Assembly: GCF_030068475.1 (NCBI RefSeq)
Contig: NZ_JAQOSP010000066.1
Coordinates: forward strand, 1 to 64,000
Direction: 5' to 3'
Length of the DNA stretch: 64,000 nt
From: Roseofilum acuticapitatum BLCC-M154
GTDB lineage: Bacteria > Cyanobacteriota > Cyanobacteriia > Cyanobacteriales > Desertifilaceae
The notes under the pieces are model-generated. The model did not search any database. It saw only the letters and a list, made by a program, of their open reading frames with translations, and was not told where the DNA came from. Below, piece by piece: positions 1 to 64,000 of the stretch. Made by a program: the position numbers and the translations under genes. How positions within the stretch are numbered: position 1 is the first letter of the stretch; the number at the start of each line of letters is the position of its first letter.

Positions 1-371
1 ATCACTAAGGTCATGGGTTGATCCGGTGACAAAATTTCAATAATCCAATCTGGATGACGCTCAAAACGATTCGCAATTTCCCCCTCTTCATCCTTGGGCA
101 AATTGTCCCAGCGAATCACCGCAATATCCGGGACAATAGAGTGCCCAGCAAAAGTACAGCGCAATTCAGTTAAAGCATAAGCTAACTTATTAGGTTTTGC
201 CTGTTGATTAATAGAAGATGCAAGTTCAACCTGTAAAATACTATGTTTTCCTTGAGGCATAGGTTTTTGGGTTATTTCTCCATTGAAATATTCACGAGCA
301 GGTTTGGTTTCTGGCAGTGTCAAAAAATGGTCTAAGCTAATCGCTTGGGGAGGGTCTACTGTTGCAATCAT
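1..371 (-). CDS. Uma2 family endonuclease (DUF820), C-terminus outside window
   Basis: The gene starts at ATG 371 on the minus strand and runs off the left edge, so only about 123 residues are visible. The PD-(D/E)xK-like core of the Uma2 family shows as VPDIAVIRWD followed by HPDWIIEILSPDQ. Family members are found in many copies in cyanobacteria; their physiological role is unsettled. The neighbouring hpnA-like gene lies just downstream on the left-to-right map and is read toward this gene's start, with 2 bp between its stop and this ATG. The family call is secure; the function is only a putative nuclease. Confidence 0.85.
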   Translation of the reverse strand, partial: MIATVDPPQAISLDHFLTLPETKPAREYFNGEITQKPMPQGKHSILQVELASSINQQAKPNKLAYALTELRCTFAGHSIVPDIAVIRWDNLPKDEEGEIANRFERHPDWIIEILSPDQPMTLV

Positions 372-373
372 GG

Positions 374-1357
374 TTAATTTTTAATTGTTAATTGTTCATA
401 CCATTTTACTGCATCCTGAATTGCACCCTTAATATCCGACTGAGGTAAACCCAATTCTCGGACGGCTTTAGAAGCGCTATAGTACATCGGATGTTGGGAC
501 ATACGCACCCCATCTAGGGGAACAGAGGGCGCTTTACCCAGGGGTGCGAGTAGGGTTTCATCGAGCCAAGCAACGGTCAGAGGAAGCCATAGAGGAACAG
601 TTTGGGTGGGTGCAGGAATACCCGTGATTTCTGCTAGATATTCGAGGAAGGTTTTTAGGGTGAGGTTTTGATTTCCGAGGATATAGCGATCGCCTCTTTT
701 CCCCTTTTCCAGTGCCAAAATATGCCCCTGAGCCACATCCCGCACATCGATAAAATTTAACCCCGTATCTACATAAGCAGGCATTTGCCTACGCAGAAAC
801 CGGACGATAATATCCCCTGTCGGAGTCGGTTTGCGATCCCAGGGGCCAATCGGCGTACTGGGATTAACAATGACAATATCTTGTCCCAGTTTAACGGCTT
901 TATGGGCTTCCTGTTCTGCTAGATATTTGGATTTTTTGTAAGCTCCAATCAGTTTATTCAGGGGGCTTTGATGGGTTTCATCAACAGGTTTTTGGGAGTC
1001 TCCCACACCAATGGCTGCCACAGAACTGGTATAAACTGTGCGTTCAATCCCTGCCTCACGAGCTGCCGCCAGTATCTTTTGTGTCCCCAATACATTCTCG
1101 TGATAAAGTGCTTTAGCATCTCTTTGCCAGAGGGAATAGAGCGCCCCACAATGAAACAGAACGTCACATCCAGCCATCTGCTGACTTAAATGGGGCGTAT
1201 GAAAATCCCCCACCACAGTTTCTATATCGAGTCCATGCAGATTATCCGTACAACTCTGGGGACGGACTAAGGCGCGAACTTGATAATTCTGGTCGAGGAG
1301 CGATCGCACCAAATTCGCCCCCACAAAACCCGTTCCCCCCGTCACAAATGCTTTCAT
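374..1357 (-). CDS. hpnA: HpnA-like NAD-dependent epimerase/reductase
   Basis: Predicted 327-residue extended SDR. The N-terminal Rossmann motif TGGTGFVG is at about residues 7-14, and the catalytic Tyr-x-x-x-Lys appears as YKKSK. The sequence resembles the hopanoid-associated sugar epimerase HpnA and dihydroflavonol reductase-like proteins; the true substrate is unknown. I chose ATG 1357 over TTG 1360 because ATG overlaps the upstream stop codon (TGATG), which indicates translational coupling to the membrane protein gene before it. No other hopanoid gene is visible nearby, so the hopanoid role is inferred from family resemblance alone. Confidence 0.75.
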   Translation of the reverse strand: MKAFVTGGTGFVGANLVRSLLDQNYQVRALVRPQSCTDNLHGLDIETVVGDFHTPHLSQQMAGCDVLFHCGALYSLWQRDAKALYHENVLGTQKILAAAREAGIERTVYTSSVAAIGVGDSQKPVDETHQSPLNKLIGAYKKSKYLAEQEAHKAVKLGQDIVIVNPSTPIGPWDRKPTPTGDIIVRFLRRQMPAYVDTGLNFIDVRDVAQGHILALEKGKRGDRYILGNQNLTLKTFLEYLAEITGIPAPTQTVPLWLPLTVAWLDETLLAPLGKAPSVPLDGVRMSQHPMYYSASKAVRELGLPQSDIKGAIQDAVKWYEQLTIKN

Positions 1358-2709
1358 CAAAAATCCACCAAATTCTCCTCAACTCCCTGTTCTTTCAGCC
1401 AGGCGATCGCCCCTTCCGGCCCATCCTGGGCCCGTCGTAACAGCGCCCCCCAAGTCAGAACTGCCTTCTGCTCCGGATCAACGGCGATCGCCCCCTTAAT
1501 CCGATTCCACAACCCCCCCCTATCCGTCGCCAACAAGCGATCGATTTCCTCCCGACTCTCCGAAGCCTTATAAATCTCCAACGCCTCATCCCAGCGCCCA
1601 TCAACGATCCGCGTTAACACTTGCTGACTCGGAGAAGCCCAAGATTGCTTCCCATTATGGGCACTCAAATAAGCATGACGGTTAATCAACTCCCATTGTC
1701 CTTGAATATCCACCGACCATCCCGGCTGATTCCACAAACCGTGCAACCGTTCCTTTGCCGGAGTCCATAACCCACTTTTTGCCAACTGCATCGCCTCCGT
1801 ATATTCAGAAGCCTTTAAAAGAGAGCGATCCAGAGAAATCGGTTGCAACTCCACAGGAGCCGGTAAAAACGTCCTCGGCTGTAGTTGATACATCTCAAAC
1901 CGAGGCTCTAAACCCACCGTCTGATTCACCGTCAAAAACGGCTGTTTTGGCCACTTCGGATGCTTCGACCACACCGGCAACTCATTGGCTGGACTCGTCC
2001 AACTCGCAAACGACGACACATAGGTAGTTTTCGGATTGTAATAAATCATCTGACCATAGAGAATCTCTTTTCCCTCCCTCGTCACCGTCCCCGTCAAATT
2101 CACCCACTGGGCCGACTCACTATTGACTAGAGCGCCATTACTCCACTTGAGACCCGTCAACGGTAGCGGTTCATTCGAGTGTTCCGTTTCTAAGTTCAAA
2201 GGCTTGAGAACCAATGCTTCTGTTGGGGACTCGATCTCCAATTGATTAATAAACTGATAGACCGGTTTTTCCCGCTCAAACGGCTCTGGATCGCTAATAT
2301 AGCGATAAACTCTTAACTGATCGATATACTGACAAGTCGGAGATCCGGGAGCCTCCGATTGACACCCCTGACGATGGGCAAAAATCGGCAGCATGATATC
2401 TCTATAGGGGCCCACCTTCATCTCCAAGGCATAACCGGGAGTGTAACCCGATTGAATCAGTTTTTCCTCAATTTCATCTAAGGTTTGCAGAGACCGGCGA
2501 TTCATTTCCCCCAACTGGGTCGTTTTCGGTAAATATTGATTCACCCAAATGAGAGCATCTGGATTAACCATCAATCTGAACGCGATCCAGACTCCACCGA
2601 CTACACTACTAAGTCCCAAGATCAACACAATCAGGCCAAAGATGGCCTGTAGGGAAGAAGGCCGTCTAGGGTCTCTTTCCGAAAATACGCTTCCTGTATC
2701 CTCATTCAT
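1357..2709 (-). CDS. conserved membrane-anchored hypothetical protein
   Basis: 450 residues that I do not recognise by function. A short charged N-terminus is followed by one strong hydrophobic segment at about residues 23-47, and the remaining 400 residues are hydrophilic. This fits a single-pass protein with a large soluble domain. The middle contains an alternating polar, beta-like stretch, and the C-terminal third is rich in Trp, Leu and Ala, resembling a helical repeat. It is coupled to the hpnA-like gene by a 1-bp stop/start overlap, so the two are probably cotranscribed. The style is that of a cyanobacterium-specific conserved protein. Confidence 0.7.
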   Translation of the reverse strand: MNEDTGSVFSERDPRRPSSLQAIFGLIVLILGLSSVVGGVWIAFRLMVNPDALIWVNQYLPKTTQLGEMNRRSLQTLDEIEEKLIQSGYTPGYALEMKVGPYRDIMLPIFAHRQGCQSEAPGSPTCQYIDQLRVYRYISDPEPFEREKPVYQFINQLEIESPTEALVLKPLNLETEHSNEPLPLTGLKWSNGALVNSESAQWVNLTGTVTREGKEILYGQMIYYNPKTTYVSSFASWTSPANELPVWSKHPKWPKQPFLTVNQTVGLEPRFEMYQLQPRTFLPAPVELQPISLDRSLLKASEYTEAMQLAKSGLWTPAKERLHGLWNQPGWSVDIQGQWELINRHAYLSAHNGKQSWASPSQQVLTRIVDGRWDEALEIYKASESREEIDRLLATDRGGLWNRIKGAIAVDPEQKAVLTWGALLRRAQDGPEGAIAWLKEQGVEENLVDF

Positions 2710-2752
2710 AGCTTTTCAGTGCAGATCAATCGGACTATCTTTATGATTAAGA

Positions 2753-3973
2753 TTAACCTTGAGTAGCAGTAAGGAGCGCTTGTTCATAACGCATACCTAC
2801 CCGTTCCCAAGTGTACTCCTGTTCAATGAACTCTCGCCCATTACGGGACAGTTTTTTTCTTAAAGGCGGATTTTCAAACAAACGACTAATATTAACCACA
2901 TAATCTTCTAGGGTATTCGCTCGCAGGGCCCGTTGGGGAATTTCTGGCCCATCGACCGCTAAACCCTCCAAAGCGCGATCGCTCGCTACCAGTGGAATAC
3001 CCGTAGCCATAGCTTCCAGGGTCTTATTCTTCATTCCCAAACCCTGACGAATAGGAATCACACAAACCGTCGCGCTCTGCAAATATTCCACCAGAGAAGG
3101 AACTTCTCCTGTAACGGTGATTCCTGGATTATCCCCCAGAGCGCTTACTTCCCCTACAGGTCTAGCACCAACCAGCATCAGGGAGACCTCTGGATAGCGA
3201 TTTTGCAGTTGAGGAAATACTTCTAAACTTAAAAACTGGGCCGCATCAATATTGATGGGATCATCCATTGCTCCCATAAACACCAATTGATAGCCGCCCG
3301 GATCTTCAGTACGCTTAGAAAACAAGTTTAAATCCACACCATTGCCAATGACACTAATGCGGCTTTCTGAATTGATCTCCAGGAGAGTCCGTTTATCCTC
3401 AGCCGTCATCACCACTAGATGGCGAAACTTACTGGTATAGCGCTTTTCATACTGTCGCAATAACGGTAAACTCATTTGATCTCGCACTTGATTGGGCGAA
3501 GTTTTGGTTTCTAATTGATTTTTATGGGTGCGATACACTGAGTTATGAATATTCGCCAGGGTTCCATAATGATTTTGCCACTCTGGACGCACATAAATTT
3601 CATTGACTCGATGCTCGCAGGCGATCAGATCAAAGCTTCCCGCAGCAACCGCTCCATCTATCCACTCTTGCATGGGTTCGGAAAAAATCGCTTTCACATG
3701 AGCAGGGGTTCCCTGTTGAAAGAAGTCTTGGAAGCGTTTCAAGGTGGATAACTTTCCAGAAGGGGGTTCTGGAGGACGGGGAAAGACAACTAACTCATGG
3801 ACATACTCGCGTAAGGCTTCAAGGTCTGTATCACTGACTGCTTCCGTCTGTTGGGTGACTAGGGTGATAGAATGATTTCGACTTAAATATTGCAGTAAAT
3901 GAAAAGTTCTCATCTGTGTTCTCCCTTCTGTGGGAGGATAAGGAAAGGTGACAGAGAGCATTAAAATTTTCAT
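2753..3973 (-). CDS. GT4-type glycosyltransferase
   Basis: 406 residues starting MKILMLSVTFPYPPTEG, typical of GT-B retaining glycosyltransferases. The C-terminal nucleotide-sugar half has LVFMGAMDDPINIDAAQFL, the GARPVGEVSALGDNPGITVTG region, and the acidic-Gly motif GLGMKNKTLEAMATGIPLVAS that contacts the donor. The layout resembles the sugar transferases of exosortase/PEP-CTERM clusters. The acceptor is unknown; cell-surface polysaccharide or glycolipid is likely. The gap to the preceding gene is 43 bp, so an operon with the membrane protein and hpnA-like genes is plausible. Confidence 0.8.
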   Translation of the reverse strand: MKILMLSVTFPYPPTEGRTQMRTFHLLQYLSRNHSITLVTQQTEAVSDTDLEALREYVHELVVFPRPPEPPSGKLSTLKRFQDFFQQGTPAHVKAIFSEPMQEWIDGAVAAGSFDLIACEHRVNEIYVRPEWQNHYGTLANIHNSVYRTHKNQLETKTSPNQVRDQMSLPLLRQYEKRYTSKFRHLVVMTAEDKRTLLEINSESRISVIGNGVDLNLFSKRTEDPGGYQLVFMGAMDDPINIDAAQFLSLEVFPQLQNRYPEVSLMLVGARPVGEVSALGDNPGITVTGEVPSLVEYLQSATVCVIPIRQGLGMKNKTLEAMATGIPLVASDRALEGLAVDGPEIPQRALRANTLEDYVVNISRLFENPPLRKKLSRNGREFIEQEYTWERVGMRYEQALLTATQG

Positions 3974-4080
3974 TGTTTTTTAATAGTGATATTCAATGCT
4001 ATCTATTATTCATCATCTCTGATGAAGCATCAATATTTGTCGAATCTTGCAGAGGCTGATCTTAATTCTTACCCTTAAGT

Positions 4081-5337
4081 ATGGCTCGATTTCTACACCT
4101 GTCAGATGTTCATTTGGGATTCGATCGCTACGAGAATGCAGAGCGGACGAAGGATTTCTTTTTTGCGTTTCAGGATGCTCTGGAGAAATATGCGATCGCC
4201 GAATCGGTGGATTTTGTCATCATTGCCGGAGACTTATTCGAGCATCGCCAGATTTTACCGGCAACCCTGAACCAGGCTCAGATTGGTCTAGAATTGCTGC
4301 AAAGGGCGAATATTCCGGTTTTGGCGATCGAAGGGAATCATGATAATCTCCCCTACGGCACTAGAACCAGTTGGCTGCGCTATCTGTCTGATAGTGGGTT
4401 ACTGATTTTACTCGAACCCAATGCCCAACAAACCTACGATCGCTGGACTCCGGAAACACGACAGGGAGGTTATATCGATCTGCCTTGTGATGTGAGGGTG
4501 ATTGGATCTCGCTGGTATGGTGCTTCTGCTCCGAAAGCGATTCTTCAGTTGGCAGAGTCAATTCAAAAGTTGCCCACTCCCCCGACTTATCAGATCATGT
4601 TATTTCATCATGGTTTAGAAGGACAAATTTCTCGCTATTCGGGGGCACTCAAATATGAGGAGTTACAACCGCTCAAGGATGCGGGAATTGATTACTTGGC
4701 TTTGGGTCATATTCATAAACAGTATACGGCCGAAGGATGGATTTTTAATCCTGGCTCTACAGAAGCTAATAGTATTGCTGAGGGACAAGATCAAAACCCT
4801 AGGGGAGTGTATTTAGTCACTCTAGAGAATGGGGAAATTAACGCCGAATTAAAGCGAGATTATTATCAGCGACCGATTATCCGTCTTAAGTTAAAGGTGA
4901 ATAAGGAGCAAACGCAAGAGGAGGTCGAAGAAGTGGCGGTGGAGAAGGTGAGTAAGGAAAAAGACCAGATGAGGGGGGCGATCGTGGAGTTGCGAATTGA
5001 GGGACAATTGGGCTTTAACCGCTTAGATATTAATGTCCGTCAATTACGGCAAAAATTACATCAAAAAAGTGAAGCCCTGATTTTCTTGCTCAAATATGAA
5101 GTCACCGGAACTGAATATGAAAGTCCCTTTCCCAAAGGTGGAGAACCCCCCAAACGGGAAGAGATTGAACAACAGGTTTTTGAGGATTTACTCAGCGCCA
5201 ATACCAATTATCAGCATCAAGCCGAACCTCTAGCAAAAGGCTTAAGAGTGCTGAAAGAACAGATTTTAGAGAGCGAACATCCCTCGGTTCTCTATCAGTT
5301 TATTGAGCAACTGTTGACCGAGGAAGAATCCTCATAA
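4081..5337 (+). CDS. sbcD: SbcD/Mre11-family DNA repair exonuclease
   Basis: 418-residue calcineurin-like phosphoesterase. The metal ligands appear in order: LSDVHLGFDRY (residues 7-17), AGDLFEH, EGNHDNLPYG, then LFHHGLEG and LALGHIHK. This is the Mre11/SbcD double-strand-end nuclease signature. The C-terminal region carries the usual capping domain and an acidic KEQTQEEVEEVAVEKV stretch. It would work with an SbcC-type ATPase, which is not in this window. The 3' end overlaps the convergent bioD gene by 6 bp. Confidence 0.85.
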   Translation: MARFLHLSDVHLGFDRYENAERTKDFFFAFQDALEKYAIAESVDFVIIAGDLFEHRQILPATLNQAQIGLELLQRANIPVLAIEGNHDNLPYGTRTSWLRYLSDSGLLILLEPNAQQTYDRWTPETRQGGYIDLPCDVRVIGSRWYGASAPKAILQLAESIQKLPTPPTYQIMLFHHGLEGQISRYSGALKYEELQPLKDAGIDYLALGHIHKQYTAEGWIFNPGSTEANSIAEGQDQNPRGVYLVTLENGEINAELKRDYYQRPIIRLKLKVNKEQTQEEVEEVAVEKVSKEKDQMRGAIVELRIEGQLGFNRLDINVRQLRQKLHQKSEALIFLLKYEVTGTEYESPFPKGGEPPKREEIEQQVFEDLLSANTNYQHQAEPLAKGLRVLKEQILESEHPSVLYQFIEQLLTEEESS

Positions 5338-6042
5338 ATGGGCCATAGGAGCCGCAATTTTTAACGGATTAAAAAGTCGCTCTAAGTCAAGATTAGCGGC
5401 TGCTTGAGTCAGTTTCTTGACATCTCTGGGGTTGTCTAAGTAGGGGAGTGTGCCCAGAATCGGCATTTGCGTCAGGGACTCGATCAGGTCAATGGGGGCC
5501 CAGTGTTCCTGTTCCGTGGGGGTGCAGGGACGGGTGCAGTTGAGTACCAGTCCGATCAGGGGGACGCGATATTGACGAGCGAGGGCAACATTAGCGACGG
5601 TTTGGGCGATCGCCCCCAACTTCACCGGAACCACCAACACCGTCGGTAATTTCCAATCTCTCGCTAAGTCGGCAATGACCAACTCATGGGTAATCGGCGA
5701 ACCCAGACCCCCCAAACCTTCCACCAGCACCCACTCTTTGCTCTCCTGAAGCCTAGTAAACGCCTGCCATATAGGGGCAAGGTCAATGATTCTATTCTCC
5801 ACTTCTGCGGCGATCGGAGGGGCTACAGGGGTTTGCAGATAGAGAGGAGTAATCGATTCTGGAGACTGGTCGAGGGTGAATAAATCGAGATAAAGTTCCA
5901 GATCTCCCACCCCAGATTGAATCGGTTTCATCACCCCCAGGGAGCGGTCTTTATAGTAGGTTTGCCAATAAGCAATCAGGGCTGTCGTTAAGACACTTTT
6001 GCCCGTTTCCGTATCCGTTCCTGTAATTAGTAGACTTTTCAT
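5332..6042 (-). CDS. bioD: dethiobiotin synthase
   Basis: 236 residues. BioD carboxylates 7,8-diaminononanoate with ATP to close the dethiobiotin ring in biotin synthesis. The P-loop TGTDTETGKSV is at residues 7-17, the VMKPIQSG substrate loop at about 38-45, and the glycine-rich VEGLGGLGSPI motif at about 108-118, all standard for BioD. No other biotin gene is adjacent, so the gene is isolated as is common in cyanobacteria. Its stop overlaps the 3' end of the convergent sbcD gene. Confidence 0.92.
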   Translation of the reverse strand: MKSLLITGTDTETGKSVLTTALIAYWQTYYKDRSLGVMKPIQSGVGDLELYLDLFTLDQSPESITPLYLQTPVAPPIAAEVENRIIDLAPIWQAFTRLQESKEWVLVEGLGGLGSPITHELVIADLARDWKLPTVLVVPVKLGAIAQTVANVALARQYRVPLIGLVLNCTRPCTPTEQEHWAPIDLIESLTQMPILGTLPYLDNPRDVKKLTQAAANLDLERLFNPLKIAAPMAHL

Positions 6043-6157
6043 GAGTTAGAGGTTAATTGAAGAAAGTTAGGGATTCTACAGAAATAAAATCTATGATTGA
6101 CTCTTCAAAAAGGATATATTATAATATTATCATTTAATCTAACACCTTTTTTATCTA

Positions 6158-6799
6158 ATGTTGTTAGAATTCAACCCCCTCAAAATCCAAGCTGGCCAGC
6201 AAATCTTGCTAAACAATGTGAGCTGGCAGCAATTAGACCACTTTTTAACTGAATTTGGCGAACATCCTGCTGTCAGGCTGTCTTATAGTCATGGGTTATT
6301 AGAAATAATGGTTCCTCTCCCAGAACATGAAAAAGCCAAAGAAATCATTGGCGATATGGTCAAAATCCTACTGAACGAACAGGGGAGAAATTATGAATCG
6401 TTAGGGTCAACCACCTTAAAAAATGCCCAAATGACTCAAGCAGTTGAACCGGATGCCTGTTTTTATATTCAAAATCAAGCAGCAATTATTGGCAAAGAGC
6501 GACTCGATTTGACCCTTGACCCCCCTCCTGATTTAGCCATAGAAATCGATCTGACTTCTCGAACTCGCTTAGAACATTATCAACGTTTAGGGGTACTAGA
6601 ACTCTGGCGCTATTCCTCCAATGGATTAGAAATTCATCTCTTACAAGGTGGACAGTATATTACCTCAGAGCAAAGTCCCACATTTCCCAACATTCCCATT
6701 ATTAAATGGGTAAATCAATCTGTCGAGGAAAGTAAAGTATCGGGGAGTAGTCAAGCCCTGCAAATGTTTAGGAATTGGGTCAAGACATTAGAATTCTAA
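6158..6799 (+). CDS. Uma2 family endonuclease (DUF820)
   Basis: 213 residues with the Uma2 fold: GLLEIMVPLPEHEKAKEIIG near residue 48, EPDACFYI in the middle, then DPPPDLAIEIDLTSRT, which holds the Asp/Glu residues of the PD-(D/E)xK centre, and LGVLELWRY. It is the second Uma2 gene in the window, full length for the family. AT-rich DNA precedes the start at 6158. The 3' end overlaps the convergent DUF433 gene by 20 bp, a tight tail-to-tail arrangement that may give antisense pairing of the two mRNAs. Confidence 0.85.
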   Translation: MLLEFNPLKIQAGQQILLNNVSWQQLDHFLTEFGEHPAVRLSYSHGLLEIMVPLPEHEKAKEIIGDMVKILLNEQGRNYESLGSTTLKNAQMTQAVEPDACFYIQNQAAIIGKERLDLTLDPPPDLAIEIDLTSRTRLEHYQRLGVLELWRYSSNGLEIHLLQGGQYITSEQSPTFPNIPIIKWVNQSVEESKVSGSSQALQMFRNWVKTLEF

Positions 6800-7112
6800 C
6801 TTCGGCTTTTGCTTTCAATTGTCGAAATCTCTGTCGTGCAGGAGAAGGATTCTGTTGTTGCGCTTCTCGTTGTTGACGACAAAACTCTAGCCAATCTGCC
6901 AAGTAAGCACTCACCTCTTCTTTGTGGTGTAAATAGTAAAGAATAGTGGCATAAACCTCTTCTAGGGTAATGGTTTCAAATTGTTGGGCAATTTCTTCGG
7001 CAGTTTTGGCGCGGTAAATATACTCGTAAAGAACGCTTTCGATACCGATGCGACTGCCCTTGATGCGGATATCATCAGGGGCAAGAAAATTGAAGTAGTC
7101 CCGAATTTGCAT
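6780..7112 (-). CDS. DUF433 domain protein (VapB45-like antitoxin), orphan
   Basis: 110 residues from ATG 7112 (a TTG lies two codons upstream). The DUF433 core is IRIKGSRIGIESVLYEYIYRAKTAEEIAQQFETITLEEVYATILYY, a winged-helix antitoxin-like domain, followed by a Gln/Arg-rich tail. DUF433 proteins usually pair with a DUF5615 PIN-like toxin, as at 10974-11532, but no such partner is next to this copy. It may be a solitary regulator or a leftover antitoxin. Confidence 0.75.
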   Translation of the reverse strand: MQIRDYFNFLAPDDIRIKGSRIGIESVLYEYIYRAKTAEEIAQQFETITLEEVYATILYYLHHKEEVSAYLADWLEFCRQQREAQQQNPSPARQRFRQLKAKAEVRILMS

Positions 7113-7194
7113 AGTCAATCAAGCCGTTTCAGTGTTTTTAGAATAATCAACTTTTAATCCTGTGATTAAATCCCCCCATTTCCCCATCTTCCTA

Positions 7195-8718
7195 TCACCC
7201 AATGCCCAAGCGCCCGGCTAAACTGGGGGTTAAAGGCATGAGGGTAGCAATCATTAAAAATAGAGCTAAAAGAGCTAGAGCAGCGCGAGCATCATTGGGT
7301 TCTGTAATTTCATTGGAACTGGGTCGTTCTAGATCCCGTTGTAGGACTAAAATAACGATCACCCAATACAATGCCAAAGGAGTCACAAAAGAGGCAAACC
7401 CCAACACAATTAAAGTGGCGATGGTCGTAATTCCGGCAATTTTGCGTCCGTAAATCGCTTGTACCATGCGCCCCCCATCCAATTGACCCGCAGGCATCAG
7501 GTTAATGGCACTGAGAACTAAACCTAACCATCCCATCAAGGTTAAAGGATGCACATCCACCAAGGAATTTTGCAGCACATCCCCTAAAATTCCCCGTGCT
7601 AAAGTTCCCACTAAAACTGAGCCTTGGAAAAATTGGGAGGGAATTTGAAATAGACTACCGGGATGGGATAAAGATAAACCCAAAATTAACAGAAATAGGG
7701 ATAATAAACCCCCTGCTGCTGGCCCCGCGAAGGCAATATCAAACAGGACGCTACGGTTGGGTAAGATAGATTCAAACCGGGTAATTGCGCCAAAGGAACC
7801 GACTTGCCAGGTGGGGAGGAAAAAAGGGAAACTGAGGCGAACTTGGTATTTTTGCGCCATCCAGCGATGGCCCAACTCATGGGCTAATAATATCACCCAC
7901 AGACCAATGGCGATCGGCATGGCTTCCGGCCATCTTGACCATTCGCTGAACCAGTCAAAGCCTTGAAAAATGCCCCCCGCTTCTAAACTGGTGGCAATGG
8001 TGGCAAGTCCTAACCCTGCTGCTAAGGCCTTTTGCCCCAAGTTGAGGGGTTGGGGGTCTTGGCTTTGGGGCAGTACGATCGCCACAGGCTTATTATCCGG
8101 CCCTATCACTAAGAATAACCGATAGCGATCGCCCACCCGCTCCTTTAACCGCTCCGAAAGCTTCTCATAGGCCATATCCGGGTCACCCCGTAAATTCCCC
8201 TTAAAAATCGCCCCTTCCTGATACGGCAAGGTTTCCGTCAAAAAATAAGTATCGATGCCAAAAATTTCCTTAATCTGGTTCAACTCCTCTGCGGGGATAC
8301 CCATGGGTTCTGAAGACACCATCGAAGGCATTTCTCCCGTCTGAGCAGCAAACGCTTGGTCTTGCTCCTCCCTCTGTTTTAGGCGCTCTGCCACCTGTTG
8401 ACGCAACAGCTCATCCTGTCCCGATACTCGCAACTGCCTACCCAAGAAAATATAAATCGCCGTTGAACCTAGCAGCAAAAACAAAATTCCCGCCAGGTTG
8501 AGATAAATTCCCAGGGAAAACAGCCCAAAAAACAACAACCAGGGAACCATCAGCACCACGGACTGCAACCAAGCCAGGATTCCCAACCTACCATAGGGAC
8601 GAGCGCGTTGAAAGCCCCAAAACAAGATGCCCAGGGCAATCAGTAAGATCAAGAATGTGAGGGAATTGTTGGATATGGCAGACATCATAGAGGAATTGCA
8701 GATGAAACAGAATGCCAT
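7195..8718 (-). CDS. site-2 protease family (M50) membrane metalloprotease, EGY-like
   Basis: Up to 507 residues. Intramembrane zinc protease: the metal-binding HELGH lies in VILLAHELGHRWMA at about residue 283, and the second ligand motif is NLMPAGQLDGGRM. Several hydrophobic segments lie at the N-terminus and in the C-terminal half, with a soluble charged region at about residues 95-210. The arrangement matches the EGY group shared by cyanobacteria and chloroplasts. The start at 8718 gives the longest form; ATG 8688 or 8685 (MMSAIS) agrees better with the usual N-terminus. It lies about 440 bp from the DUF433 gene at 9158, across the minisatellite. Confidence 0.85.
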   Translation of the reverse strand: MAFCFICNSSMMSAISNNSLTFLILLIALGILFWGFQRARPYGRLGILAWLQSVVLMVPWLLFFGLFSLGIYLNLAGILFLLLGSTAIYIFLGRQLRVSGQDELLRQQVAERLKQREEQDQAFAAQTGEMPSMVSSEPMGIPAEELNQIKEIFGIDTYFLTETLPYQEGAIFKGNLRGDPDMAYEKLSERLKERVGDRYRLFLVIGPDNKPVAIVLPQSQDPQPLNLGQKALAAGLGLATIATSLEAGGIFQGFDWFSEWSRWPEAMPIAIGLWVILLAHELGHRWMAQKYQVRLSFPFFLPTWQVGSFGAITRFESILPNRSVLFDIAFAGPAAGGLLSLFLLILGLSLSHPGSLFQIPSQFFQGSVLVGTLARGILGDVLQNSLVDVHPLTLMGWLGLVLSAINLMPAGQLDGGRMVQAIYGRKIAGITTIATLIVLGFASFVTPLALYWVIVILVLQRDLERPSSNEITEPNDARAALALLALFLMIATLMPLTPSLAGRLGIG

Positions 8719-8906
8719 ACCTTAGCCCAGAAAGCCAAGGGATAGCTGAAGGTAATTATACCAGTGGAGAGGGGCGTGTTGATAGTTGACCGTAAACTTA
8801 TCATCAAGACTTACGCATTACATCTATCCGTAGTGGATTGTTTCAGCTAATTTGGTGCTTTAGGAATGCGTAGCGTAGCGTGTCCGCAGGACAAACGTCT
8901 CGCTCG

Positions 8907-9098
8907 CTAGAGAAACCAGCGAGCGAGATGCTAGAGAAACCAGCGAGCAAGATGCTAGAGAAACCAGCGAGCAAGATGCTAGAGAAACCAGCGAGCAAGA
9001 TGCTAGAGAAACCAGCGAGCGAGATGCTAGAGAAACCAGCGAGCAAGATGCTAGAGAAACCAGCGAGCAAGATGCTAGAGAAACCAGCGAGCAAGATG
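8907..9098. repeat. 24-bp minisatellite, eight tandem copies
   Basis: Eight head-to-tail copies of a 24-bp unit beginning CTAGAGAAACCAGCGAGC and ending RAGATG, nearly identical except for an A/G at one position. Because 24 is a multiple of 3, long open frames appear on both strands; these are by-products and not genes. The last unit runs into GCGAGC-AAGAT-GCTCGC followed by ACTCCT (9087-9109), a dispersed hairpin repeat of this genome, so the minisatellite seems to have grown from one copy of that element. Confidence 0.95.
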
Positions 9099-9157
9099 CT
9101 CGCACTCCTCATAGCTATCCCAATTGTAATCGACCAAAAATTTCATTATTTTTCAGA

Positions 9158-9523
9158 TTAATGTTTGGCTTTTTGCTCCTCAAGTTTTTTCCATAAATGT
9201 TCCTTACCAGGTGCGCGAGAATGGGCAGATATTCGCGCAAAATACTCTCGATTTCGCTCTTCCCAGTATTGACGAATTTCTTCTCTAGTTTTCAGCACTT
9301 CCTGATACTCGGCTTCGACTTCATCGCGATAACATTCCAGATAAGACAAAGCGCCATCGATTTGTTCCTGACTCAAGTTAAACTTATCGCGGATTAATTT
9401 CGGTGGATACTCTAGCTTTAGAAAATCCAAAATATCATACAGCGTAATTCGGCTGCCTTTAAGGGTTAATCCACGCTCTGTGCGAATAATCATCTCTTGT
9501 GTTTCTGAAGTCTGAGTAATCAT
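9158..9523 (-). CDS. DUF433 domain protein
   Basis: 121 residues. The DUF433 motif is ERGLTLKGSRITLYDILDFL at about residues 16-35, followed by LIRDKFNLSQEQIDGALSYL and a highly charged helical tail (EVEAEYQEVLKTREEIRQYW). It is larger than a minimal VapB45-type antitoxin and has no adjacent DUF5615 toxin. It lies between the minisatellite and ribonuclease III. An antitoxin-like DNA-binding role is inferred from the family only. Confidence 0.75.
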   Translation of the reverse strand: MITQTSETQEMIIRTERGLTLKGSRITLYDILDFLKLEYPPKLIRDKFNLSQEQIDGALSYLECYRDEVEAEYQEVLKTREEIRQYWEERNREYFARISAHSRAPGKEHLWKKLEEQKAKH

Positions 9524-9574
9524 GAGCCTTAAAACAGATGGTATCTAAAATTATAGCCTAAAATGAAAGATGAA

Positions 9575-10300
9575 TTATATAATTCCCTTTTCCTTCAACT
9601 TTTTTAGGGCATAAGTAGCCGCTTCCTTTTCTGCATCTTTTTTACTGCGTCCTTTGCCTCTACCCCAGGCTTTATCATTAATAAAAACTGTAGACATGAA
9701 TTCTGGAGCATGATCCATGCCGCCGATTTTTTTAGTCACATATTTGGGAGGAGTTTTGGCTCCCTTCGCTTGGACTAATTCCTGTAATCGATTTTTTGAG
9801 TCAATGTTGGAACGAGCAATCATTTCCTCTTGAGGCACAGAATCAAACAGTTCTTCGATTACAGGACGGACTTTTTCCATATTTTGATCGCAATCTAAAT
9901 AGTAAGCCCCAACAATAGCTTCAAAGGTACTACTGAGTAAATTAGGATTTTGATATCCGCCTTCTTTAATTAACCCTTGACTTAGACGCATTTTGAAAGC
10001 TATACCCACTTCAACTGCAAATCTAGCCAATTGTTTTTGATCCACTAAAGCAGAGCGCCGTCTGGTCATTTCATCTTCTCCCATTTCCGGATAGCGCTGA
10101 TAGAGATATTGACCACTGATAAACGTCAAAATCGCATCACCGAGAAATTCTAAACGTTCATTGTGTCCTATAGATCCAGGATTTTCATTCACATAAGAAC
10201 GATGGGTTAAGGCACGATCCAGAAGTTTTTCATCTTTAAACATCATTGGATTTTTTCTTTGTTTTGAATTCATCTCTTGATGATCTATATCCAATGTCAT
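9575..10300 (-). CDS. rnc: ribonuclease III
   Basis: Up to 241 residues. The catalytic signature is NERLEFLGDAILTF at about residues 47-60, with the second acidic cluster in STFEAIVGAYYLD. The C-terminal double-stranded RNA-binding domain is present (NRLQELVQAKG to DAEKEAATYALKKL). It cleaves double-stranded RNA in rRNA maturation and mRNA turnover. Starts at 10300, at the MNSK codon 10273, or at MMFKDEK are all possible; the MNSKQRK stretch resembles the start of the HNH gene upstream. Confidence 0.93.
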   Translation of the reverse strand: MTLDIDHQEMNSKQRKNPMMFKDEKLLDRALTHRSYVNENPGSIGHNERLEFLGDAILTFISGQYLYQRYPEMGEDEMTRRRSALVDQKQLARFAVEVGIAFKMRLSQGLIKEGGYQNPNLLSSTFEAIVGAYYLDCDQNMEKVRPVIEELFDSVPQEEMIARSNIDSKNRLQELVQAKGAKTPPKYVTKKIGGMDHAPEFMSTVFINDKAWGRGKGRSKKDAEKEAATYALKKLKEKGII

Positions 10301-10351
10301 AAATATTTTTTTGATAACTTATCTTCATCCTCTATTATACTATATATTAAA

Positions 10352-10380
10352 GTAGGGGCAGGTTTCAAACCTGCCCCTAC
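10352..10380. repeat. perfect palindrome between HNH gene and rnc
   Basis: GTAGGGGCAGGTTT, one base, then AAACCTGCCCCTAC: a 14-bp perfect inverted repeat. It belongs to the same GTAGGGGCRGGT family found inside the TamB gene and near 56.3 kb. Here it sits between two minus-strand genes and would form a strong hairpin in the transcript, possibly stopping or stabilising it; there is no T run. Confidence 0.9.
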
Positions 10381-10392
10381 GACAAAAGTAGA

Positions 10393-10623
10393 CTACCTCA
10401 CTTTTTCCCTAAAAGATTGGGGAGGAAAAAGGCTATTTCCTCGTTGATTATTGCAGGAAAAACAGGTAAGACGCAGATTTTCTAAAGAGTTAGAACCTCC
10501 TTTACTTTTGGGTTTTAGATGATCCATGGTCAATTGTTCGCGTGGAAATTCACGTCCACACCACCAACATCGACTACCATATTCTTCAAGTAACTTTTGC
10601 TTTTTCTTTTGTTTGGAATTCAT
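10393..10623 (-). CDS. small HNH endonuclease domain protein
   Basis: 76 residues with a compact HNH fold. The zinc pairs are CWWCGREF and CFSCNNQRGN, and the HNH core is LTMDHLKPKSKGGSNSLENLRLTC. It is close to stand-alone cyanobacterial HNH proteins, presumably DNA nicking enzymes of unknown target. The first codons (ATGAATTCCAAACAAA) closely resemble the MNSKQ codons of rnc 350 bp away. A strong minus-strand promoter and a structured RNA lie upstream, so read-through from that RNA could supply transcription. Confidence 0.85.
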   Translation of the reverse strand: MNSKQKKKQKLLEEYGSRCWWCGREFPREQLTMDHLKPKSKGGSNSLENLRLTCFSCNNQRGNSLFPPQSFREKVR

Positions 10624-10699
10624 AGTTGATTATTCCAATAACTACAATTGGAATATCGCGTGCAACGAAAAGACGCGCTTAAGTGAATAAGCGACAGTT

Positions 10700-10896
10700 T
10701 TTCTATGACACCTTAGTAAACGTCTCAAACTTACTACCTTCGAGCCTCAAACCAGTGCAGATCCAGTCTGCTGAACTACCAGTTATCTGAAGGACTCATT
10801 CCTTATTCAGATCCATGCTAGGCCAGAATACTGGACTTGCACTAACCTGAGAATCGGAGGTAATACCCATGAGACGAACACTTATGGATATTCTTG
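10700..10896 (-). ncRNA. rod-shaped structured RNA, candidate 6S RNA
   Basis: The region folds into one long interrupted hairpin. Arms, from the outside in: 10721-10727 with 10870-10876; 10735-10743 with 10854-10862; 10746-10749 with 10848-10851; 10755-10767 with 10830-10842. The apical part holds small hairpins (10774-10784 and 10785-10812). A near-consensus promoter reads into it on the minus strand, giving a transcript of about 190 nt. Length and rod shape match 6S RNA, but I do not recognise the primary sequence. A mobile hairpin element is the main alternative. The 3' end is estimated. Confidence 0.5.
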
Positions 10897-10902
10897 CCTT
10901 GG

Positions 10903-10932
10903 ATTATGGCACAAAATAATCTTTAATGTCAA
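10903..10932 (-). promoter_or_regulatory. near-consensus sigma-70 promoter for the structured RNA
   Basis: On the minus strand TTGACA (10932-10927) is followed after 18 bp by CATAAT (10908-10903). This is the best promoter match noticed in the window. It points toward the hairpin region, with transcription expected to start near 10896. Confidence 0.7.
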
Positions 10933-10973
10933 GATTCTCAGGTATACATTGATAAAATAACAGAGTTTAGACT

Positions 10974-11210
10974 ATGGGAGATGCCAGACTAATGCTTAAA
11001 GATAGCTCACTGATTACTATATCCCCTGATATCATGAGTGGAACGCCAGTGTTTGCAGGCACTAGGGTTCCGGTGCAAACGCTTTGGGATTATCTCAAAG
11101 CAGGTGAATCCATTAATGACTTTTTAGATGGATTTCCCACAGTAACTAAAGAGCAAGTGATTCAGGTTCTTGAAGAAGCGGGAAAACAACTGGTTGGTCA
11201 GGTTGCCTAA
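10974..11210 (+). CDS. DUF433 antitoxin (VapB45-like)
   Basis: 78 residues, or 72 from ATG 10992, which has GGGAG at 10977-10981 as a possible ribosome site. The DUF433 core ITISPDIMSGTPVFAGTRVPVQTLWDYL and a C-terminal EQVIQVLEEAG helix are canonical. The gene ends one base before the start of the DUF5615 toxin gene, forming a two-gene operon. Antitoxins of this class bind the PIN-like partner and usually the operon promoter. Confidence 0.88.
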   Translation: MGDARLMLKDSSLITISPDIMSGTPVFAGTRVPVQTLWDYLKAGESINDFLDGFPTVTKEQVIQVLEEAGKQLVGQVA

Positions 11211-11211
11211 G

Positions 11212-11532
11212 ATGAGAATTCTGTTAGACGAATGTATCGATCGTAAACTGGCACGAGAGTTCGTTAATCACGAGATCATCACTGTCCCTCAGATGGGATG
11301 GTCTGGAATAAAAAATGGTCAGCTCCTTTCCCTTGCGGAAATAGAGTTTGATGTTTTTCTTACAGTGGATCGCAATTTGCCATTTCAGCAGAATTTACCA
11401 CAGTTTGACATTGCAGTAATTGTGTTGCAAGCAACATCTAATCGTTTAGTAGATCTCCAGCCTTTAGTACCCTCAGTTTTAGCTGTTTTAGAGCAGGCAA
11501 CAAAAGGGCAAGCAACAATAGTGAGCGCTTAA
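11212..11532 (+). CDS. DUF5615 PIN-like toxin (VapC45 group)
   Basis: 106 residues from ATG 11212, which directly follows the DUF433 stop. An earlier in-frame start at 11170 would overlap the antitoxin gene and is less likely. PIN-like acidic residues appear in MRILLDECIDRKLA and FDVFLTVDRNLPFQQN, the DUF5615 signature. Members are predicted ribonucleases held in check by the DUF433 partner encoded upstream. The predicted acidic centre is intact, so the pair looks functional. Confidence 0.87.
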   Translation: MRILLDECIDRKLAREFVNHEIITVPQMGWSGIKNGQLLSLAEIEFDVFLTVDRNLPFQQNLPQFDIAVIVLQATSNRLVDLQPLVPSVLAVLEQATKGQATIVSA

Positions 11533-11564
11533 CCAATTAACAGAATTTTTTACTAAAGCATATT

Positions 11565-12476
11565 CTACTCGCGGGTAGAATATGCAGCCAAAGCCGATCG
11601 CAGATTTCCGTGGTTTTGATCCAAATACTCTTGAGCCATTGGAGCCTCGCATCCTGTCCAAGCCATCAGTAAAGCTACCTTAACCCGTTGTCCGCTCTGA
11701 TCTAACAGTTGCTCGCATTGCGATCGCCCCAACTCCGTTAAATCCTCTAAAATGCGTAAAGCGCGATCGCGTAACTTCGTATTCGTCACCGCCACATCCA
11801 CCATCCGGTTCCCATACACCTTACCCAACCTCACCATCACCCCAGTAGACAAAATATTCAGCGCCATTTTCGTCGCCGTTCCCGCCTTTAAGCGCGTCGA
11901 ACCCGCCAAAACTTCCGGCCCCACTAACAAGCGAATGTCCACATCCACTGCTACCGAAACTTGCTCCACTGGCACGCAAGCCATAAAAATCGTCGTTGCA
12001 CCCTGCGCTTTCGCCCCCTGTAACGCCCCCTGAACATAGGGCGTTGTGCCGCCAGCCGTAATGCCCACCACCACATCCTTTGAGGTCACCTGATACTGCT
12101 CAATCACCTGCACCCCGTCCTCAAACCTGTCCTCTAAGCCCTCAGAACTGCGGACTAAAGCCGCTTCACCCCCGGCTAAAATCCCCTGTACCATCTTTGG
12201 GTCAGAACAGAACGTAGGCGGACATTCAGCCGCATCCAGCACCCCCAAGCGGCCGCTCGTTCCCGCCCCTACATAAAACAACCGTCCCCCATCTTGAAGG
12301 GCGATCGCCGTCCGGTCAATCGCTTCAGCTAACTGTTCCTTCGCCTGGGAACAAGCCGCCACCGTTTGGGCATCCTCCCGGTTAAACAGCTCCACCAACT
12401 CCACCGTCCCCAGTTCATCCAGCGTCAAACTTTGAGGATTAATTTGCTCCGTTAACAGATGACCCCGATTTTCCAT
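11565..12476 (-). CDS. murQ: N-acetylmuramic acid 6-phosphate etherase
   Basis: 303 residues. MurQ cleaves the lactyl ether of MurNAc-6-phosphate in peptidoglycan recycling. The SIS sugar-phosphate domain shows FYVGAGTSGRLGVLDAAECPPTF at about residues 68-90, then VVGITAGGTTPYVQGAL and the GSTRLKAGTATKMALNILST stretch, all diagnostic. Length matches the family. It is followed by 4 bp and the DUF3110 gene on the same strand, so the two likely share a transcript. Confidence 0.95.
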   Translation of the reverse strand: MENRGHLLTEQINPQSLTLDELGTVELVELFNREDAQTVAACSQAKEQLAEAIDRTAIALQDGGRLFYVGAGTSGRLGVLDAAECPPTFCSDPKMVQGILAGGEAALVRSSEGLEDRFEDGVQVIEQYQVTSKDVVVGITAGGTTPYVQGALQGAKAQGATTIFMACVPVEQVSVAVDVDIRLLVGPEVLAGSTRLKAGTATKMALNILSTGVMVRLGKVYGNRMVDVAVTNTKLRDRALRILEDLTELGRSQCEQLLDQSGQRVKVALLMAWTGCEAPMAQEYLDQNHGNLRSALAAYSTRE

Positions 12477-12480
12477 AGTC

Positions 12481-12882
12481 TTATAACAATCCTTCCAAAT
12501 TCTTGCGAATGCGATCGAGTTCCTCCGAACTCATATCCGACTCAGACTCCTCAGCACTCGGTACATCAGACTCTTCCTCACTCCAGTCCAAAGAATCCAC
12601 ATTACTATCTGGAGGAATCACCAGCTTACCCTCACCGATCCACTCGAAATCTAAATCTGCGTCTGCACAAAATGCCTTAATCTCCTCCTCATCAATTCCC
12701 TCTACCGTAGGAGAAGGAAAATCCTGAGCCTCCAACTGTAAAGCAAACCGAGTGGCATCATCCTCCACTTCAAAGATTAAAACCTTATTTCGCACTTCCC
12801 TAGGATCGGGGTGGGGAACCCGAATAGTGTGAATCCCCTCATTTTCCGTGCCAACATTAAACAATAAAACATAAACTCGCAT
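12481..12882 (-). CDS. DUF3110 domain protein
   Basis: 133 residues. The first 90 form the DUF3110 domain (MRVYVLLFNVGTENEGIHTI, then KVLIFEVEDDATRFALQLEAQDFPSPTV). The rest is an acidic Ser/Glu/Asp tail ending in a short helix. The domain occurs in cyanobacteria and plastids and its role is unknown to me. The gene lies directly upstream of murQ with a 4-bp gap. The acidic tail varies among relatives and is probably disordered. Confidence 0.85.
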   Translation of the reverse strand: MRVYVLLFNVGTENEGIHTIRVPHPDPREVRNKVLIFEVEDDATRFALQLEAQDFPSPTVEGIDEEEIKAFCADADLDFEWIGEGKLVIPPDSNVDSLDWSEEESDVPSAEESESDMSSEELDRIRKNLEGLL

Positions 12883-12960
12883 AAGCTACTAAAAGTGAAT
12901 GCTCCTAAATTTAATATTTTCCCTTATCTTATAGCAGTTAGGGAATGGGGGGATAGGGGA

Positions 12961-12992
12961 GATGGGGAGATGGGGAGATGGGGAGATGGGGA
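12961..12992. repeat. 8-bp tandem repeat GATGGGGA x4
   Basis: Four perfect copies of GATGGGGA just before the tamB gene. An in-frame ATG at 12978 falls inside it and is therefore a poor start for the gene. Confidence 0.9.
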
Positions 12993-13076
12993 ACACGAAG
13001 ATCTCCTATTGCCTATTCCCTAGACAACTATGGCATGATCGAGACAGGTGTGAGTATTTCAGAACGGTGTGAGGCT

Positions 13077-16000
13077 ATGACGAGCAATAACGATCCCAAT
13101 CAACTGCCAGAATCGGATCTTGAAGCTATGGATGCTGAAGATCAAGACGAGCAATGGGAAGAAGAGGAAGAATCTGGAGGATGGCGACGTTGGGTTGGCT
13201 TGGCTTTAGGAGGCGTGGTGCTGCTCTTGGTGGCTGGAGCAGGCTATGGTTGGTATTGGGTGAATCGGGGACTTGGCCCGATGGTGGCTCAAGCTTTGAC
13301 TAAAAGCCTCAACCGTCCTCTGGAAATTGGCCCGGTAGAGAGAGTCTCATTTAATAGTATCCGCTTTGGCCGTTCTGGACTGCCCGCAACTGCGAGCGAT
13401 CGCGACAATGCTACGGTAGAAGCAGTAGAAGTGAAGTTTAATCCCATTGATGTGATTGACAATGAGATTAATCTGGATCTGACCTTAATTAATCCCCAAG
13501 TTTATTTAGAAGAGGATGCAGAGCGTCAATGGCTGAATCTGGACATTACCCAGGAAGAGCCAAAAGAAGGGCAATTTAAAATTAATGTGATTAAGGCTGG
13601 GGTGCAAGATGCTACGGTGGAGTTGGTTCCCTGGAAAGGAGAAGGGGCGAGTCTTGAACATAGCGTGACGTTTAAGCCGATTCGCGCCACTGCTGACTTT
13701 TTCGATGAGTATAATCGAATTCGCTTTGATGCAACTGTGGCTCAGGATAGCAGTCCGGGAGAGGTGCAAGCCAAGGGAGAATTTTTGCAGCAGGAGCAAC
13801 GGGTGAGGGTGCAGGTGCGATCGCAAAATTTAGACCTGATTCCCCTGACTAACTTAGTGCCCAATTTACCCCCAGAAGTAGCATTAATGGGCGGTAAAGT
13901 GAATGGCAATCTCAATGGACAGATTAATCTGCAAGATATTCAAGCCTCTTTGATTAATGGGACGCTCTTCGTCAGTGAAGTGGCTGGACAGTATACTTTA
14001 CCAGCACCTCAGCCAGAAGAGAATAAACAACCGCAACTGCCTCCAGAAAGCACAGAAACGGCTCAATTTGATATTACTCAAGTTCCCCTCTATCTCTCCG
14101 AAGGGAAAGCGACTCTACAATTCCAAGATCAATTGGTGTTGGTGGAAGAAGGCTCAATTCTCTATGCAGATACCCTTCCGATCACCCTAGAAGGGGGCAT
14201 TCATCTGCAACAGGGAATTGAGGTAGTTGCCTCTTTAGCGCCGGTAACGTTTGAAACCTTAGAGAAAACCATTAAGACTCAATTGCCGGTACAAGCAACC
14301 GGAGAATTTGAAGTTAAGGCGAAGTTGCAGGGGCCGTTTGAGCAACCGTTGCTGATCGGATTGTTTCAAACGACGCAACCGACCCAAATCGATCGCCTGG
14401 AATTTGCCGAAATTAGCACCCAATTTGCTTATGCTAATTCGACGATCGCCGTTCAAGGCCTGAAATTAGTTCCTACCTTGGGGGGTGAAATTCTAGGACA
14501 GGGAGAGTTGCAATTACCCATGGGTGAACCTCAAGAAGTCATGGGGCCAGAATTACCGGGAACTGCATCCACAGAAACAGCTAATCCTAACTCCCAACAA
14601 CCCTTTTTAGTCTTTGAGGCGCAAGGGCAAAATGTCCCTATCGATGCGATCGCCCAACTCTACCAACTACCGAGTAATATTACCCTAGGTACAGTGTCGC
14701 CTAAAATGCGCCTCATGGGCCCCCTCAATGATTTACAGGCGATCGCCCAAACCGATCTCGCTGGCGGCCAAGTGCAAGCTGTTTCCCGTCTGGTCGGTTT
14801 AGATCTAGGAACTGACACCGTAGGGGCGGGTGTAAGGGCGGGTTCTGCACCATCTGGGTTGGAAGACGAAACGACAGGTGAACCCGCCCCTACGGGTGAA
14901 TCTGCAACACCATCAACACCCAAAATCCCCTTACAACTGCAAACCGAAATTCGCGCAGAAAACGTCCAATTAGCAAGCCTCTCTCCCCTGGTTCCTCCGC
15001 AACTGGCTGTACCATTTAGCGGGGGGGCGCGGATGATTGTCCCTCTAGAAAACTTTAGTCCGAATCGAGTAGAGGCGATCGCCGAAGGACAGTTAAATAT
15101 AGCCGGAGGACTGGTGAATGTATCCGGGCGTTTGCAGAATAACCAAATTGCCAGCTTAGTGCAAGCCAATAATGTGCAATTGGGGCAATTTCGCAGCGAA
15201 CTGGAGCAATTTGTACCCCCAGAGCAATTTCAACTCCCCTTTGGAGAAACTGCACCCTTTACCGGAGTCGTGGAAATGGTTGGCCCCGCCGATAACCCGA
15301 ATCTATCGGCATTTCAAGGACGATTGCAAGGCACTCTGAATTTAGCTGGAGGCATCATTAGAGGTGGCGGAAGATTAGAAGGTGGACAATGGGAAGCCGC
15401 CCTAGACATTAACCAAGTGCAAGCCACGCGCTTGTCTCCCCAGTTGCAGTTAGCCGCTAGAGAACAGACCATCCTGCAAACGCCCCTAACCGCAACCGTG
15501 AACTTAAAAGGAAATGTCAATAACTTATCACCAGAGGCCATTACAGCAGAAGCAAAAGCCGATTTAGATATTGCCGGTGGTCGAGTGAATGCGATCGCCC
15601 AAACCCTCAATGGAGAATGGAAAGCTTCTGTACGAGCTGATGGGGTGAAGGTTGACCAGCTATCTGCCCAAGTCCCAGCCGATGTGCCCAGTTTATCCTT
15701 TAGTGGGGTTGCTAATGCCCAGGGGCGCTTAGAGAACCTGTCCCCCGATACTCTGATCAATAGTGTTTTTGCCCAAGCCCAAGGATTGGTGAATGTGGGT
15801 AATAGTGTCGTTAATGTAGAGGCGATCGCCCAACAAGGCCAATGGCAAGCGAAAATGAATGCCGAACAGGTGGAGTTAGACCAGTTGGGTTTAGCCCTAC
15901 CGCCTGAGTTCCAAAGGCTGACAGGAGCAGGACAGATGGTTGCGGGGGGACGGTTGGATAATTTCGATCCAACAGCTATACGAGCCACAGCAGAAGTTTT

Positions 16001-19000
16001 ACTCTCTAAGTTGCCCATCTTAGAGCAAGGGCCGTTTCTCTCTCGCATGGTCTGGAATGGTCGTTCTTTGGATATTATCGCTGGGGCAGGTTCGGTAGTG
16101 GTTCCTTCGTCTTCCCAGCCCTCCGTAGGGGCGGGTTTACAGAATTTTGGGTCTTCCAACCCAGATCTGGGTAAACCCGCCCCTACAACCTTGGCCCCCA
16201 GAGCATCTGGACTGCAAGTTGCCGGTCAAATTGTGCCCAATTTCCAGGATTTAATGGCTTCTCGGTATAATTTCAATGCCGAAGTTGCAGATTTAAATTT
16301 AGCCGCCCTCCCCTTTACCCTCCCTGATGGTGTGGTGGTGCAAGGCTTAGTAGATTTTGCTGGACGTATTGCCGGAACAGGATTACAGCCGAATCTAGAA
16401 GGGAAAATGCGCTTGCGGAATGCGATCGTCAATCAAATTGCCTTCGATCCAGTGATCGAGGGGCCAATTCAATTTACACCCAGTCAGGGAGCGGCGATCG
16501 CCCTCAAAGGAGAATCAGACGAAATTTCCGCAGTTCTTGGCCCCACATTTATGCCAGAGTCATTTACGTTTAAGATTGGGGAGGCGATCGCCACCGGACA
16601 ACAAACCCCAGCTTCTGAAGGCTCAGATTTAACCAACTTTAAGGTCAATATCGCCCAATTTCCCCTAGATTTGGTCAATCTGATTCCTACAGCCAATCCT
16701 TTAGGGCCAATCTCCGGTAAAGTTTCGGGTAACTTTAACCTCAGTTTCCCCAAAATCTTCGATCCGATGGCGATTATTGCCCAAGGAGAAATTCAAATCG
16801 ATCAACCCTCGATTGGCACAGTGAAGGGTGAGTTACTCACCGCGAAATTAAACTATGGTGGAGGTCAAGGACAATTAACCGATACTCAGCTCAAAATTGG
16901 TGAGAGTGAATATAATTTGCAAGGAGCTGTAAATCTAACCGATCTGAGCGATCCCCAATTTGAAGCCGATGTCAAAATTGCCCAAGGTAGCATACAAGAT
17001 ATCCTGCAAGTCTTGCAGATTTTTGACCTAGAAGATATTGCCCAAGGCTTCGCACCTGCCATCGGAACAGCCGCAGATTTAGGCACTTTGACCTTTGATG
17101 AAGGCGAGAGAACCCTAGAAGAGCAGTTGCGTCGCTTCTCCGAAATCCTCAGATTACAGGATTTACGACAACAAGATCGCGATCGCTTCCCCATCCCTGC
17201 TCTCGCCCAATTGCAAGGCGCATTTGATGGCAATATTAAAGTCTCCGGTTCCCTCAAACAAGGACTCTCAGCCAACATCGATTTATTGGGTCAAAACTGG
17301 ATCTGGGGGAAATATAGTTTTAACCCCATTATTGTTAAAGGCAATCTAAAAGATAATGTCCTCACCTTACTTCCCGTTCGCATTGAATCCAGCGAAGGAT
17401 TAATCACATTTTCTGGACAAGTAGGAGGAGAACAACAATCCGGTCAGCTCAAAGTTGAAAATGTTCCCGTAGACTTAATTCAGCAATTTATTCCCGATTT
17501 ACCCGTCGATTTAACTGGAAAAATCAATACCACAGCAACTCTTTTAGGAGGAAGCCTACAAAATCCTCAAGTCATTGGCCAATTAGGCTTATCAGAAGGC
17601 ACATTAAATGAAGAGTCAATTCAAGAAGCCACCGGTAACTTTTCCCTATCTGATGGACGCTTACGATTTGGGGGCAAGCTCTTAGTCACAGGAGAATCTC
17701 CCGTAACGCTAACCGGTAGCATCCCCAGTCCCCTCCCCTTTGGTTCAGTTTCTCCCATTTCCCAAGAAATTCAGTTAGACCTAAACCTAGAAAATGAAGG
17801 TTTAGGAATCTTAAATGTTCTCACTCGTCAACAACTTAATTGGGTCGCAGGTAAAGGAAACGTCAATATCAAAGTTTCCGGAACTGTAGATAATCCCATC
17901 GCGGTTGGAGAAGCCACTATTGCTGATGCCACCCTGCAATCTCAAACTCTTGCAGAACCTTTGAGTAATGTCAATGGTGTAGTTAAGTTTAACGGTGAAA
18001 AAGTCTATATCGAGAACCTCACCGGAGATTTTAGTCGAGGAAAAGTACAAGTATCGGGCTTAATTCCCCTTTCCGATCCAGATTTAAATTTATCTGAAGA
18101 AGAAGCAGCTCTCCCCCTGAAAATTGAGTTACAAGAAATTGATTTTAACTTCCAAGATATCTATAATGGAGGCGTAAATGGCACTATTGAAATTGCTGGA
18201 GCAGCCTTAGAGCCGGTGATTAAAGGCAATATTATCCTCACCGAAGGTAAGATCTTTCCCGCCGAAGCTACAAAACTCCAAAAAACCGATCAAGCTGATG
18301 CCGCTTCTTCTTCTAATCCCTTGCTTCCAGTCTTTAATGGCTTTAAGATTGATTTAACCGATGGGATAGCCATTCTACAACCCGGTTTTGTCGATATTCG
18401 CGGGGAAGGAACCCTAACAGTTAATGGGCCAATTGATGATATCCTTGCCGATGGGGTGATAGATATTAATCGGGGATTTATTAACATTATTTCTACCCAA
18501 TTCCGTGTAGATCGCGAACAGGAGAATAAAGCAAGATTTCTGCCCAGTCAAGGTTTAGATCCCGATCTAAATTTACATCTGGAAGCCTCTATTTCTGAGG
18601 TTAAAGGCAGTCGGCAACCAGACGTTGTATTCTGGGGACAAAATGAAATTGATGATACGCCACCTTTGGATAATAATGAGACGGAAACGTTACGCATTCA
18701 GGCAACGGTAACTGGGCCCGCATCTCAGTTAGAGAATAACTTAGAATTAACCAGTTCTCCAGTACGCAGTCGTTCGGAAATTATTGCCCTGATTGGGGGT
18801 GGTTTCTTGAATACTATTGGGGGGGGCGGCAATACAACTTTGGCACTGGTGAATATTGCTGGATCGACGGTTTTATCTAATCTGCAAACGACTTTAGGGG
18901 ATGCTCTAGGGTTGACTGAGTTGCGACTGTATCCGGTGGAAGATCGATCGCGCCGAGGGGCGATTGGTTTAGCAGGAGAAGCGACTTTAGATATTACCAA

Positions 19001-19178
19001 TCAGTTTTCTGCTTCTTTGGGTAAAACTTTAACCGCCAGCGATCCGGTGCGCCTCCGGTTCCGCTATCGTTTGAGTGACGATTTAGTGTTGCGTGCAGCT
19101 ACTGATTTAGGGGGTGAAGAGTCAGGACAACGCCGAACCGATAGTCGCCTTCAATTTGAGTTCCGCAAGCGGTTTTAA
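13077..19178 (+). CDS. tamB: TamB/DUF490 family intermembrane protein
   Basis: 2033 residues from ATG 13077, chosen because GAGG lies just upstream and the earlier ATG at 12978 falls in a tandem repeat. An acidic cytoplasmic head is followed by one membrane segment (VGLALGGVVLLLVAGAGYGWYWV, about residues 37-60). A very long beta-rich region follows, as in the lipid-conducting grooves of the AsmA/TamB class. The C-terminus is the DUF490 domain (IIALIGGGFLNTIGGGG and VRLRFRYRLSDDLVLRAATD). It probably works with an Omp85 protein in envelope biogenesis or lipid transport. Two low-complexity inserts come from palindromic repeats at 14819-14894 and 16125-16186. Confidence 0.9.
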   Translation: MTSNNDPNQLPESDLEAMDAEDQDEQWEEEEESGGWRRWVGLALGGVVLLLVAGAGYGWYWVNRGLGPMVAQALTKSLNRPLEIGPVERVSFNSIRFGRSGLPATASDRDNATVEAVEVKFNPIDVIDNEINLDLTLINPQVYLEEDAERQWLNLDITQEEPKEGQFKINVIKAGVQDATVELVPWKGEGASLEHSVTFKPIRATADFFDEYNRIRFDATVAQDSSPGEVQAKGEFLQQEQRVRVQVRSQNLDLIPLTNLVPNLPPEVALMGGKVNGNLNGQINLQDIQASLINGTLFVSEVAGQYTLPAPQPEENKQPQLPPESTETAQFDITQVPLYLSEGKATLQFQDQLVLVEEGSILYADTLPITLEGGIHLQQGIEVVASLAPVTFETLEKTIKTQLPVQATGEFEVKAKLQGPFEQPLLIGLFQTTQPTQIDRLEFAEISTQFAYANSTIAVQGLKLVPTLGGEILGQGELQLPMGEPQEVMGPELPGTASTETANPNSQQPFLVFEAQGQNVPIDAIAQLYQLPSNITLGTVSPKMRLMGPLNDLQAIAQTDLAGGQVQAVSRLVGLDLGTDTVGAGVRAGSAPSGLEDETTGEPAPTGESATPSTPKIPLQLQTEIRAENVQLASLSPLVPPQLAVPFSGGARMIVPLENFSPNRVEAIAEGQLNIAGGLVNVSGRLQNNQIASLVQANNVQLGQFRSELEQFVPPEQFQLPFGETAPFTGVVEMVGPADNPNLSAFQGRLQGTLNLAGGIIRGGGRLEGGQWEAALDINQVQATRLSPQLQLAAREQTILQTPLTATVNLKGNVNNLSPEAITAEAKADLDIAGGRVNAIAQTLNGEWKASVRADGVKVDQLSAQVPADVPSLSFSGVANAQGRLENLSPDTLINSVFAQAQGLVNVGNSVVNVEAIAQQGQWQAKMNAEQVELDQLGLALPPEFQRLTGAGQMVAGGRLDNFDPTAIRATAEVLLSKLPILEQGPFLSRMVWNGRSLDIIAGAGSVVVPSSSQPSVGAGLQNFGSSNPDLGKPAPTTLAPRASGLQVAGQIVPNFQDLMASRYNFNAEVADLNLAALPFTLPDGVVVQGLVDFAGRIAGTGLQPNLEGKMRLRNAIVNQIAFDPVIEGPIQFTPSQGAAIALKGESDEISAVLGPTFMPESFTFKIGEAIATGQQTPASEGSDLTNFKVNIAQFPLDLVNLIPTANPLGPISGKVSGNFNLSFPKIFDPMAIIAQGEIQIDQPSIGTVKGELLTAKLNYGGGQGQLTDTQLKIGESEYNLQGAVNLTDLSDPQFEADVKIAQGSIQDILQVLQIFDLEDIAQGFAPAIGTAADLGTLTFDEGERTLEEQLRRFSEILRLQDLRQQDRDRFPIPALAQLQGAFDGNIKVSGSLKQGLSANIDLLGQNWIWGKYSFNPIIVKGNLKDNVLTLLPVRIESSEGLITFSGQVGGEQQSGQLKVENVPVDLIQQFIPDLPVDLTGKINTTATLLGGSLQNPQVIGQLGLSEGTLNEESIQEATGNFSLSDGRLRFGGKLLVTGESPVTLTGSIPSPLPFGSVSPISQEIQLDLNLENEGLGILNVLTRQQLNWVAGKGNVNIKVSGTVDNPIAVGEATIADATLQSQTLAEPLSNVNGVVKFNGEKVYIENLTGDFSRGKVQVSGLIPLSDPDLNLSEEEAALPLKIELQEIDFNFQDIYNGGVNGTIEIAGAALEPVIKGNIILTEGKIFPAEATKLQKTDQADAASSSNPLLPVFNGFKIDLTDGIAILQPGFVDIRGEGTLTVNGPIDDILADGVIDINRGFINIISTQFRVDREQENKARFLPSQGLDPDLNLHLEASISEVKGSRQPDVVFWGQNEIDDTPPLDNNETETLRIQATVTGPASQLENNLELTSSPVRSRSEIIALIGGGFLNTIGGGGNTTLALVNIAGSTVLSNLQTTLGDALGLTELRLYPVEDRSRRGAIGLAGEATLDITNQFSASLGKTLTASDPVRLRFRYRLSDDLVLRAATDLGGEESGQRRTDSRLQFEFRKRF
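14819..14894. repeat. palindromic element inside tamB, copy 1
   Basis: Arms CGTAGGGGCGGGT (14819-14831) and ACCCGCCCCTACG (14882-14894) flank a 50-bp centre that holds a further GGGCGGGTT. It stays in frame, and the arms encode VGAG and EPAPT. The same family occurs between genes at 10352 and 56334. Confidence 0.9.
16125..16186. repeat. palindromic element inside tamB, copy 2
   Basis: Perfect 16-bp arms GTAGGGGCGGGTTTAC (16125-16140) and GTAAACCCGCCCCTAC (16171-16186). It is read in the same frame as copy 1, again giving VGAG and KPAPT. The centre differs in sequence from copy 1. Confidence 0.92.
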
Positions 19179-19502
19179 TCGGATGGGAATAATATCATAT
19201 CAAGTCCGGTTTCCGCAAGCGGACATGAAAATTTGTTAAGAAGCGGGCAAGATGCCCGCACTCCTCGAATTCTTTGATATGATATCAAGTCCGGATAAAG
19301 GGTGAAGAAGCGGGCAAGATGCCCGCACTCCTCTAATCCCTTGATATTACTGGAGTGGGAGCGTCTCGCTCCCTAAATTTTTAATTATGGTATTTCCGCT
19401 TCGCGGACATGAACAATCGGACTTGATATGACTGGAGTGGGAGCATCTTGCTCCCTAGATTTTGAATGATGGCAATACTTCATTACCGCGCCAAGTGCTG
19501 TA
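19179..19502. repeat. repeat-filled intergenic region after tamB
   Basis: No gene is visible. It holds two copies of GAAGCGGGCAAGATGCCCGC plus ACTCCTC (19240-19266, 19307-19333), each a hairpin with 6-bp stem and AAGAT loop. Two related hairpins follow: GGGAGC-GTCTC-GCTCCC (19357-19373) and GGGAGC-ATCTT-GCTCCC (19439-19455). Fragments of the CGCTTCGCGGACATGAAC and ATATCAAGTCCG families are also present. Confidence 0.9.
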
Positions 19503-20441
19503 TCAAGTCTGATTGAAGCGATCGAGTAACTCCTGCCGCGATAAGTTCAGAATGGCTTGGGTTCTCTCTAAAGGCGATAATTCAATGAGAGGATCAATCA
19601 TTTGCGCTAATTGATCGTCAATTTCTCCAAATTTGACTTGCAACATGCTCTCAATCATCAGGCGCTGTCCTTGCTGAACCCCTTGTTGAAGTCCTTGCTG
19701 AACGCCCTGTTGAAGTCCTTGCTGAATCCCTTGTTGATTAGCCGTTTCTAACTGTTGCAAATAAATAGTTGATAGTTCCATCATCAACTCCCGATCGCTC
19801 TCATCTAAATCTTGACGTTTTTCTAAAATCATGAGTAACCCATAGAGTAATTCTAGCGTTTTTCCTCGAAAGGGATGAACTTCGGGCAGATCCTTAAGCT
19901 CAGAAATTGCCTCTTTTTGCACTTTCCCTTTTCCCAAAAGTCGTAACCACAAGGTTTCTGGGATCTTGGAGAGTTGATGAATCACAATAATTCCCGCTTT
20001 GAACCCTGATGCAAAGGGATAAATCCCTGGGGGATGATGCTCTCGTTGGGGAAAAGCGGCAAAGCTCCTTAAGAGGTTTTCAGAAGCGGTGGGGGATAAA
20101 ATCCATAATTGGGCAATATCGCGATCGCACACTTCCGTATCTTCTCGGTTGGCTTTGCGCCTGAGTTCAGCTTCTAAATCCCAACTTTTCCCTAAGCAAC
20201 TGCGGATTTCTTCGGGTTTGACTGGATTGCGAAAGGGTTCAAATACGGTAGCAGATGGGATGAGTTCTCCTAGTAATCCCAGTTGCTCTATTCCTCCTGG
20301 ATGGGGAGAAAACGGGACAAAAAATACATCAATTTGCCGAACTTCTGAGACTACATCTAAACTGGTTTCAACTTCTCCAAAGGGTTTGAGCAGTTCTCGG
20401 AGATATTGTTTAGCAAATTGGTCATGAATAAAACGAGTCAT
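19503..20441 (-). CDS. Rpn/DUF4351-like protein with Gln-rich repeats
   Basis: 312 residues of a family abundant in filamentous cyanobacteria, often annotated as Rpn recombination-promoting nuclease or putative transposase. It opens MTRFIHDQFAKQYLRELLKPFG, with a conserved VREVDVFF-like core (VRQIDVFFVPFSPHPGG). Near residue 235 a tandem QQGI/QQGL/QQGV stretch is encoded by a 12-bp DNA repeat at about 19671-19738, followed by a short helical C-terminal domain typical of DUF4351. The nuclease activity is a family inference. It is surrounded by repeats, as such genes often are. Confidence 0.7.
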   Translation of the reverse strand: MTRFIHDQFAKQYLRELLKPFGEVETSLDVVSEVRQIDVFFVPFSPHPGGIEQLGLLGELIPSATVFEPFRNPVKPEEIRSCLGKSWDLEAELRRKANREDTEVCDRDIAQLWILSPTASENLLRSFAAFPQREHHPPGIYPFASGFKAGIIVIHQLSKIPETLWLRLLGKGKVQKEAISELKDLPEVHPFRGKTLELLYGLLMILEKRQDLDESDRELMMELSTIYLQQLETANQQGIQQGLQQGVQQGLQQGVQQGQRLMIESMLQVKFGEIDDQLAQMIDPLIELSPLERTQAILNLSRQELLDRFNQT

Positions 20442-20562
20442 AATTACCCTTTTGAGACTCTTGTTTAGATTAGCACTCAGAGCTGGTCATGGGTAAGTGT
20501 GTTCTTTAAAGTGGCGTGAGGGAGATAGGAACAAAGGTGTTCCCATCTCCCGATTCTGATGA

Positions 20563-21381
20563 TTAAGCGGCTCGATCGCTCTCAGCAGGCGATCGCAACG
20601 GTAAGATGTTACGATCGGGAGCTGCTAAGGAAACGACCTTTTGCATCACTTGCGGGAAGAAGCGCCCCATGAGGGAGGCGACTTTTCCTTGCCATCCGAC
20701 GACAATTTCATCATCTCGATCGCGTAAACCCGCGACTAGAGATTTGGCAACCATTTCGACGCTATCGGTGGCTACCCAACGGAATTTTTCCGTATTCCGC
20801 ACCATGTCGGTGTCGGTGAGGGATGGCAGCAGGGCGACAACGCGCACGCCTTTGGGGGCGAGTTCTTGGCGGAGGGCTTGGGTAAAGCCGACGAGAGCGA
20901 ATTTGGTGGCGGAGTAAGTGGCGTAGGTGGGAGCGGCAACTTTACCCATGAGACTCGATACGTTGACAATAGTCCCCTGGGAACGGGATACCATGCGTTT
21001 GGCAATTAAGCGGGTAATGCGGAAGGTTCCCAGGAGATTGACGTTGATTTCTTCTTCGATTTTACGGGGGTTGGTGGCTAGAAAGTCCCCTTGGTGGGCA
21101 ACTCCAGCGTTGTTGATCAGCAGATCAATGGGGCCATAGTCCCGCCAAGCTCTGGCGATCGCCCCATCTAAGGCTTGACCATCTGTCATATCAACGGCTA
21201 GGGGTACAGATTCGACTTGAGGATACTGCTGTTGGAGTATTTCAACCATTTGTTGCAGGCGCTGAGAATCGCGGGCAACCAGGAGTAAACGTTTCACTCC
21301 TTGGGCAGCAAGCTCTAAAGCGATCGCTCGCCCAATGCCTCGTGATGCTCCAGTTATGAGTACAACTTGTCCTTGGATCAT
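20563..21381 (-). CDS. SDR family NAD(P)-dependent oxidoreductase
   Basis: 272-residue classical short-chain dehydrogenase. Cofactor motif TGASRGIG at residues 10-17, NNAG at about 90, and the catalytic Ser with Tyr-x-x-x-Lys in VSSLMGKVAAPTYATYSATKFA at about 140-161. The C-terminus is extended and mildly hydrophobic (VASLMGRFFPQVMQKVV), suggesting membrane association. The substrate cannot be told from sequence. It is followed after a gap by the phosphopantetheinyl transferase gene, but an operon link is not evident. Confidence 0.85.
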   Translation of the reverse strand: MIQGQVVLITGASRGIGRAIALELAAQGVKRLLLVARDSQRLQQMVEILQQQYPQVESVPLAVDMTDGQALDGAIARAWRDYGPIDLLINNAGVAHQGDFLATNPRKIEEEINVNLLGTFRITRLIAKRMVSRSQGTIVNVSSLMGKVAAPTYATYSATKFALVGFTQALRQELAPKGVRVVALLPSLTDTDMVRNTEKFRWVATDSVEMVAKSLVAGLRDRDDEIVVGWQGKVASLMGRFFPQVMQKVVSLAAPDRNILPLRSPAESDRAA

Positions 21382-21570
21382 GGATTGAACCTCCTTTCAT
21401 CGGACAGGGTTGACAACGGCCACAGGATGACGACGTTATCTATCTTATTGTTTCAAAGGCTTGACAAATTGAGTGTGAAATGCATCTCAGGAAAGGGTGA
21501 TCGCGATCGCAGCATCTGTTAGGACCTAGGGGAGCAATGAGACATGGTTGTAGGGGCGAAAAATTTTTCG

Positions 21571-22257
21571 CTACAGATACCCATTGTTAATTGTTAATTG
21601 CTCCAGAACAACCTGCCAGTTTTGTCCCTCAACAGCCACCGCCGCCACTGTACCAGGGGGAGGGCTTAAGGGATATAATGACCAAGCGCGATCGCTCACT
21701 TGTGCCCCAGTTTCCGTTAATTGAATTTCGGCTTGTTCGAGTCCCGCTAATCCTTCCCCCATAGCTTTTAAGTAAGCTTCTTTGTACGTCCAATAGCGAA
21801 AAAAGGTATAGGGTTGTTGTGCAATAGGGGTTTGTTGAATATGCTGATATTCAGAAGGTAAAAAGAAACGTTTGGCTAAACCCTCTAAGTCTGTTAGGGG
21901 GCGAATCGCTTCAATATCTACGCCAAGGGGAGCATTGAGAGCAAAGCCATACAGGGCATAGTTTTTGGAGTGAGAGACATTAAAATTTAACTCAGATTGG
22001 GGTAGGGCTAAGGCGGGTTTACCGCGCTGAGAATAGGTAAACTGAAGGTCGGAGGGATGGCAGTTTAAATACTGTGCCAATAAAGAGCGTAACACACCTC
22101 GCGCCAGAATGAAGTACCGCCGATGCTCGTCAAAGTGAAAACGCTGCGATCGCTCCAATTCATCGACAGAGAGATAGGATCTCAACTTGGCCAATTGTGG
22201 CATAAACGGATTTAAATCAGCCCACCAGAGGTGAAGCTGGCGATCGCATAACATCAT
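21571..22257 (-). CDS. 4'-phosphopantetheinyl transferase (Sfp/HetI type)
   Basis: 228 residues. The enzyme loads phosphopantetheine from CoA onto carrier proteins of fatty acid, polyketide or peptide synthases. Magnesium-binding GVDIEAIRPL is at about residues 112-121, and the RYWTYKEAYLKAMGEGL motif at about 154-170; both are diagnostic of the Sfp family. In cyanobacteria a single such enzyme usually serves all carriers, and HetI of heterocyst-forming species belongs here. No carrier protein gene is adjacent. ATG codons at 22257 and 22254 are equally possible. Confidence 0.9.
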   Translation of the reverse strand: MMLCDRQLHLWWADLNPFMPQLAKLRSYLSVDELERSQRFHFDEHRRYFILARGVLRSLLAQYLNCHPSDLQFTYSQRGKPALALPQSELNFNVSHSKNYALYGFALNAPLGVDIEAIRPLTDLEGLAKRFFLPSEYQHIQQTPIAQQPYTFFRYWTYKEAYLKAMGEGLAGLEQAEIQLTETGAQVSDRAWSLYPLSPPPGTVAAVAVEGQNWQVVLEQLTINNGYL

Positions 22258-22344
22258 CTCTAATTAGTCTGCTCGAAATTTCAAGATTGGTTAATGTGGA
22301 AAACCTGGGCAAGGTTTGGCGGAAAAACCTTGACTAGGATGGGG

Positions 22345-22469
22345 GTAAGGTGGGCAGGAGAATGCCGCGTATTCAACTTCGACAGCTCTTGCCCTGCCCA
22401 CCCTACGATAATTTAAGCCAGGAACCCTAGTCTCCAAGAAGCCGGGTTTCTTGGAGAAACCCGGCTTCT
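22345..22469. repeat. two inverted repeats before the GUN4 kinase gene
   Basis: GTAAGGTGGGCAGG (22345-22358) pairs with CCCTGCCCACCCTAC (22392-22406). A second, perfect 15-bp inverted repeat AGAAGCCGGGTTTCT / AGAAACCCGGCTTCT with a TGG loop lies at 22437-22469. The first type recurs at 27979-28035. The remaining bases of the 22258-22550 gap hold nothing else I can identify. Confidence 0.9.
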
Positions 22470-22550
22470 GATTCCCACCAATGGCTGATCTAAACGCGCC
22501 CACCCTATGATATGTAGCATAATAGGGAAAGCTGGCGTTTGTACAAGAAC

Positions 22551-23954
22551 ATGGATTGGCAAAAGGGAAAAGTTATCGACCGCAAGTACGAGATTAACAA
22601 AGTCCTGGGTGAAGGCGGGTTTGGCATTACCTACAAAGCCAAACACCGCCATCTCCCCGTCACTCGCGTGATTAAAACGCCAAGGACAAAATTTCGTCAT
22701 GATGCCAACTATGCTGGGTTTGTGCAGCGCTTCCGCAAAGAGGCGCAAACCCTAGCAGGCTTAAAACCCCATCCTCACATTGTGCAGGTGCATGACTTTT
22801 TCACTGAGCCGGATGAGCAGAGTCCCTGTTTGGTGATGGAGTTTATCGAGGGGGAAAGTTTATACACTCTGGTGCAGCGTCGGGGGGCACTCCCGGAACA
22901 GGAAGCTATCCGCTATATTCAGCAAATTGGCAGTGCGTTAAGCCACATCCACAAAACCGGGTTAGTCCATTTCGATGCTACGCCCATGAATATTATGATG
23001 CGACGGGATGGAACCCCAGTATTAATTGATTTTGGCATTGCTGGAGATTGTCCCCCCAGCTCGATTTCTTTTCAAAGGGGAAATCCAGCGTTTGCGCCTT
23101 ACGAGCAATTTTTAGGCAAGCGGAAAGTAACCGTCGATATCTATACGTTAGCAGCAGGTTTCTATTATGCCGTGACGGGACAGTTGCCAACTCCTTGTAG
23201 CGACAGACTGGATAAGCTTCCTTTGATTGATCCCAAAAATCATCAAGCCATTAGTTCCAACTTGAATGATGCCATTGTCTGGGGAATGGCCTTGGAACCA
23301 CAAAACCGTCCCCAGTCGATACAAAAGTGGTTGGAGTTACCCTGTTTTTCTGAGAGTCTTACGAAGACACTCAAAGTCAATGTACTACCTCCGACTTATG
23401 TTCCGAGGAACAAGGGATGGGACTGGTCATGGTTGCCTTGGGTGGGTTCTCCGTCTCCTGCTCCTCAACTGGGGGATGATTTAAGGTCAGAGCGGGGGGT
23501 GGACTATACTCGCTTGCAGAGACTGTTGCAGCAGCAGAGATGGAAAGATGCGGATGAGGAAACCTACCGCAGGATGCTGGAAGCGGTGAAACGGGAAAAA
23601 GAGGGGTGGTTTCGTGAGGCAGATTTGAAAAACTTTCCCCGCACTGACTTGAGAACCATTGACCAGTTATGGGTGAAATATAGCAAAGGTCGATTTGGGT
23701 TTAGCGTGCAAAAACAGATTTGGCTTGACTTGGGAGGAAAGCTAGGAGCATATGATTACGGTACTTTTAAGAAATTGGGCGATCGCGTCGGCTGGCGTAA
23801 AAACGGTTCATGGTTAAACTACAGTGATTACACCTTTACTACAAACGCACTACAAGGTCATTTACCTGCCGATCGGGTGGGTCTGGGGGGTGGGTTGTGG
23901 TGGTATTGGGATTCGTGGGTTACCCTTTTCTCTTCTCTAGACTCTAGCACATAA
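22551..23954 (+). CDS. Ser/Thr protein kinase with C-terminal GUN4 domain
   Basis: 467 residues from ATG 22551 (a TTG four codons earlier is possible). Kinase domain at residues 13-270: glycine loop GEGGFGITYKA, Lys42, Glu64, catalytic loop LVHFDATPMN (142 is the Asp, 147 the Asn) and DFG at 160-162. The usual Arg before the catalytic Asp is Phe, so this is a non-RD kinase. A GUN4 domain spans about 305-467 (DYTRLQRLLQQQRWKDADEET to the end), the fold that binds porphyrins in chlorophyll synthesis. The protein may sense tetrapyrrole or a signal linked to it; this is inference. Confidence 0.85.
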   Translation: MDWQKGKVIDRKYEINKVLGEGGFGITYKAKHRHLPVTRVIKTPRTKFRHDANYAGFVQRFRKEAQTLAGLKPHPHIVQVHDFFTEPDEQSPCLVMEFIEGESLYTLVQRRGALPEQEAIRYIQQIGSALSHIHKTGLVHFDATPMNIMMRRDGTPVLIDFGIAGDCPPSSISFQRGNPAFAPYEQFLGKRKVTVDIYTLAAGFYYAVTGQLPTPCSDRLDKLPLIDPKNHQAISSNLNDAIVWGMALEPQNRPQSIQKWLELPCFSESLTKTLKVNVLPPTYVPRNKGWDWSWLPWVGSPSPAPQLGDDLRSERGVDYTRLQRLLQQQRWKDADEETYRRMLEAVKREKEGWFREADLKNFPRTDLRTIDQLWVKYSKGRFGFSVQKQIWLDLGGKLGAYDYGTFKKLGDRVGWRKNGSWLNYSDYTFTTNALQGHLPADRVGLGGGLWWYWDSWVTLFSSLDSST

Positions 23955-24449
23955 GGGTTTCCCAGCATTCATAATTATTTCTTATCAATCTCATCGGTAC
24001 GGTATTCCTACGTTTGCGGATTTCATTACCTGCCATGTGAACAATGTTCATGTCGGCGAGGAGCCGAAACAATGAACAATGAACAGTGAGGAATAGCCTG
24101 CCTGCCGTCCCCTAATTCTTGCTAAAAAGTGACCGAGGATACAGAAATTCACAGGATGTCATTGCGAATGTAACGCAGTGGAATGAAGCAATCTCGATCA
24201 TCTCGGACTCTTGGCGATGGCTTCCGTGCGATCGCAGTGACACTATAGCAAACCTAAATGAGTTATGTAATGGCTGCCCCTCATCCCCCTGCCCCCTTCT
24301 CCCGCAGGAGAAGGGGGAAAAAGTCCCTCTCCCACGGGAGAGGGATTTTCCGCAAAGCGGACATGAAAGGGAGAGGGCATTTCCTGTTGCACAACTCATT
24401 TAGACTAGCTATATTTCACCAGATGAGGAAAGCATGAAGAGGTGACCAG
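23955..24449. repeat. repeat-rich gap with three dispersed elements
   Basis: No gene is seen. The gap holds the TGTCATTGCGA ... TCGCAGTGACA element (24157-24242). Two strong hairpins follow: CCCCCTTCTCC/GGAGAAGGGGG (24292-24317) and CCCTCTCCC/GGGAGAGGG (24325-24344). A CGCAAAGCGGACATGAAA fragment lies near 24350. The two hairpins could end transcription of the kinase gene, but they lie 340 bp past its stop. Confidence 0.85.
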
Positions 24450-24821
24450 ATGGCAGAAATTATTTTCAAAACTGACAAACCAGAGGAAGTGACAGAACTG
24501 GTTAAAAAGGCGATCGCCGCCGAACTATGCAGGTTAGAAAACAGCCAAAGACTTGCCAGAAAGCGGCTGGATTATTTTGAAGAGAAATATCAACAGCGAT
24601 CCCCCCTAACCCCCCTTAAAAATGGGGGAACCGGATCGAGCCAGTTCCAGGATACACTTGCAGCAGAAGATATGGAAGGTGGAGACATAGAATATGTCGA
24701 GTGGATGGGAGAATATCAGTTTTTTTTAGAACTGGAGGAAAAAATTAAGAGTCTCAAGAGTTTAGAATACAGCGCTTTGCGCTGTAACGGAGTACAGTCT
24801 TATTCAGATAAGTCATTGTGA
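24450..24821 (+). CDS. small hypothetical protein, repeat inserted in frame
   Basis: 123 residues, function not recognised. The first 50 residues are a charged helical region (MAEIIFKTDKPEEVTELV, then CRLENSQRLARKRLDYFEEKYQQ). RSPLTPLKNGG at about residues 50-60 is encoded by the dispersed repeat CCCCCCTAACCCCCCTTAAA (24600-24619), well known between genes in cyanobacteria. The C-terminal EYSALRCNGVQSYSDKSL also comes from a repeat with CAGCGCTTTGCGCTG. The native protein was probably shorter and ended differently. The N-terminal half may be a toxin-antitoxin component, but I cannot place it. Confidence 0.5.
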   Translation: MAEIIFKTDKPEEVTELVKKAIAAELCRLENSQRLARKRLDYFEEKYQQRSPLTPLKNGGTGSSQFQDTLAAEDMEGGDIEYVEWMGEYQFFLELEEKIKSLKSLEYSALRCNGVQSYSDKSL

Positions 24822-24866
24822 ATGGAACGTTTCGCTTCGCGACATGAACATGTCGGCGACAGCCGA

Positions 24867-24933
24867 AAGTGGAATGAAGCAATCGCAAAATCCCCCAATC
24901 TTAGCGATTGCTTCCCTGCGGTCGCAATGACAA
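24867..24933. repeat. partial copy of the GCAATGAC dispersed element
   Basis: GTGGAATGAAGCAATCGC ... GTCGCAATGACA matches most of the element at 24157-24242. A CGCTTCGCGACATGAACATG repeat lies directly before it (about 24829-24848). Confidence 0.8.
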
Positions 24934-24957
24934 CTATTTCAACGGACTTGATATGAA

Positions 24958-25026
24958 ATGATTATCCAGAGTCAACTACCCATGATTGATGAAATTGTGG
25001 ATGAGGTGATTGATAACTTCGCTTAA
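24958..25026 (+). pseudogene. 22-codon ORF, possible gene relic
   Basis: ATG 24958 opens MIIQSQLPMIDEIVDEVIDNFA and stops at 25026. The acidic helical composition looks protein-coding, but it lies between two copies of CGGACTTGATAT, which suggests the rest of the gene was lost. No family can be assigned. Confidence 0.25.
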
Positions 25027-25116
25027 TGTAATTAATTCAACGGACTTGATATTACCCGCCATTCCAGCCCGTAGCGCCATATGCGAAAATAGGGAAGGTG
25101 TTTAGATTCCTGATCC

Positions 25117-26799
25117 ATTATCGATTCTCCTGTCTCTACTATCCAATCTTTACCGCCAGATGTGGTACATCGGATCGCTGCGGGTGAGGTGATTGACTCG
25201 ATCGCCGCCGTGGTTCGAGAATTAGTGGAAAATGCCCTCGATGCGGGGGCGACACGCTTGGAAATTGAGATTTGGCCACAACACTGGCGGGTGAGAGTGG
25301 CGGATAATGGTCAAGGTATGAATCGAGAAGATCTCATTCAAGCGGCAAGATCCCATACTACCAGTAAAATTCATACCATCACTGACCTCGATCGCATTAC
25401 CAGTTTAGGCTTTCGCGGTGAAGCGCTCCATAGTTTAGCCCAACTTTCCCAACTGGAAATTTGGAGTCGGGGCAGTGCAGGGGAAGGATGGCGCGTTCAG
25501 TATAACGCCTTGGGGGAACCGGATCTCATTGATGCCGTGGCGATCGCCCCTGGTACAATCGTAGAAGTTTCCCATCTGTTTGAAACTTGGGCATTGCGTC
25601 GCCAAGGGTTTCCCTCTCCTCCCCAACAACTGCGAGCCATTCAAACCCTGATTCAAAATATTGCCCTCTGTCATCCCCATATTTCCTGGAAAGTCAGCCA
25701 AGAGAGTCAACCCTGGTTTACCATCAGCCCAGGGAAAAATGCCCAATCAATTTTGCCCCAACTGCTCCGGGATGTAAAAGTGAATGATCTGTGTTTTCAG
25801 CAACTTGAGTTAGGGCAAGAGGGGTTTAATCCAGAATTAGATAGTTTAGAATTGGTCTTAGGCTTACCCGATCGCTGTCATCGGGGTAAACCCGATTGGG
25901 TTAAAATTGCTGTTAATGGGCGTTTGGTGCAATGTCCCGAACTGGAAAATACGGCGATCGCCGCCATGAGTCGCACTGTCCCCAACAAGCGCTACCCCGT
26001 CTGTTTCCTCCATTTGCACCTATCCTGCGATCGCATCGACTGGAACCGTCACCCCGCTAAATCTCAAATCTATCTCCATCCCCTCAAACCCTTGCAAGAA
26101 TCCGTACAAGCGATAATTTATGATTCCCTAAAACTCAGTGATATTACTCTCACCCAAGCCGTCCATCAACAGCGAGTCGGGCAACTGCTCAGAGCCTCCG
26201 AAAAGTCCGGTTCCTATCAAGTCGCGCCCAAAACCAACGCCCCCACGCCCTTAGCCCTCAAAGCAGTCGCTCAAATTCGCCAAACTTACATCGTCGCCGA
26301 GCATCCAGGAGGACTCTGGTTAGTCGAGCAACACATTGCCCATGAGCGTATTTTATACGAGCAATTGTGCGATCGCTGGCAGTTAGTCCCCCTCGACCCC
26401 CCCATCATCCTCAACCACCTCACCCCCAAACACATCGAACAACTCACCCGTATCGGTTTAGATGTAGACCCCTTTGGCGAAGGTCTCCACGCCATCCGCA
26501 ATGCTCCCCAACTGCTCCAACAACGGGACGATTGCGCCGAAGCTCTGCGGGAACTCGCCGCCGGAGGAGACCTAGAAACCGCTCAAGTTGCCACAGCCTG
26601 CCGCAGTGCCATCCGCAACGGTACACCCCTGACATTACCCGAAATGCAAGACATCCTAGATCAGTGGCAAAGAACCCGCAACCCCCACACCTGCCCCCAT
26701 GGTCGCCCCATATACCTGTCTCTAGAAGAAACCTCCCTCGCCCGATTTTTCCGCCGTCATTGGGTGATTGGTAAAAGTCACGGCATTCAAGAGCGCTAG
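25117..26799 (+). CDS. mutL: DNA mismatch repair protein MutL, start codon unclear
   Basis: MutL couples mismatch recognition by MutS to strand cutting. The GHKL ATPase motifs are intact (ELVENALDAGA, DNGQGM, GFRGEALHSLAQL). The C-terminal endonuclease region has EQHIAHERILYE (family DQHAxxE, so Asp to Glu and Ala to Ile) plus CRSAIRNG and CPHGRP zinc-site motifs. The first GTG in frame (25162) gives MVHRIAAGEV and lacks the conserved leading IQSLPPDV stretch. That stretch is encoded upstream in frame, bounded by TGA at 25111, without any ATG, GTG or TTG. ATT 25117 or ATC 25120 would restore it (560 residues). Confidence 0.9.
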   Translation: MIDSPVSTIQSLPPDVVHRIAAGEVIDSIAAVVRELVENALDAGATRLEIEIWPQHWRVRVADNGQGMNREDLIQAARSHTTSKIHTITDLDRITSLGFRGEALHSLAQLSQLEIWSRGSAGEGWRVQYNALGEPDLIDAVAIAPGTIVEVSHLFETWALRRQGFPSPPQQLRAIQTLIQNIALCHPHISWKVSQESQPWFTISPGKNAQSILPQLLRDVKVNDLCFQQLELGQEGFNPELDSLELVLGLPDRCHRGKPDWVKIAVNGRLVQCPELENTAIAAMSRTVPNKRYPVCFLHLHLSCDRIDWNRHPAKSQIYLHPLKPLQESVQAIIYDSLKLSDITLTQAVHQQRVGQLLRASEKSGSYQVAPKTNAPTPLALKAVAQIRQTYIVAEHPGGLWLVEQHIAHERILYEQLCDRWQLVPLDPPIILNHLTPKHIEQLTRIGLDVDPFGEGLHAIRNAPQLLQQRDDCAEALRELAAGGDLETAQVATACRSAIRNGTPLTLPEMQDILDQWQRTRNPHTCPHGRPIYLSLEETSLARFFRRHWVIGKSHGIQER

Positions 26800-26845
26800 G
26801 AATTCAAGAACGGAAACTATATCAAACACCAAAACTACAAGCAAA

Positions 26846-26985
26846 TTATCCGTCATATGACGTACACTCGAATTCCCCATGATGCTCTTGAACAATAATT
26901 TGATACGCACTCGTCAGACCCAATCCAGTTCCTTGACCAATAGGTTTAGTGCTGAAAAAAGGATCAAAAATCTTACCCCTAATAA
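26846..26985 (-). pseudogene. histidine kinase C-terminal relic
   Basis: On the minus strand one frame reads [17 protein letters not shown] followed by [20 protein letters not shown], the G1/G2 boxes of a histidine-kinase ATPase domain, ending at a stop (26848-26846). Upstream the frame soon meets TGA and shows no kinase sequence, so only about 47 codons survive. The rest of the kinase has been deleted; the relic sits between mutL and the XRE gene. Confidence 0.8.
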
Positions 26986-27019
26986 AAGCACCAAATAGAA
27001 TAAAAATATTGACGTTATT

Positions 27020-27496
27020 TCAACTCTTCATTGATTGAATTACTTGGATTTCGTCTAAATCTACTTGCATGATGGCCTGTTGTAGAGAAACGCCTAAAAC
27101 TGTCGCTACTTCTACAATTTCCATAAAGCTGCATTCCCGGTAATGGCTATCCTCATTGTCATAAATTCGTTCTGGTTCAATGTTTAAAAGGCTGGCGAGT
27201 TCTTCCTGAGTTAATTGGGCAGCAATTCGGGCTTTGATTAGAACATCGGGAAGTTTGGTTAAACTCTCCACAGTTACCTGAATGGGTTGATGAGGGTGAG
27301 CATAGGTTAAGCTTTCGTATTCAGCAATTTCTGATTGCAGTTGTTCTACTTGATAGTGTAATGCTTCTTGATTCAGTTGCCACTTTTGTGGGTTATGCAT
27401 TTTAAGCTCGGTTGAGCATTCCAAATCAGCAATAGATTTTTGTAATTTGTCAATCCATTCTTGAGTGATTTCATACTCTTGTTGGTTTTTAATCAT
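27020..27496 (-). CDS. XRE-family helix-turn-helix antitoxin-like protein
   Basis: 158 residues from ATG 27496. The N-terminal half is a coiled-coil-like helical region (KLQKSIADLECS, then EALHYQVEQLQSEIAEYE). The C-terminal half is a Cro/C1 helix-turn-helix (ARIAAQLTQEELASLLNIEPERIYDNEDSHY). I chose ATG 27496 because it overlaps the upstream stop (ATGA, 27493-27496), showing coupling to the DUF6932-like gene. The arrangement fits a toxin followed by a DNA-binding antitoxin. Confidence 0.75.
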   Translation of the reverse strand: MIKNQQEYEITQEWIDKLQKSIADLECSTELKMHNPQKWQLNQEALHYQVEQLQSEIAEYESLTYAHPHQPIQVTVESLTKLPDVLIKARIAAQLTQEELASLLNIEPERIYDNEDSHYRECSFMEIVEVATVLGVSLQQAIMQVDLDEIQVIQSMKS

Positions 27497-27939
27497 GGCT
27501 CCCACCTCATTAAGTCAATAGCAATAATGCCTTTGGCATTACCTTGTCTATCCTGTTGAAAAAAATCTAAAGAGCTATTGCCATAGTTTCCTACGGGTTG
27601 GCTACAGGGAAATAGTTCACCTTTATATTTTGCTTTTTGGGCATTGCGGTCATAAAAATTCAGTAACTGAGGGGCATTCGCTCTCAGATCATCGATATTT
27701 AAAGTTTCTAGGTCGTAACAAGCATCAAAATCACCGGGTTGAGGTTCGTTGGTAACAAAACTGCCGTTAATATAAATGGTTCGGCATCCAGCAGCTTTAA
27801 GTTCACCCATGGCTAACTCTAATCCTTGAATCATACGAGATCTAAGAAAGTTAGTCCCAAACCTCTGTTTAAATTCTTCCCATTCGCAAACATATACACC
27901 AGGAGGCAGATTACCATTATGGTCAAATTTAGGAATCAT
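27493..27939 (-). CDS. DUF6932-like nucleotidyltransferase-fold protein
   Basis: 148 residues. The stretch TIYINGSFVTNEPQPGDFDACYD at about residues 55-77 resembles the GSxxT...DxD active site of minimal nucleotidyltransferases. The N-terminus PKFDHNGNLPPGVYVCEWEEF is typical of the DUF6932 group. Paired by a 4-bp overlap with an XRE protein, it could be the toxin of a toxin-antitoxin pair acting by nucleotide transfer; that role is inference. Confidence 0.65.
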   Translation of the reverse strand: MIPKFDHNGNLPPGVYVCEWEEFKQRFGTNFLRSRMIQGLELAMGELKAAGCRTIYINGSFVTNEPQPGDFDACYDLETLNIDDLRANAPQLLNFYDRNAQKAKYKGELFPCSQPVGNYGNSSLDFFQQDRQGNAKGIIAIDLMRWEP

Positions 27940-27978
27940 TTGGATTCTGGGGAAGCTAACAAGAAGACAGCCGAGTAG

Positions 27979-28035
27979 GTAGGGTGGGCAGGAGAGGGTT
28001 ATGCCATTTCTCCTGCCATATCCTGCCCACCCTAC
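27979..28035. repeat. GTAGGGTGGGCAGGA inverted repeat before chlG 3' end
   Basis: GTAGGGTGGGCAGGA (27979-27993) and TCCTGCCCACCCTAC (28021-28035) form a 15-bp perfect inverted repeat around a 27-bp centre. It is the same family as 22345-22406. It may act as a transcript end for chlG, whose stop is 15 bp away. Confidence 0.85.
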
Positions 28036-28049
28036 GATGTAGTTGCTGA

Positions 28050-29051
28050 TTATATGCCTGCGTGACCTAAAGCCATGGCAGTAACAAGCATTCCCAGAAC
28101 CAGGAACGGTTGAGCGCTGGCTTGGTATTTGACATCATTTTCCAAGGGATTCCGCAGGAAATACATATCTTGGAACGTGATTTGGGGAATCACGAATAGG
28201 AGCAGAATGGTGGCATAGAAATTTTCGTGAATGCTGATGAGATAGGCGGCAACTCCGGCTTGGAAAATATCAATCATCAGCACACAAATCCAGGCTGCTT
28301 TGCCAATGCCGAACATGACGGGAAGGGATTTTAAGCCTAGCTTGGTATCTCCTTCCACGCTCTTGAAGTCGTTAACGATCGCAATCCCCAATCCCGAAAG
28401 GCTGTAAAATAGGGTCAAAATGGCGATCGTCCAATTCATTTGCCCAAACAGAGCATGACCCGCCCACCAGGGAAAAGCGATATAACTTGCACCCAAGGCA
28501 TAGTTACCGAGCCAACCATTTTGCTTCAGTTTCAGGGGGGGAGCCGAATAGATATAAGAAATATAGCTGCCAAAAACAGCAATCATGGTGATGACCTTTA
28601 CCTCATGGCCCGCCCAAACATCTAAGCCATAGGCCAAGGCTATCCCGGCTAAGAGTAAGACCCAAATCTGGGCTTCTACCTGGTTGGTAGAAATCGCTCC
28701 AGAGGGAATAGGTCGATAGGGTTCATTAATGGCATCAATTTCCGCGTCGTAATAATCATTCATCGTTTGGGTATACCCCACCATCAAGGGCCCCGACAGC
28801 AGCATACAAGCGGCTGCCATCAACACATTCTCGACACTCCAGGTAAAGCCTCCAGAAGAAACCGCCCCACAGAGAACCCCCCAAATCAGAGGAATCCAAG
28901 TAATGGGTTTCATCAACTGAAGGCGAATCTTCCAAATATTGGTTTCTTTAGTATCTGCACCCTTCATGCCCAACATTTGTCGGGTTTGGGCGCTGCTACC
29001 CCGTCGCCGTCGGGACGAAGTGGGATTGGCTGCGGTATCGTCGTTGCTCAT
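28050..29051 (-). CDS. chlG: chlorophyll a synthase
   Basis: 333 residues. ChlG attaches the phytyl or geranylgeranyl tail to chlorophyllide a in the thylakoid membrane. The UbiA-family prenyl-diphosphate motif is TQTMNDYYDAEIDAINEPYRPIPSG at about residues 92-116. The second Asp-rich site is GIAIVNDFKSVEGDTKLG, and eight to nine hydrophobic segments are present. The Arg-rich N-terminus (SSRRRRGSSAQTRQMLG) is usual. The ArsA-like ATPase gene lies 42 bp upstream on the same strand and is likely cotranscribed. Confidence 0.96.
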   Translation of the reverse strand: MSNDDTAANPTSSRRRRGSSAQTRQMLGMKGADTKETNIWKIRLQLMKPITWIPLIWGVLCGAVSSGGFTWSVENVLMAAACMLLSGPLMVGYTQTMNDYYDAEIDAINEPYRPIPSGAISTNQVEAQIWVLLLAGIALAYGLDVWAGHEVKVITMIAVFGSYISYIYSAPPLKLKQNGWLGNYALGASYIAFPWWAGHALFGQMNWTIAILTLFYSLSGLGIAIVNDFKSVEGDTKLGLKSLPVMFGIGKAAWICVLMIDIFQAGVAAYLISIHENFYATILLLFVIPQITFQDMYFLRNPLENDVKYQASAQPFLVLGMLVTAMALGHAGI

Positions 29052-29093
29052 AGATCCAAATATCCTACTCTCCTAAACTTCCCATAGTAATGA

Positions 29094-30260
29094 TTAAAAT
29101 GAAATCCTTAAATACCGGTCTTGGAACTTAGCGCCCTTGACCGGTTGACCACTCAAGGCAGGAGGCAACAAGATATTGCGCCGTTGGTCACCGGCTTCAA
29201 TGGTGATTTCTGGCCCATACTGGGTGAGTTTAACTTGTTTCTTATCAAATCCCGGTAAAAACAAACTCACAGTCTTCTGAGCCACATCAATGCTAATGGC
29301 TTTGGGGGCCTGGGAGGCTTCCGTAAAGTCCGGTAGAGCATTTTGCAGGACTTGCCAATTTTTACTTTTCTCAAAGGGGACAATACTGATTTTCAAAGGC
29401 TCAAATTGGGCTGTAGCGGTACTCACGTCCATCGCCTCATGGTCGAAGGTATCGTACAATTCTTCAAAGCTATTGGCCGTTGCTGCTGCTTGGGTATCTT
29501 GAAGCACGGATTTATTCAAAATTACGCCTCCCACAGTCACCCCCACTTGTTGGGCACTGCCCCATAAATCCATGGCTTTAGCCAGGGCTGTTTTATCCCC
29601 TGTGGTCACCAAATAGGCTGCTACTCGATGGGGATCGTTCACTGCGGCTTTGCCCTCATCCAGGCTTGAATTGGCTTCTTGAGTGGGTGCGGCAAAATTA
29701 TCTTTAGACAGGTCTACATTCAAAATGGCGCTGCTAATGGGGCCCAAAAAGGGCGATAAAGCCTGACCTACATCAGAGTTTACGATCACATCTCGGAAAC
29801 GACGGATATACCAGCTCATAATTTCCGGCGTTCCCAACATTCGCAGGGTTTCGCGATCGCCATCTCCATCATAAACAATTACATCATATTTTCCACTCTG
29901 GTCGTAATCTCGCAGAGCATACAGAGCCAGCGCTCCATCCATTCCCGGCAATAATCCTAGCTCTTGACCAAAGACTTCCTTAAAAAACGGCTTCTGTAAA
30001 TATCGCGCTTCCAGCTTCTTCACATCTTCCCAACTGCGCTCTAATAAGGCAGCACTCCGGAGGTTAACGGCCTCCAGATTCGGTTCAATGGCCCCTGGAG
30101 TTCCCTCCACTGGCCCCAACATCAATCCAATCACCCCAGGCGGTTCAGAGAGGGCTAACAGCACCCGTTTTCCCGCACTGGCCATTTGTTTCGCCGTGGC
30201 AATGGCTAGGGTTGTTTTACCCGTGCCACCCTTACCCAAAAATGTCAGAATCAGAGCCAT
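29094..30260 (-). CDS. Get3/ArsA-family ATPase with Hsp20-like C-terminus
   Basis: 388 residues. The deviant Walker A GKGGTGKTTLA is at residues 9-19, and VIVYDGDGDRETLRML fills the switch region. The C-terminal 80 residues (ISIDVAQKTVSLFLPGFDKKQVKLTQYG to YLRISF) form a small alpha-crystallin-like domain, common in photosynthetic-organism ArsA homologues. Get3 relatives deliver tail-anchored membrane proteins; arsenite transport is unlikely without an ArsB partner. Its position just upstream of chlG suggests a role tied to thylakoid membrane proteins, which is inference. Confidence 0.85.
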   Translation of the reverse strand: MALILTFLGKGGTGKTTLAIATAKQMASAGKRVLLALSEPPGVIGLMLGPVEGTPGAIEPNLEAVNLRSAALLERSWEDVKKLEARYLQKPFFKEVFGQELGLLPGMDGALALYALRDYDQSGKYDVIVYDGDGDRETLRMLGTPEIMSWYIRRFRDVIVNSDVGQALSPFLGPISSAILNVDLSKDNFAAPTQEANSSLDEGKAAVNDPHRVAAYLVTTGDKTALAKAMDLWGSAQQVGVTVGGVILNKSVLQDTQAAATANSFEELYDTFDHEAMDVSTATAQFEPLKISIVPFEKSKNWQVLQNALPDFTEASQAPKAISIDVAQKTVSLFLPGFDKKQVKLTQYGPEITIEAGDQRRNILLPPALSGQPVKGAKFQDRYLRISF

Positions 30261-30317
30261 GTCTGTTAATTATTCACAATCACGCTGTTGTCCCAGTTTA
30301 GCGCTTTCATGGGTTCT

Positions 30318-30348
30318 CAGTGACCAAGGGTCAAGCCAATGGTCACTG
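30318..30348. terminator. hairpin between petP and the ArsA-like gene
   Basis: CAGTGACCA (30318-30326) pairs with TGGTCACTG (30340-30348) around a 13-base loop. On the plus strand it is followed by TTTATAAT, but both flanking genes are on the minus strand, where no T run follows. It may still end or protect the petP transcript. Confidence 0.35.
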
Positions 30349-30369
30349 TTTATAATCGATTGAGGGGTC

Positions 30370-30567
30370 TTAAACCGCGATTAGCTCTTCTTCAAAGAAC
30401 CAAGTGGAAAATTGACCACTAAACTCAACCACAAAACCGACACCCGAACCATCGACCATTTTATAGCCGGTGATTGTCCCTACAGGATTCTGCTTGATTT
30501 TATCTACCAGATTGGCAGGGATGCGATCGATTAAACCCTTTACTTTTACCTTCTGACCAATATCCAT
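30370..30567 (-). CDS. petP: cytochrome b6f complex subunit PetP (DUF2862)
   Basis: 65 residues with an SH3-like fold: MDIGQKVKVKGLIDRIP, VGTITGYKMVDGSGVGFVVEFSG and TWFFEEELIAV. This is the cyanobacterial and red-algal PetP, a small peripheral stromal-side subunit of cytochrome b6f linked to electron-transport tuning. Length matches the family. It is transcribed toward the ArsA-like/chlG pair, with a 109-bp gap that contains a hairpin. Confidence 0.85.
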   Translation of the reverse strand: MDIGQKVKVKGLIDRIPANLVDKIKQNPVGTITGYKMVDGSGVGFVVEFSGQFSTWFFEEELIAV

Positions 30568-30759
30568 TTATTCCATCTATATATTGATGTTCTCCAATTC
30601 CACAGTTTATAGCAATCGGGGATCGTTAGCCGAATCTTTCCCGTTCAACTCTTGGGTGAGTGATGGGCAGTTGACAGCCCAGCATTGATAGGGGAAAGTT
30701 AATAGTTGACAAACCAGGCTCCTTAAGCATCTCTGCATAGCCTCTTACCAGAATTGATT

Positions 30760-31317
30760 ATGTTCATTGAAAATTGGCCAGAAATCTTGCTAATCTTTAC
30801 CATGAGATTAGGGGATGTTACCCTGGGAACCCTAAGAATTAGTATGCTGGTTCGGGGATATCGCTTCGTCGCAGCCGTCTTGAGTTTCCTAGAATCTCTG
30901 CTCTGGCTGATTGCTACGGCCCAAGTCTTGACCAGTCTCAGTAATCCCAGTCAGTTTGTTGCTTTTGCCGGTGGCTATGCCATGGGGACATTTGTGGGTT
31001 CAACGATTGAACAATGGTTAGCCCTGGGTGAAAATCTCTTACGGGTGATTGCTCCGACGGATTCCCCTCCAGTGGCTGACTCATTACGCAACCTTGGCTT
31101 AGAAGTTACGGTTCTTAATGCCCAGGGACACCAAGGAGGGGTGCGGATTTCGTTCTGCGTGATTCCAGCCCGTAAGCGGGAGTTAGTGTTAAAAACGGTG
31201 GAAGCGGTTAATCCAGAGGCTCTCACGACGATTGAGAAGATTACCACAGCCGATTTACAGCGCTATAGCCTCCCGAAAAATTTTTCCGGTTGGTTCTCCC
31301 GGTTAAAACAGCGTTAA
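30760..31317 (+). CDS. UPF0316/DUF2179-family membrane protein
   Basis: 185 residues from ATG 30760 (a TTG two codons upstream is possible). Three hydrophobic segments occupy the N-terminal 110 residues, with the conserved RLGDVTLGTLRISMLVRGYR and FAGGYAMGTFVGSTIEQWLALGE motifs of this family. A soluble DUF2179 domain follows (VRISFCVIPARKRELVLKTVEAVNPEALTTIE). Its function is not established. The 3' end overlaps the convergent sqr gene by 4 bp. Confidence 0.82.
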   Translation: MFIENWPEILLIFTMRLGDVTLGTLRISMLVRGYRFVAAVLSFLESLLWLIATAQVLTSLSNPSQFVAFAGGYAMGTFVGSTIEQWLALGENLLRVIAPTDSPPVADSLRNLGLEVTVLNAQGHQGGVRISFCVIPARKRELVLKTVEAVNPEALTTIEKITTADLQRYSLPKNFSGWFSRLKQR

Positions 31318-32600
31318 ACGGGTTTGTAGGTATAGGGTTTAGCGATGTTGACTTGGAATAAGATCCGCAGGCCTAAGCGTTCAAACCAGGGCATTCCTAA
31401 ACCCCATCTCATTTTCACCATGAAGTAATATTCGAGCATTTCTTTACCCAAAACGACCCAACGGCCTTTGAGGGCATAGGAATTTTGACGCTCTCCTAAA
31501 GTGGGGTCGGGGAGTACGGGAATGGCGACATAAACGATGCCTGTGTCTCCAAATTCGGCTAAACAAACCGATTCGAGGGTGGGACGCTGGAAGGGGCCAG
31601 AAATGGCTCCACTGGCCACAGCAATATTATGGGCTACGGCGACGGCCATGGCTTCGGTCATGGCTCCACTTTTGGGTAGACCGATGGGAATTGCGGTTTT
31701 ATCGGGTTGGTCGAGTGCAACGGCTACTCCTAGAGCGTAGACGGAGGGAAAGTCCCGATGCTGATAGGTGGGGTTTACGGGAATGAAGCCTTTGGCGTTG
31801 GCAATGGCTGGCAGGTTTTGCAGGAATTTGGCTCCCCGGAAGGCGGGTAAGATCATGGAGTAGCTGAAGGGGAGTTTTTCGCCGGTTTTGAGGGTAACGG
31901 TGTCTGGGCTGATGTGGGTAATTTCTGCATTGACGATGGTTTGGATGCCTCGTTCTTCGAGGAGTTCGGTGGTGTATTTTTGGGAGTTTTTGACATCGCT
32001 TACGCCGAGGTGGCCGATGTAGGGTTCTGGGGTGACATAGGTGAGGGTGGCTCGATCTCGTAATCCTCGACGGCGTAATTCCCAGTCTGCCATGAGCAGG
32101 AATTCGTAGGCGGGGCCAAAACAGCCGGCTCCGGGGGCGGCTCCGACGACGAGGGGGCCGGGGTTTTCGAGGTATTTTAACCAGGCTTCCCGCGCATGAA
32201 TGGCGTGATCGGCGGTACAGACGGATTGGGTGTAGCCGCCATGGGGGCCGAGTCCGGGGATGGCATCAAAGGCGAAGGAGGCTCCGGTGGCGATCGCTAC
32301 ATAATCATAATCAACGGTCTGTCCCCCTTCTACGGTAATGGTTTGGGTATGGGGGTTGAGATCGGTGACTTTTTGGCTAATCCAGTCAATTCCCAAGCGC
32401 TTGGTGTGGGGTTCGAGGTCGATCTGTAGGGAGTCGAGGGAGGCCATGTCTAGGGCGACTCGGATTAATCCAGGGATGAAGGTGAAGTGGGAGTGATCGC
32501 TAATGAGGGTGATGCGATCGCTCTTAGGCAGTAGGCTGCGTAATTCATGTACGGCTGGTAATCCGCCTAAACCGGCTCCAATTACTACAACGTTTGTCAT
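31314..32600 (-). CDS. sqr: sulfide:quinone oxidoreductase
   Basis: 428-residue FAD flavoprotein that oxidises sulfide and passes electrons to quinone. FAD site VVIGAGLGGLPAV at residues 5-17. The three redox cysteines of classical SQR are present: Cys128 in SVCTADHA, Cys160 in GAGCFGPAYEF and Cys346 in ESVCLAEFGDTG. This separates it from type 2 NADH dehydrogenases. The C-terminus has the amphipathic, membrane-binding composition usual for the family. It is transcribed divergently from a DUF302/SBF pair through a shared 326-bp regulatory region. The gene implies growth with sulfide present or sulfide detoxification. Confidence 0.9.
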   Translation of the reverse strand: MTNVVVIGAGLGGLPAVHELRSLLPKSDRITLISDHSHFTFIPGLIRVALDMASLDSLQIDLEPHTKRLGIDWISQKVTDLNPHTQTITVEGGQTVDYDYVAIATGASFAFDAIPGLGPHGGYTQSVCTADHAIHAREAWLKYLENPGPLVVGAAPGAGCFGPAYEFLLMADWELRRRGLRDRATLTYVTPEPYIGHLGVSDVKNSQKYTTELLEERGIQTIVNAEITHISPDTVTLKTGEKLPFSYSMILPAFRGAKFLQNLPAIANAKGFIPVNPTYQHRDFPSVYALGVAVALDQPDKTAIPIGLPKSGAMTEAMAVAVAHNIAVASGAISGPFQRPTLESVCLAEFGDTGIVYVAIPVLPDPTLGERQNSYALKGRWVVLGKEMLEYYFMVKMRWGLGMPWFERLGLRILFQVNIAKPYTYKPV

Positions 32601-32684
32601 TCTTTTTTCTCCAAAGTGTGCTTGTGTACCGATCGCTCACCTAACGAGAGGCGATCTCAATCCGAAATTTTGTCTATTAATATA

Positions 32685-32713
32685 ACTATATAGTAATTCA
32701 ATCAGAATGACAA
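32685..32713 (-). promoter_or_regulatory. sqr promoter with palindromic operator over the -10 box
   Basis: Minus strand TTGTCA (32713-32708), 17 bp, TATAGT (32690-32685). The -10 box is half of the perfect palindrome ACTATATAGT (32685-32694), which extends imperfectly on both sides. ATTC-N5-GAAT (32696-32708) lies in the spacer. A repressor bound there would block RNA polymerase; an ArsR-type sulfide sensor is a reasonable guess, but none is encoded in the window. Confidence 0.6.
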
Positions 32714-32820
32714 ACTTTTCTAATAATCACTTGCTTATACTGACTAGCGATCTTGAGTTATCCCCTCCGAAAAGCCGCTAAACTCTTTTTTAGAGAGACT
32801 TAAAGTAGACCAAAAATCTT

Positions 32821-32866
32821 GTGTTCCTCAAAAACACTTGACAACCAAATAGCTATGTTTTATTGT
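32821..32866 (+). promoter_or_regulatory. promoter for the DUF302-SBF genes
   Basis: TTGACA (32838-32843), 17 bp, TATTGT (32861-32866), pointing to the DUF302 gene. An inverted repeat GTGTT-N7-AACAC (32821-32837) abuts the -35 box and may be a regulator site. Confidence 0.55.
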
Positions 32867-32926
32867 TAAAACAACAGGGGCAACCGAGCCAACCGCCCTG
32901 ACTACTGAAACAGAAGATGGAAGACC

Positions 32927-33331
32927 ATGAATTATCACTTTAGTATTGTCTTAAATACGACCATGGAAGGGGCGATCGCCCAAGTTACCGATGCACTGAA
33001 ACAGGAAGGGTTTGGTATTTTGACCGAAATCAATGTACAAAATTCCTTCGCCAAACATGGTATCGATTTTCATGCCTATCGCATTCTCGGTGCGTGTCAT
33101 CCCCAGCTTGCCCATCGTGCCCTACAAGCGGATGACAAAGCAGGAACCCTCTTTCCTTGTAATGTCGTGGTGCAAGAGAGGGGAGAAGGGGTGGTTGAAG
33201 TCTCTGCGGTAAACCCCTTGGGAATGCTCAAAGCGGTTGAACATCCAGATGTGCAAGCCATGGCAGCAGATGCGAGTCAGAAAATGCAAGCAGTCATTGA
33301 CCATCTGAAAGAACCTGCCTTAACCGCATAG
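32927..33331 (+). CDS. DUF302 domain protein
   Basis: 134 residues. The DUF302 domain is recognisable from GAIAQVTDALKQEGFGILTEINVQ, the conserved YRILGACHPQLAHRAL with a single Cys, and LFPCNVVVQERGEGVVEVSAVNP. No secretion signal is present, so it is cytoplasmic. DUF302 proteins often sit next to sulfide, thiol or metal stress genes, and this one is divergent from sqr and upstream of a transporter gene. A role in handling reactive sulfur is inferred from neighbours only. GGAAG lies 6 bp before the ATG. Confidence 0.85.
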   Translation: MNYHFSIVLNTTMEGAIAQVTDALKQEGFGILTEINVQNSFAKHGIDFHAYRILGACHPQLAHRALQADDKAGTLFPCNVVVQERGEGVVEVSAVNPLGMLKAVEHPDVQAMAADASQKMQAVIDHLKEPALTA

Positions 33332-33399
33332 TATTTCAACTTGCACAGTCAGAACCACCCAGCTCTCTAATGCTAATCTTTCCTCCAATTTAGGTCACC

Positions 33400-33434
33400 C
33401 TCTCCCCAATTCATCAGAGCGTAATTGGGGAGAG
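33400..33434 (+). terminator. intrinsic terminator between DUF302 and SBF genes
   Basis: CTCTCCCCAATT and AATTGGGGAGAG form a 12-bp perfect stem with an 11-base loop, followed by TTCTTGTT. It would end or attenuate transcription after DUF302, leaving reduced read-through into the transporter gene. Confidence 0.65.
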
Positions 33435-33471
33435 TTCTTGTTACATTACTCTAATCTTGATTGAATCAATT

Positions 33472-34452
33472 ATGTGGAAGATATTATCGTTCTTACAAAA
33501 AAACTTAACCTGGTCAATTCCTATCTTTATGATTTTAGGAGTTGTCTATGGATTCTTCATCAATCCATCAGGACTCAAATCCCTGATTATCCCTCTCACT
33601 TTCTTAATGGTCTATCCCATGATGATCAATTTACAAATGAAGAAAGTGATATCCGGGGGAGATTTCAAAGTTCAAATTGTCACTCAAATCATTAACTTTG
33701 CAGTGATTCCCTTTTTTGCCTTTGGGGTCGGGAAACTCTTCTTTAACGATCAACCCCTGATCCTCTTGGGTTTACTCCTCACTTCCCTCTTGCCTACCAG
33801 TGGCATGACCATTTCCTGGACGGGCTTTGCTAAGGGTAATATTAACGCCGCCATTAAAATGACGGTGATTGGCTTAATTGCTGGCTCGATTGCCACTCCC
33901 TTTTATGCCAAATATCTGATGGGGACAGTGATTGAGATTCCCCTGGTCGATATCTTTAGACAAATTATCATCATTGTCTTTTTGCCGATGATTTTAGGCC
34001 AGGTGACCCAATTCCTGCTGATTCGCCAAGTCGGAATGGATAAATATCAGAAAAATTTGAAGAAAAAATTCCCTGTATTTTCTACATTAGGGGTTTTAGG
34101 AATCGTATTTGTGGCAATGGCCTTAAAATCAAAAGCCATTTTTGCCAATCCGGTGATGTTGTTGTCGCTGTTAATTCCTTTGGTCACTATTTATGGGTTT
34201 AACTTTCTGTTGAGTACCATCATTGGTAAGGCTTTATTCGATCGCGATGATGCGATCGCCCTGGTCTATGGTACAGTGATGCGTAACCTCTCCATTGCTC
34301 TGGCGATCGCCATGACGGTATTCGGTGAACAAGGCTCAGAAATTGCCCTGATTATCACCATGGCTTATATCATTCAAGTACAAGCGGGTGCATGGTACGT
34401 CAAGTTTACTGACCGCATTTTTGGTAAACTGCCGACTTCAGAAGCGGTTTAA
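33472..34452 (+). CDS. SBF/ACR3-like membrane transporter
   Basis: 326 residues from ATG 33472 (TTG 33457 is possible). About ten hydrophobic segments, with the family's LLTSLLPTSGMTISWTGFAKGN stretch and the late GTVMRNLSIALAIAMTVFG motif, as in the bile acid:sodium symporter / arsenite ACR3 superfamily. No Cys in the ACR3 arsenite-site context was noticed, so arsenite efflux is not assured. Beside DUF302 and sqr it may export a sulfur anion, which is inference. A strong terminator-like hairpin precedes it. Confidence 0.8.
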   Translation: MWKILSFLQKNLTWSIPIFMILGVVYGFFINPSGLKSLIIPLTFLMVYPMMINLQMKKVISGGDFKVQIVTQIINFAVIPFFAFGVGKLFFNDQPLILLGLLLTSLLPTSGMTISWTGFAKGNINAAIKMTVIGLIAGSIATPFYAKYLMGTVIEIPLVDIFRQIIIIVFLPMILGQVTQFLLIRQVGMDKYQKNLKKKFPVFSTLGVLGIVFVAMALKSKAIFANPVMLLSLLIPLVTIYGFNFLLSTIIGKALFDRDDAIALVYGTVMRNLSIALAIAMTVFGEQGSEIALIITMAYIIQVQAGAWYVKFTDRIFGKLPTSEAV

Positions 34453-34475
34453 ATAATATGGATGGGGAATTGACC

Positions 34476-35666
34476 TTAAAGTTCAGTAAATCCCATGGTG
34501 GCGAGTTCTTGCTGTAGTCTTTCCCCTTCTTGAGGGTTGATCCCTTTATAAAGCCCGATCGCCTCTTTAAATGCCTTCAAACTTTCGGGAACATTGCCCC
34601 CTTTGAGATAGGCAACCCCTAAGTTCTGATAAGCTTGGGCATATTGGGGATTATATTGGATGGCTTTACGATAAGCGGCGATCGCACTGTCGAGTTTTCC
34701 TAGCGTCTTAAATGCCATGCCTCGGTTAAAGTAACCTACGGCAAAGGTGGGGTCAATTTCAATGGTTTTCTGATACATTAACAGGGCATCGCCTAGGTTG
34801 CCTTGAGCTTGCAGCAAGTTGCCCAGGTTATTATAGGCTCCTAGTTTCAAGGGCAACAACACCTCTATAGAAATCGCCTCTTTATAATATTTGATCGCCC
34901 TGGCAAACTTTTTCAAGCGACTGTACGCCAAGGCCAAATGATAATAGAGTTCAAACTTAACTAAATCGCTCGTGTCTTGAGAAAGGGCACTTTCTAAGAG
35001 TTCAATTCCGAGTTTGACCTCTCCCATTTGGCTGTAGAGCGCTCCTAATTTGCTGCAAGTGTAGGGGTCTCCAGGATGATCTCTTAAATAGCCCTCCATG
35101 GCTAATTTCGCCCGCTCTGCCTTGTTTTGAGCCGCGATAATGCTCGGTTGATAGCCATAATGATCGATCGCGATCGCTGGTAAACTGGCAATTTTCCAAT
35201 GGGGTTCATGCTTTAACAAGGCTTCTACGGAATCATCAATAATGGCATGATAGGGGCGGGTAAATTGCACTTGGGGATGATTGCGAAACAGTCGAGAAAC
35301 CAGGGAATAGGGAGATTGGGTAGCCCCAATTTCGTGACGAATTAAGTTAATCACTAGATGATCTTCGGAGGTTATCGCCTGTTTCAGGGGGTTAATGGCG
35401 CTGGGATTCAAGTGTTCATCAGCATCTAAGACTAAAATCCAGTCTCCCTGTGCATATTTGAGGGATTCATTACGGGCGATCGCAAAATCATTGCACCATT
35501 CAAAATATTCTACCTGTGCCCCCCATTGTTTGGCGATTTCCACCGTGCGATCCGTTGAACCGGTATCCAAAACCACCATTTGATCGACCACATCTTTCAC
35601 GCTTTTCAAGCAAGCGGGCAGATTTTGCTCTTCATTTTTAACAATAATGCACAAGCTTAAGGTCAT
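34476..35666 (-). CDS. GT2 glycosyltransferase with TPR repeats
   Basis: 396 residues. The N-terminal GT-A domain shows LCIIVKNEEQNLPACLKSV, VVLDTGSTDRTVEIAKQWGA and the DxD-like WILVLDADEH (residues 1-100). At least five tetratricopeptide repeats cover about residues 195-390 (for example AYNNLGNLLQAQGNLGDALLMY and AYQNLGVAYLKGGNVPESLKAF). This fusion is frequent in bacteria and may modify glycans or proteins with the TPR part binding a partner. The start ATG 35666 is followed upstream by the TAATGAG tandem repeat. Confidence 0.88.
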   Translation of the reverse strand: MTLSLCIIVKNEEQNLPACLKSVKDVVDQMVVLDTGSTDRTVEIAKQWGAQVEYFEWCNDFAIARNESLKYAQGDWILVLDADEHLNPSAINPLKQAITSEDHLVINLIRHEIGATQSPYSLVSRLFRNHPQVQFTRPYHAIIDDSVEALLKHEPHWKIASLPAIAIDHYGYQPSIIAAQNKAERAKLAMEGYLRDHPGDPYTCSKLGALYSQMGEVKLGIELLESALSQDTSDLVKFELYYHLALAYSRLKKFARAIKYYKEAISIEVLLPLKLGAYNNLGNLLQAQGNLGDALLMYQKTIEIDPTFAVGYFNRGMAFKTLGKLDSAIAAYRKAIQYNPQYAQAYQNLGVAYLKGGNVPESLKAFKEAIGLYKGINPQEGERLQQELATMGFTEL

Positions 35667-35669
35667 GGG

Positions 35670-35711
35670 TAATGAGTAATGAGTAATGAGTAATGAGTAA
35701 TGGGTAATGGG
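35670..35711. repeat. tandem heptamer TAATGAG/TAATGGG x6
   Basis: Four TAATGAG and two TAATGGG units directly upstream of the GT2-TPR start. The complementary heptamer TTACTCA is repeated at 40720-40747 and a short run lies at 43691-43718, so this is a dispersed short tandem repeat (STRR type). Confidence 0.93.
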
Positions 35712-35773
35712 CGATTCTCCCTATCCCCCCATCTCCCTATCTCCCCATCCCCCCAAAAGGGGGAAATGGGAGT

Positions 35774-36412
35774 TTAAGGACTTTCCACGTTTTCGCAGTC
35801 GCAGACAATGCTACTGAGAAAATCCTTGACAATGGCGATCGGCAACTCTAACTGTACCCCAACGCGATCCACAAAGGCGATCGCATCATTAGCCACCTGT
35901 TGCACGCGCTGTCCATCCACATAGAGTCCTTCCGTGGGGTATTTCTGCAAGAACTCTAACAGAGAAATTTGGCCATCATCACTTGCAGATAGGGTAACCG
36001 CAGAGCGCAAAGCTTGAATATTGGCATTTCCGGACTTGGTACTGAACAGATAGCCTAATTCAAACAACACATACTCTCCCGGTAAGGAGTAGAACACCCG
36101 ATCCACAAATAACAAGTTCAGTCCCACTTGATAGGTTAACAGCTCGCGCATCTGTTCCGGCTCGACATTAGCCGCATTCAGAATAAACCGAATAATCGCG
36201 GATTGCTCTCCGGTTTCCACAAATTCGGCTAAATCAGATACAGGAACCGAACGAGAAACGGGGCCATACTTAAACACCACCCGTTCCGCACCCAGAGCTG
36301 CCGAACTGCCTAAACACAGACTAGCAGCCGCCGCGCAGACTAGGGGACGAGTCCGAACCATCCACTGAGAAATCTGGTGTTGAATGGACTGTATAACTGT
36401 AGACATAAGCAT
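35774..36412 (-). CDS. DUF1400 domain secreted protein, paralogue 2
   Basis: 212 residues with a Sec-type signal sequence (hydrophobic LVCAAAASLCLGSSAALGA ending near residue 42). The DUF1400 domain follows: VVFKYGPVSRSVPVSDLAEFVETGE, then PGEYVLFELGYLFSTKSGNANIQALRSA. DUF1400 is usually the N-terminal part of cyanobacterial alpha/beta hydrolases, but no hydrolase domain follows here. It ends in CDCENVESP. It lies 26 bp after its paralogue and is clearly related to it, so a tandem duplication is likely. ATG 36412 or 36406 may be used. Confidence 0.8.
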   Translation of the reverse strand: MLMSTVIQSIQHQISQWMVRTRPLVCAAAASLCLGSSAALGAERVVFKYGPVSRSVPVSDLAEFVETGEQSAIIRFILNAANVEPEQMRELLTYQVGLNLLFVDRVFYSLPGEYVLFELGYLFSTKSGNANIQALRSAVTLSASDDGQISLLEFLQKYPTEGLYVDGQRVQQVANDAIAFVDRVGVQLELPIAIVKDFLSSIVCDCENVESP

Positions 36413-36438
36413 TGAGTCTCAAAAGTAATCAACCGGAT

Positions 36439-37233
36439 TTACTCAACGGTGGCGCTGAGACGAGAAAGGTTAGTGAAGTTCACTGACTCTAATACAATGG
36501 AGTCATCGACTGTACTTTTAATCACGATTCCATCTTCCGTTACTTCTGCTGTATAGCTGCTGGGTTTGCAGGTATTACTCCCTGGAGCAGAAGCGGAGAG
36601 TCCATCAGTGCTAGGCAGACTGCTAGAGGTTTCGCATTCACAGACGATATCTTGCAGGAAGCGTTTGGCGACTTCTAAGGCAGGAATAATCCGTTCGACC
36701 AGAGCTTTGGCTTGTAGATAAATTGGCTCTAAGCTAGTGACATCTACGGTAATGGTTTGAATGGGATAGCGTTCGAGCAAGCTAATCAGGGAGAGTTCCC
36801 CATCTTCTTCGACCGCTTCTAAGAGGGTATTTTTGACCGCTTCTAAATCCTGGCTACTGGCAGATGAGGCGATCGCCTGATCTAATTTCAGTACAACAAA
36901 CTCCCCTGTGGAGGTATTGACCAGGTTTCGGAAAAAGTCAGGGTTGACTCGAATCGACAAATTCAGGATATCTTGGACTTCCGAGGGCACTTGATCCGTA
37001 TTATCTAAGAAGCGCTGTAAATCAGAGGGAATTGTACCATTGCGGGCAAATTCTCTCAGTTCGCGCACCCCTAGGGTCACTTCCTCAGATTTATATTTGA
37101 AAATGATCGTATCCGCAGCTTGGGCAGTGGGAGCGAAACAGAGCATACTGGCTGCACTGGCTGCGGTTCCCAATAAAGCGGCGATCGCTCCCTGACGAAG
37201 ACGATCTAGGGATTTGATGCTAACTCTATCCAT
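36439..37233 (-). CDS. DUF1400 domain secreted protein, paralogue 1
   Basis: 264 residues with a signal sequence (IAALLGTAASAASMLCFAPTAQA, cleavage near residue 39) and a DUF1400 domain (IIFKYKSEEVTLGVRELREFARNGT, then STGEFVVLKLDQAIASSASSQDLEAVKNTL). The C-terminal 65 residues are Ser-rich and unlike the paralogue, and contain CECETSSSLP. There is no hydrolase domain. The two genes form a short secreted-protein operon of unknown role. Confidence 0.8.
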   Translation of the reverse strand: MDRVSIKSLDRLRQGAIAALLGTAASAASMLCFAPTAQAADTIIFKYKSEEVTLGVRELREFARNGTIPSDLQRFLDNTDQVPSEVQDILNLSIRVNPDFFRNLVNTSTGEFVVLKLDQAIASSASSQDLEAVKNTLLEAVEEDGELSLISLLERYPIQTITVDVTSLEPIYLQAKALVERIIPALEVAKRFLQDIVCECETSSSLPSTDGLSASAPGSNTCKPSSYTAEVTEDGIVIKSTVDDSIVLESVNFTNLSRLSATVE

Positions 37234-37398
37234 CGCGTTCTCCTCAACAGATGTGACTCTATAATAAGCATGATTTGCTCTATCAACTAAAAATTTAAAA
37301 TTAAAAGTGAGTTATAAACGGCTGCCCCCCTCCCTCCATCTCTCCCTTTCCCATTCGGGGTACAATAACAACTAAACACCGATCACCACTCTCTCACT

Positions 37399-39072
37399 GT
37401 GACTTCCTCTCCTTCCTTTCAGTTTGACTCCATTGAAAGCGCGATCGCCGACCTCAAACTCGGCCGTATGGTGGTTGTGGTTGATGATGAAAATCGGGAA
37501 AATGAAGGCGATCTCGTTGGCGCTGCACAGTTCGCGACTCCCGATATGATTAACTTTATGGCGGTTTATGCGCGGGGGTTAATCTGTTTGGCAATGATGG
37601 GCGATCGCCTCGATCAACTCGATCTCCCCCTCATGGTTACCCACAACACGGATAAAAACCAAACTGCCTTTACCGTCAGTATCGATGCTTCCCCAGAACT
37701 CGGAGTCAGTACCGGCATTTCTGCCGAAGACCGGGCCCGCACCATTCAAGTCGCCATTAATCCCCACACTCGCCCCCACGACCTACGACGACCGGGCCAT
37801 ATCTTTCCCCTGCGATCGCGGGAAGGCGGAGTTTTAAAACGAGCCGGTCATACGGAAGCTAGTGTGGATTTAGCCCGGTTAGCGGGTTTATATCCAGCCG
37901 GAATTATCTGCGAAATTCAAAACCCCGATGGCTCCATGGCCCGACTGCCGCAACTGATCCGCTATGCCCAATATCATGAACTGAAAATTATTAGTATTGC
38001 CGATCTGATTGCCTATCGTTTGCAACATGAACGGTTTGTTAAACAAGAAGCATTAGCGAGTCTGCCCACCCAATTTGGCGAGTTTAAGATCTACGCCTAT
38101 CGCAACACCTTAGATGATTCAGAACATATTGCTATCGTTAAAGGCGATCCGAGTGAATTTTCTCAGCAAGTGGTCACCGTGCGGATGCATTCGGAATGCT
38201 TAACGGGAGATGCATTAGGCTCTCTACGCTGTGATTGTCGGATGCAACTGCAAACGGCCCTGAAAATGATTGACCATTCGGGAGCGGGGGTTGTGGTCTA
38301 TTTGCGTCAGGAAGGGCGAGGAATTGGCTTAGTGAATAAACTTAAAGCTTATATGCTCCAAGATCAGGGTTTAGATACGGTAGAAGCGAATGAAAAATTA
38401 GGCTTTCCGGCTGATTTACGCAACTATGGGGTCGGGGCGCAAATTCTGAATGATTTAGGGGTGAAACAATTCCGTCTGATTACCAATAATCCGCGCAAAA
38501 TTGCCGGATTAAAAGGCTATGGTTTGGAGATGGTCGATCGCGTTCCTCTGCTGATTGAAGCCACGGATTATAATTCGGCTTACTTAGCAACGAAAGCCCA
38601 AAAACTGGGCCATTGGTTGCTACAAACCTATTTAGTCACCGTCGCTCTAGAGTGGAAAGATCCCAATCCTTCGGTGACTCAACGGTATGAATGGTTAGAA
38701 AAACTGCGCTATTGGGCCGATCGGGAAAATTTACTGTTGCAGGAAGAAACGCGGCCAGTGGCGATCGCCCTGTTTACCCATCCGTCCTTAATCGTTCATT
38801 TAGGCTTCGATCAACCCTATAGCGATCCCATGGAATGGTATCACGATGCCGAACATCCCTATTCCCAGGCGATCGCCTCCTGGTTAGATTTGCTCATAGA
38901 TTGGTCACCGGTTCAGCGCTTGGAATTTCTCGTCAGCGATGGATCAGACCCCCTTGATGGTCTGCAACTGAAGCTACAAAGACAACCCTGCGATCCCCAA
39001 ACCTCTCTCCCTTCTTCCCTCTTTGAGCGTCTGGAAACCCAGAAAATCTATAGTTTTAGCATGGGGAGCTAA
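37399..39072 (+). CDS. ribBA: bifunctional DHBP synthase / GTP cyclohydrolase II
   Basis: 557 residues from a GTG start; no nearby ATG fits, and the next residues match the family N-terminus. It makes two riboflavin precursors. RibB half at about residues 9-205: VVVVDDENRENEGDL and HTRPHDLRRPGHIFPL. RibA half at about 210-400: VRMHSECLTGDALGSLRCDCRMQL, YLRQEGRGIGL and the zinc-site cysteines. The C-terminal 150 residues extend past the usual RibBA end and have no recognised motif, a feature of some cyanobacterial forms. Confidence 0.95.
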   Translation: MTSSPSFQFDSIESAIADLKLGRMVVVVDDENRENEGDLVGAAQFATPDMINFMAVYARGLICLAMMGDRLDQLDLPLMVTHNTDKNQTAFTVSIDASPELGVSTGISAEDRARTIQVAINPHTRPHDLRRPGHIFPLRSREGGVLKRAGHTEASVDLARLAGLYPAGIICEIQNPDGSMARLPQLIRYAQYHELKIISIADLIAYRLQHERFVKQEALASLPTQFGEFKIYAYRNTLDDSEHIAIVKGDPSEFSQQVVTVRMHSECLTGDALGSLRCDCRMQLQTALKMIDHSGAGVVVYLRQEGRGIGLVNKLKAYMLQDQGLDTVEANEKLGFPADLRNYGVGAQILNDLGVKQFRLITNNPRKIAGLKGYGLEMVDRVPLLIEATDYNSAYLATKAQKLGHWLLQTYLVTVALEWKDPNPSVTQRYEWLEKLRYWADRENLLLQEETRPVAIALFTHPSLIVHLGFDQPYSDPMEWYHDAEHPYSQAIASWLDLLIDWSPVQRLEFLVSDGSDPLDGLQLKLQRQPCDPQTSLPSSLFERLETQKIYSFSMGS

Positions 39073-39104
39073 TTCGGGATGCGATCGCCGATTCAAGTTT
39101 ATTG

Positions 39105-39350
39105 TTATTCTTGTGTTTGACCCCCACTTTGCTCTTGTTCAAGGGCCTCTTCGGTGCGTTCATAGGGGTTGGTTTTCCGCTCCCATTGGGGAATTAAGCC
39201 CACCAAAAATTTATTCAGCGTCACGCGAGTTTGTTCGCTTGCAGGGCCTAAAGGTTCCGGCAGAAAGCGATCGCCAACTAACACAAAGACTAAAAATAGA
39301 ATACTCGACAGAATTAACCAGGGTTTCAAATACGCAAATTTCATCTTCAT
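39105..39350 (-). CDS. small single-pass membrane protein
   Basis: 81 residues from ATG 39350 (ATG 39368 would add six). One hydrophobic segment (YLKPWLILSSILFLVFVLVGD) is followed by a conserved-looking soluble tail (FLPEPLGPASEQTRVTLNKFLVGLIPQWERKTNPYERTEEALEQ). Composition and codon use look genuine, and I believe it is a conserved cyanobacterial protein of unknown role. It is convergent with ribBA. Confidence 0.65.
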   Translation of the reverse strand: MKMKFAYLKPWLILSSILFLVFVLVGDRFLPEPLGPASEQTRVTLNKFLVGLIPQWERKTNPYERTEEALEQEQSGGQTQE

Positions 39351-39434
39351 TTCCTCATCATTGGGCATTGTACTAGCCCTAGTATTCCCTAGCTTTTAGT
39401 CAATCCTTTCATGGGATATTCATCCAATTCAGCC

Positions 39435-39878
39435 CTATTCTAAAAGCAAGGTCACGGGGCCATCATTATCAATTTTAACCTCCATCATCGCCCCAAATTC
39501 CCCCGTTTCTACCCTTAAACCGCTCTGCTTGAGCAGGCTGACAAACTTCTCATAAAGAGCTTTCGCCGGTTCCGGAGCAGCAGAGCGATCGAAAGAGGGA
39601 CGACGACCTTTACGACAATTTCCATACAAGGTAAATTGACTCACCACCAACAGTTCACCCTCGATCTCTTGTACAGATTTTTGCCAACGGCGATCGCTAC
39701 ATTCTGGATCGGGAAAGAGCCGCAATTCTAGACATTTTTTTGCCATCCATTCTAGATCTTTCTCCGTATCTGTATCTGTAATTCCTACGAGCAAGTTTAA
39801 TCCTCGGCCAATCTTACCGATAATCTGGCCATTCACGGATACGGAAGATGCAGTCACTCGTTGAATTAGGACGCGCAT
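39435..39878 (-). CDS. dtd: D-aminoacyl-tRNA deacylase
   Basis: 147 residues. Dtd removes D-amino acids (and glycine from tRNA-Ala) from mischarged tRNAs. The signature [21 protein letters not shown] is at about residues 77-97, and the second motif [10 protein letters not shown] closes the protein; both are diagnostic. It lies downstream of the collapsed toxin-antitoxin locus. A roughly 35-bp sequence just upstream (39906-39940) is repeated at 40275-40308. Confidence 0.95.
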
Positions 39879-39935
39879 AGGGCTAGGGAAGAGGCAAAAA
39901 GGGGCGATCGCACTTATTGCTCTAATTTAGCACAT

Positions 39936-40130
39936 CTAGCCTTGGTCTACAGATAAAGTGACTTCTATGTTTTGTTGACTGATTTGATAACTAGCATAAG
40001 CTTGATACCGTTCAATTTCTTGAGTCACATTTTCAATGCTTTCCCATTCTTCTTTTTCGACACTTTCTAATAATTCCTTTTCTTCTGTACTCAATGAGAT
40101 TTCCTTGTTCAATAGATTGGATGACATCAT
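39936..40130 (-). pseudogene. truncated CopG-type antitoxin relic
   Basis: 64 residues. STEEKELLESVEKEEWESIENVTQEIERYQAYASYQ resembles the first half of cyanobacterial antitoxins that pair with BrnT-like toxins. The protein stops right after INIEV-like IEVTLSVDQG, where the ribbon-helix-helix part should begin, and the first codons overlap the toxin frame. Both ends therefore look damaged. Confidence 0.55.
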
Positions 40131-40197
40131 CAAAGGTAATTCCCCTTTCTTCTTTCAAGCTCTGGTTTTTGTTCCTATTCCAGTTCAAAGGTTTCAT
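40033..40197 (-). pseudogene. truncated BrnT-like toxin fused onto antitoxin DNA
   Basis: From ATG 40197 the frame reads MKPLNWNRNKNQSLKEERG then ITFDDVIQSIEQGNLIE, the N-terminal half of a BrnT-like toxin. It then turns into YRRKGIIRKCRKRRMGKH, which is antitoxin-coding DNA read in the wrong frame. A deletion joined the toxin middle to the antitoxin start near 40085-40095. The toxin half needed for catalysis is gone. Confidence 0.65.
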
Positions 40198-40324
40198 GTT
40201 TGCTTCATCCTCTCCTCCATCCTTCCTCCTCATTGAAGCTATATAGATGCCTTCAGGGGGCGCACCAGAGCCAGGATCGCCCTTATTCCTCTAATCTAGC
40301 ACATCTCAGGATTCTCAATATTAT

Positions 40325-40531
40325 TGATAGTTATTCTAAATAGTTGCCGAGATTACGAACACAAGAGAGCCTCAACACTCTGACCCTCGATCCCCAAAAA
40401 CCAGTAAAATCAAGACTTTTTCTCGTTACCGATACCGAAAATCTATCACTTTACAAAACTTTACCTTTTTATAATTGACAATAATTCCAAATTAAGTTTC
40501 AATGAGTGACTGTTGAGATAGATTCTCAACA
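40325..40531. promoter_or_regulatory. Fur-like boxes in the relic isiA promoter region
   Basis: A perfect inverted repeat TGTTGAGA-TAGAT-TCTCAACA (40511-40531) contains TGAGATAGATTCTCA, close to the 7-1-7 Fur/Zur box TGATAATNATTATCA. A weaker match, TGATAGTTATTCTAA, lies at 40325-40339. TTGACA at 40475-40480 could be a -35 box. isiA is classically Fur-repressed, which fits the relic downstream. Confidence 0.45.
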
Positions 40532-40562
40532 ACAGCAACGCTCTAACTCAGTTAACGATCCT

Positions 40563-40676
40563 ATGCAAACCTACGAAAACCCCAAAGTCACCTATGACTG
40601 GTGGGCAGGCAATGCAAGATTTGCCAACCTTTCCGGGCTATTTACAGCAGTTTTCGATGCTATGGGGTGCATTTGA
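40563..40676 (+). pseudogene. isiA: N-terminal relic of an IsiA/Pcb (CP43-like) chlorophyll protein
   Basis: ATG 40563 encodes [20 protein letters not shown] and ANLSGLF, the hallmark N-terminus of iron-stress and Pcb antenna proteins. It then departs into [10 protein letters not shown] and stops at 40676. About 27 residues are homologous out of a family length near 340-350, so the six-helix antenna is gone. The next gene is an isiC-like alpha/beta-hydrolase, which normally ends the isi operon, so isiA's body and isiB have been lost. Confidence 0.8.
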
Positions 40677-40719
40677 AGCGCCCTCAATTCGCCCTTAGAC
40701 AACACTCAGATGGACTTTC

Positions 40720-40747
40720 TTACTCATTACTCATTACTCATTACTCA
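40720..40747. repeat. tandem heptamer TTACTCA x4
   Basis: Four units of TTACTCA, the complement of the heptamer at 35670-35711, lie at the junction between the isiA relic and the hydrolase gene. They create an artificial in-frame N-terminal extension (THYSLLITHY) of that gene. Confidence 0.93.
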
Positions 40748-40754
40748 TTACTTA

Positions 40755-41486
40755 ATGATGCAATTACCTGATGTTTTGTGGATTAATGTCAATCCCAGTT
40801 TTCGCCGCTTCCATCGTCCCCTGCTGAGGCTATTATCTGCCCATGTCCCCCTGGCAGAATGGCAATATGAGCAAACGGAAGATGAGGGAACTTGCTTAAA
40901 TCAGGGGTTAGGATTGCTTCATCACCATATTCAGCAGTACGATCGCCCCTTACACTTACTCGGCCATGGTACGGGAGGATTGTTAGCCCTATTGTATGCT
41001 CGTCGCTATCCGCAAAGCGTGCGATCGCTCACTTTGCTCTCGGTGGGGGTATATCCGGCGATCGATTGGCAAGCCCATTACTATGTACAATTGGGTTTAC
41101 TGCCCTGTTCCCGCGATCGCATCTTAACCCAAAGTGCCTACAATCTCTTTGGGGTTCATTCTCCCCCCGTGATTGCCGAATTAGTCAGAATCTTAGAAAA
41201 GGACTTAAAAACCTCCCTCTCTCCCCATTCCCTCTATAGACGCGCTCAAATTCTCCCCAGTGAACTCGATCCTCCCCTCTTCGTCAGTCGAGGAAACCAA
41301 GATCTAGTCGTCGATCCGAGCTTATTTGAGGGATGGAAACCTTGGTTAAAAGAGGGCGATCGCCTTTGGGAATGTCCCCATGGACGCTATTTTTTCCACC
41401 ATACCCATCCCCAACTGGTGAAACGGCAAATTCTCAACTTCTGGAAATCCCTAACCCCACTCTACTCCATCCTCAAAAGTGCTTAA
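40755..41486 (+). CDS. isiC: IsiC-like alpha/beta-hydrolase fold protein
   Basis: 243 residues from ATG 40755; the earlier ATG 40710 reads through a tandem repeat and is unlikely. The alpha/beta-hydrolase fold is indicated by LHLLGHGTGGLLALLYARRYPQSVRSLTLLSVG and a late HGRYFFHHTHP. The nucleophile elbow GxSxG reads GHGTGG, so the catalytic Ser is replaced by Gly and classical hydrolysis is doubtful. IsiC follows isiA and isiB in iron-stress operons, and the isiA relic directly upstream supports this identity. Its own promoter is not obvious. Confidence 0.65.
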   Translation: MMQLPDVLWINVNPSFRRFHRPLLRLLSAHVPLAEWQYEQTEDEGTCLNQGLGLLHHHIQQYDRPLHLLGHGTGGLLALLYARRYPQSVRSLTLLSVGVYPAIDWQAHYYVQLGLLPCSRDRILTQSAYNLFGVHSPPVIAELVRILEKDLKTSLSPHSLYRRAQILPSELDPPLFVSRGNQDLVVDPSLFEGWKPWLKEGDRLWECPHGRYFFHHTHPQLVKRQILNFWKSLTPLYSILKSA

Positions 41487-41502
41487 AGCTCACTTTAGGA
41501 GT

Positions 41503-41519
41503 GCGAGCATCTTGCTCGC
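41503..41519. repeat. hairpin repeat GCGAGC-ATCTT-GCTCGC
   Basis: Stem GCGAGC/GCTCGC with ATCTT loop, preceded by AGGAGT. It is the inverse orientation of the unit at 9087-9103 and related to those at 19240-19455. It lies 17 bp after the isiC-like stop. Confidence 0.9.
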
Positions 41520-41686
41520 TTATTCCTTACTACTGCCGTGACAACCCTAAAATGGTGGGTTACGGCGGATTGATAGATTGCTGTCAGATTCTAGGTTTTA
41601 GCCGCCTAACCCACCCTACGCTAATGCACATTTTTAGCTGTGTCACGGCACTAGGGTGCATTAAAAACGCACCCTAAAGGACTAGA

Positions 41687-42802
41687 TTACCCTCCAAAGC
41701 CTCTACCCCGATGGGTAGAAGGTAGGGTTAGGCAATTATTCAACTGGGAAAGCAGGGTTTCTCGATCCAAATCTTGACCAATTAACACAAGCTGATTTTT
41801 CGGTTCCCCTTTCCATTCTTGATCGTCAAGGGTAAACCGTTTACCACTGAGGTGAAAGATATGGCACATAGGGCTTTCATCAAACCAGAGAATGCCCTTA
41901 GCGCGGAAGATATTCGGCGGTAAGTTATGATCGAGAAACTTTTGAAACTTCTTAATCGAGAAGGGGCGATCGCTCTGAAATGAAATCGACATAAATCCAT
42001 CATTTTCCAAATGGTTAGAATGATGATGGTGGTCATGATCGTGATGGTGGTGATGTTCATGGTCATGATCGTGATGGTGGTGATGGTCATGATCGTGATG
42101 ATGGTCATGATCGCGATCGTGGCTACGATCATCCTCTTGCTCAAAGTATTTATCCGACTCAAACAAACCCACGCTCAAAATTAACGGTAAAGAAACCTGA
42201 CTTTTCACCGTCCTTAAAATCCGAGCATCCGCCTTAATATCGCGGATTCTCACCTCCAAACTATCTACATCCGCTTCATCAACCAGATCGGTTTTATTCA
42301 AAAGGATAATATCCCCATAGGCAATCTGACTATAGGCGGCTTCCGAATTAAACAAATCTAAGCTAAAATTTTCTGAGTCCACCAGGGTAACAATGGAATC
42401 GAGACGGGTTAGATCGCGCAATTCTGTACCCAAAAAGGTCAGCGCTACGGGAAGGGGGTCAGCAATTCCTGTAGTTTCCACCACCAAATAATCGAGATGT
42501 TGCTGACGCTCTAGGACGCGATAGACTGCATCAGCCAATTCATTATTAATCGTGCAGCAAATACAACCATTACTCAATTCCACCATATCTTCATCGGTGG
42601 AAATAATCAGTTCATTATCAATTCCTATTTCGCCAAACTCATTCACCAGAACAGCCGTTTTTATTCCCTGTTGGTTACTGAGAATGTGATTGAGCAGGGT
42701 AGTTTTCCCGCTTCCGAGGAACCCCGTGATGATGGTTACTGGTAGAGGAGGTGAAGCGGTGTCTTGTTGTTCAGAGGGTTTTGAGGTTACTGTTGAGGTC
42801 AT
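41687..42802 (-). CDS. COG0523 (CobW/ZNG1-like) metal chaperone GTPase
   Basis: 371 residues from ATG 42802 (ATG 42847 upstream would cross the operator-like box). Walker A GFLGSGKTTLLNHIL lies near residues 27-41, the metal-binding CxCC motif is NGCICCTINNEL, and NKTD marks guanine binding. A His/Asp-rich loop of nearly 40 residues at about 228-266 binds metal. The C-terminal domain is present. A Zur/Fur-like box just upstream suggests zinc-starvation control, so zinc transfer to client proteins is the likely role. Confidence 0.87.
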   Translation of the reverse strand: MTSTVTSKPSEQQDTASPPLPVTIITGFLGSGKTTLLNHILSNQQGIKTAVLVNEFGEIGIDNELIISTDEDMVELSNGCICCTINNELADAVYRVLERQQHLDYLVVETTGIADPLPVALTFLGTELRDLTRLDSIVTLVDSENFSLDLFNSEAAYSQIAYGDIILLNKTDLVDEADVDSLEVRIRDIKADARILRTVKSQVSLPLILSVGLFESDKYFEQEDDRSHDRDHDHHHDHDHHHHHDHDHEHHHHHDHDHHHHSNHLENDGFMSISFQSDRPFSIKKFQKFLDHNLPPNIFRAKGILWFDESPMCHIFHLSGKRFTLDDQEWKGEPKNQLVLIGQDLDRETLLSQLNNCLTLPSTHRGRGFGG

Positions 42803-42812
42803 AAGGCTACTG

Positions 42813-42827
42813 TGAAAACGATTCTCA
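42813..42827 (-). promoter_or_regulatory. Zur/Fur-like operator of the COG0523 gene
   Basis: TGAAAACGATTCTCA matches the 15-bp pattern TGANAANNATTNTCA used by cyanobacterial Zur. It lies 11 bp upstream of the chosen start. Zinc-dependent repression of the chaperone gene is the simplest reading. Confidence 0.6.
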
Positions 42828-42996
42828 ATTCTCCTATTATTACCCATAAACAGAGAATTGGGCGATCGCCTGACCCATCCAGTCGATCCGGGCGATCGGT
42901 CAAGGAGAAAACAACATACAATTGATACGTTACAATATTGACAGGCCAGCTCAATACGGATAGGATAGAATTAGAAAACCTAAAAATTAAGCCAAG

Positions 42997-43272
42997 ATGG
43001 AAAACACAATTACGATAGCTCTCACCCCAGAAGGTAACTTAGAACTCCCTCCAGAAATTCGAGAAAAATTTGCTAACGGCGAACAATACTCGGTATTGAC
43101 AACAGAAGATTCAATTATTTTCAAAAAGAACCCCATATCTTCATCTTCTATTCAGAACAATCACTTACCCTTAATTCCAGAACAACCCTATGCCTACTAT
43201 GCCGATCCAGAAGAACCTGCCATCCCCTCAGAAGACTGGAATATGGAAAATGAAGATCAAGGCATTTTATGA
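42997..43272 (+). CDS. vapB: AbrB/VapB-like antitoxin
   Basis: 91 residues. The N-terminal 45 residues fit a swapped-hairpin AbrB/MazE domain (ITIALTPEGNLELPPEIREKFANGEQYSVL, then EDSIIFKK). The C-terminal half is acidic and Pro-rich, the likely toxin-binding tail. Its stop overlaps the start of the PIN-domain gene by 4 bp (ATGA), as in VapBC operons. Confidence 0.8.
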   Translation: MENTITIALTPEGNLELPPEIREKFANGEQYSVLTTEDSIIFKKNPISSSSIQNNHLPLIPEQPYAYYADPEEPAIPSEDWNMENEDQGIL

Positions 43273-43673
43273 TTATTTTGGACACTCATATTTTAGTTTG
43301 GTGGATACAAAATGATCCTCAATTAAATTCCTATCACCGTGAATGTATTGAACAGGAAAGAAGTAATGGATTAGGCGTTTGTACAATCAGTTTAATTGAG
43401 ATAGCTAGATTAGTCAGTGCGGGCCGAATTATTCTGCCTATACCGATCGCCCAATGGTTCGAGATCGCCCTAGGGCAAGAAGGCGTAATGCTGATATCAA
43501 TTACACCAGCTATAGCAATTGAGGCTCAAACCTTACCTGGTGATTTTCACAAAGATCCAGCAGATAGAATCATTGTTGCCACAGCCCGATTATCTAAAGC
43601 TTCTATTGTGACCATCGATCGGAAAATACTCAACTATCCCTATGTTCAAACAATTCTACCAACGACCCCTTGA
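43269..43673 (+). CDS. vapC: PIN-domain ribonuclease toxin (VapC-like)
   Basis: 134 residues. The four acidic PIN positions are visible: Asp5 in IILDTHILVWW, Glu in SLIEIARL, and the Asp pair in FHKDPADRIIVATA with TIDRKIL near the end. The toxin would cleave tRNA or rRNA and be neutralised by the overlapping upstream antitoxin. Catalytic residues are intact, so the pair looks active, unlike the collapsed locus at 39.9-40.2 kb. Confidence 0.9.
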   Translation: MIILDTHILVWWIQNDPQLNSYHRECIEQERSNGLGVCTISLIEIARLVSAGRIILPIPIAQWFEIALGQEGVMLISITPAIAIEAQTLPGDFHKDPADRIIVATARLSKASIVTIDRKILNYPYVQTILPTTP

Positions 43674-43765
43674 TTGTTTTCTCTGCGATTGACTAATTTA
43701 TTACCCATTACTCATTACTTAATTTGGTATGATGAGGGCTGACCCATTGGAAAGTGTGCTGCCCC

Positions 43766-45226
43766 ATGACCCTAACGTTGACCAATACCCTCACCCGCAG
43801 TAAACAGCCCTTCGAGTCCCTGGAACCGGGGAAAGTGCGGATTTACTGTTGCGGAGTCACCGTTTATGACTACTGTCATCTCGGTCATGCGCGGTCTTAC
43901 ATTGCTTGGGATACCCTGCGGCGCTATCTGCAATGGCGAGGGTATCAGGTGCGCTATGTGCAGAATTTTACTGATATTGACGATAAGATCCTCAAACGAG
44001 CTAGGGAAACCGGCTCAACCATGGAAGCAGTAGCCGAAAAATATACCCAAACCTACTTTGAAGATATGGCGCGGTTAAATGTCCTGGAAGCGGATGAATA
44101 TCCCAGGGCAACCCATACCCTAAACGGGATTTTACGGCTGATCCATGAGTTGGAAACTAAGGGCTATGCCTATGCTTCTGGGGGCGATGTCTATTACCAA
44201 GTGCGTCAGTTTCAGGACTATGGCAAGCTTTCCGGGCGCAAGTTGGAGGAGATGCAAGCGGGAGCATCGGGGAGAGTGGTAGAGAGTGGAGAAGAGGCGA
44301 AGAAAAAAGATCCCTTTGATTTTGCTCTGTGGAAGGGAGCTAAACCGGATGAACCGAGTTGGGAGTCTCCTTGGGGAAAAGGTCGCCCCGGATGGCATAT
44401 TGAATGCTCGGCCATGGTGCGCGACTGTTTAGGAGAGACGATTGATATTCACTGTGGGGGCGCGGATCTGGTGTTTCCCCACCATGAGAATGAGGTAGCG
44501 CAATCGGAAGCGGTGACGGGTCAACCCTTGGCCCGGTATTGGTTACATAATGGCTTTGTGACGGTGAATGGGGAAAAAATGTCCAAGTCTTTGGGCAATT
44601 TTACGACGATTCGGGATTTGTTGGACTCGGAAGGGGGGCCGGAACCGATGGCGCTCCGGTTGTTTGTGCTTCAGGCCCAATATCGTAAACCGATCGATTT
44701 TACTCCAGAGGCGATCGCCTCAGCACAACGGTCTTGGAATACTCTCAAAGAGGGCTTATCCTTTGGTTACAAACAAGGGGCAATCTGGGGATGGGATATC
44801 CAGGGGAAATCTGAGGATCTCAATCCGGAGAGTGTGGCAAAGTTCAATAGTGCCATGGATGATGACCTGAATACATCAGGCGGATTAGCCGTATTATTTG
44901 AATTAGCCAAAGGGTTAAACCGAGAACAAAATCGCTTGATTCATGAGGGTAAAACGGAGGTCAATCCAGCACAGTTATATGAACAATGGCAAACTTTAGT
45001 AACGCTCTCCCAAGTTTTGGGGTTAGAAGTGGAAACCGAGACAGCAACGGAGTCCCCAGGATCGCAACTGAGTGATGAGGAGATTGAAGAGGCGATCGCC
45101 GCTCGTCAAGCTGCTCGCAAAGCCAAAAACTTTGCCGAAGGCGATCGCATTCGCGACGACTTACAAAACCAAGGCATTACCCTCATCGATCAACCCGGTG
45201 GTCTCACCCAATGGCATCGCAATTAA
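43766..45226 (+). CDS. cysS: cysteinyl-tRNA synthetase
   Basis: 486 residues from ATG 43766 (GTG 43754 is less likely). Class I signature in VYDYCHLGHARSYIAWD (HIGH-like HLGH) and KMSKSLGNF (KMSKS loop). The zinc ligands include the early CCGVTVYD Cys, HIECSAM and HHENE. The C-terminal DALR-like helical domain and the EAIAARQAARKAKNFAEGDRIRDDL tail are usual. It charges tRNA-Cys with cysteine. Confidence 0.96.
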   Translation: MTLTLTNTLTRSKQPFESLEPGKVRIYCCGVTVYDYCHLGHARSYIAWDTLRRYLQWRGYQVRYVQNFTDIDDKILKRARETGSTMEAVAEKYTQTYFEDMARLNVLEADEYPRATHTLNGILRLIHELETKGYAYASGGDVYYQVRQFQDYGKLSGRKLEEMQAGASGRVVESGEEAKKKDPFDFALWKGAKPDEPSWESPWGKGRPGWHIECSAMVRDCLGETIDIHCGGADLVFPHHENEVAQSEAVTGQPLARYWLHNGFVTVNGEKMSKSLGNFTTIRDLLDSEGGPEPMALRLFVLQAQYRKPIDFTPEAIASAQRSWNTLKEGLSFGYKQGAIWGWDIQGKSEDLNPESVAKFNSAMDDDLNTSGGLAVLFELAKGLNREQNRLIHEGKTEVNPAQLYEQWQTLVTLSQVLGLEVETETATESPGSQLSDEEIEEAIAARQAARKAKNFAEGDRIRDDLQNQGITLIDQPGGLTQWHRN

Positions 45227-45274
45227 CTTCCTGAATAGGGAAAACTGGGTTTTCCCCATTTCCCATTCCCTATT

Positions 45275-45302
45275 CCCCATTCCCCATTCCCCATTCCCCA
45301 TT
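45275..45302. repeat. tandem heptamer CCCCATT x4
   Basis: Four perfect CCCCATT units fill the space directly before the AI-2E family gene start, leaving no clear ribosome site. Related CCCATT/CCCTATT variants precede it. Confidence 0.92.
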
Positions 45303-45309
45303 CCCTTTT

Positions 45310-46404
45310 ATGCGCGAACAACGGATTACTTTTTCCCTATCCACGTTCCTCTTAACCTTACTCTCGGTGCTGCTCATTGTCCTCTTGTGGCAATTACGGG
45401 GACTCGTACTGTTGTTAATGATTTCTATTGTTCTAGCCGCTTCCATTTCTCCCTTAGTGGATGGGGCCGAACGCCTGCGTATTCCTCGATGGTTAGGGGT
45501 AATTTTAGTCTATCTAACCCTACTTTCTGGATTAACCGGTCTGGGTTTATTAATCGGCCCAACTGTGTTTCAGCAAATCGAGCGCCTGATCCAAAAACTG
45601 CCTTCCTATGCCGAAATTTTAATTCAATTAGCAGAAAATTTACTGGATAATTGGACGAATACTCCCCCAGAACTCTTTAACCTCGTCGATCTGCAACAAA
45701 TTACCAGTTGGCTGATCCGCTCTAGTCAACAATTAGTGCTGAGATCCTATAGCATTACACGAGGGATTATTGGGGGAGTCTTTAGCCTGATTTTATCCCT
45801 GTTTATCTCCGGTTATATGGTCGCTGATAGCCAAACCTTAATTAACAGTTTGGTGCGCCTACTCCCTGAACCTTGGGATAGCAAAATCGCCGCCCAAGTG
45901 CCCACCATTGGCTACCGCATGGGGAGTTATATTCGCGGACGGTTGATTGTCTCTTTTATCCTGGGAATTGTCACCACGGTAGGCTTAGGTATCCTAGGAT
46001 TACGGGAGTTTTCCCTGGGTTTAGGGGCGATCGCCGGAGTCACCAACCTGATCCCGTTTATCGGCCCGGTTTTAGGAGCTATTCCCGCTTTAGTCGTGGC
46101 GATCGCCTCCGGAGGTTGGACATTTTTGTGGGTACTACTCTTTTTTGTCGTGATTCAAAATGTCGAAACCTACATCCTCGATCCCTTCCTCGTCGGTTCA
46201 TCCGTTGGCATTCATCCCCTCTATCAACTCTTAGCCGTTCTCGGAGGAACTCAAGTTCTAGGAATTATCGGAGCCTTAATTGTGCCCCCTTGGGTAGCTG
46301 GAGCAGCAACCTTGCTAGAAAATCTGTATATTCAACCGAAATTAGCCGCAGAAAAAGCCACTGAACTGAGTTCTCAGGCTACCGAAGATTTCGGGGATCG
46401 ATAA
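45310..46404 (+). CDS. AI-2E family transporter (PerM-like)
   Basis: 364 residues. About eight hydrophobic segments: two N-terminal, a soluble region with amphipathic helices at about 75-150, then the conserved FSLILSLFISGYMVAD and GVTNLIPFIGPVLGAIPALVVAIASGG motifs, and the late QNVETYILDPFLVGSSVGIHPLYQLLAVLGG signature. The family includes permeases of uncertain substrates; autoinducer transport should not be assumed. The C-terminus overlaps a convergent small gene by 31 bp. Confidence 0.9.
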   Translation: MREQRITFSLSTFLLTLLSVLLIVLLWQLRGLVLLLMISIVLAASISPLVDGAERLRIPRWLGVILVYLTLLSGLTGLGLLIGPTVFQQIERLIQKLPSYAEILIQLAENLLDNWTNTPPELFNLVDLQQITSWLIRSSQQLVLRSYSITRGIIGGVFSLILSLFISGYMVADSQTLINSLVRLLPEPWDSKIAAQVPTIGYRMGSYIRGRLIVSFILGIVTTVGLGILGLREFSLGLGAIAGVTNLIPFIGPVLGAIPALVVAIASGGWTFLWVLLFFVVIQNVETYILDPFLVGSSVGIHPLYQLLAVLGGTQVLGIIGALIVPPWVAGAATLLENLYIQPKLAAEKATELSSQATEDFGDR

Positions 46405-46658
46405 ACAGAACTCGTCCGATGGAACAGAGCTGGACAAGGAGGATAATAAACAACAGAAAGTTCATCGCTAATCTTAACTTTCCCTTTGATCACCGATCGC
46501 AATAACCGATTCATCGATCTCCGGTCTTCCTCTGTTAAGTTTTCATCTAAAGTAGCAGCCATGAGACCATAGCGATCTGCAAGGGTCAAAACTCCGGTTT
46601 CTCGTGCAGAAACTAGAATTTCTGAGATCGCTCCAGGGAGAATTTGGTGTTCCAGTAA
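46374..46658 (-). CDS. small conserved hypothetical protein
   Basis: 94 residues from ATG 46658 (TTG 46700 gives a longer form). Compact helical sequence LLEHQILPGAISEILVSARETG, then ADRYGLMAATLDENLTEEDRRSMNRLLRSVIKGKVKISDEL. I believe relatives occur in many filamentous cyanobacteria, function unknown. The C-terminal Tyr/Pro-rich part overlaps the 3' end of the AI-2E family gene. Confidence 0.65.
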   Translation of the reverse strand, partial: LLEHQILPGAISEILVSARETGVLTLADRYGLMAATLDENLTEEDRRSMNRLLRSVIKGKVKISDELSVVYYPPCPALFHRTSSVYRSPKSSVA

Positions 46659-46894
46659 CATAATGATTCCATACACGAGTCCTATACTATTCACTATCAA
46701 CGATATTTTTTCTTTTGTGCGTGATTGATATCGCTGCTCTTAAGTGATTTAGATCGCTCTGAAATCTTCAAAATCATTCCCCCAATGCCTAATTTATCGG
46801 TGTAATTTTGTGCCTTAATTATCTAAGTTAGCATATAAACCCCTAATCTTTGGTAAGGTGAAGGGGAATCATTGCCTGTTAGAGTGAGTCGCTG

Positions 46895-47740
46895 ATGACG
46901 GAAAATCTACCCCATTTTTTCACCTCCCAGGAGGAAGAAGTAATTACTGATGATATCCCAGAAGCCCTCCGGGATACCCCAATACCACTTCCTGAAGTCC
47001 AAGAGTCAGCATCCTCAAGTTCTGAGGGGAGAATGTGGATTGGATGGGGAGGTGTGGCGATCGCCCTGATCGGCGGTATTCTCATTTTCAGAAGTAACTC
47101 TGTCACCCCTAATCCAGCCTCAAAACCAGTTACTTCTCCCTCGCCGGTAGCCGAAACCCCTGAATTAGGTGAAGAGCAGGAAAACTCAGAAACGGCTGAG
47201 GTTGGGGACTTACTGGGGCATTTTGCCTATGAAGAAGCACCGGCAGAAGATTTGATTCCAATTACGGCTGATGGTAGGCTACAATTACGGAGAATGGCGG
47301 CTGTTAAATTCCAACAAATGGTAAATGCTGCCCAACGGGATGGGGTGAGCTTGGTTCCTCTATCTGCCTTTCGCAGCTTACAAGATCAAGAGTATTTATT
47401 TTTTGATGTCAAAGCTCAACGGGGACAACTGGCAACAAAACGGGCAGAAGTAAGCGCTCCTCCCGGATATAGCGAACATCATACGGGCTATGCAGTGGAT
47501 ATTGGGGATGCTTATGTTCCTGCTGTGGATCTCTCTCCAGAGTTTGAAAATACGGCTGCTTTTAAGTGGTTAGAAGAAAATGCTGCTTATTATAATTTCG
47601 AGCTATCCTTTCCTCGAAATAATCCCCAAGGGATTAATTATGAACCTTGGCACTGGCGTTTTGTGGGCGATCGCCATAGTTTGGAGACGTTTTATAAGGC
47701 GCGAGAGCAGTCCAAGGTTGGGGAATCATCAGGGCAATAA
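46895..47740 (+). CDS. VanY-type D-alanyl-D-alanine carboxypeptidase (M15)
   Basis: 281 residues. A cytoplasmic acidic N-terminus is followed by one membrane anchor (IGWGGVAIALIGGILIF, about 48-66). The periplasmic M15 zinc peptidase shows SAFRSLQDQEYLF, the zinc ligands in SEHHTGYAVDIGD and the catalytic WHWRFVG. It trims the terminal D-Ala of peptidoglycan stem peptides. It lies 24 bp before the HEAGH protein gene. Confidence 0.9.
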   Translation: MTENLPHFFTSQEEEVITDDIPEALRDTPIPLPEVQESASSSSEGRMWIGWGGVAIALIGGILIFRSNSVTPNPASKPVTSPSPVAETPELGEEQENSETAEVGDLLGHFAYEEAPAEDLIPITADGRLQLRRMAAVKFQQMVNAAQRDGVSLVPLSAFRSLQDQEYLFFDVKAQRGQLATKRAEVSAPPGYSEHHTGYAVDIGDAYVPAVDLSPEFENTAAFKWLEENAAYYNFELSFPRNNPQGINYEPWHWRFVGDRHSLETFYKAREQSKVGESSGQ

Positions 47741-47764
47741 ACTGTCGCTTATCCAGAGAACTTT

Positions 47765-48445
47765 ATGAATCAACTAAGTTTAAATTTGACCGCGATCGCC
47801 GTTTTTACCCTAACCTTGTCCAGTCTGTTGGGGCCAGCAATCCACTTAAATCCAGCAATTCCGGCGATCGCCGCCTTTGGCATTTTAGGATTTCTGGCGA
47901 TCGACAGCCTGCAATGGAAAGGCCGAGGCAGTAACTTAGTATTAGGCTTAATTTCTAGTCTCTCTGCTGAATACCGCGATCGCCTCCTACACCATGAAGC
48001 CGGCCATTTTTTTGTCGCCACTCTTCTCGATATCCCCATTACCGGCTACACCCTCAACCCCTGGGAAGCCCTAAAAGCCGGACAAAAGGGACAAGCGGGC
48101 GTAAGCTTTGATGAACAGGCCATCACTAAACAGCTTAAATCCCCTGCCCTCACCCAGCAATGGATTGACCGCTATTGTATCCTGTGGATGGCCGGTATAG
48201 TGGCGGAAGAATTGGTTTATGGGGATGCTAAAGGAGGAGCCGACGATCTGCAAAACTTCCATACCCTCCTCAAGCTCTATTCCCCTGTAGAGGGTGATTT
48301 TACCCCTAAACAACAATGGGCCAAACTCCAAGCAAAAACCTTAATTAAAGACCATTGGAAAGCTTATCAAATGTTGACGTTTGCCATGGAATACCGTTTA
48401 CCCGTAGCCAAATGTCAAGAGAAGATTAGATCAATTAAAAATTAA
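47765..48445 (+). CDS. HEAGH-motif membrane protein, putative zinc protease
   Basis: 226 residues. Two hydrophobic N-terminal segments (to about residue 50) are followed by LLHHEAGHFFVATLLDIPITGYTL; HEAGH is the zinc-binding motif of FtsH-like and M50-like proteases. A conserved-looking MAGIVAEELVYGDAKGGADDLQN resembles the third-ligand region of FtsH. The AAA ATPase part is absent. A cyanobacterial FtsH-peptidase-like protein without ATPase is the best description; the substrate is unknown. Confidence 0.75.
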   Translation: MNQLSLNLTAIAVFTLTLSSLLGPAIHLNPAIPAIAAFGILGFLAIDSLQWKGRGSNLVLGLISSLSAEYRDRLLHHEAGHFFVATLLDIPITGYTLNPWEALKAGQKGQAGVSFDEQAITKQLKSPALTQQWIDRYCILWMAGIVAEELVYGDAKGGADDLQNFHTLLKLYSPVEGDFTPKQQWAKLQAKTLIKDHWKAYQMLTFAMEYRLPVAKCQEKIRSIKN

Positions 48446-48561
48446 AAATTAAAAATTAAAAATGGGTATCGGTTGAAGGATACACTATCAGTTAGAACCA
48501 GAAGGGGATTGGAGCAGGCGATCGCTCAATCCTTAAAGGCGATCGCCTATGAACCATTACG

Positions 48562-49389
48562 TTAAATCCCCGACCCATCCAAAAACTCTTCAATCGCTCG
48601 ATCCTTCAAAGCACAACTATTTTGCTTAGAGCGATAGGATGGCACTTCTAGGGCTTCTCCCTGTAAAACAGACTCTTCCCAGGAACTCCAACAGACACTA
48701 GCCAAGGATTGACTCTCCTGGAGAATCTCCCGACCTTCCTGAAGGGAACGCACCTGTTCTTCCAACTGCTCAATTCGGTCTACCAAAGTGCGAATCATAT
48801 CCGCTTCCGCATCCGGCAGTCTTCCATGTTCTAGCGGATCGACTCGAACCCCAGAGCGATAAACAATCCGTCCCGGAATGCCCACCACCGTACAATCCGA
48901 AGGCACATCCCGCAACACCACCGATCCCGCACCAATGCGGACATTATTTCCAATAAGCAGATTACCGAGAACCTTAGCCCCCGCACCCACCACCACATTT
49001 TCACCCAGGGTAGGATGGCGTTTACCACTTTCCTTACCGGTTCCCCCCAGAGTTACCCCTTGATAAATTAGGCTATAGTCTCCGACGATCGCCGTCTCAC
49101 CAATCACCACCCCCATACCATGGTCAATAAAGACTCCTTTGCCAATGGTTGCTCCGGGGTGAATTTCAATCCCCGTAAACCACCGAGCCAGATGGGACAT
49201 CAGCCGGGGAATAAACGGCAGACCCAGGACATGGAGCCAATGGGCAAAGCGATAAAACAGCAGCGCTTGCAGTCCAGGGTAGCAAAACAGGACTTCCAGC
49301 CAATTTCGGGCGGCGGGATCGCGATCGAAGATGATACGGAAGTCGGCAACAAGATTACTTAGCACGATTGAAAGTATCCAAAGCTTCAT
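48562..49389 (-). CDS. cysE: serine O-acetyltransferase
   Basis: 275 residues from ATG 49389; GTG 49365 ([11 protein letters not shown]) is closer to the usual N-terminus. It acetylates serine as the first step of cysteine synthesis. A helical N-terminal domain ([18 protein letters not shown]) is followed by left-handed beta-helix hexapeptides ([20 protein letters not shown], then [19 protein letters not shown]). A C-terminal coiled-coil stretch ([18 protein letters not shown]) and extra tail make it longer than minimal CysE, as is frequent in cyanobacteria. Confidence 0.93.
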
Positions 49390-49456
49390 CAAACTGATCG
49401 ATCTAGATCTTAGCGTCTAGTGGCCAGTTTACCCAAGGAATTAGATTTAAATTAAG

Positions 49457-49663
49457 GTGAAATTGAGTCATCTTTTCCTCAAATCACCGATTGCAGCCAT
49501 GCCCATCATCATCATGATTCTCATCTTAATCGCTGGATATCTAGGCAGTGAACTCCTAGCTTTAGAACTCATTAGCCTCTTAAAAAGCTTCTCAGTTCCC
49601 CCTTGGCTACTGTTGACTGCCACCCTCTCCCTAGTGGTTTGGTGTTTTGGAGACGAACGTTAA
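49457..49663 (+). CDS. small two-helix membrane protein (tentative)
   Basis: 68 residues from GTG 49457 with AAGG 3 bp upstream, or 54 from ATG 49499. Two hydrophobic segments (AAMPIIIMILILIAGYLGSELLAL and PPWLLLTATLSLVVWCFG) suggest a hairpin membrane protein. No family is recognised. The space between cysE and the RsbW-like gene is otherwise empty. Confidence 0.45.
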   Translation: MKLSHLFLKSPIAAMPIIIMILILIAGYLGSELLALELISLLKSFSVPPWLLLTATLSLVVWCFGDER

Positions 49664-49679
49664 GACCCGCTTTGACCCT

Positions 49680-50102
49680 CTAATAGTGCTTGATCAGCTT
49701 CAAACAATTACGTCCATCTTCCGTGGCTCTATAGCTGAGGTCATCAGCAATATCAGACATCATAAACCAACCCCGTCCATGTTCCTGGTCAGGATGTGGG
49801 CGAGGTTGGCTTCCGAGCCATTGGTCAATATCAAAGCCTGGGCCATAATCCCAAATCGACATTGTGATGGCATCATCCGCTAAGATCGCCTCTATATCAA
49901 TGGGGGTATTTTGGGGAAGATCGCGATGGGCATGGAGAACAGCATTGGTTAATCCTTCGTAAAATGCAGTTTGACACTCAATCCAGGTCGCTTCAGGAAT
50001 GGCGAGGGAGGGCGGCTTAAGACTTTTAAACCACTCTAAGCCATCAGTCAAAGCCTGGCCATCAGAATGAACTTGCAGATAAGCTCTATGGGGCAATTTC
50101 AA
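49680..50102 (-). CDS. RsbW-type anti-sigma/serine kinase (HATPase)
   Basis: 140 residues from TTG 50102, preceded by AAGGG at a suitable distance; no ATG fits. The GHKL ATPase motifs are YEGLTNAVLHAHRDLP (N box), IWDYGPGFDID (G1) and HGRGWFMMSDIADDLSY (G2). Proteins of this type phosphorylate a STAS antagonist on Ser and bind a target. It is divergent from the receiver-PP2C gene and close to two STAS genes, completing a partner-switching set. Confidence 0.85.
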   Translation of the reverse strand: MKLPHRAYLQVHSDGQALTDGLEWFKSLKPPSLAIPEATWIECQTAFYEGLTNAVLHAHRDLPQNTPIDIEAILADDAITMSIWDYGPGFDIDQWLGSQPRPHPDQEHGRGWFMMSDIADDLSYRATEDGRNCLKLIKHY

Positions 50103-50360
50103 TGGTGTAACCCTTAATCAGGCAATCAGCAGAGGTAAATGAAGCATTCAAGCATCCAAAAGTGAACTCAACGTTTATGATGAAATCACCACTTAGGTCG
50201 GTTCAGAATCAGTAAGATAGAAACGGACGCTAGATTGGGGGTCACGCTGCTTACTGAAATTGTTGCTCTGGTGCTTCTGCTTATAAGCTATCAAATAGGC
50301 TATCAAAGTGATCTCACTTTTGTCAGATTTTTCAGCTCCTAGTCTGATGACATTTTAATC

Positions 50361-51515
50361 ATGTACAAGGTTTTGATTATAGAGGATGACCCTTTGTTTC
50401 GGTTAGTGTTGACCAAAGCGCTGAAGAACCAGGGGTATGATGTAACTGTTGCTACTAATGGTGAAGAAGGGTTAGAGCAAGCCGCGAGTCTGCGCCCTGG
50501 ATTGATTTTGTGCGATTGGATGATGCCTCGCATGGATGGATTGGAGGTTTGTCGCCGCATTAAGGCCAATCCGGATTTAACGACGACGTTTTTTGTCTTG
50601 CTCACCGCTCGTGAGGGGGTAGAAGACCGGGTACAAGGACTCGATAATGGGGCGGATGATTTTTTGTCTAAACCCATTGAAGTGAATGAGTTACGGGCGA
50701 AAGTGCGGGCCGGTTTGCGACTGCACCAGCTCAGTCAAGATTTACAAACCGCTAAACAGAGACTTGAAGCTGAGTTAATGGAGGCGGCTGATTATGTTAA
50801 ATCTCTCTTACCTGGCCCCTTAGAAGAATCGGTTTCTATTGATGCGAGGTTTATTCCTTCTCGTCAATTGGGAGGGGACTGTTTTGATTATTATTGGCTC
50901 AATGAAAATCAGTTGGTGATTTATGTGGTGGATGCGGCGGGCCATGGGGTGGGTTCAGCTCTATTATCGGTTTCTGTCCTGAATTTATTGCGCTCTCAAT
51001 CCCTGTCTGGGGTCGATTTTTCTCAACCCCATCAGGTGCTAATGGGTCTGAATGATACTTTCCAGATGGAAACTCAAGGCGATCGCTACTTTACCATTTG
51101 GTATGGGGTTTATCACCGCCAGGAACAGTCTTTGGTTTATGCCAGTTCCGGCCATCCTCCCGCTATCCTCTTATCTCCAGGTTCTCAGGAAGAGATAGAG
51201 GTGCAATATCTGAAAACACCGGGTTTCCCCATTGGGATGTTTCCGGGAGTCGAGTATAAATCCTGTCAATGTCAGGTTCAATCCCAAAGTACCCTCTATG
51301 TGTTTAGTGATGGAGTCTATGAAATTCATCAGACCGATGGCACACTATGGGGACTTCAGGCATTTAGTGAGTTTTTGGCAACCCATCAACATCTTTCGTC
51401 TGAGTTGTTAGATCATTTACTCCATTGCATTCATACGTTGAATCCCAACACCATTTTGGACGACGATCTATCCTTACTTCAGATTCAGTTTCATGGTAAG
51501 GGAGAGGGGGATTAA
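50361..51515 (+). CDS. receiver-PP2C (SpoIIE/RsbU-like) phosphatase
   Basis: 384 residues. N-terminal receiver with Asp53-type site in LILCDWMMPRMDGLEV and SKP Lys (ADDFLSKPIEV). A short coiled coil follows (LHQLSQDLQTAKQRLEAELMEAADYVKSLLP). The C-terminal PP2C domain has GGDCFDYYWL, VVDAAGHGVGSALLS and FSDGVYEI, carrying the metal-binding Asp residues. It would dephosphorylate a STAS protein when the receiver is active. It is arranged tail to tail with the STAS gene (4-bp overlap). It corresponds in layout to HmpU of Nostoc punctiforme. Confidence 0.92.
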   Translation: MYKVLIIEDDPLFRLVLTKALKNQGYDVTVATNGEEGLEQAASLRPGLILCDWMMPRMDGLEVCRRIKANPDLTTTFFVLLTAREGVEDRVQGLDNGADDFLSKPIEVNELRAKVRAGLRLHQLSQDLQTAKQRLEAELMEAADYVKSLLPGPLEESVSIDARFIPSRQLGGDCFDYYWLNENQLVIYVVDAAGHGVGSALLSVSVLNLLRSQSLSGVDFSQPHQVLMGLNDTFQMETQGDRYFTIWYGVYHRQEQSLVYASSGHPPAILLSPGSQEEIEVQYLKTPGFPIGMFPGVEYKSCQCQVQSQSTLYVFSDGVYEIHQTDGTLWGLQAFSEFLATHQHLSSELLDHLLHCIHTLNPNTILDDDLSLLQIQFHGKGEGD

Positions 51516-51835
51516 TCGCTATTCAACTGTCGCTCAAACTCCTCTCGGCTTGACAAGACCTCAAATACCCGATCCATGCTTGTCAGTTCAAACAGCATTC
51601 TGACTTGTTCATTAATGGAGCAGATCAAGAGTTTTCCGCCCGCGGAGCGTACCGTTTTTAAGGCGGCGACTAAGGCCCCTAGACCAGAACTATCAATAAA
51701 AGTCACATCTTTGAGGTCAATCAGGATCGTATCAGCGCCAGATTGAACTAATGCACTGACTTCATCTCTAAACTGTCCAGCTTTGGTGCTGTCTAAAATG
51801 CCGGAGGGTTGAATTTGTTTAATAATTTGACTCAT
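51512..51835 (-). CDS. STAS-domain anti-sigma factor antagonist (RsbV-like)
   Basis: 107 residues, one STAS domain. GILDSTKAGQFRDEVSALV and ILIDLKDVTFIDSSGLGALV contain the phosphorylatable Ser in DSSG. It would be the substrate of the RsbW-like kinase and the PP2C phosphatase encoded on either side. It closely parallels the STAS domain fused to the sugar transferase 0.8 kb away (FIDSSGIGALVG). Confidence 0.92.
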   Translation of the reverse strand: MSQIIKQIQPSGILDSTKAGQFRDEVSALVQSGADTILIDLKDVTFIDSSGLGALVAALKTVRSAGGKLLICSINEQVRMLFELTSMDRVFEVLSSREEFERQLNSD

Positions 51836-52102
51836 GGGTTTTGATCGGCAGAAGGTTGGTGTTTTGATCCCAATCCATTGGATTTAGTTGAATAGGATAC
51901 TACAATTCTGGATTCGGGTTGATCTTATTCTATCCGGATTAACCCAGAAGTTAAATCAGTGCTGAAATCCGGGCTATTTTCAGAATTCATACCCTGGTCT
52001 GAATGGGTTTACGATTGTCCTCAGAGTCAAAGCAGGGTATTTTGAGGAGAGCAGGGGAATCAATGTATCTTTGATAATATCTAGCGATCGCCATTGAAGA
52101 GC

Positions 52103-52573
52103 ATGATTCTAACCACCGTTGGTACTCAACCCTATCCCTTTAATCGTTTAATGAGTTGGTTGGAGGTTCTCGTTCAACGAGGATTGATCCAGGAAGAGCT
52201 GATTGTACAATATGGCAGTTGTACGATTTGGCCGGAGGGAGAAGACTGTTTTGCCGATATTCCAGAGAAGAAGTTAATCCAGTTGGCTCATCAGGCTCGT
52301 CTGATTGTTGGCCACTGTGACCCTCATTTGCTTAAGGGGTTGGCTCAAACGACCAATCCTTATATTTTGGTTCCTCGTGGGCAATGCTATAAAGAGCATA
52401 TTGACGATCGCCAAATTGAGTTAGCCCGTCATCTAGCTTTGGCAGGCGTTCCCATTGCCTGGTCTCCTGGAGACCTGGTGCGATTTATTCATTCTCCCCG
52501 ACGAATTTCTCACTCTACCCTCATGACAATCGCCAATGAGACGGTGAAACGCTCGCTCAAAAAGGGCCGTTGA
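52103..52573 (+). CDS. GT28-C/PssE-like glycosyltransferase subunit
   Basis: 156 residues from ATG 52103 (TTG 52094 is possible). Starts MILTTVGTQPYPFNRLMSWLE and has HQARLIVGHCDPHLLKGLAQTTNPYILVPRG, the C-terminal half of GT28 enzymes. Such half-proteins (PssE, Cps14G) pair with a PssD-like partner to add the second sugar of an exopolysaccharide unit; no partner is visible here. Its position just before the STAS-sugar transferase gene supports a polysaccharide role. The usual GH-x-GxGS motif is altered to GHCDPH. Confidence 0.7.
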   Translation: MILTTVGTQPYPFNRLMSWLEVLVQRGLIQEELIVQYGSCTIWPEGEDCFADIPEKKLIQLAHQARLIVGHCDPHLLKGLAQTTNPYILVPRGQCYKEHIDDRQIELARHLALAGVPIAWSPGDLVRFIHSPRRISHSTLMTIANETVKRSLKKGR

Positions 52574-52639
52574 GTCCATCCTCTGAGCGATCGGATGTTG
52601 GGTTTGGGCAGAATATAACTTTGATAGACTCCCCTTGAG

Positions 52640-53641
52640 GTGTTTATGAACAATCCAGTTAATTCCCCTGAGTTTGCCATGACTTCCTTTGGGGCCTGTT
52701 GTTTGGTTCAATTATCGAAAAATTTTACGGTTAACCAAGCTGTAGCATTTAAGGAGTATTTTAAACAGCTCTGCGATTCCCAATCAGGTCTGACTCAGGT
52801 AATTTTAGATTTAGGGCAAACGACATTTATTGATAGTAGTGGCATTGGTGCTTTAGTGGGGTGTCTGAAAATGGCTCGCGCTCAACAGATCGAGCTGATT
52901 ATTTGGAGCCTTAATCCTCAAGTGAAGATGGCATTTGAGTTAACTGGACTTACCGATGCATTTACGATTGATAGGGGCACAGATGCCCTATTGGCCCCAA
53001 CGACGGATAGCCATGAGGTCTCGCCAAAGATTCATCCTTCGGTGCGATCGCCTCTGAAGCGGTTGCTGGATATCATTGGCAGCTTAGTCGGCTTGGGAAT
53101 TACCTCAGTTCTCTTGATTCCCATTGCGATCGCCATCCAAATTGACGATCCTGGCCCCATTTTCTTTGGTCAAATTCGCTGCGGCTGGATGGGGAAACGG
53201 TTTAAAATTTGGAAGTTTCGCTCTATGGTAGCCAATGCTGAAGCTCTGAAGCATCAGGTTAAAAATGAAGCTGAAGGTGCTTTTTTTAAGAATAAGAATG
53301 ATCCGAGGGTCACCCGTGTGGGTAAATTTTTACGCCGCACCAGCCTAGATGAACTGCCCCAATTTTGGAATGTCTTGAAAGGAGAAATGAGTTTGGTGGG
53401 CACTCGTCCCCCCACCCCCGATGAAATTGAGCGCTATGAAATCCCCAAATGGCAACGGCTCGATGTGAAGCCGGGTATGACCGGAGAATGGCAGGTGAAT
53501 GGGCGATCATCCATTCGAGACTTTGAAACCGTGATTCAGATGGATTTACGCTATCAAGAAAACTGGAGTTTACTCCATGACATTAAGCTGATTCTCAAAA
53601 CCCTTGTGGTCTTATTTCAAAAAAACGCGGGAGCGATGTAA
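52640..53641 (+). CDS. STAS domain fused to an exopolysaccharide-initiating sugar transferase
   Basis: 333 residues. Residues 14-115 are a STAS domain (ILDLGQTTFIDSSGIGALVG) and 133-333 a bacterial sugar transferase of the WcaJ/HepC type. The latter shows a membrane segment (RLLDIIGSLVGLGITSVLLI), DDPGPIFFGQIRCGWMGKRF, KIWKFRSMVANAE, and DELPQFWNVLKGEMSLVGTRPP. It would place the first sugar phosphate on undecaprenyl phosphate. The fused STAS, close to the RsbV-like protein encoded nearby, could let partner switching control polysaccharide initiation directly; this is inference. Confidence 0.9.
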   Translation: MFMNNPVNSPEFAMTSFGACCLVQLSKNFTVNQAVAFKEYFKQLCDSQSGLTQVILDLGQTTFIDSSGIGALVGCLKMARAQQIELIIWSLNPQVKMAFELTGLTDAFTIDRGTDALLAPTTDSHEVSPKIHPSVRSPLKRLLDIIGSLVGLGITSVLLIPIAIAIQIDDPGPIFFGQIRCGWMGKRFKIWKFRSMVANAEALKHQVKNEAEGAFFKNKNDPRVTRVGKFLRRTSLDELPQFWNVLKGEMSLVGTRPPTPDEIERYEIPKWQRLDVKPGMTGEWQVNGRSSIRDFETVIQMDLRYQENWSLLHDIKLILKTLVVLFQKNAGAM

Positions 53642-53688
53642 AACCCATCAACCCCCAGTTAATAATGATTACATCATTAATAATAAAT

Positions 53689-53784
53689 CTATCCTCCCGC
53701 CGCAAAGGTAAACATCACCAGGGCAGATAACAAAATTCCGGGACTGAGGAATAGAATTAGAGTGAGTAAATCATGGACAGTCAT
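53689..53784 (-). CDS. 31-residue single-helix membrane peptide
   Basis: ATG 53784 opens MTVHDLLTLILFLSPG, ILLSALVMFTFAAGG and a TAG stop at 53691-53689. AGGAGA lies 10 bp upstream. One hydrophobic helix with a polar start looks like the very small subunits of thylakoid complexes, but it matches none that I know (PetL/M/N, PsbX, PsaM). It lies alone on the minus strand between two plus-strand genes. Confidence 0.55.
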   Translation of the reverse strand: MTVHDLLTLILFLSPGILLSALVMFTFAAGG

Positions 53785-53935
53785 ATCCAATGGTTCTCCT
53801 GAGCAAAAACACCATTCTGTTAGGGTATCCCATTCTTCCTCAAAAGCAACCCGGAGTGAATATTCTTAATCCTCGCTTAAGCTCATCGGTCAATGCTACC
53901 CTGATTAAGGATCTCTACTAACCAGGAGCAAGAAA

Positions 53936-54532
53936 ACGGTTTACCCTAGTCCTTTAGCTCGTCTGATCGAGCAATTTCAACGGTTACCTGGTGTTGGGCC
54001 AAAAACGGCACAACGCCTTGCCCTTCATGTTCTCAAACGGCCCGAAGCAGAAATCAAGGCCCTGGCTCAGGCTCTATTAGATGCCAAACAACAGGTGGGC
54101 GTATGTCAAAAGTGTTATCATCTTTCTGCCGATCCTTTATGTAGCATTTGTCGCAATCTCAATCGCGATCGCCAAATTTTATGCGTGGTGGTAGACTCAC
54201 GGGATGTGATCGCCCTAGAAAAAACCAGAGAATACCGAGGCCTCTACCATGTCCTTGGTGGTGTCATTTCACCCATGGATGGCATCGGCCCGGAGCAACT
54301 CACCATTCAATCCTTGGTGCAACGAGTGAGCCAAGAAAACATTCGAGAGGTGATTTTAGCTGTCAGTCCCAGTGTAGAAGGAGAAACCACAACCCTCTAT
54401 ATCGGTCAACTCCTAAAACCCTTTACACGGGTGACCCGTATCGCCTTTGGATTACCCATGGGAGGAGACTTAGAATACGCCGATGAAGTCACCCTAGCTC
54501 GTGCCTTAGAAGGTCGTAGGGAACTCGATTAA
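53936..54532 (+). CDS. recR: recombination protein RecR, apparent non-standard start
   Basis: RecR helps RecF and RecO load RecA at gaps. The helix-hairpin-helix ([18 protein letters not shown]), the [16 protein letters not shown] zinc motif and the Toprim domain ([30 protein letters not shown]) are intact. The family N-terminus [15 protein letters not shown] is encoded, but no ATG, GTG or TTG precedes it. AGGAG at 53924-53928 is followed by ACG 53936 and GTT 53939. Starting at ACG gives 198 residues, the normal length. The first standard start in frame, GTG 54095, would remove the DNA-binding region. Confidence 0.9.
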
Positions 54533-54542
54533 AGCCCTAACT

Positions 54543-55145
54543 TTATTTCACTTTTTGTTTGACAAAGTTGAAAATCTTCACCACCTGTTGCTTCAAAGGT
54601 TCAATTTGAGCCACTTGTTTCTTGAGAGCATTAATTTCTGCCTGCATTTTGGTGATTTGTTCCTTCAAAGCGGCAATTTCTGCGCCAGATGCTCCGGCTG
54701 AAGGTGCAGCTTCTGAAGAGGACTGGGCCCCATGACCGGTGGTTGTTTCTCCCTCTAATGGCGGCCGTGTCTTTTTGGCTTTAGTCATAGCCGACTTAAT
54801 GGCAGCAATCAAATCTTTTTGTTCAAAGGGTTTGGGGATAAATTCCCAAAATTCAAAGGGTTCTTTAATTTTTTCTGTAACCTCTTCCTTGCGTCCCGAC
54901 ATCAAAACGAGAGGGATTTTACGCAAGTGGCCATCATTCTGAATATGTTGGAAAACCTCGAATCCACTGACTTTCGGTAAGAGGAAATCGAGCATAATCA
55001 AATTAGGCTGTTCTTGGCGGATCAAATTGATTCCTTCTTCACCGTCTTTGGCTTCGACGACTTCAAAGTTACCCTTGGGTAACATATCTTTAACTCGCGC
55101 TCTGATGACACGACTATCATCAATAACTAGAATTTTATGTCCCAC
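54543..55145 (-). CDS. response regulator with coiled-coil tail
   Basis: 200 residues from GTG 55145, supported by AAGGAG 6 bp upstream. Receiver domain (residues 3-120) with LVIDDSRVIRARV, phospho-Asp in LIMLDFLLPKVSGFEV and IPKPF Lys. A low-complexity linker (SSSEAAPSAGASG) leads to a coiled coil (IAALKEQITKMQAEINALKKQV). No DNA-binding or enzymatic output is present, so it probably signals by protein contact, perhaps in motility or the nearby PP2C pathway; this is inference. Confidence 0.88.
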   Translation of the reverse strand: MGHKILVIDDSRVIRARVKDMLPKGNFEVVEAKDGEEGINLIRQEQPNLIMLDFLLPKVSGFEVFQHIQNDGHLRKIPLVLMSGRKEEVTEKIKEPFEFWEFIPKPFEQKDLIAAIKSAMTKAKKTRPPLEGETTTGHGAQSSSEAAPSAGASGAEIAALKEQITKMQAEINALKKQVAQIEPLKQQVVKIFNFVKQKVK

Positions 55146-55381
55146 AATGAACTCCTTGAGAGGGTGACGATTGAATAGTAATCCTGAGTTGAGTAGTGGA
55201 TCGAACGGTGGTGTTCAGATGTCTAGGTCAATCCAGAAGAGAAATAGAGTTGAGTTAACGCTCATAGAGATGATTGAAGATCGTCAGGGCGATCGCGCTC
55301 TCTTGTACTCTATCTATCAATGATAATAGAATTCTGACCCCAATCACTGGAGTCATTTGATAACCCTACTTATGGTTAAGT

Positions 55382-56305
55382 ATGAAGTCTGATCTATCTC
55401 ACGTATCGGTTACTTCCGAGTCTGTTCCAGGTTCTACCGAGAAGAAAGCGCGATCGCCGTTAGCGACGCTTCCCCCTTGGTTGCGTCGCTCGATTGGTAA
55501 AGCGAGTGAATTATCTACCGTCCAAAAAATCATTAAGCAACGGCAGATTCACACCATTTGTGAGGAAGGGCGATGTCCTAACCGGGCTGAGTGTTATAGC
55601 CAAAAAACCGCTACATTTTTACTCATGGGCCCCACCTGTACCCGTGCCTGTGCCTTTTGTCAGGTGGATAAGGGCCATGCTCCTATGCCCCTCGATCCAG
55701 AGGAGCCGGATAAAATTGCCGAATCGGTACAGTTATTGGGCTTAAAGTATGTGGTTTTAACCTCCGTTGCTCGTGATGATCTCCCCGATCAGGGGGCCGG
55801 ATGGTTTGTGAAGACGATGGAGCGGGTGCGGGAAGTGAATCCGGGGACGGAAATTGAGGTGTTAACCCCAGATTTTCGCGGCCAACGGGATTTGGTGGTT
55901 CAGGTGGCTGAAGCGAATCCGGCTTGTTATAACCATAATATTGAGACGGTGAGACGGTTGCAGCGTCCGGTGCGCCGAGGGGCGAAATATGAGCGCTCTT
56001 TGGATGTGCTGCGCTGGGTGAAAGAGGTGAATCCGGACATTCCCACCAAATCGGGGTTAATGTTGGGCCATGGGGAGACTGAGGCGGAAATTGTGGAGAC
56101 TTTGGCGGATTTACGGGGGGTTAAATGCGATCGCCTCACCCTCGGTCAGTATATGCGCCCTTCCCTCGATCATCTCCCCGTACAGCGCTATTGGCATCCT
56201 GACGAATTTGAGAAATTAGGGGAAATTGCCCGCAACATGGGCTTTAATCATGTCCGTTCCGGGCCCTTAGTTCGCAGTTCCTACCATGCGGGGCAAGACT
56301 CCTAG
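55382..56305 (+). CDS. lipA: lipoyl synthase
   Basis: 307 residues. Radical-SAM enzyme that inserts two sulfurs into octanoyl chains. Auxiliary cluster Cys in [13 protein letters not shown] (C-x4/5-C-x5-C) at about residues 60-72, and the SAM cluster CTRACAFC at about 86-93. The C-terminal RSSYHAGQ supplies the Arg-Ser-Ser signature. Upstream is a 236-bp gap shared with the divergent response regulator. Cyanobacteria often have two lipA genes; only one is here. Confidence 0.95.
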
Positions 56306-56566
56306 CAGGGCGGATTTACAAAACCGAAAACCCTGTAGGGGCGGGTTATACCCAAATCTCGGACACGAACAAATCAATCTTGTAAACCCGCCCCACCCCA
56401 CCAATAAACCCACCGGATAGGATGGTATCGACAACGGGTTGGGCGGGTTTCGCTGCGCGACATGAATACAGAAGTTACTGGTGGGTGTTGTTTATTTGAG
56501 TAAAACCCGCCCCTACAAAAGGTCTCATTTGTATTCAAATCGACTATAATCCTTAATCCTTAAAGA
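56306..56566. repeat. GTAGGGGCGGGT repeats after lipA
   Basis: GTAGGGGCGGGTTATAC at 56334-56350 and AACCCGCCCC near 56384 are opposing arms. Another AACCCGCCCCTAC arm lies at about 56503-56516 next to a GGGCGGGTTTCGCTGCGCGACATGAA mosaic. These are nested copies of the elements found inside tamB. No gene is visible. Confidence 0.85.
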
Positions 56567-58216
56567 TTATTCCTGTATCTCAGTCGTATGAGGGTCTGCT
56601 CCTTCAGAAGTAGTTCGCATAGTTTGATAGACTTTAATCGGTCGTTCTATCCCTCGAAAGCGGTAACTTCCCATGGGCATAAAACCGCGACGAACACGCA
56701 ATAATTTATAAGTTGCTTCACTGACCACACATTCTCCAGGGGGACAAATTCCTTCCATCCGAGAAGCCAAATTAATCGTCGATCCCAATACGGTATAATC
56801 AACCCGTTGAGAACTACCAATATCCCCCACCACTGCTTTACCGCTATTAATGGCAATTCTCAGTTGTAAGGGTTCATTTAAGCGATTCGTTTTATTCAGG
56901 TGTTCCAAGCGAGTTAGCATTCCTCTAGCGGCTGCCACTGCTCGGTCTGCATGATCGGGTTGGGCTTCTGGAGCGCCAAAAAAAGCCATAATGCAATCGC
57001 CAATAAACTTATCTAAAGTTCCTTTGGCTACAAAAACTTCCTGAAGCATTTCTTCAAAGAAATTATTTAAAAGATCCGCTATTTCTGAGGGAGAAAGTCG
57101 CTCAGAGAGGGCAGTAAATCCAACAATATCAGCAAATAAAATACTAATTTCATATTCGGCCAGGGGTAAGCGGCCATTGGTAAGCGCTCCGGCTGCCATC
57201 ATTTGTTGGACAACGGAGGGAGTATGATAGCGTTCTAGGCGCTGGCGAATATTTTCTTGATCTCTAAGTTTTTGCTCTAGAAGCCATCGCTGGACAGAAG
57301 AGGCGACTAAGTTGGCTAGAGCCGAGAAAAAACTCAGGTCTTCTTCGGCTTCTAGGGTGGTGTACTGGGAAGAGACATGGGCATCGGCATAGAGAACGCC
57401 AAAAACTTGTTCTTCTTCCCACAGGGGAACAGCCATGGCGGAACGAATGCCTTTACTGAGGATGCTCATTTCCCCTTCAAATCTCTCATCGGCTTGTGCA
57501 TCTGCTGTTTGTATGGCGACTCTTTCCACAAAGACTTTTTGACAGATACTGTGGGAGATCCAACTGCTATCGGCGGTAAGGGTTTCGTCGCTTTGATGAC
57601 GGGTTGCTAGACGAACTAATTTGAGTCTTCCCGTGGCTTCTAAGTCAATTAGGAGGGCTAAACGGTCAATGCGTTTGAGGTCTCGGAATACGGATTCTTG
57701 GACTTGGAGAAAGATGGCTTCGAGGGAACCGGCAGAGTTGAGGCCTTTACTAATATCTACCAGATCTTTGAGGCGGGCGATCGCCTTACGATTGCTGCTG
57801 GCCGTATCTTGGTCATTCTGGGGTTGGAGCCATAAGCGTTGTAGATCTTTAACATTGCGGAGAATGGTTGTACCATCGGTACTCAATTCTGGCCCCCTAG
57901 AAACTTCTTCTCCAGAGGGTTGTAGAATCAGAACGACTAAAGACACTACCCCAATTTGGACAACATCTCCATGATGAATCCATTGGGCAGATTTAGCCGG
58001 TAATCCATTGAGTAATGTGCCATTGAGACTGCCAAGATCTTCAATGAGCCATCCTTGTCCACGGGCAACAATCTGACCATGGTGACGGGAAACACCAAAA
58101 AAAGGGAGGCAGAGATTACAATCGGGCGATCGCCCTAAAACAAAGGGATTATCTTCAACTAATACGGTTCCTTCCGTATTGCCCTCAACTTGTATCCGCA
58201 GTTTGAGTTGGCTCAT
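56567..58216 (-). CDS. FHA-GAF adenylate/guanylate cyclase
   Basis: 549 residues. FHA domain at about 1-95 (FVLGRSPDCNLCLPFFGVSRHHGQIV, DLGSLNGTLLNG), a linker, GAF domain at about 165-310 (RSAMAVPLWEEEQVFGVLYADAH), and class III cyclase catalytic domain at about 355-535. The last shows FADIVGFTALSERLSP (metal Asp), LDKFIGDCIMAFFG and VGDIGSSQRVDYTVLGSTINLASRM. It probably makes cAMP under control of a phosphothreonine partner and a GAF ligand. Such cyclases influence motility in filamentous cyanobacteria. Confidence 0.92.
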   Translation of the reverse strand: MSQLKLRIQVEGNTEGTVLVEDNPFVLGRSPDCNLCLPFFGVSRHHGQIVARGQGWLIEDLGSLNGTLLNGLPAKSAQWIHHGDVVQIGVVSLVVLILQPSGEEVSRGPELSTDGTTILRNVKDLQRLWLQPQNDQDTASSNRKAIARLKDLVDISKGLNSAGSLEAIFLQVQESVFRDLKRIDRLALLIDLEATGRLKLVRLATRHQSDETLTADSSWISHSICQKVFVERVAIQTADAQADERFEGEMSILSKGIRSAMAVPLWEEEQVFGVLYADAHVSSQYTTLEAEEDLSFFSALANLVASSVQRWLLEQKLRDQENIRQRLERYHTPSVVQQMMAAGALTNGRLPLAEYEISILFADIVGFTALSERLSPSEIADLLNNFFEEMLQEVFVAKGTLDKFIGDCIMAFFGAPEAQPDHADRAVAAARGMLTRLEHLNKTNRLNEPLQLRIAINSGKAVVGDIGSSQRVDYTVLGSTINLASRMEGICPPGECVVSEATYKLLRVRRGFMPMGSYRFRGIERPIKVYQTMRTTSEGADPHTTEIQE

Positions 58217-58535
58217 TGTCTGTTAACCCCTTGACCGATGGTAATTTCAACATTCAGGGAAAACCAACGCAACTGAGGAAAATCTAAATCACCCATATTC
58301 TTAGTCCAATCCAAGTAGTCACAAAGAGTGTGTGAATGGAACGCCATACGCTGTAAATTTATATTTCTCCAGTAATCCAGGCCTAAACCGGATGAACCCT
58401 GACCCTAGTATGCCCTGCCGATCTATTGTTGGCTGGGTATTTTCTATATTGTAAATAATGAGCCACAGAATCATCTGTGGCTGCGATCGATCTCAAGGAA
58501 ATTTCACCGATATTACGGGGTATTGGTTCACTTTG
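58217..58535. other. 319-bp gap between cyclase and secreted-protein genes
   Basis: Both flanking genes are on the minus strand. Apart from the hairpin at 58461-58482 I see no repeat or ORF of interest; the cyclase promoter is presumably here. Confidence 0.5.
58461..58482 (-). terminator. hairpin after the secreted-protein gene
   Basis: AGCCACAGA and TCTGTGGCT form a 9-bp perfect stem with a four-base loop, 54 bp past the stop at 58536. On the minus strand it is followed by CATTATTTACAATATAG, a weak T-rich tract. Confidence 0.5.
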
Positions 58536-59249
58536 CTATCCTTTTAGCACGCTTTGGATGGCATCTAAGCGCCGTTTTTGATCTTTTCTGACGGTACTGC
58601 GATAGGAACCGAGTCCATGGGCTTCTAGTTCTCCGGTGGTGGGGTTGACAAAGGAGCGCATACGGGCACAGAGTACAGCGTCTTCTGGTTCGGGTTGTTG
58701 GGTCTGACAGTCTTTGAGGTGTTGAATATAGTCTTTGCCAGCCAAGGGAGATTGGTTAATTAAATCTACTCCAGCGACTAACTCAAATGTTCCTAGATCA
58801 ACGCCTAGGGTTTCGGCTTCTGCTTCAAGTTGGCTAATCCAGGGCTTTAGCCGTCGCAATTGTCGCCGATCTGCTTCTTCTGGGGTATATGCACCGTGTT
58901 GATAGGCAAAGGTTCCCAGATTGTGTTTGGAGTTTCCGGGATCGGTATGGCCATAGTAGAGATCGGTATGTCCTCCGCTAGGGGTGCGGGTTCCTTCCGC
59001 CACACCAATGGCGATCGCTCCCACGGAGTCAGGAGTAGCAAACAGGTTTTCTGTAGAAAGGGTGACTAATTTGGCGGATACTGTAGATCTGGGTAAGGAT
59101 CGCTTCCGGGCGCGATCGCCTTCTGGGGTAGAGGCAAATAATCCGCCAATTAAGCCTAGGCTTGCCAAAATTTGCAACCAACAGAGAACAAAAGATCCTC
59201 GATATTGAACCCATTTTGCCCAAACTTTCAACCCCGGTAAACCGCGCAT
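58536..59249 (-). CDS. conserved secreted/anchored hypothetical protein
   Basis: 237 residues. An N-terminal hydrophobic segment (GSFVLCWLQILASLGLIGGLFA, about 18-39) is a signal or anchor. The mature part has AIAIGVAEGTRTPSGGHTDLYYGHTDPGNSKHNLGTFAYQ and ends in a charged helical region with MRSFVNPTTGELEAHGLGSY. I recall similar proteins in cyanobacteria with a shared GHTDPG-like motif, function unknown. It is followed by a likely terminator hairpin. Confidence 0.7.
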   Translation of the reverse strand: MRGLPGLKVWAKWVQYRGSFVLCWLQILASLGLIGGLFASTPEGDRARKRSLPRSTVSAKLVTLSTENLFATPDSVGAIAIGVAEGTRTPSGGHTDLYYGHTDPGNSKHNLGTFAYQHGAYTPEEADRRQLRRLKPWISQLEAEAETLGVDLGTFELVAGVDLINQSPLAGKDYIQHLKDCQTQQPEPEDAVLCARMRSFVNPTTGELEAHGLGSYRSTVRKDQKRRLDAIQSVLKG

Positions 59250-59357
59250 CTAAACCCCGAATTCTGAACACCAGGATTGAGTTTCCCATAAGGGATCGCG
59301 AAAAAACATCCTCTTATTGGGTGATTTTAATCCATTTTCCGAGAATTTCTCTACTCA

Positions 59358-60311
59358 TCACTGATTACGAGCTATCGCTAATAAGGTAACCTCCCAAACC
59401 AATCGAGGTTGGACATAACTCAGCAGAGCCTGACGCGCTTTTTCTAGGGGTTGCAGCCATTGGGAAGATGAGTGATTTTGCCAATAAAACTGTTGTAGGT
59501 AGCCAATGAGCCACAGTTGGGTGGGGGTATCTAAAGTTTGAGGAATGGTTTTGGCTAACTCTAATAAGGGGCGAGGCGTTCGAGGAAGATGCTGTAGAGA
59601 TTGTAATATTTCTGGTGGACAAGCTTGTAACTGCTCAAAAGCGGCGATCGCCTCCCCCGGACTCCCCTGAGCTAATGCCATCACCGTGGGGCGATCGACA
59701 ATTTCCCCATAACCCAGGGATCTCAACACCTGCTCTAGGGCTTCTGGATGCAAACGATAAAAGGGAATGCGCGTACAGCGAGAAACAATGGTGGGTAATA
59801 AGGCGGCCTCAGAAGAGGCGATCGCAATAATCGTCGCTTGACCCGGTTCTTCCAAGGTCTTTAATAAGCCATTGGCTGCCCCTTCTGCCATCAAATCGGC
59901 CCGATCAATGACCACCAACGACCGGGGAGACTCCAAAGGGGGACGACTGAGAAATTGACTAATTTCTCGCACTTGTTCAATCCGAATTCGGGGTAGCGCT
60001 TTCCGTTGTACCCCTTGAGCCTTAGCCTGGCTCACCGACAGCAATTGCCCCTGGTGTTGATAGGTCGGTTCTACCCACAACAAATCGGGATGATTCCCCT
60101 GTTCCATCCGTTTCTTAATGCGTGCCCTTTGTTCTGGAGAGTCTTCTGTACTGGCGAGACGCTGGACAAACAAACTTGCCGTCAGACACTTACCAATCCC
60201 TTCAGGCCCGACAAATAAATAAGCGGGTGCAATCCGATTTTTACGAATCGCTTGAGTGAGTAATCTAATCGCTTGGGGTTGGCCAATCACCCCTTCAAAT
60301 CCTAGGGTCAT
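59358..60311 (-). CDS. holB: DNA polymerase III subunit delta'
   Basis: 317 residues. Clamp-loader ATPase-like subunit: GFEGVIGQPQAIRLLTQAI, P-loop-like VGPEGIGKCLTASLFV at about residues 34-49, VVIDRADLMAEGAANGLLKTLEEPG, and sensor SRCTRIPFYRL. The C-terminal domain is helical. It helps load the beta clamp. Its start overlaps the stop of the upstream secreted-protein gene by 4 bp (ATGA), so the two are cotranslated. Confidence 0.92.
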   Translation of the reverse strand: MTLGFEGVIGQPQAIRLLTQAIRKNRIAPAYLFVGPEGIGKCLTASLFVQRLASTEDSPEQRARIKKRMEQGNHPDLLWVEPTYQHQGQLLSVSQAKAQGVQRKALPRIRIEQVREISQFLSRPPLESPRSLVVIDRADLMAEGAANGLLKTLEEPGQATIIAIASSEAALLPTIVSRCTRIPFYRLHPEALEQVLRSLGYGEIVDRPTVMALAQGSPGEAIAAFEQLQACPPEILQSLQHLPRTPRPLLELAKTIPQTLDTPTQLWLIGYLQQFYWQNHSSSQWLQPLEKARQALLSYVQPRLVWEVTLLAIARNQ

Positions 60312-60721
60312 TGGTCAGAAATTTTGAGGGTATAGCCATGAGATCCGCCATCGAGATCGCCAACAAAAATCTGATAATCACCCGGAGGCCATTGACCGGG
60401 AATTTCTACCGTTGAGCCATCATGGGCCGGAACACAGAGGTCAAAATCTTGGGGGCCGTCTATTTTTAGGGTGGGTTTGCCGGAGCTTTGCAGACGGAAA
60501 TGAATAGAAGTATCCGCCGTGACGGTCAGGGCTAGATTGGGAGAAGTGGCTAAATTGCCGCAACTGCTGGCGGTGGGCCCCCCCGATGTGCCCGTAACTT
60601 CCATGGGTTGAAAGCCAGGACTGATGGTTTTTTGGGTGGTTTGAGCATTACTGCTCAGGGGAATCATTGAGGCGATCGCCCCTGCTATGGTAAGTGTGAG
60701 GAATATAGAGGGTTTCTTCAT
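60308..60721 (-). CDS. secreted hypothetical protein, prepeptidase-C-like fold
   Basis: 137 residues with a clear signal peptide (IFLTLTIAGAIASMIPLSSNAQ, cleavage near 26). The mature region has two Cys (SSCGN, FDLCVP) and a beta-sandwich-like ending GQWPPGDYQIFVGDLDGGSHGYTLKISDQ, which recalls bacterial pre-peptidase C-terminal domains. It overlaps holB by 4 bp. Function unknown. Confidence 0.7.
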   Translation of the reverse strand: MKKPSIFLTLTIAGAIASMIPLSSNAQTTQKTISPGFQPMEVTGTSGGPTASSCGNLATSPNLALTVTADTSIHFRLQSSGKPTLKIDGPQDFDLCVPAHDGSTVEIPGQWPPGDYQIFVGDLDGGSHGYTLKISDQ

Positions 60722-60936
60722 GATTTCATCCTCTCAGGAGAAAAGAATTAGGGAACTGTCCTAGTCTTATCATTTACAACTCTAGGGCTATGCCATCAGA
60801 TGATTTTACCGCGTCACTTGTTTCCGGTAAATTTTGTCAAGTTGTAAATCAGCAAGTTAAGCTAATTAAATCCAACTCACGAAGAGTTCCAGGAAAGGAT
60901 TTTCTCTCGCCCCTATTCCCCTACTTGCCTACTCCC

Positions 60937-62319
60937 ATGTTACAACCGGAACAAACTTTATCCGTTCAATCGACCTCTTCTCAGCTCCTAGAATATCAGT
61001 TACACCGGAAATTAGGACGGACTGCTGCGGGTCGTCAAACTTGGCTGGCTACGGATTTAAGCAGCCATGAACCGGTAACGCTGAAATTGTTGGCCTTTAA
61101 TCCTCAGATGGAATGGGATGAGCTAAAGTTATTTGAACGGGAAGCTCAGGTACTGCAAGCCCTGGATCATCCTTGTATTCCCCAATACCGGGATTATTTT
61201 TCCCTGGATCGAGAGATGGGGGGAGGGATTCCTTGGTTTGGCTTAGTGCAGCAATATATTCCTGGTGCGTCTTTGCAGGAGCGGTTAGAAAATGGGGGGC
61301 GTTTTTCGGAGGAGTATGTTAAGGAAATTGCGGCTTCTGTCTTAAAAATTTTGATCTATTTACATGGCTTGAGTCCTCCTGTGCTGCATCGGGATATTAA
61401 ACCGAGTAATATTATTTTGGGTGAGGATGGACAGGTCTACTTAGTGGATTTTGGGGCGGTGCAATCCCAAGCTGCGGTGACTGGGGTGACGTTTACGGTG
61501 GTGGGAACGAGTGGTTATGCCCCTTTGGAGCAGTTTTGGGGACGAGCGGTTGCGGCTTCGGATTTGTATGCATTAGGAGCAACTTTGATTCATGTGGCGA
61601 CTGGGGTTGCTCCGGTGGATTTGCCCCATCGAGAAAATCGGATTCAGTTTCGCGATCGCTCACCGTTTAATCCCTATTTAATCACCTGGATCGAGAAAAT
61701 GACCGATCCTGCCCTAGAAAAGCGCTTTAGCAATGCTCAGGAAGCTTTCGATCAACTCTATAACCAACCGGTAGGGGTAGAAAGGACGGATAGCCCTAAG
61801 TTTCGTCAGGTTCCAAAACCGGAGAATACGCTAATTTATATTTGGCGATCGCCCAAAACGTTAAAGTTAGAGATTCCCTCTCGATTTCAGCGCAATAGCG
61901 TCAGAACAGTTGCCCTTGTCTTAATTAGCTTGATAATTACACGGGGCATATTTATGGGTGCTTTCACCCTTCTTCGTAATCCCTTAATTTGGCTGATTGT
62001 ATTTTTAGCGATCGTTGCCCTCGTGTTGTTCTTTGCTGCGAGTGAAACCGAAGTGATCTTTGAGAGAGAGCAATTTAAAATTGAAAGGAAGTTATGGGGC
62101 TGGAGCTATATCACCCACTCTGGTTTATCGGAGCAGTTAATGGGAGCTTTTATTCACCATGAAAACTCTTCCACGATAGTGAAACTTCATTGCCAAAATT
62201 ATACTGGCGAATATACTTATGCGATCGCGGCTGGGTTAAGCCCTAACGAAGCAGCTTGGGTTGCTCATGAAATCCAAGATTGGCTTTATTCTCAGTCTGA
62301 GGTTAGTGATGGGGAATAG
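60937..62319 (+). CDS. Ser/Thr protein kinase with C-terminal membrane segments
   Basis: 460 residues from ATG 60937; ATG 60790 would add 49 residues partly encoded by repeat-like DNA. Kinase domain about 25-280: LGRTAAGRQTWLATD, the Lys in VTLKLLAF, HRDIKPSNIIL and DFGAVQ all present, so activity is likely. Residues about 340-405 hold hydrophobic segments (VRTVALVLISLIITRGIFMGAF and NPLIWLIVFLAIVALVLFFAA). A short cytoplasmic tail follows. The stop lies inside a 14-bp tandem repeat (62309-62345). Confidence 0.9.
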   Translation: MLQPEQTLSVQSTSSQLLEYQLHRKLGRTAAGRQTWLATDLSSHEPVTLKLLAFNPQMEWDELKLFEREAQVLQALDHPCIPQYRDYFSLDREMGGGIPWFGLVQQYIPGASLQERLENGGRFSEEYVKEIAASVLKILIYLHGLSPPVLHRDIKPSNIILGEDGQVYLVDFGAVQSQAAVTGVTFTVVGTSGYAPLEQFWGRAVAASDLYALGATLIHVATGVAPVDLPHRENRIQFRDRSPFNPYLITWIEKMTDPALEKRFSNAQEAFDQLYNQPVGVERTDSPKFRQVPKPENTLIYIWRSPKTLKLEIPSRFQRNSVRTVALVLISLIITRGIFMGAFTLLRNPLIWLIVFLAIVALVLFFAASETEVIFEREQFKIERKLWGWSYITHSGLSEQLMGAFIHHENSSTIVKLHCQNYTGEYTYAIAAGLSPNEAAWVAHEIQDWLYSQSEVSDGE

Positions 62320-62345
62320 GCAATGGGGAATAGGCAATGGGGAAT
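62309..62345. repeat. 14-bp tandem repeat spanning a kinase stop codon
   Basis: ATGGGGAATAGGCA occurs twice and then as a nine-base partial copy. The TAG of the first unit ends the kinase gene, so the last codons derive from the repeat. Confidence 0.9.
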
Positions 62346-62362
62346 GTTCTTGCCATGCTCCC

Positions 62363-62407
62363 TACATTGACACTCCTCGACCTAAAGGTACGGAGATTCT
62401 TGGTTCA
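62363..62407. mobile_element. IS200/IS605-like end relic
   Basis: TACATTGACACTCCTCGACC, then TAAAGGTACGGAG and ATTCTTGGTTCA, resembles the subterminal hairpin of cyanobacterial IS200/IS605 elements (CTCC...GGAG stem with ATTCTTGG). No tnpA or tnpB gene is nearby, so at most one end survives. The following 300 bp to the HsdS stop show no convincing gene. Confidence 0.35.
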
Positions 62408-62711
62408 CGGAGATTACTTGCTTAGACAGAATTACTTCTGAGAAAGTAGAGGTATTCTCTCCCCAAGCGTTTATTGGATCTAGCCCAAGAGTTCCCGTAT
62501 GCCCTACGGTACTTAGTCCTTTCTTCAAAATATCCCTCTTCTATCACTCTGGGAAAAGTAAAATCGAAGACCAATCCTAAAACTTACTCAGGATATGATG
62601 TTGAGAGATCGCCAGCTAACAGAAACTCAGAAATTTTGTGTTTTTCCGAAAGCCTTGCTCAGTGGGGATTTCAGATTATCTTCTGGCGAAAGTGAAAGAA
62701 GAGGGATACTT

Positions 62712-64000
62712 CTAGGTTATCAAAGTTTCTATCTGACCGATCGCATCTCTTTCTTTTTGCCAAGCCTCGTCCCGTAGTTGATTGGCTTTTAAGACTAAAT
62801 CCCCAATCTCGTTGATGATGGACGCAGCAGGTAAGGGAATGGGAATAGACTCAAACATTTCTCGATCGACTTCAAGAATCACTGAACCGTAAGAATTTCT
62901 CGTAATTAGACGATTACCGTAGTCTGAGACTAACCAAGCGTACAGGTAGCCAGGATTCATGTCTGATGCTGCCAAGAATCGAGTTGCGTGTTCACTGGCT
63001 GTCCATTTTGCCATGTACGCTGGAACAATTTGCACTCGCCCGATAGTACCAGAGCGAGTTACGCAAATCATATTTTCTTCTAGCTGGATTTCTGGCAAGT
63101 CTTTGGTGTGTGCGCCTTTTGCGAGTCCCTTGACATCAACCGGATCGACTTGAAAAAGCTGTTTGCTGCTCAGAAGCGGGATTCCACCTTTGTCAACATA
63201 AGTCCGTTTACGGAACTTGGTAATGGCTCTAACTTCCCTAGTGACTCGCTCATCGCCAACTGTTGTAACTTCTACAGGTAATTCTTTTAACTGTTGTTGT
63301 GCTTGCAATGCGGTTGGATCGTGAAAGCTACCTTCTAGTCTTCCAGCTAGTTCTGAGGCTTTTACGGTTGAGGTGACATATCCTTTGCTTTTTGGGGTCA
63401 AGGTGTCCAAATAGGGCAGGTTTAAGCGTTCGTGGAGTAGCTTATCGGCTTCATCTAACAGGCGGTTTGCTTCGTCTCTGCATTGTCCCGCTTCACACAT
63501 CAGTCGCCCAATAGCAATACGACGCAAGGGATGTAAGTCAGGAATAACGATGCGAGTCAGGTGTTGGGGTTCGATGTGAACAACAACTGAACCATAGGTG
63601 GCTTGAGTCAGTTGGGGACGACCATAGCGACTACGAAGGAAGGCGGTAATATAACCTGCGGTATCGGCATCATTCGCCCGAAGACGAATTGCGTGTTGTG
63701 ATAAGGCTTTTCCAGTAAAAGTTTCTGTAGCTAAGGCAACGTTACCAATAGTTCCAGAACAGGAAATGAGTACATCCCACATTTTAACTAGAAGCTTATC
63801 TAAACGAGAAGTCTGCTTACGACTCAAAAAGTTTTCGATTTTAGGGCGTAAACTAATGATGTCTGAACTAGACAAAAAAGGAACACCCCGTTCAGGACTG
63901 ACATAAATTCGTTTAAACCGGAAAGCATTGTGAGCTTCTTGGCATAGTGCATTTTCCCCATAAAGGGAAATCAATGGAAAATCACTTGCTCGTAACTGAG
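62712..64000 (-). CDS. hsdS: type I restriction-modification specificity subunit HsdS, N-terminus outside window
   Basis: The frame stays open to the right edge, so the gene continues beyond it; TTG 63974 is not the real start. Two target-recognition modules are visible, each with the pattern FRFKRIYV...GVPFLSSSDI / SCSGTIGNV / YGSVVVHIEP and FRKRTYVDKGGIPLLSSKQL / TRSGTIGRV / YGSVILEVD, separated by conserved helices (DEANRLLDEADKLLHERLNL). HsdS sets the DNA target of a type I restriction enzyme; hsdM and hsdR would be expected nearby, outside the window. Confidence 0.85.
   Translation of the reverse strand, partial: QLRASDFPLISLYGENALCQEAHNAFRFKRIYVSPERGVPFLSSSDIISLRPKIENFLSRKQTSRLDKLLVKMWDVLISCSGTIGNVALATETFTGKALSQHAIRLRANDADTAGYITAFLRSRYGRPQLTQATYGSVVVHIEPQHLTRIVIPDLHPLRRIAIGRLMCEAGQCRDEANRLLDEADKLLHERLNLPYLDTLTPKSKGYVTSTVKASELAGRLEGSFHDPTALQAQQQLKELPVEVTTVGDERVTREVRAITKFRKRTYVDKGGIPLLSSKQLFQVDPVDVKGLAKGAHTKDLPEIQLEENMICVTRSGTIGRVQIVPAYMAKWTASEHATRFLAASDMNPGYLYAWLVSDYGNRLITRNSYGSVILEVDREMFESIPIPLPAASIINEIGDLVLKANQLRDEAWQKERDAIGQIETLIT

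Follow-up and report, generated by a model that had tools for sequence, protein, structure and literature searches.

Known Partner Switches and STAS-Linked Polysaccharide Enzymes

In the SpoIIA and Rsb systems of Bacillus, the STAS protein is a free polypeptide, and what the switch controls is a sigma factor. In Nostoc punctiforme, a phosphatase of the PP2C class (HmpU), a STAS protein (HmpV) and a kinase (HmpW) are described as controlling hormogonium motility and polysaccharide (PMC8256260, PMC6495340). HmpV is the output of that set, and in the relevant passages of those papers its direct target is called undefined or unknown (PMC6495340, PMC8256260). In Vibrio fischeri, the kinase/phosphatase SypE operates on SypA, a STAS protein that stimulates biofilm formation by way of an unknown target (PMC8256260). 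A STAS domain can also be joined to an enzyme: all4160 of Anabaena sp. PCC 7120 is described as an N-terminal STAS domain followed by a glycosyltransferase (PMC8256260), and it is needed for the heterocyst envelope polysaccharide (PMC4390870, citing earlier work). Lastly, a list of endosymbiont pseudogenes places an rsbW pseudogene (a weak match, E 0.011) together with a "STAS and sugar transfersase" pseudogene, and the best matches of the two are consecutive accessions in Cyanothece CCY0110 (PMC2246100).

Organization of the Locus

The locus lies in a 64,000-nucleotide stretch of Roseofilum acuticapitatum BLCC-M154, the whole of which we call the window. Its five genes and two motifs are given in Table 1. 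All five had been named in a preliminary description of this DNA; each proved to be an open frame at its place, Pfam confirms the domains, and the DSSG motif reported in the fused STAS is there and in the free STAS protein as well. The label of PssE-like glycosyltransferase fared less well. The resemblance exists in NCBIfam (WelK 50.1 bits, PssE 44.9 bits), but both scores are far under the cut-offs and the Pfam scan of this protein gave no match. Since 44.9 bits stands against a PssE cut-off of 120, the label is weak.

Table 1. Features of the locus, in window coordinates.
Feature	Position	Strand	Details
RsbW/SpoIIAB-like serine kinase	49680..50102	-	140 aa, TTG start; Pfam HATPase_c_2 (PF13581) 3.8e-20
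Receiver + SpoIIE-type PP2C phosphatase (RR-PP2C)	50361..51515	+	384 aa; Response_reg 5.2e-30, SpoIIE (PF07228) 7.6e-43
Free STAS protein	51512..51835	-	107 aa; FIDSSGLG; Pfam STAS 1.1e-20; ant_ant_sig TIGR00377 73.9 bits (cut-off 53.45)
PssE-like (Alg13-type) glycosyltransferase subunit	52094..52573	+	159 aa from TTG; in-frame ATG 52103
STAS + polyprenyl-phosphate sugar-1-phosphate transferase fusion	52640..53641	+	333 aa from GTG; in-frame ATG 52646
DSSG of the fused STAS, D65-S66-S67-G68	52832..52843	+	S66, presumed phosphosite
Presumed catalytic dyad D237-E238 of the transferase	53348..53353	+	Invariance in alignments

The kinase and free STAS genes run opposite to the other three, which excludes a single operon, and the 3' ends of the phosphatase and free STAS genes share 4 nt (51512-51515). 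The gene order is the same in all six genomes of the genus examined, the window's own included. In each of the five others, drawn by search, CysE and RecR flank the set in identical order, so the grouping is more than chance. The components of an Rsb/SpoIIA module are present, namely a HATPase_c_2 kinase, a STAS protein with the serine of D-S-S-G and a SpoIIE/RsbU-type PP2C. The sigma factor that would be encoded alongside is not, as no sigma factor domain turned up in the five proteins of the locus or in five others close by, ten window proteins in all.

The PssE-like protein has relatives adjoining the fusion in several other loci. A family adjoining PssE in 8 of 74 loci has a member (L065) that reaches 127.1 bits against the PssD model, over the cut-off of 110; a search of the window's own genome with one PssD query, run without a positive control, gave no match.

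The Fusion Protein

The fusion contains a STAS domain at residues 18-111 (Pfam 4.7e-17) and a Bac_transf domain (PF02397) at residues 140-326 (3.5e-67). The STAS domain counts SpoIIAA and RsbV among its relatives and scores 62.2 bits against TIGR00377, over the cut-off. The transferase fold matches PglC (Foldseek E 1.4e-9), and the domain matches structures 8t53, 30us (WbaP) and 8g1n (PglC); the structure prediction has a mean pLDDT of 72.9 and a pTM of 0.58. D237 and E238 occur in 36 of 36 rows of each of two alignments (A1 and A4), and we take them to be the catalytic dyad known from work on PglC-type enzymes. The EPS_sugtrans model, TIGR03025, aligns only from its position 181 of 445 and scores 292.1 bits against a cut-off of 295.55. 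The N-terminal region typical of WbaP, WcaJ and EPS_sugtrans proteins is missing, and STAS occupies the N-terminus. The protein is probably a membrane-bound initiating sugar-phosphate transferase, its activity predicted from sequence, with an N-terminal STAS domain of the SpoIIAA/RsbV type.

Conservation was followed in 149 distinct fusions, which are those of 148 of 174 loci plus the window. Eight exact duplicates were removed, and 18 loci were left out for having no frame that spans query residues <50 to >300 (L104, L105, L129, L150, L173, L174, L233 and L235-L245; most of L233-L244 had been chosen for the kinase, phosphatase and STAS trio and not for the fusion). The sample comprises 75 stretches among the matches listed, and 80 named loci, the best 80 of 549. 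All 149 have D65 and S66, although the mean pairwise difference in the STAS domain is about twice that in the transferase domain. S67 is kept in 147 (2 Cys), as is G68 (2 Ala). Two Okeania fusions read DSCG, with the first serine kept. A broken Competibacteraceae copy (L174), outside the 149, reads NSSG.

Kinase Genes beside the Fusion

An RsbW-like kinase gene lies within 3.5 kb of 59 of the 149 distinct fusions, and 13 of the coded families, with others besides, show this linkage. No such gene lies within about 3 kb on either side of 19 unfused control sugar transferases; a twentieth control turned out to be a frame-broken fusion, with a kinase, and was left out of that count. The check that the preliminary description had named against itself, random neighbourhoods in relatives, therefore did not overturn it. 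With the window left out, 52 of 58 linked kinase genes lie directly downstream of the fusion in the same orientation; in 32 of these cases the gap is at most 20 nt or the two genes overlap. PssE, fusion, kinase, free STAS and RR-PP2C occur together in five loci of Nostoc, Dolichospermum, Richelia and Tolypothrix (L132, L133, L134, L143, L157), and fusion, kinase, PP2C and STAS occur together in Oscillatoria and Laspinema loci. In L139 and L093, the PP2C has PAS domains. In the phosphatase tree, which is resolved only in part, related PP2Cs adjoin the fusion on about five branches; the fusion tree shows at least five changes. We put at about even the chance that this is a partner switch with the first polysaccharide enzyme, and no transcription factor, as its output, in which the kinase phosphorylates the built-in STAS domain, and that it is spread over many cyanobacterial families, the same fused enzyme having repeatedly captured different kinase/phosphatase modules.

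The remaining 90 fusions have no kinase within 3.5 kb, three of them in sequence that ends <1 kb downstream, and the serine is kept in all of them. Seventy of the 90 form one clade, mainly Nostocales. The expectation that loss of the kinase neighbour would be followed by loss of the serine is ruled out by the invariance of D65 and S66.

The kinase and the fused STAS also bear a relation to each other in divergence. Across 41 pairs, kinase divergence tracks the STAS domain more closely than it tracks the transferase part of the fusion (partial r 0.54 vs 0.32), and it does so when the 95 most variable transferase columns are used (0.56 vs 0.32). This is a difference of degree only, because the transferase also keeps 0.32 and both values are above all 2000 permutations. 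The fused STAS and the kinase match the two partners of the solved complexes 1th8 and 6m36. The gene linkage and the invariant phosphosite support the preliminary description on one point: the fused STAS is probably a partner or substrate of an RsbW-like kinase.

The Kinase Trio of the Window

The window kinase belongs to a type, "b", that differs from the usual fusion-adjacent type. Its N-box is E49..N53, its G1 box DYGPG and its G2 box GRG. E49, T52 and N53 are invariant in 26 of 26 sequences, so the N-box Glu and Asn are in place. It matches SpoIIAB (1til_A, 3.4e-4) and RsbW (6m36_A, 2.3e-3). In the kinase tree, it sits in a clade of 26 with RR-PP2C-linked kinases (SH-aLRT 96). The usual type was not seen among 22 PF13581 matches in the window's own genome, nor found in the genus. 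Four of the 22 are small proteins. One is the window kinase and one an apparent HmpW; the other two reach only 21-22 bits against the kinase profile.

The kinase, RR-PP2C and free STAS form an independent unit away from the fusion in other families (L235, L237, L238, L239), where the fusion has its own kinase. In a sister genus (G008), STAS-PssE-fusion occupies one contig (L031) and the kinase/PP2C pair another (L233), and no kinase occurs in the 19.9 kb examined around that fusion. L129 offers a further case of a b-type kinase beside the fusion, here with the trio at the fusion's opposite end. In L243, a family member whose genome carries 7% contamination, the trio is present but the fusion lacks its STAS part. 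Since the kinase is not of the usual type and the trio also stands alone elsewhere, it is juxtaposition that points to the trio acting on the window fusion. On that reading of the gene arrangement, the neighbouring trio probably serves in this genus in place of the usual fusion-adjacent kinase.

The preliminary description had likened the set to HmpU/V/W, but by tree position and architecture the two are apparently not the same. The apparent HmpU and HmpW are a different pair elsewhere in the window's own genome (L106). We assigned these orthologues by gene order and the gene names Npun_R5134/R5135, not by published sequences. In L106 and L220, they are a GAF-containing PP2C and then a kinase, on one strand and away from the fusion, and the apparent HmpU of L220 has a receiver at the cut end of the locus. 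No GAF domain was found in the window RR-PP2C, which falls in a separate clade from the phosphatases presumed to be HmpU-type. A long branch likewise separates the window kinase from the putative HmpW group. The 12 STAS matches in the assembly of N. punctiforme NIES-2108, a set of separate contigs, included none that was identified as HmpV.

A Proposed Mechanism and Its Alternatives

Sugar-coat production may be switched at its first enzyme, because the switch domain is built in and the kinase gene often adjoins. In the mechanism we propose, the RsbW-like kinase would bind the fused STAS and phosphorylate S66, which would hold the transferase back. A sensor-driven PP2C and the free STAS protein would counter the kinase. 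With an active phosphatase, free STAS in its unphosphorylated form would capture the kinase, the fused STAS would stay unphosphorylated, and polysaccharide synthesis would begin. The kinase concerned would mostly be the one encoded just downstream of the fusion and, in the window's genus, that of the neighbouring trio. Judged from the genes and their conservation, we regard this explanation as a whole as somewhat better than an even bet.

It is conceivable instead that the trio controls another target, a sigma factor or some unknown protein as in HmpUVW, and is adjacent incidentally, with the fused STAS under another kinase or none. Its independence in other families and the split between contigs in the sister genus fit this. 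Against it, the trio adjoins PssE-fusion in six of six genomes of the genus and lies on the opposite side in L129, and the window's own genome shows no kinase of the usual fusion-adjacent type among its PF13581 matches. We think it unlikely, though worth keeping in mind. We hold it quite improbable that the fused STAS is an unphosphorylated scaffold for dimerisation, membrane targeting or ligand binding that replaces the WbaP/WcaJ-type N-terminal part. The late start of the TIGR03025 alignment and the 90 fusions lacking a kinase neighbour agree with such a role, but the D65 and S66 invariance in so divergent a domain, and the many loci where the kinase gene touches the fusion or overlaps it, do not. 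The same gene linkage would also fit a fused STAS that serves as an antagonist, binding the kinase to free another output; the transferase would then be reporting to a regulator, and the STAS proteins of canonical systems do act on the kinase. However, many modules already contain a free STAS protein, and among the gene families found repeatedly near the fusion (within 6 kb, in at least 5 of 74 loci; clusters judged by eye) no further regulator was recognised, so we give this very little credence.

If kinase control of the fusion holds, partner switching would reach beyond gene regulation and act directly on an enzyme of the envelope. Environmental sensing by receiver or PAS phosphatases would then lead in one step to production of sheath, slime or heterocyst envelope. 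With the target of HmpV described as undefined, a STAS-fused initiating transferase genetically coupled to a kinase is a concrete and testable kind of target.

Comparison with Known Systems

The fusion itself is already known from all4160, and, provisionally, our searches of the open-access literature led to no paper that treats the fused enzyme as controlled by a kinase. The window fusion has the same described architecture as all4160, N-terminal STAS and C-terminal glycosyltransferase. The clade of 70 fusions that lack a kinase neighbour probably represents the all4160 type, an assignment made with the all4160 sequence outside the set compared. The window fusion is in a different clade from these and adjoins a kinase, a phosphatase and a free STAS gene. 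With HmpU/V/W, the window shares a PP2C, STAS and kinase set, which in Nostoc controls polysaccharide. SypA is a free STAS protein without an enzyme fusion, whereas the window STAS is fused to a transferase. SpoIIAB/SpoIIAA and RsbW/RsbV resemble the window proteins in the folds of kinase and STAS and in the phosphosite motif. WbaP, WcaJ and PglC share the transferase domain, and the window fusion differs from them in having STAS as its N-terminal part.

Gene content of the cluster

The preliminary description had recognized an RsbW-like kinase, a receiver-PP2C (RR-PP2C) phosphatase, a free STAS protein, a PssE-like glycosyltransferase and a STAS-sugar transferase fusion in this cluster of five genes. 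The domain databases bear out four of these identities, and the PssE label does not hold at its cut-off. A PssD partner for the PssE-like gene was not detected in the same genome by a single-query search run with no positive control; a PssD-like family adjoins PssE and the fusion in eight other loci. Outside the window, an apparent HmpU/HmpW pair (GAF-PP2C and kinase) lies on contig C41 of this genome (L106) at about 36291-36566.

Genes of the cluster within window positions 49680-53641
Gene	Position	Strand	Support
RsbW-like kinase	49680-50102	-	Pfam, NCBIfam
Receiver-PP2C		+	Pfam, NCBIfam
Free STAS		-	Pfam, NCBIfam
PssE-like	52094-52573	+	NCBIfam PssE score far under cut-off
STAS-sugar transferase fusion (333 aa)	52640-53641	+	Pfam, NCBIfam

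The fusion protein and its distribution

By sequence comparison, the transferase part of the fusion is related to WbaP and PglC. Its STAS part has SpoIIAA and RsbV as relatives, and the kinase family is related to RsbW and SpoIIAB, so the two components of each solved complex (1th8, 6m36) have counterparts here. An AlphaFold2 model of the fusion (mean pLDDT 72.9; residues 11-110 at 72-94 in blocks of ten) has structural matches in PglC and in the STAS chains of both complexes. The EPS_sugtrans profile aligns solely from position 181 of 445; thus, STAS occupies the place of the different N-terminal region of those enzymes.

By our own count, at least 67 of 291 genomes drawn from the phylum have a listed match covering STAS and most of the transferase, with internal stops in one (G213). 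Among the best 80 of 549 named matches, two come from outside the cyanobacteria, both in gammaproteobacterial records: Rhabdochromatium (L183:7972-8991) and a Competibacteraceae MAG (L174:4948-5688), the latter a broken 246-aa frame with NSSG replacing DSSG. A kinase profile search of these two loci found no kinase in either.

Kinase genes beside the fusion

Gene neighborhoods in relatives, on which the preliminary description had staked its reading, are not random. Among 75 stretches fetched from the matches listed, 74 have a usable fusion frame, and an RsbW-like kinase adjoins it in 30, on the same strand in 29. A same-strand kinase lies within 1 kb in 26 of the 80 named loci (best 80 of 549). 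These overlapping sets, merged with further loci, give 149 distinct fusions, 59 of them with a kinase within 3.5 kb, from 13 coded families plus those of the named loci. The window aside, the kinase is downstream on the same strand in 52 of 58. The gap is at most 20 nt or an overlap in 32 (overlaps extend to the earliest potential start codon and are possibly overstated), 21-200 nt in 8 and 201-900 nt in 12. The remaining six are L045, on the opposite strand, and five congeners of the window.

As a control, about 3 kb per side was searched around the 20 best-scoring transferases, among the matches listed, with no apparent STAS part. One (L248) proved to be a frame-broken fusion with a kinase beside it; no RsbW-like kinase was present in that range around any of the other 19. 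One of the 19 has a free 113-aa STAS-like gene directly upstream (L264:3010-4258), an arrangement resembling a split fusion; an intact fusion (L089) is present in that genome as well.

Of 74 fusion loci, 44 encode a member of a conserved 214-aa protein family close to the fusion, whether or not a kinase is present (e.g., L037, L042), and 26 have a gene we take to be QueE-like.

Presumed phosphosite and co-divergence

D65-S66 is invariant in all 149 fusions; the mean pairwise difference of the STAS domain is about twice that of the transferase. S66 is the presumed phosphosite, in part from alignment to SpoIIAA, in which the first serine is the residue reading Ala in the 1tid/1til chain.

Over 41 thinned pairs of the 59, kinase divergence gives a partial r of 0.54 with STAS vs. 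0.32 with the transferase of the same protein, pairwise distances being non-independent. Restricting the transferase to its 95 most variable columns gives 0.56 and 0.32, and STAS is higher in 19 of 20 half-sets. Both partial values exceed all 2000 permutations, so the contrast is one of degree. The kinase tracks STAS more than the transferase, which is modest evidence for kinase-STAS pairing.

Kinase types and modules

In a tree of 85 kinase sequences, built from a short protein and with 30 open forks, the window kinase falls in a clade of 26 (SH-aLRT 96) that includes RR-PP2C-paired kinases and is set apart from most fusion-adjacent kinases. The trio of kinase, RR-PP2C and free STAS occurs away from the fusion in several families (L235, L237, L238, L239) and beside PssE-fusion in all six genomes examined of the window's genus. 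In a sister genus (G008), these genes are split between two contigs, with kinase and RR-PP2C together on one and the STAS-PssE-fusion run on the other. L129 carries a trio that includes a kinase of the window's type on the opposite flank of its PssE-fusion pair; the fusion frame there is short, at 296 aa. Modules with the other kinase type run PssE, fusion, kinase, STAS, RR-PP2C in Nostocales and fusion, kinase, PP2C, STAS in Oscillatoria and relatives; PAS domains are present in the PP2C of L139 and of L093. Some Nostocales genomes (e.g., G024, G042) carry one copy of the fusion within a full module and another with no kinase. The module phosphatases form one family, adjoining the fusion on about five branches of a PP2C tree with an unresolved backbone, which leaves the count of independent captures uncertain.

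Another RsbW-like kinase branch lies near genes that we take, from sequence, to be petD-like (L218:1441-3065, L216, L221, L247:6797-9635). It adjoins a presumably GT4-like glycosyltransferase (4-nt overlap in L218) or GDP-mannose dehydratase-like gene, and may be a second kinase-glycosyltransferase link.

Proposed control of the fusion by the kinase

The simplest interpretation is that the STAS domain of the fusion is the kinase's target, which would put the initiating step of polysaccharide synthesis under control of the kinase. PP2C and the free STAS would oppose the kinase, and the phosphorylated fusion would presumably be the inactive form. None of the 22 PF13581 matches in the genome is a kinase of the type that usually accompanies the fusion. 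Four of the matches are small proteins: the kinase of the window, what appears to be HmpW, and two with marginal scores against the kinase profile (21-22 bits). From this lack and the joined cluster, we infer that the window kinase is the partner of the window fusion.

Several observations count against action of the kinase on the fusion. The 90 of 149 fusions with no kinase within 3.5 kb still keep the serine; in three, the contig ends less than 1 kb downstream. Seventy of the 90 group in a single clade with good support, and most of its named members are Nostocales. The 19.9 kb retrieved for the G008 fusion contains no kinase. In a genome of the window's family (L243:11950-13500), the PssE-like frame runs into a transferase whose STAS part is missing, and the trio is retained upstream.

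Relation to known systems

The fusion itself is already known. The same arrangement of domains has been described for Anabaena all4160 (PMC8256260), a gene required to make heterocyst envelope polysaccharide (PMC4390870). In a 2008 table for a diatom endosymbiont, pseudogenes of rsbW (E 0.011) and of a "STAS and sugar transfersase" appear side by side, with no comment in the passage concerned, and their matches are consecutive accessions in Cyanothece CCY0110 (PMC2246100). Searches of the open-access literature, outside which many relevant journals lie, turned up no paper on how a kinase might control the fused enzyme. The sign of control suggested here, with the phosphorylated form inactive, would follow HmpV and SypA, for which PMC8256260 reads the unphosphorylated STAS as the active form.
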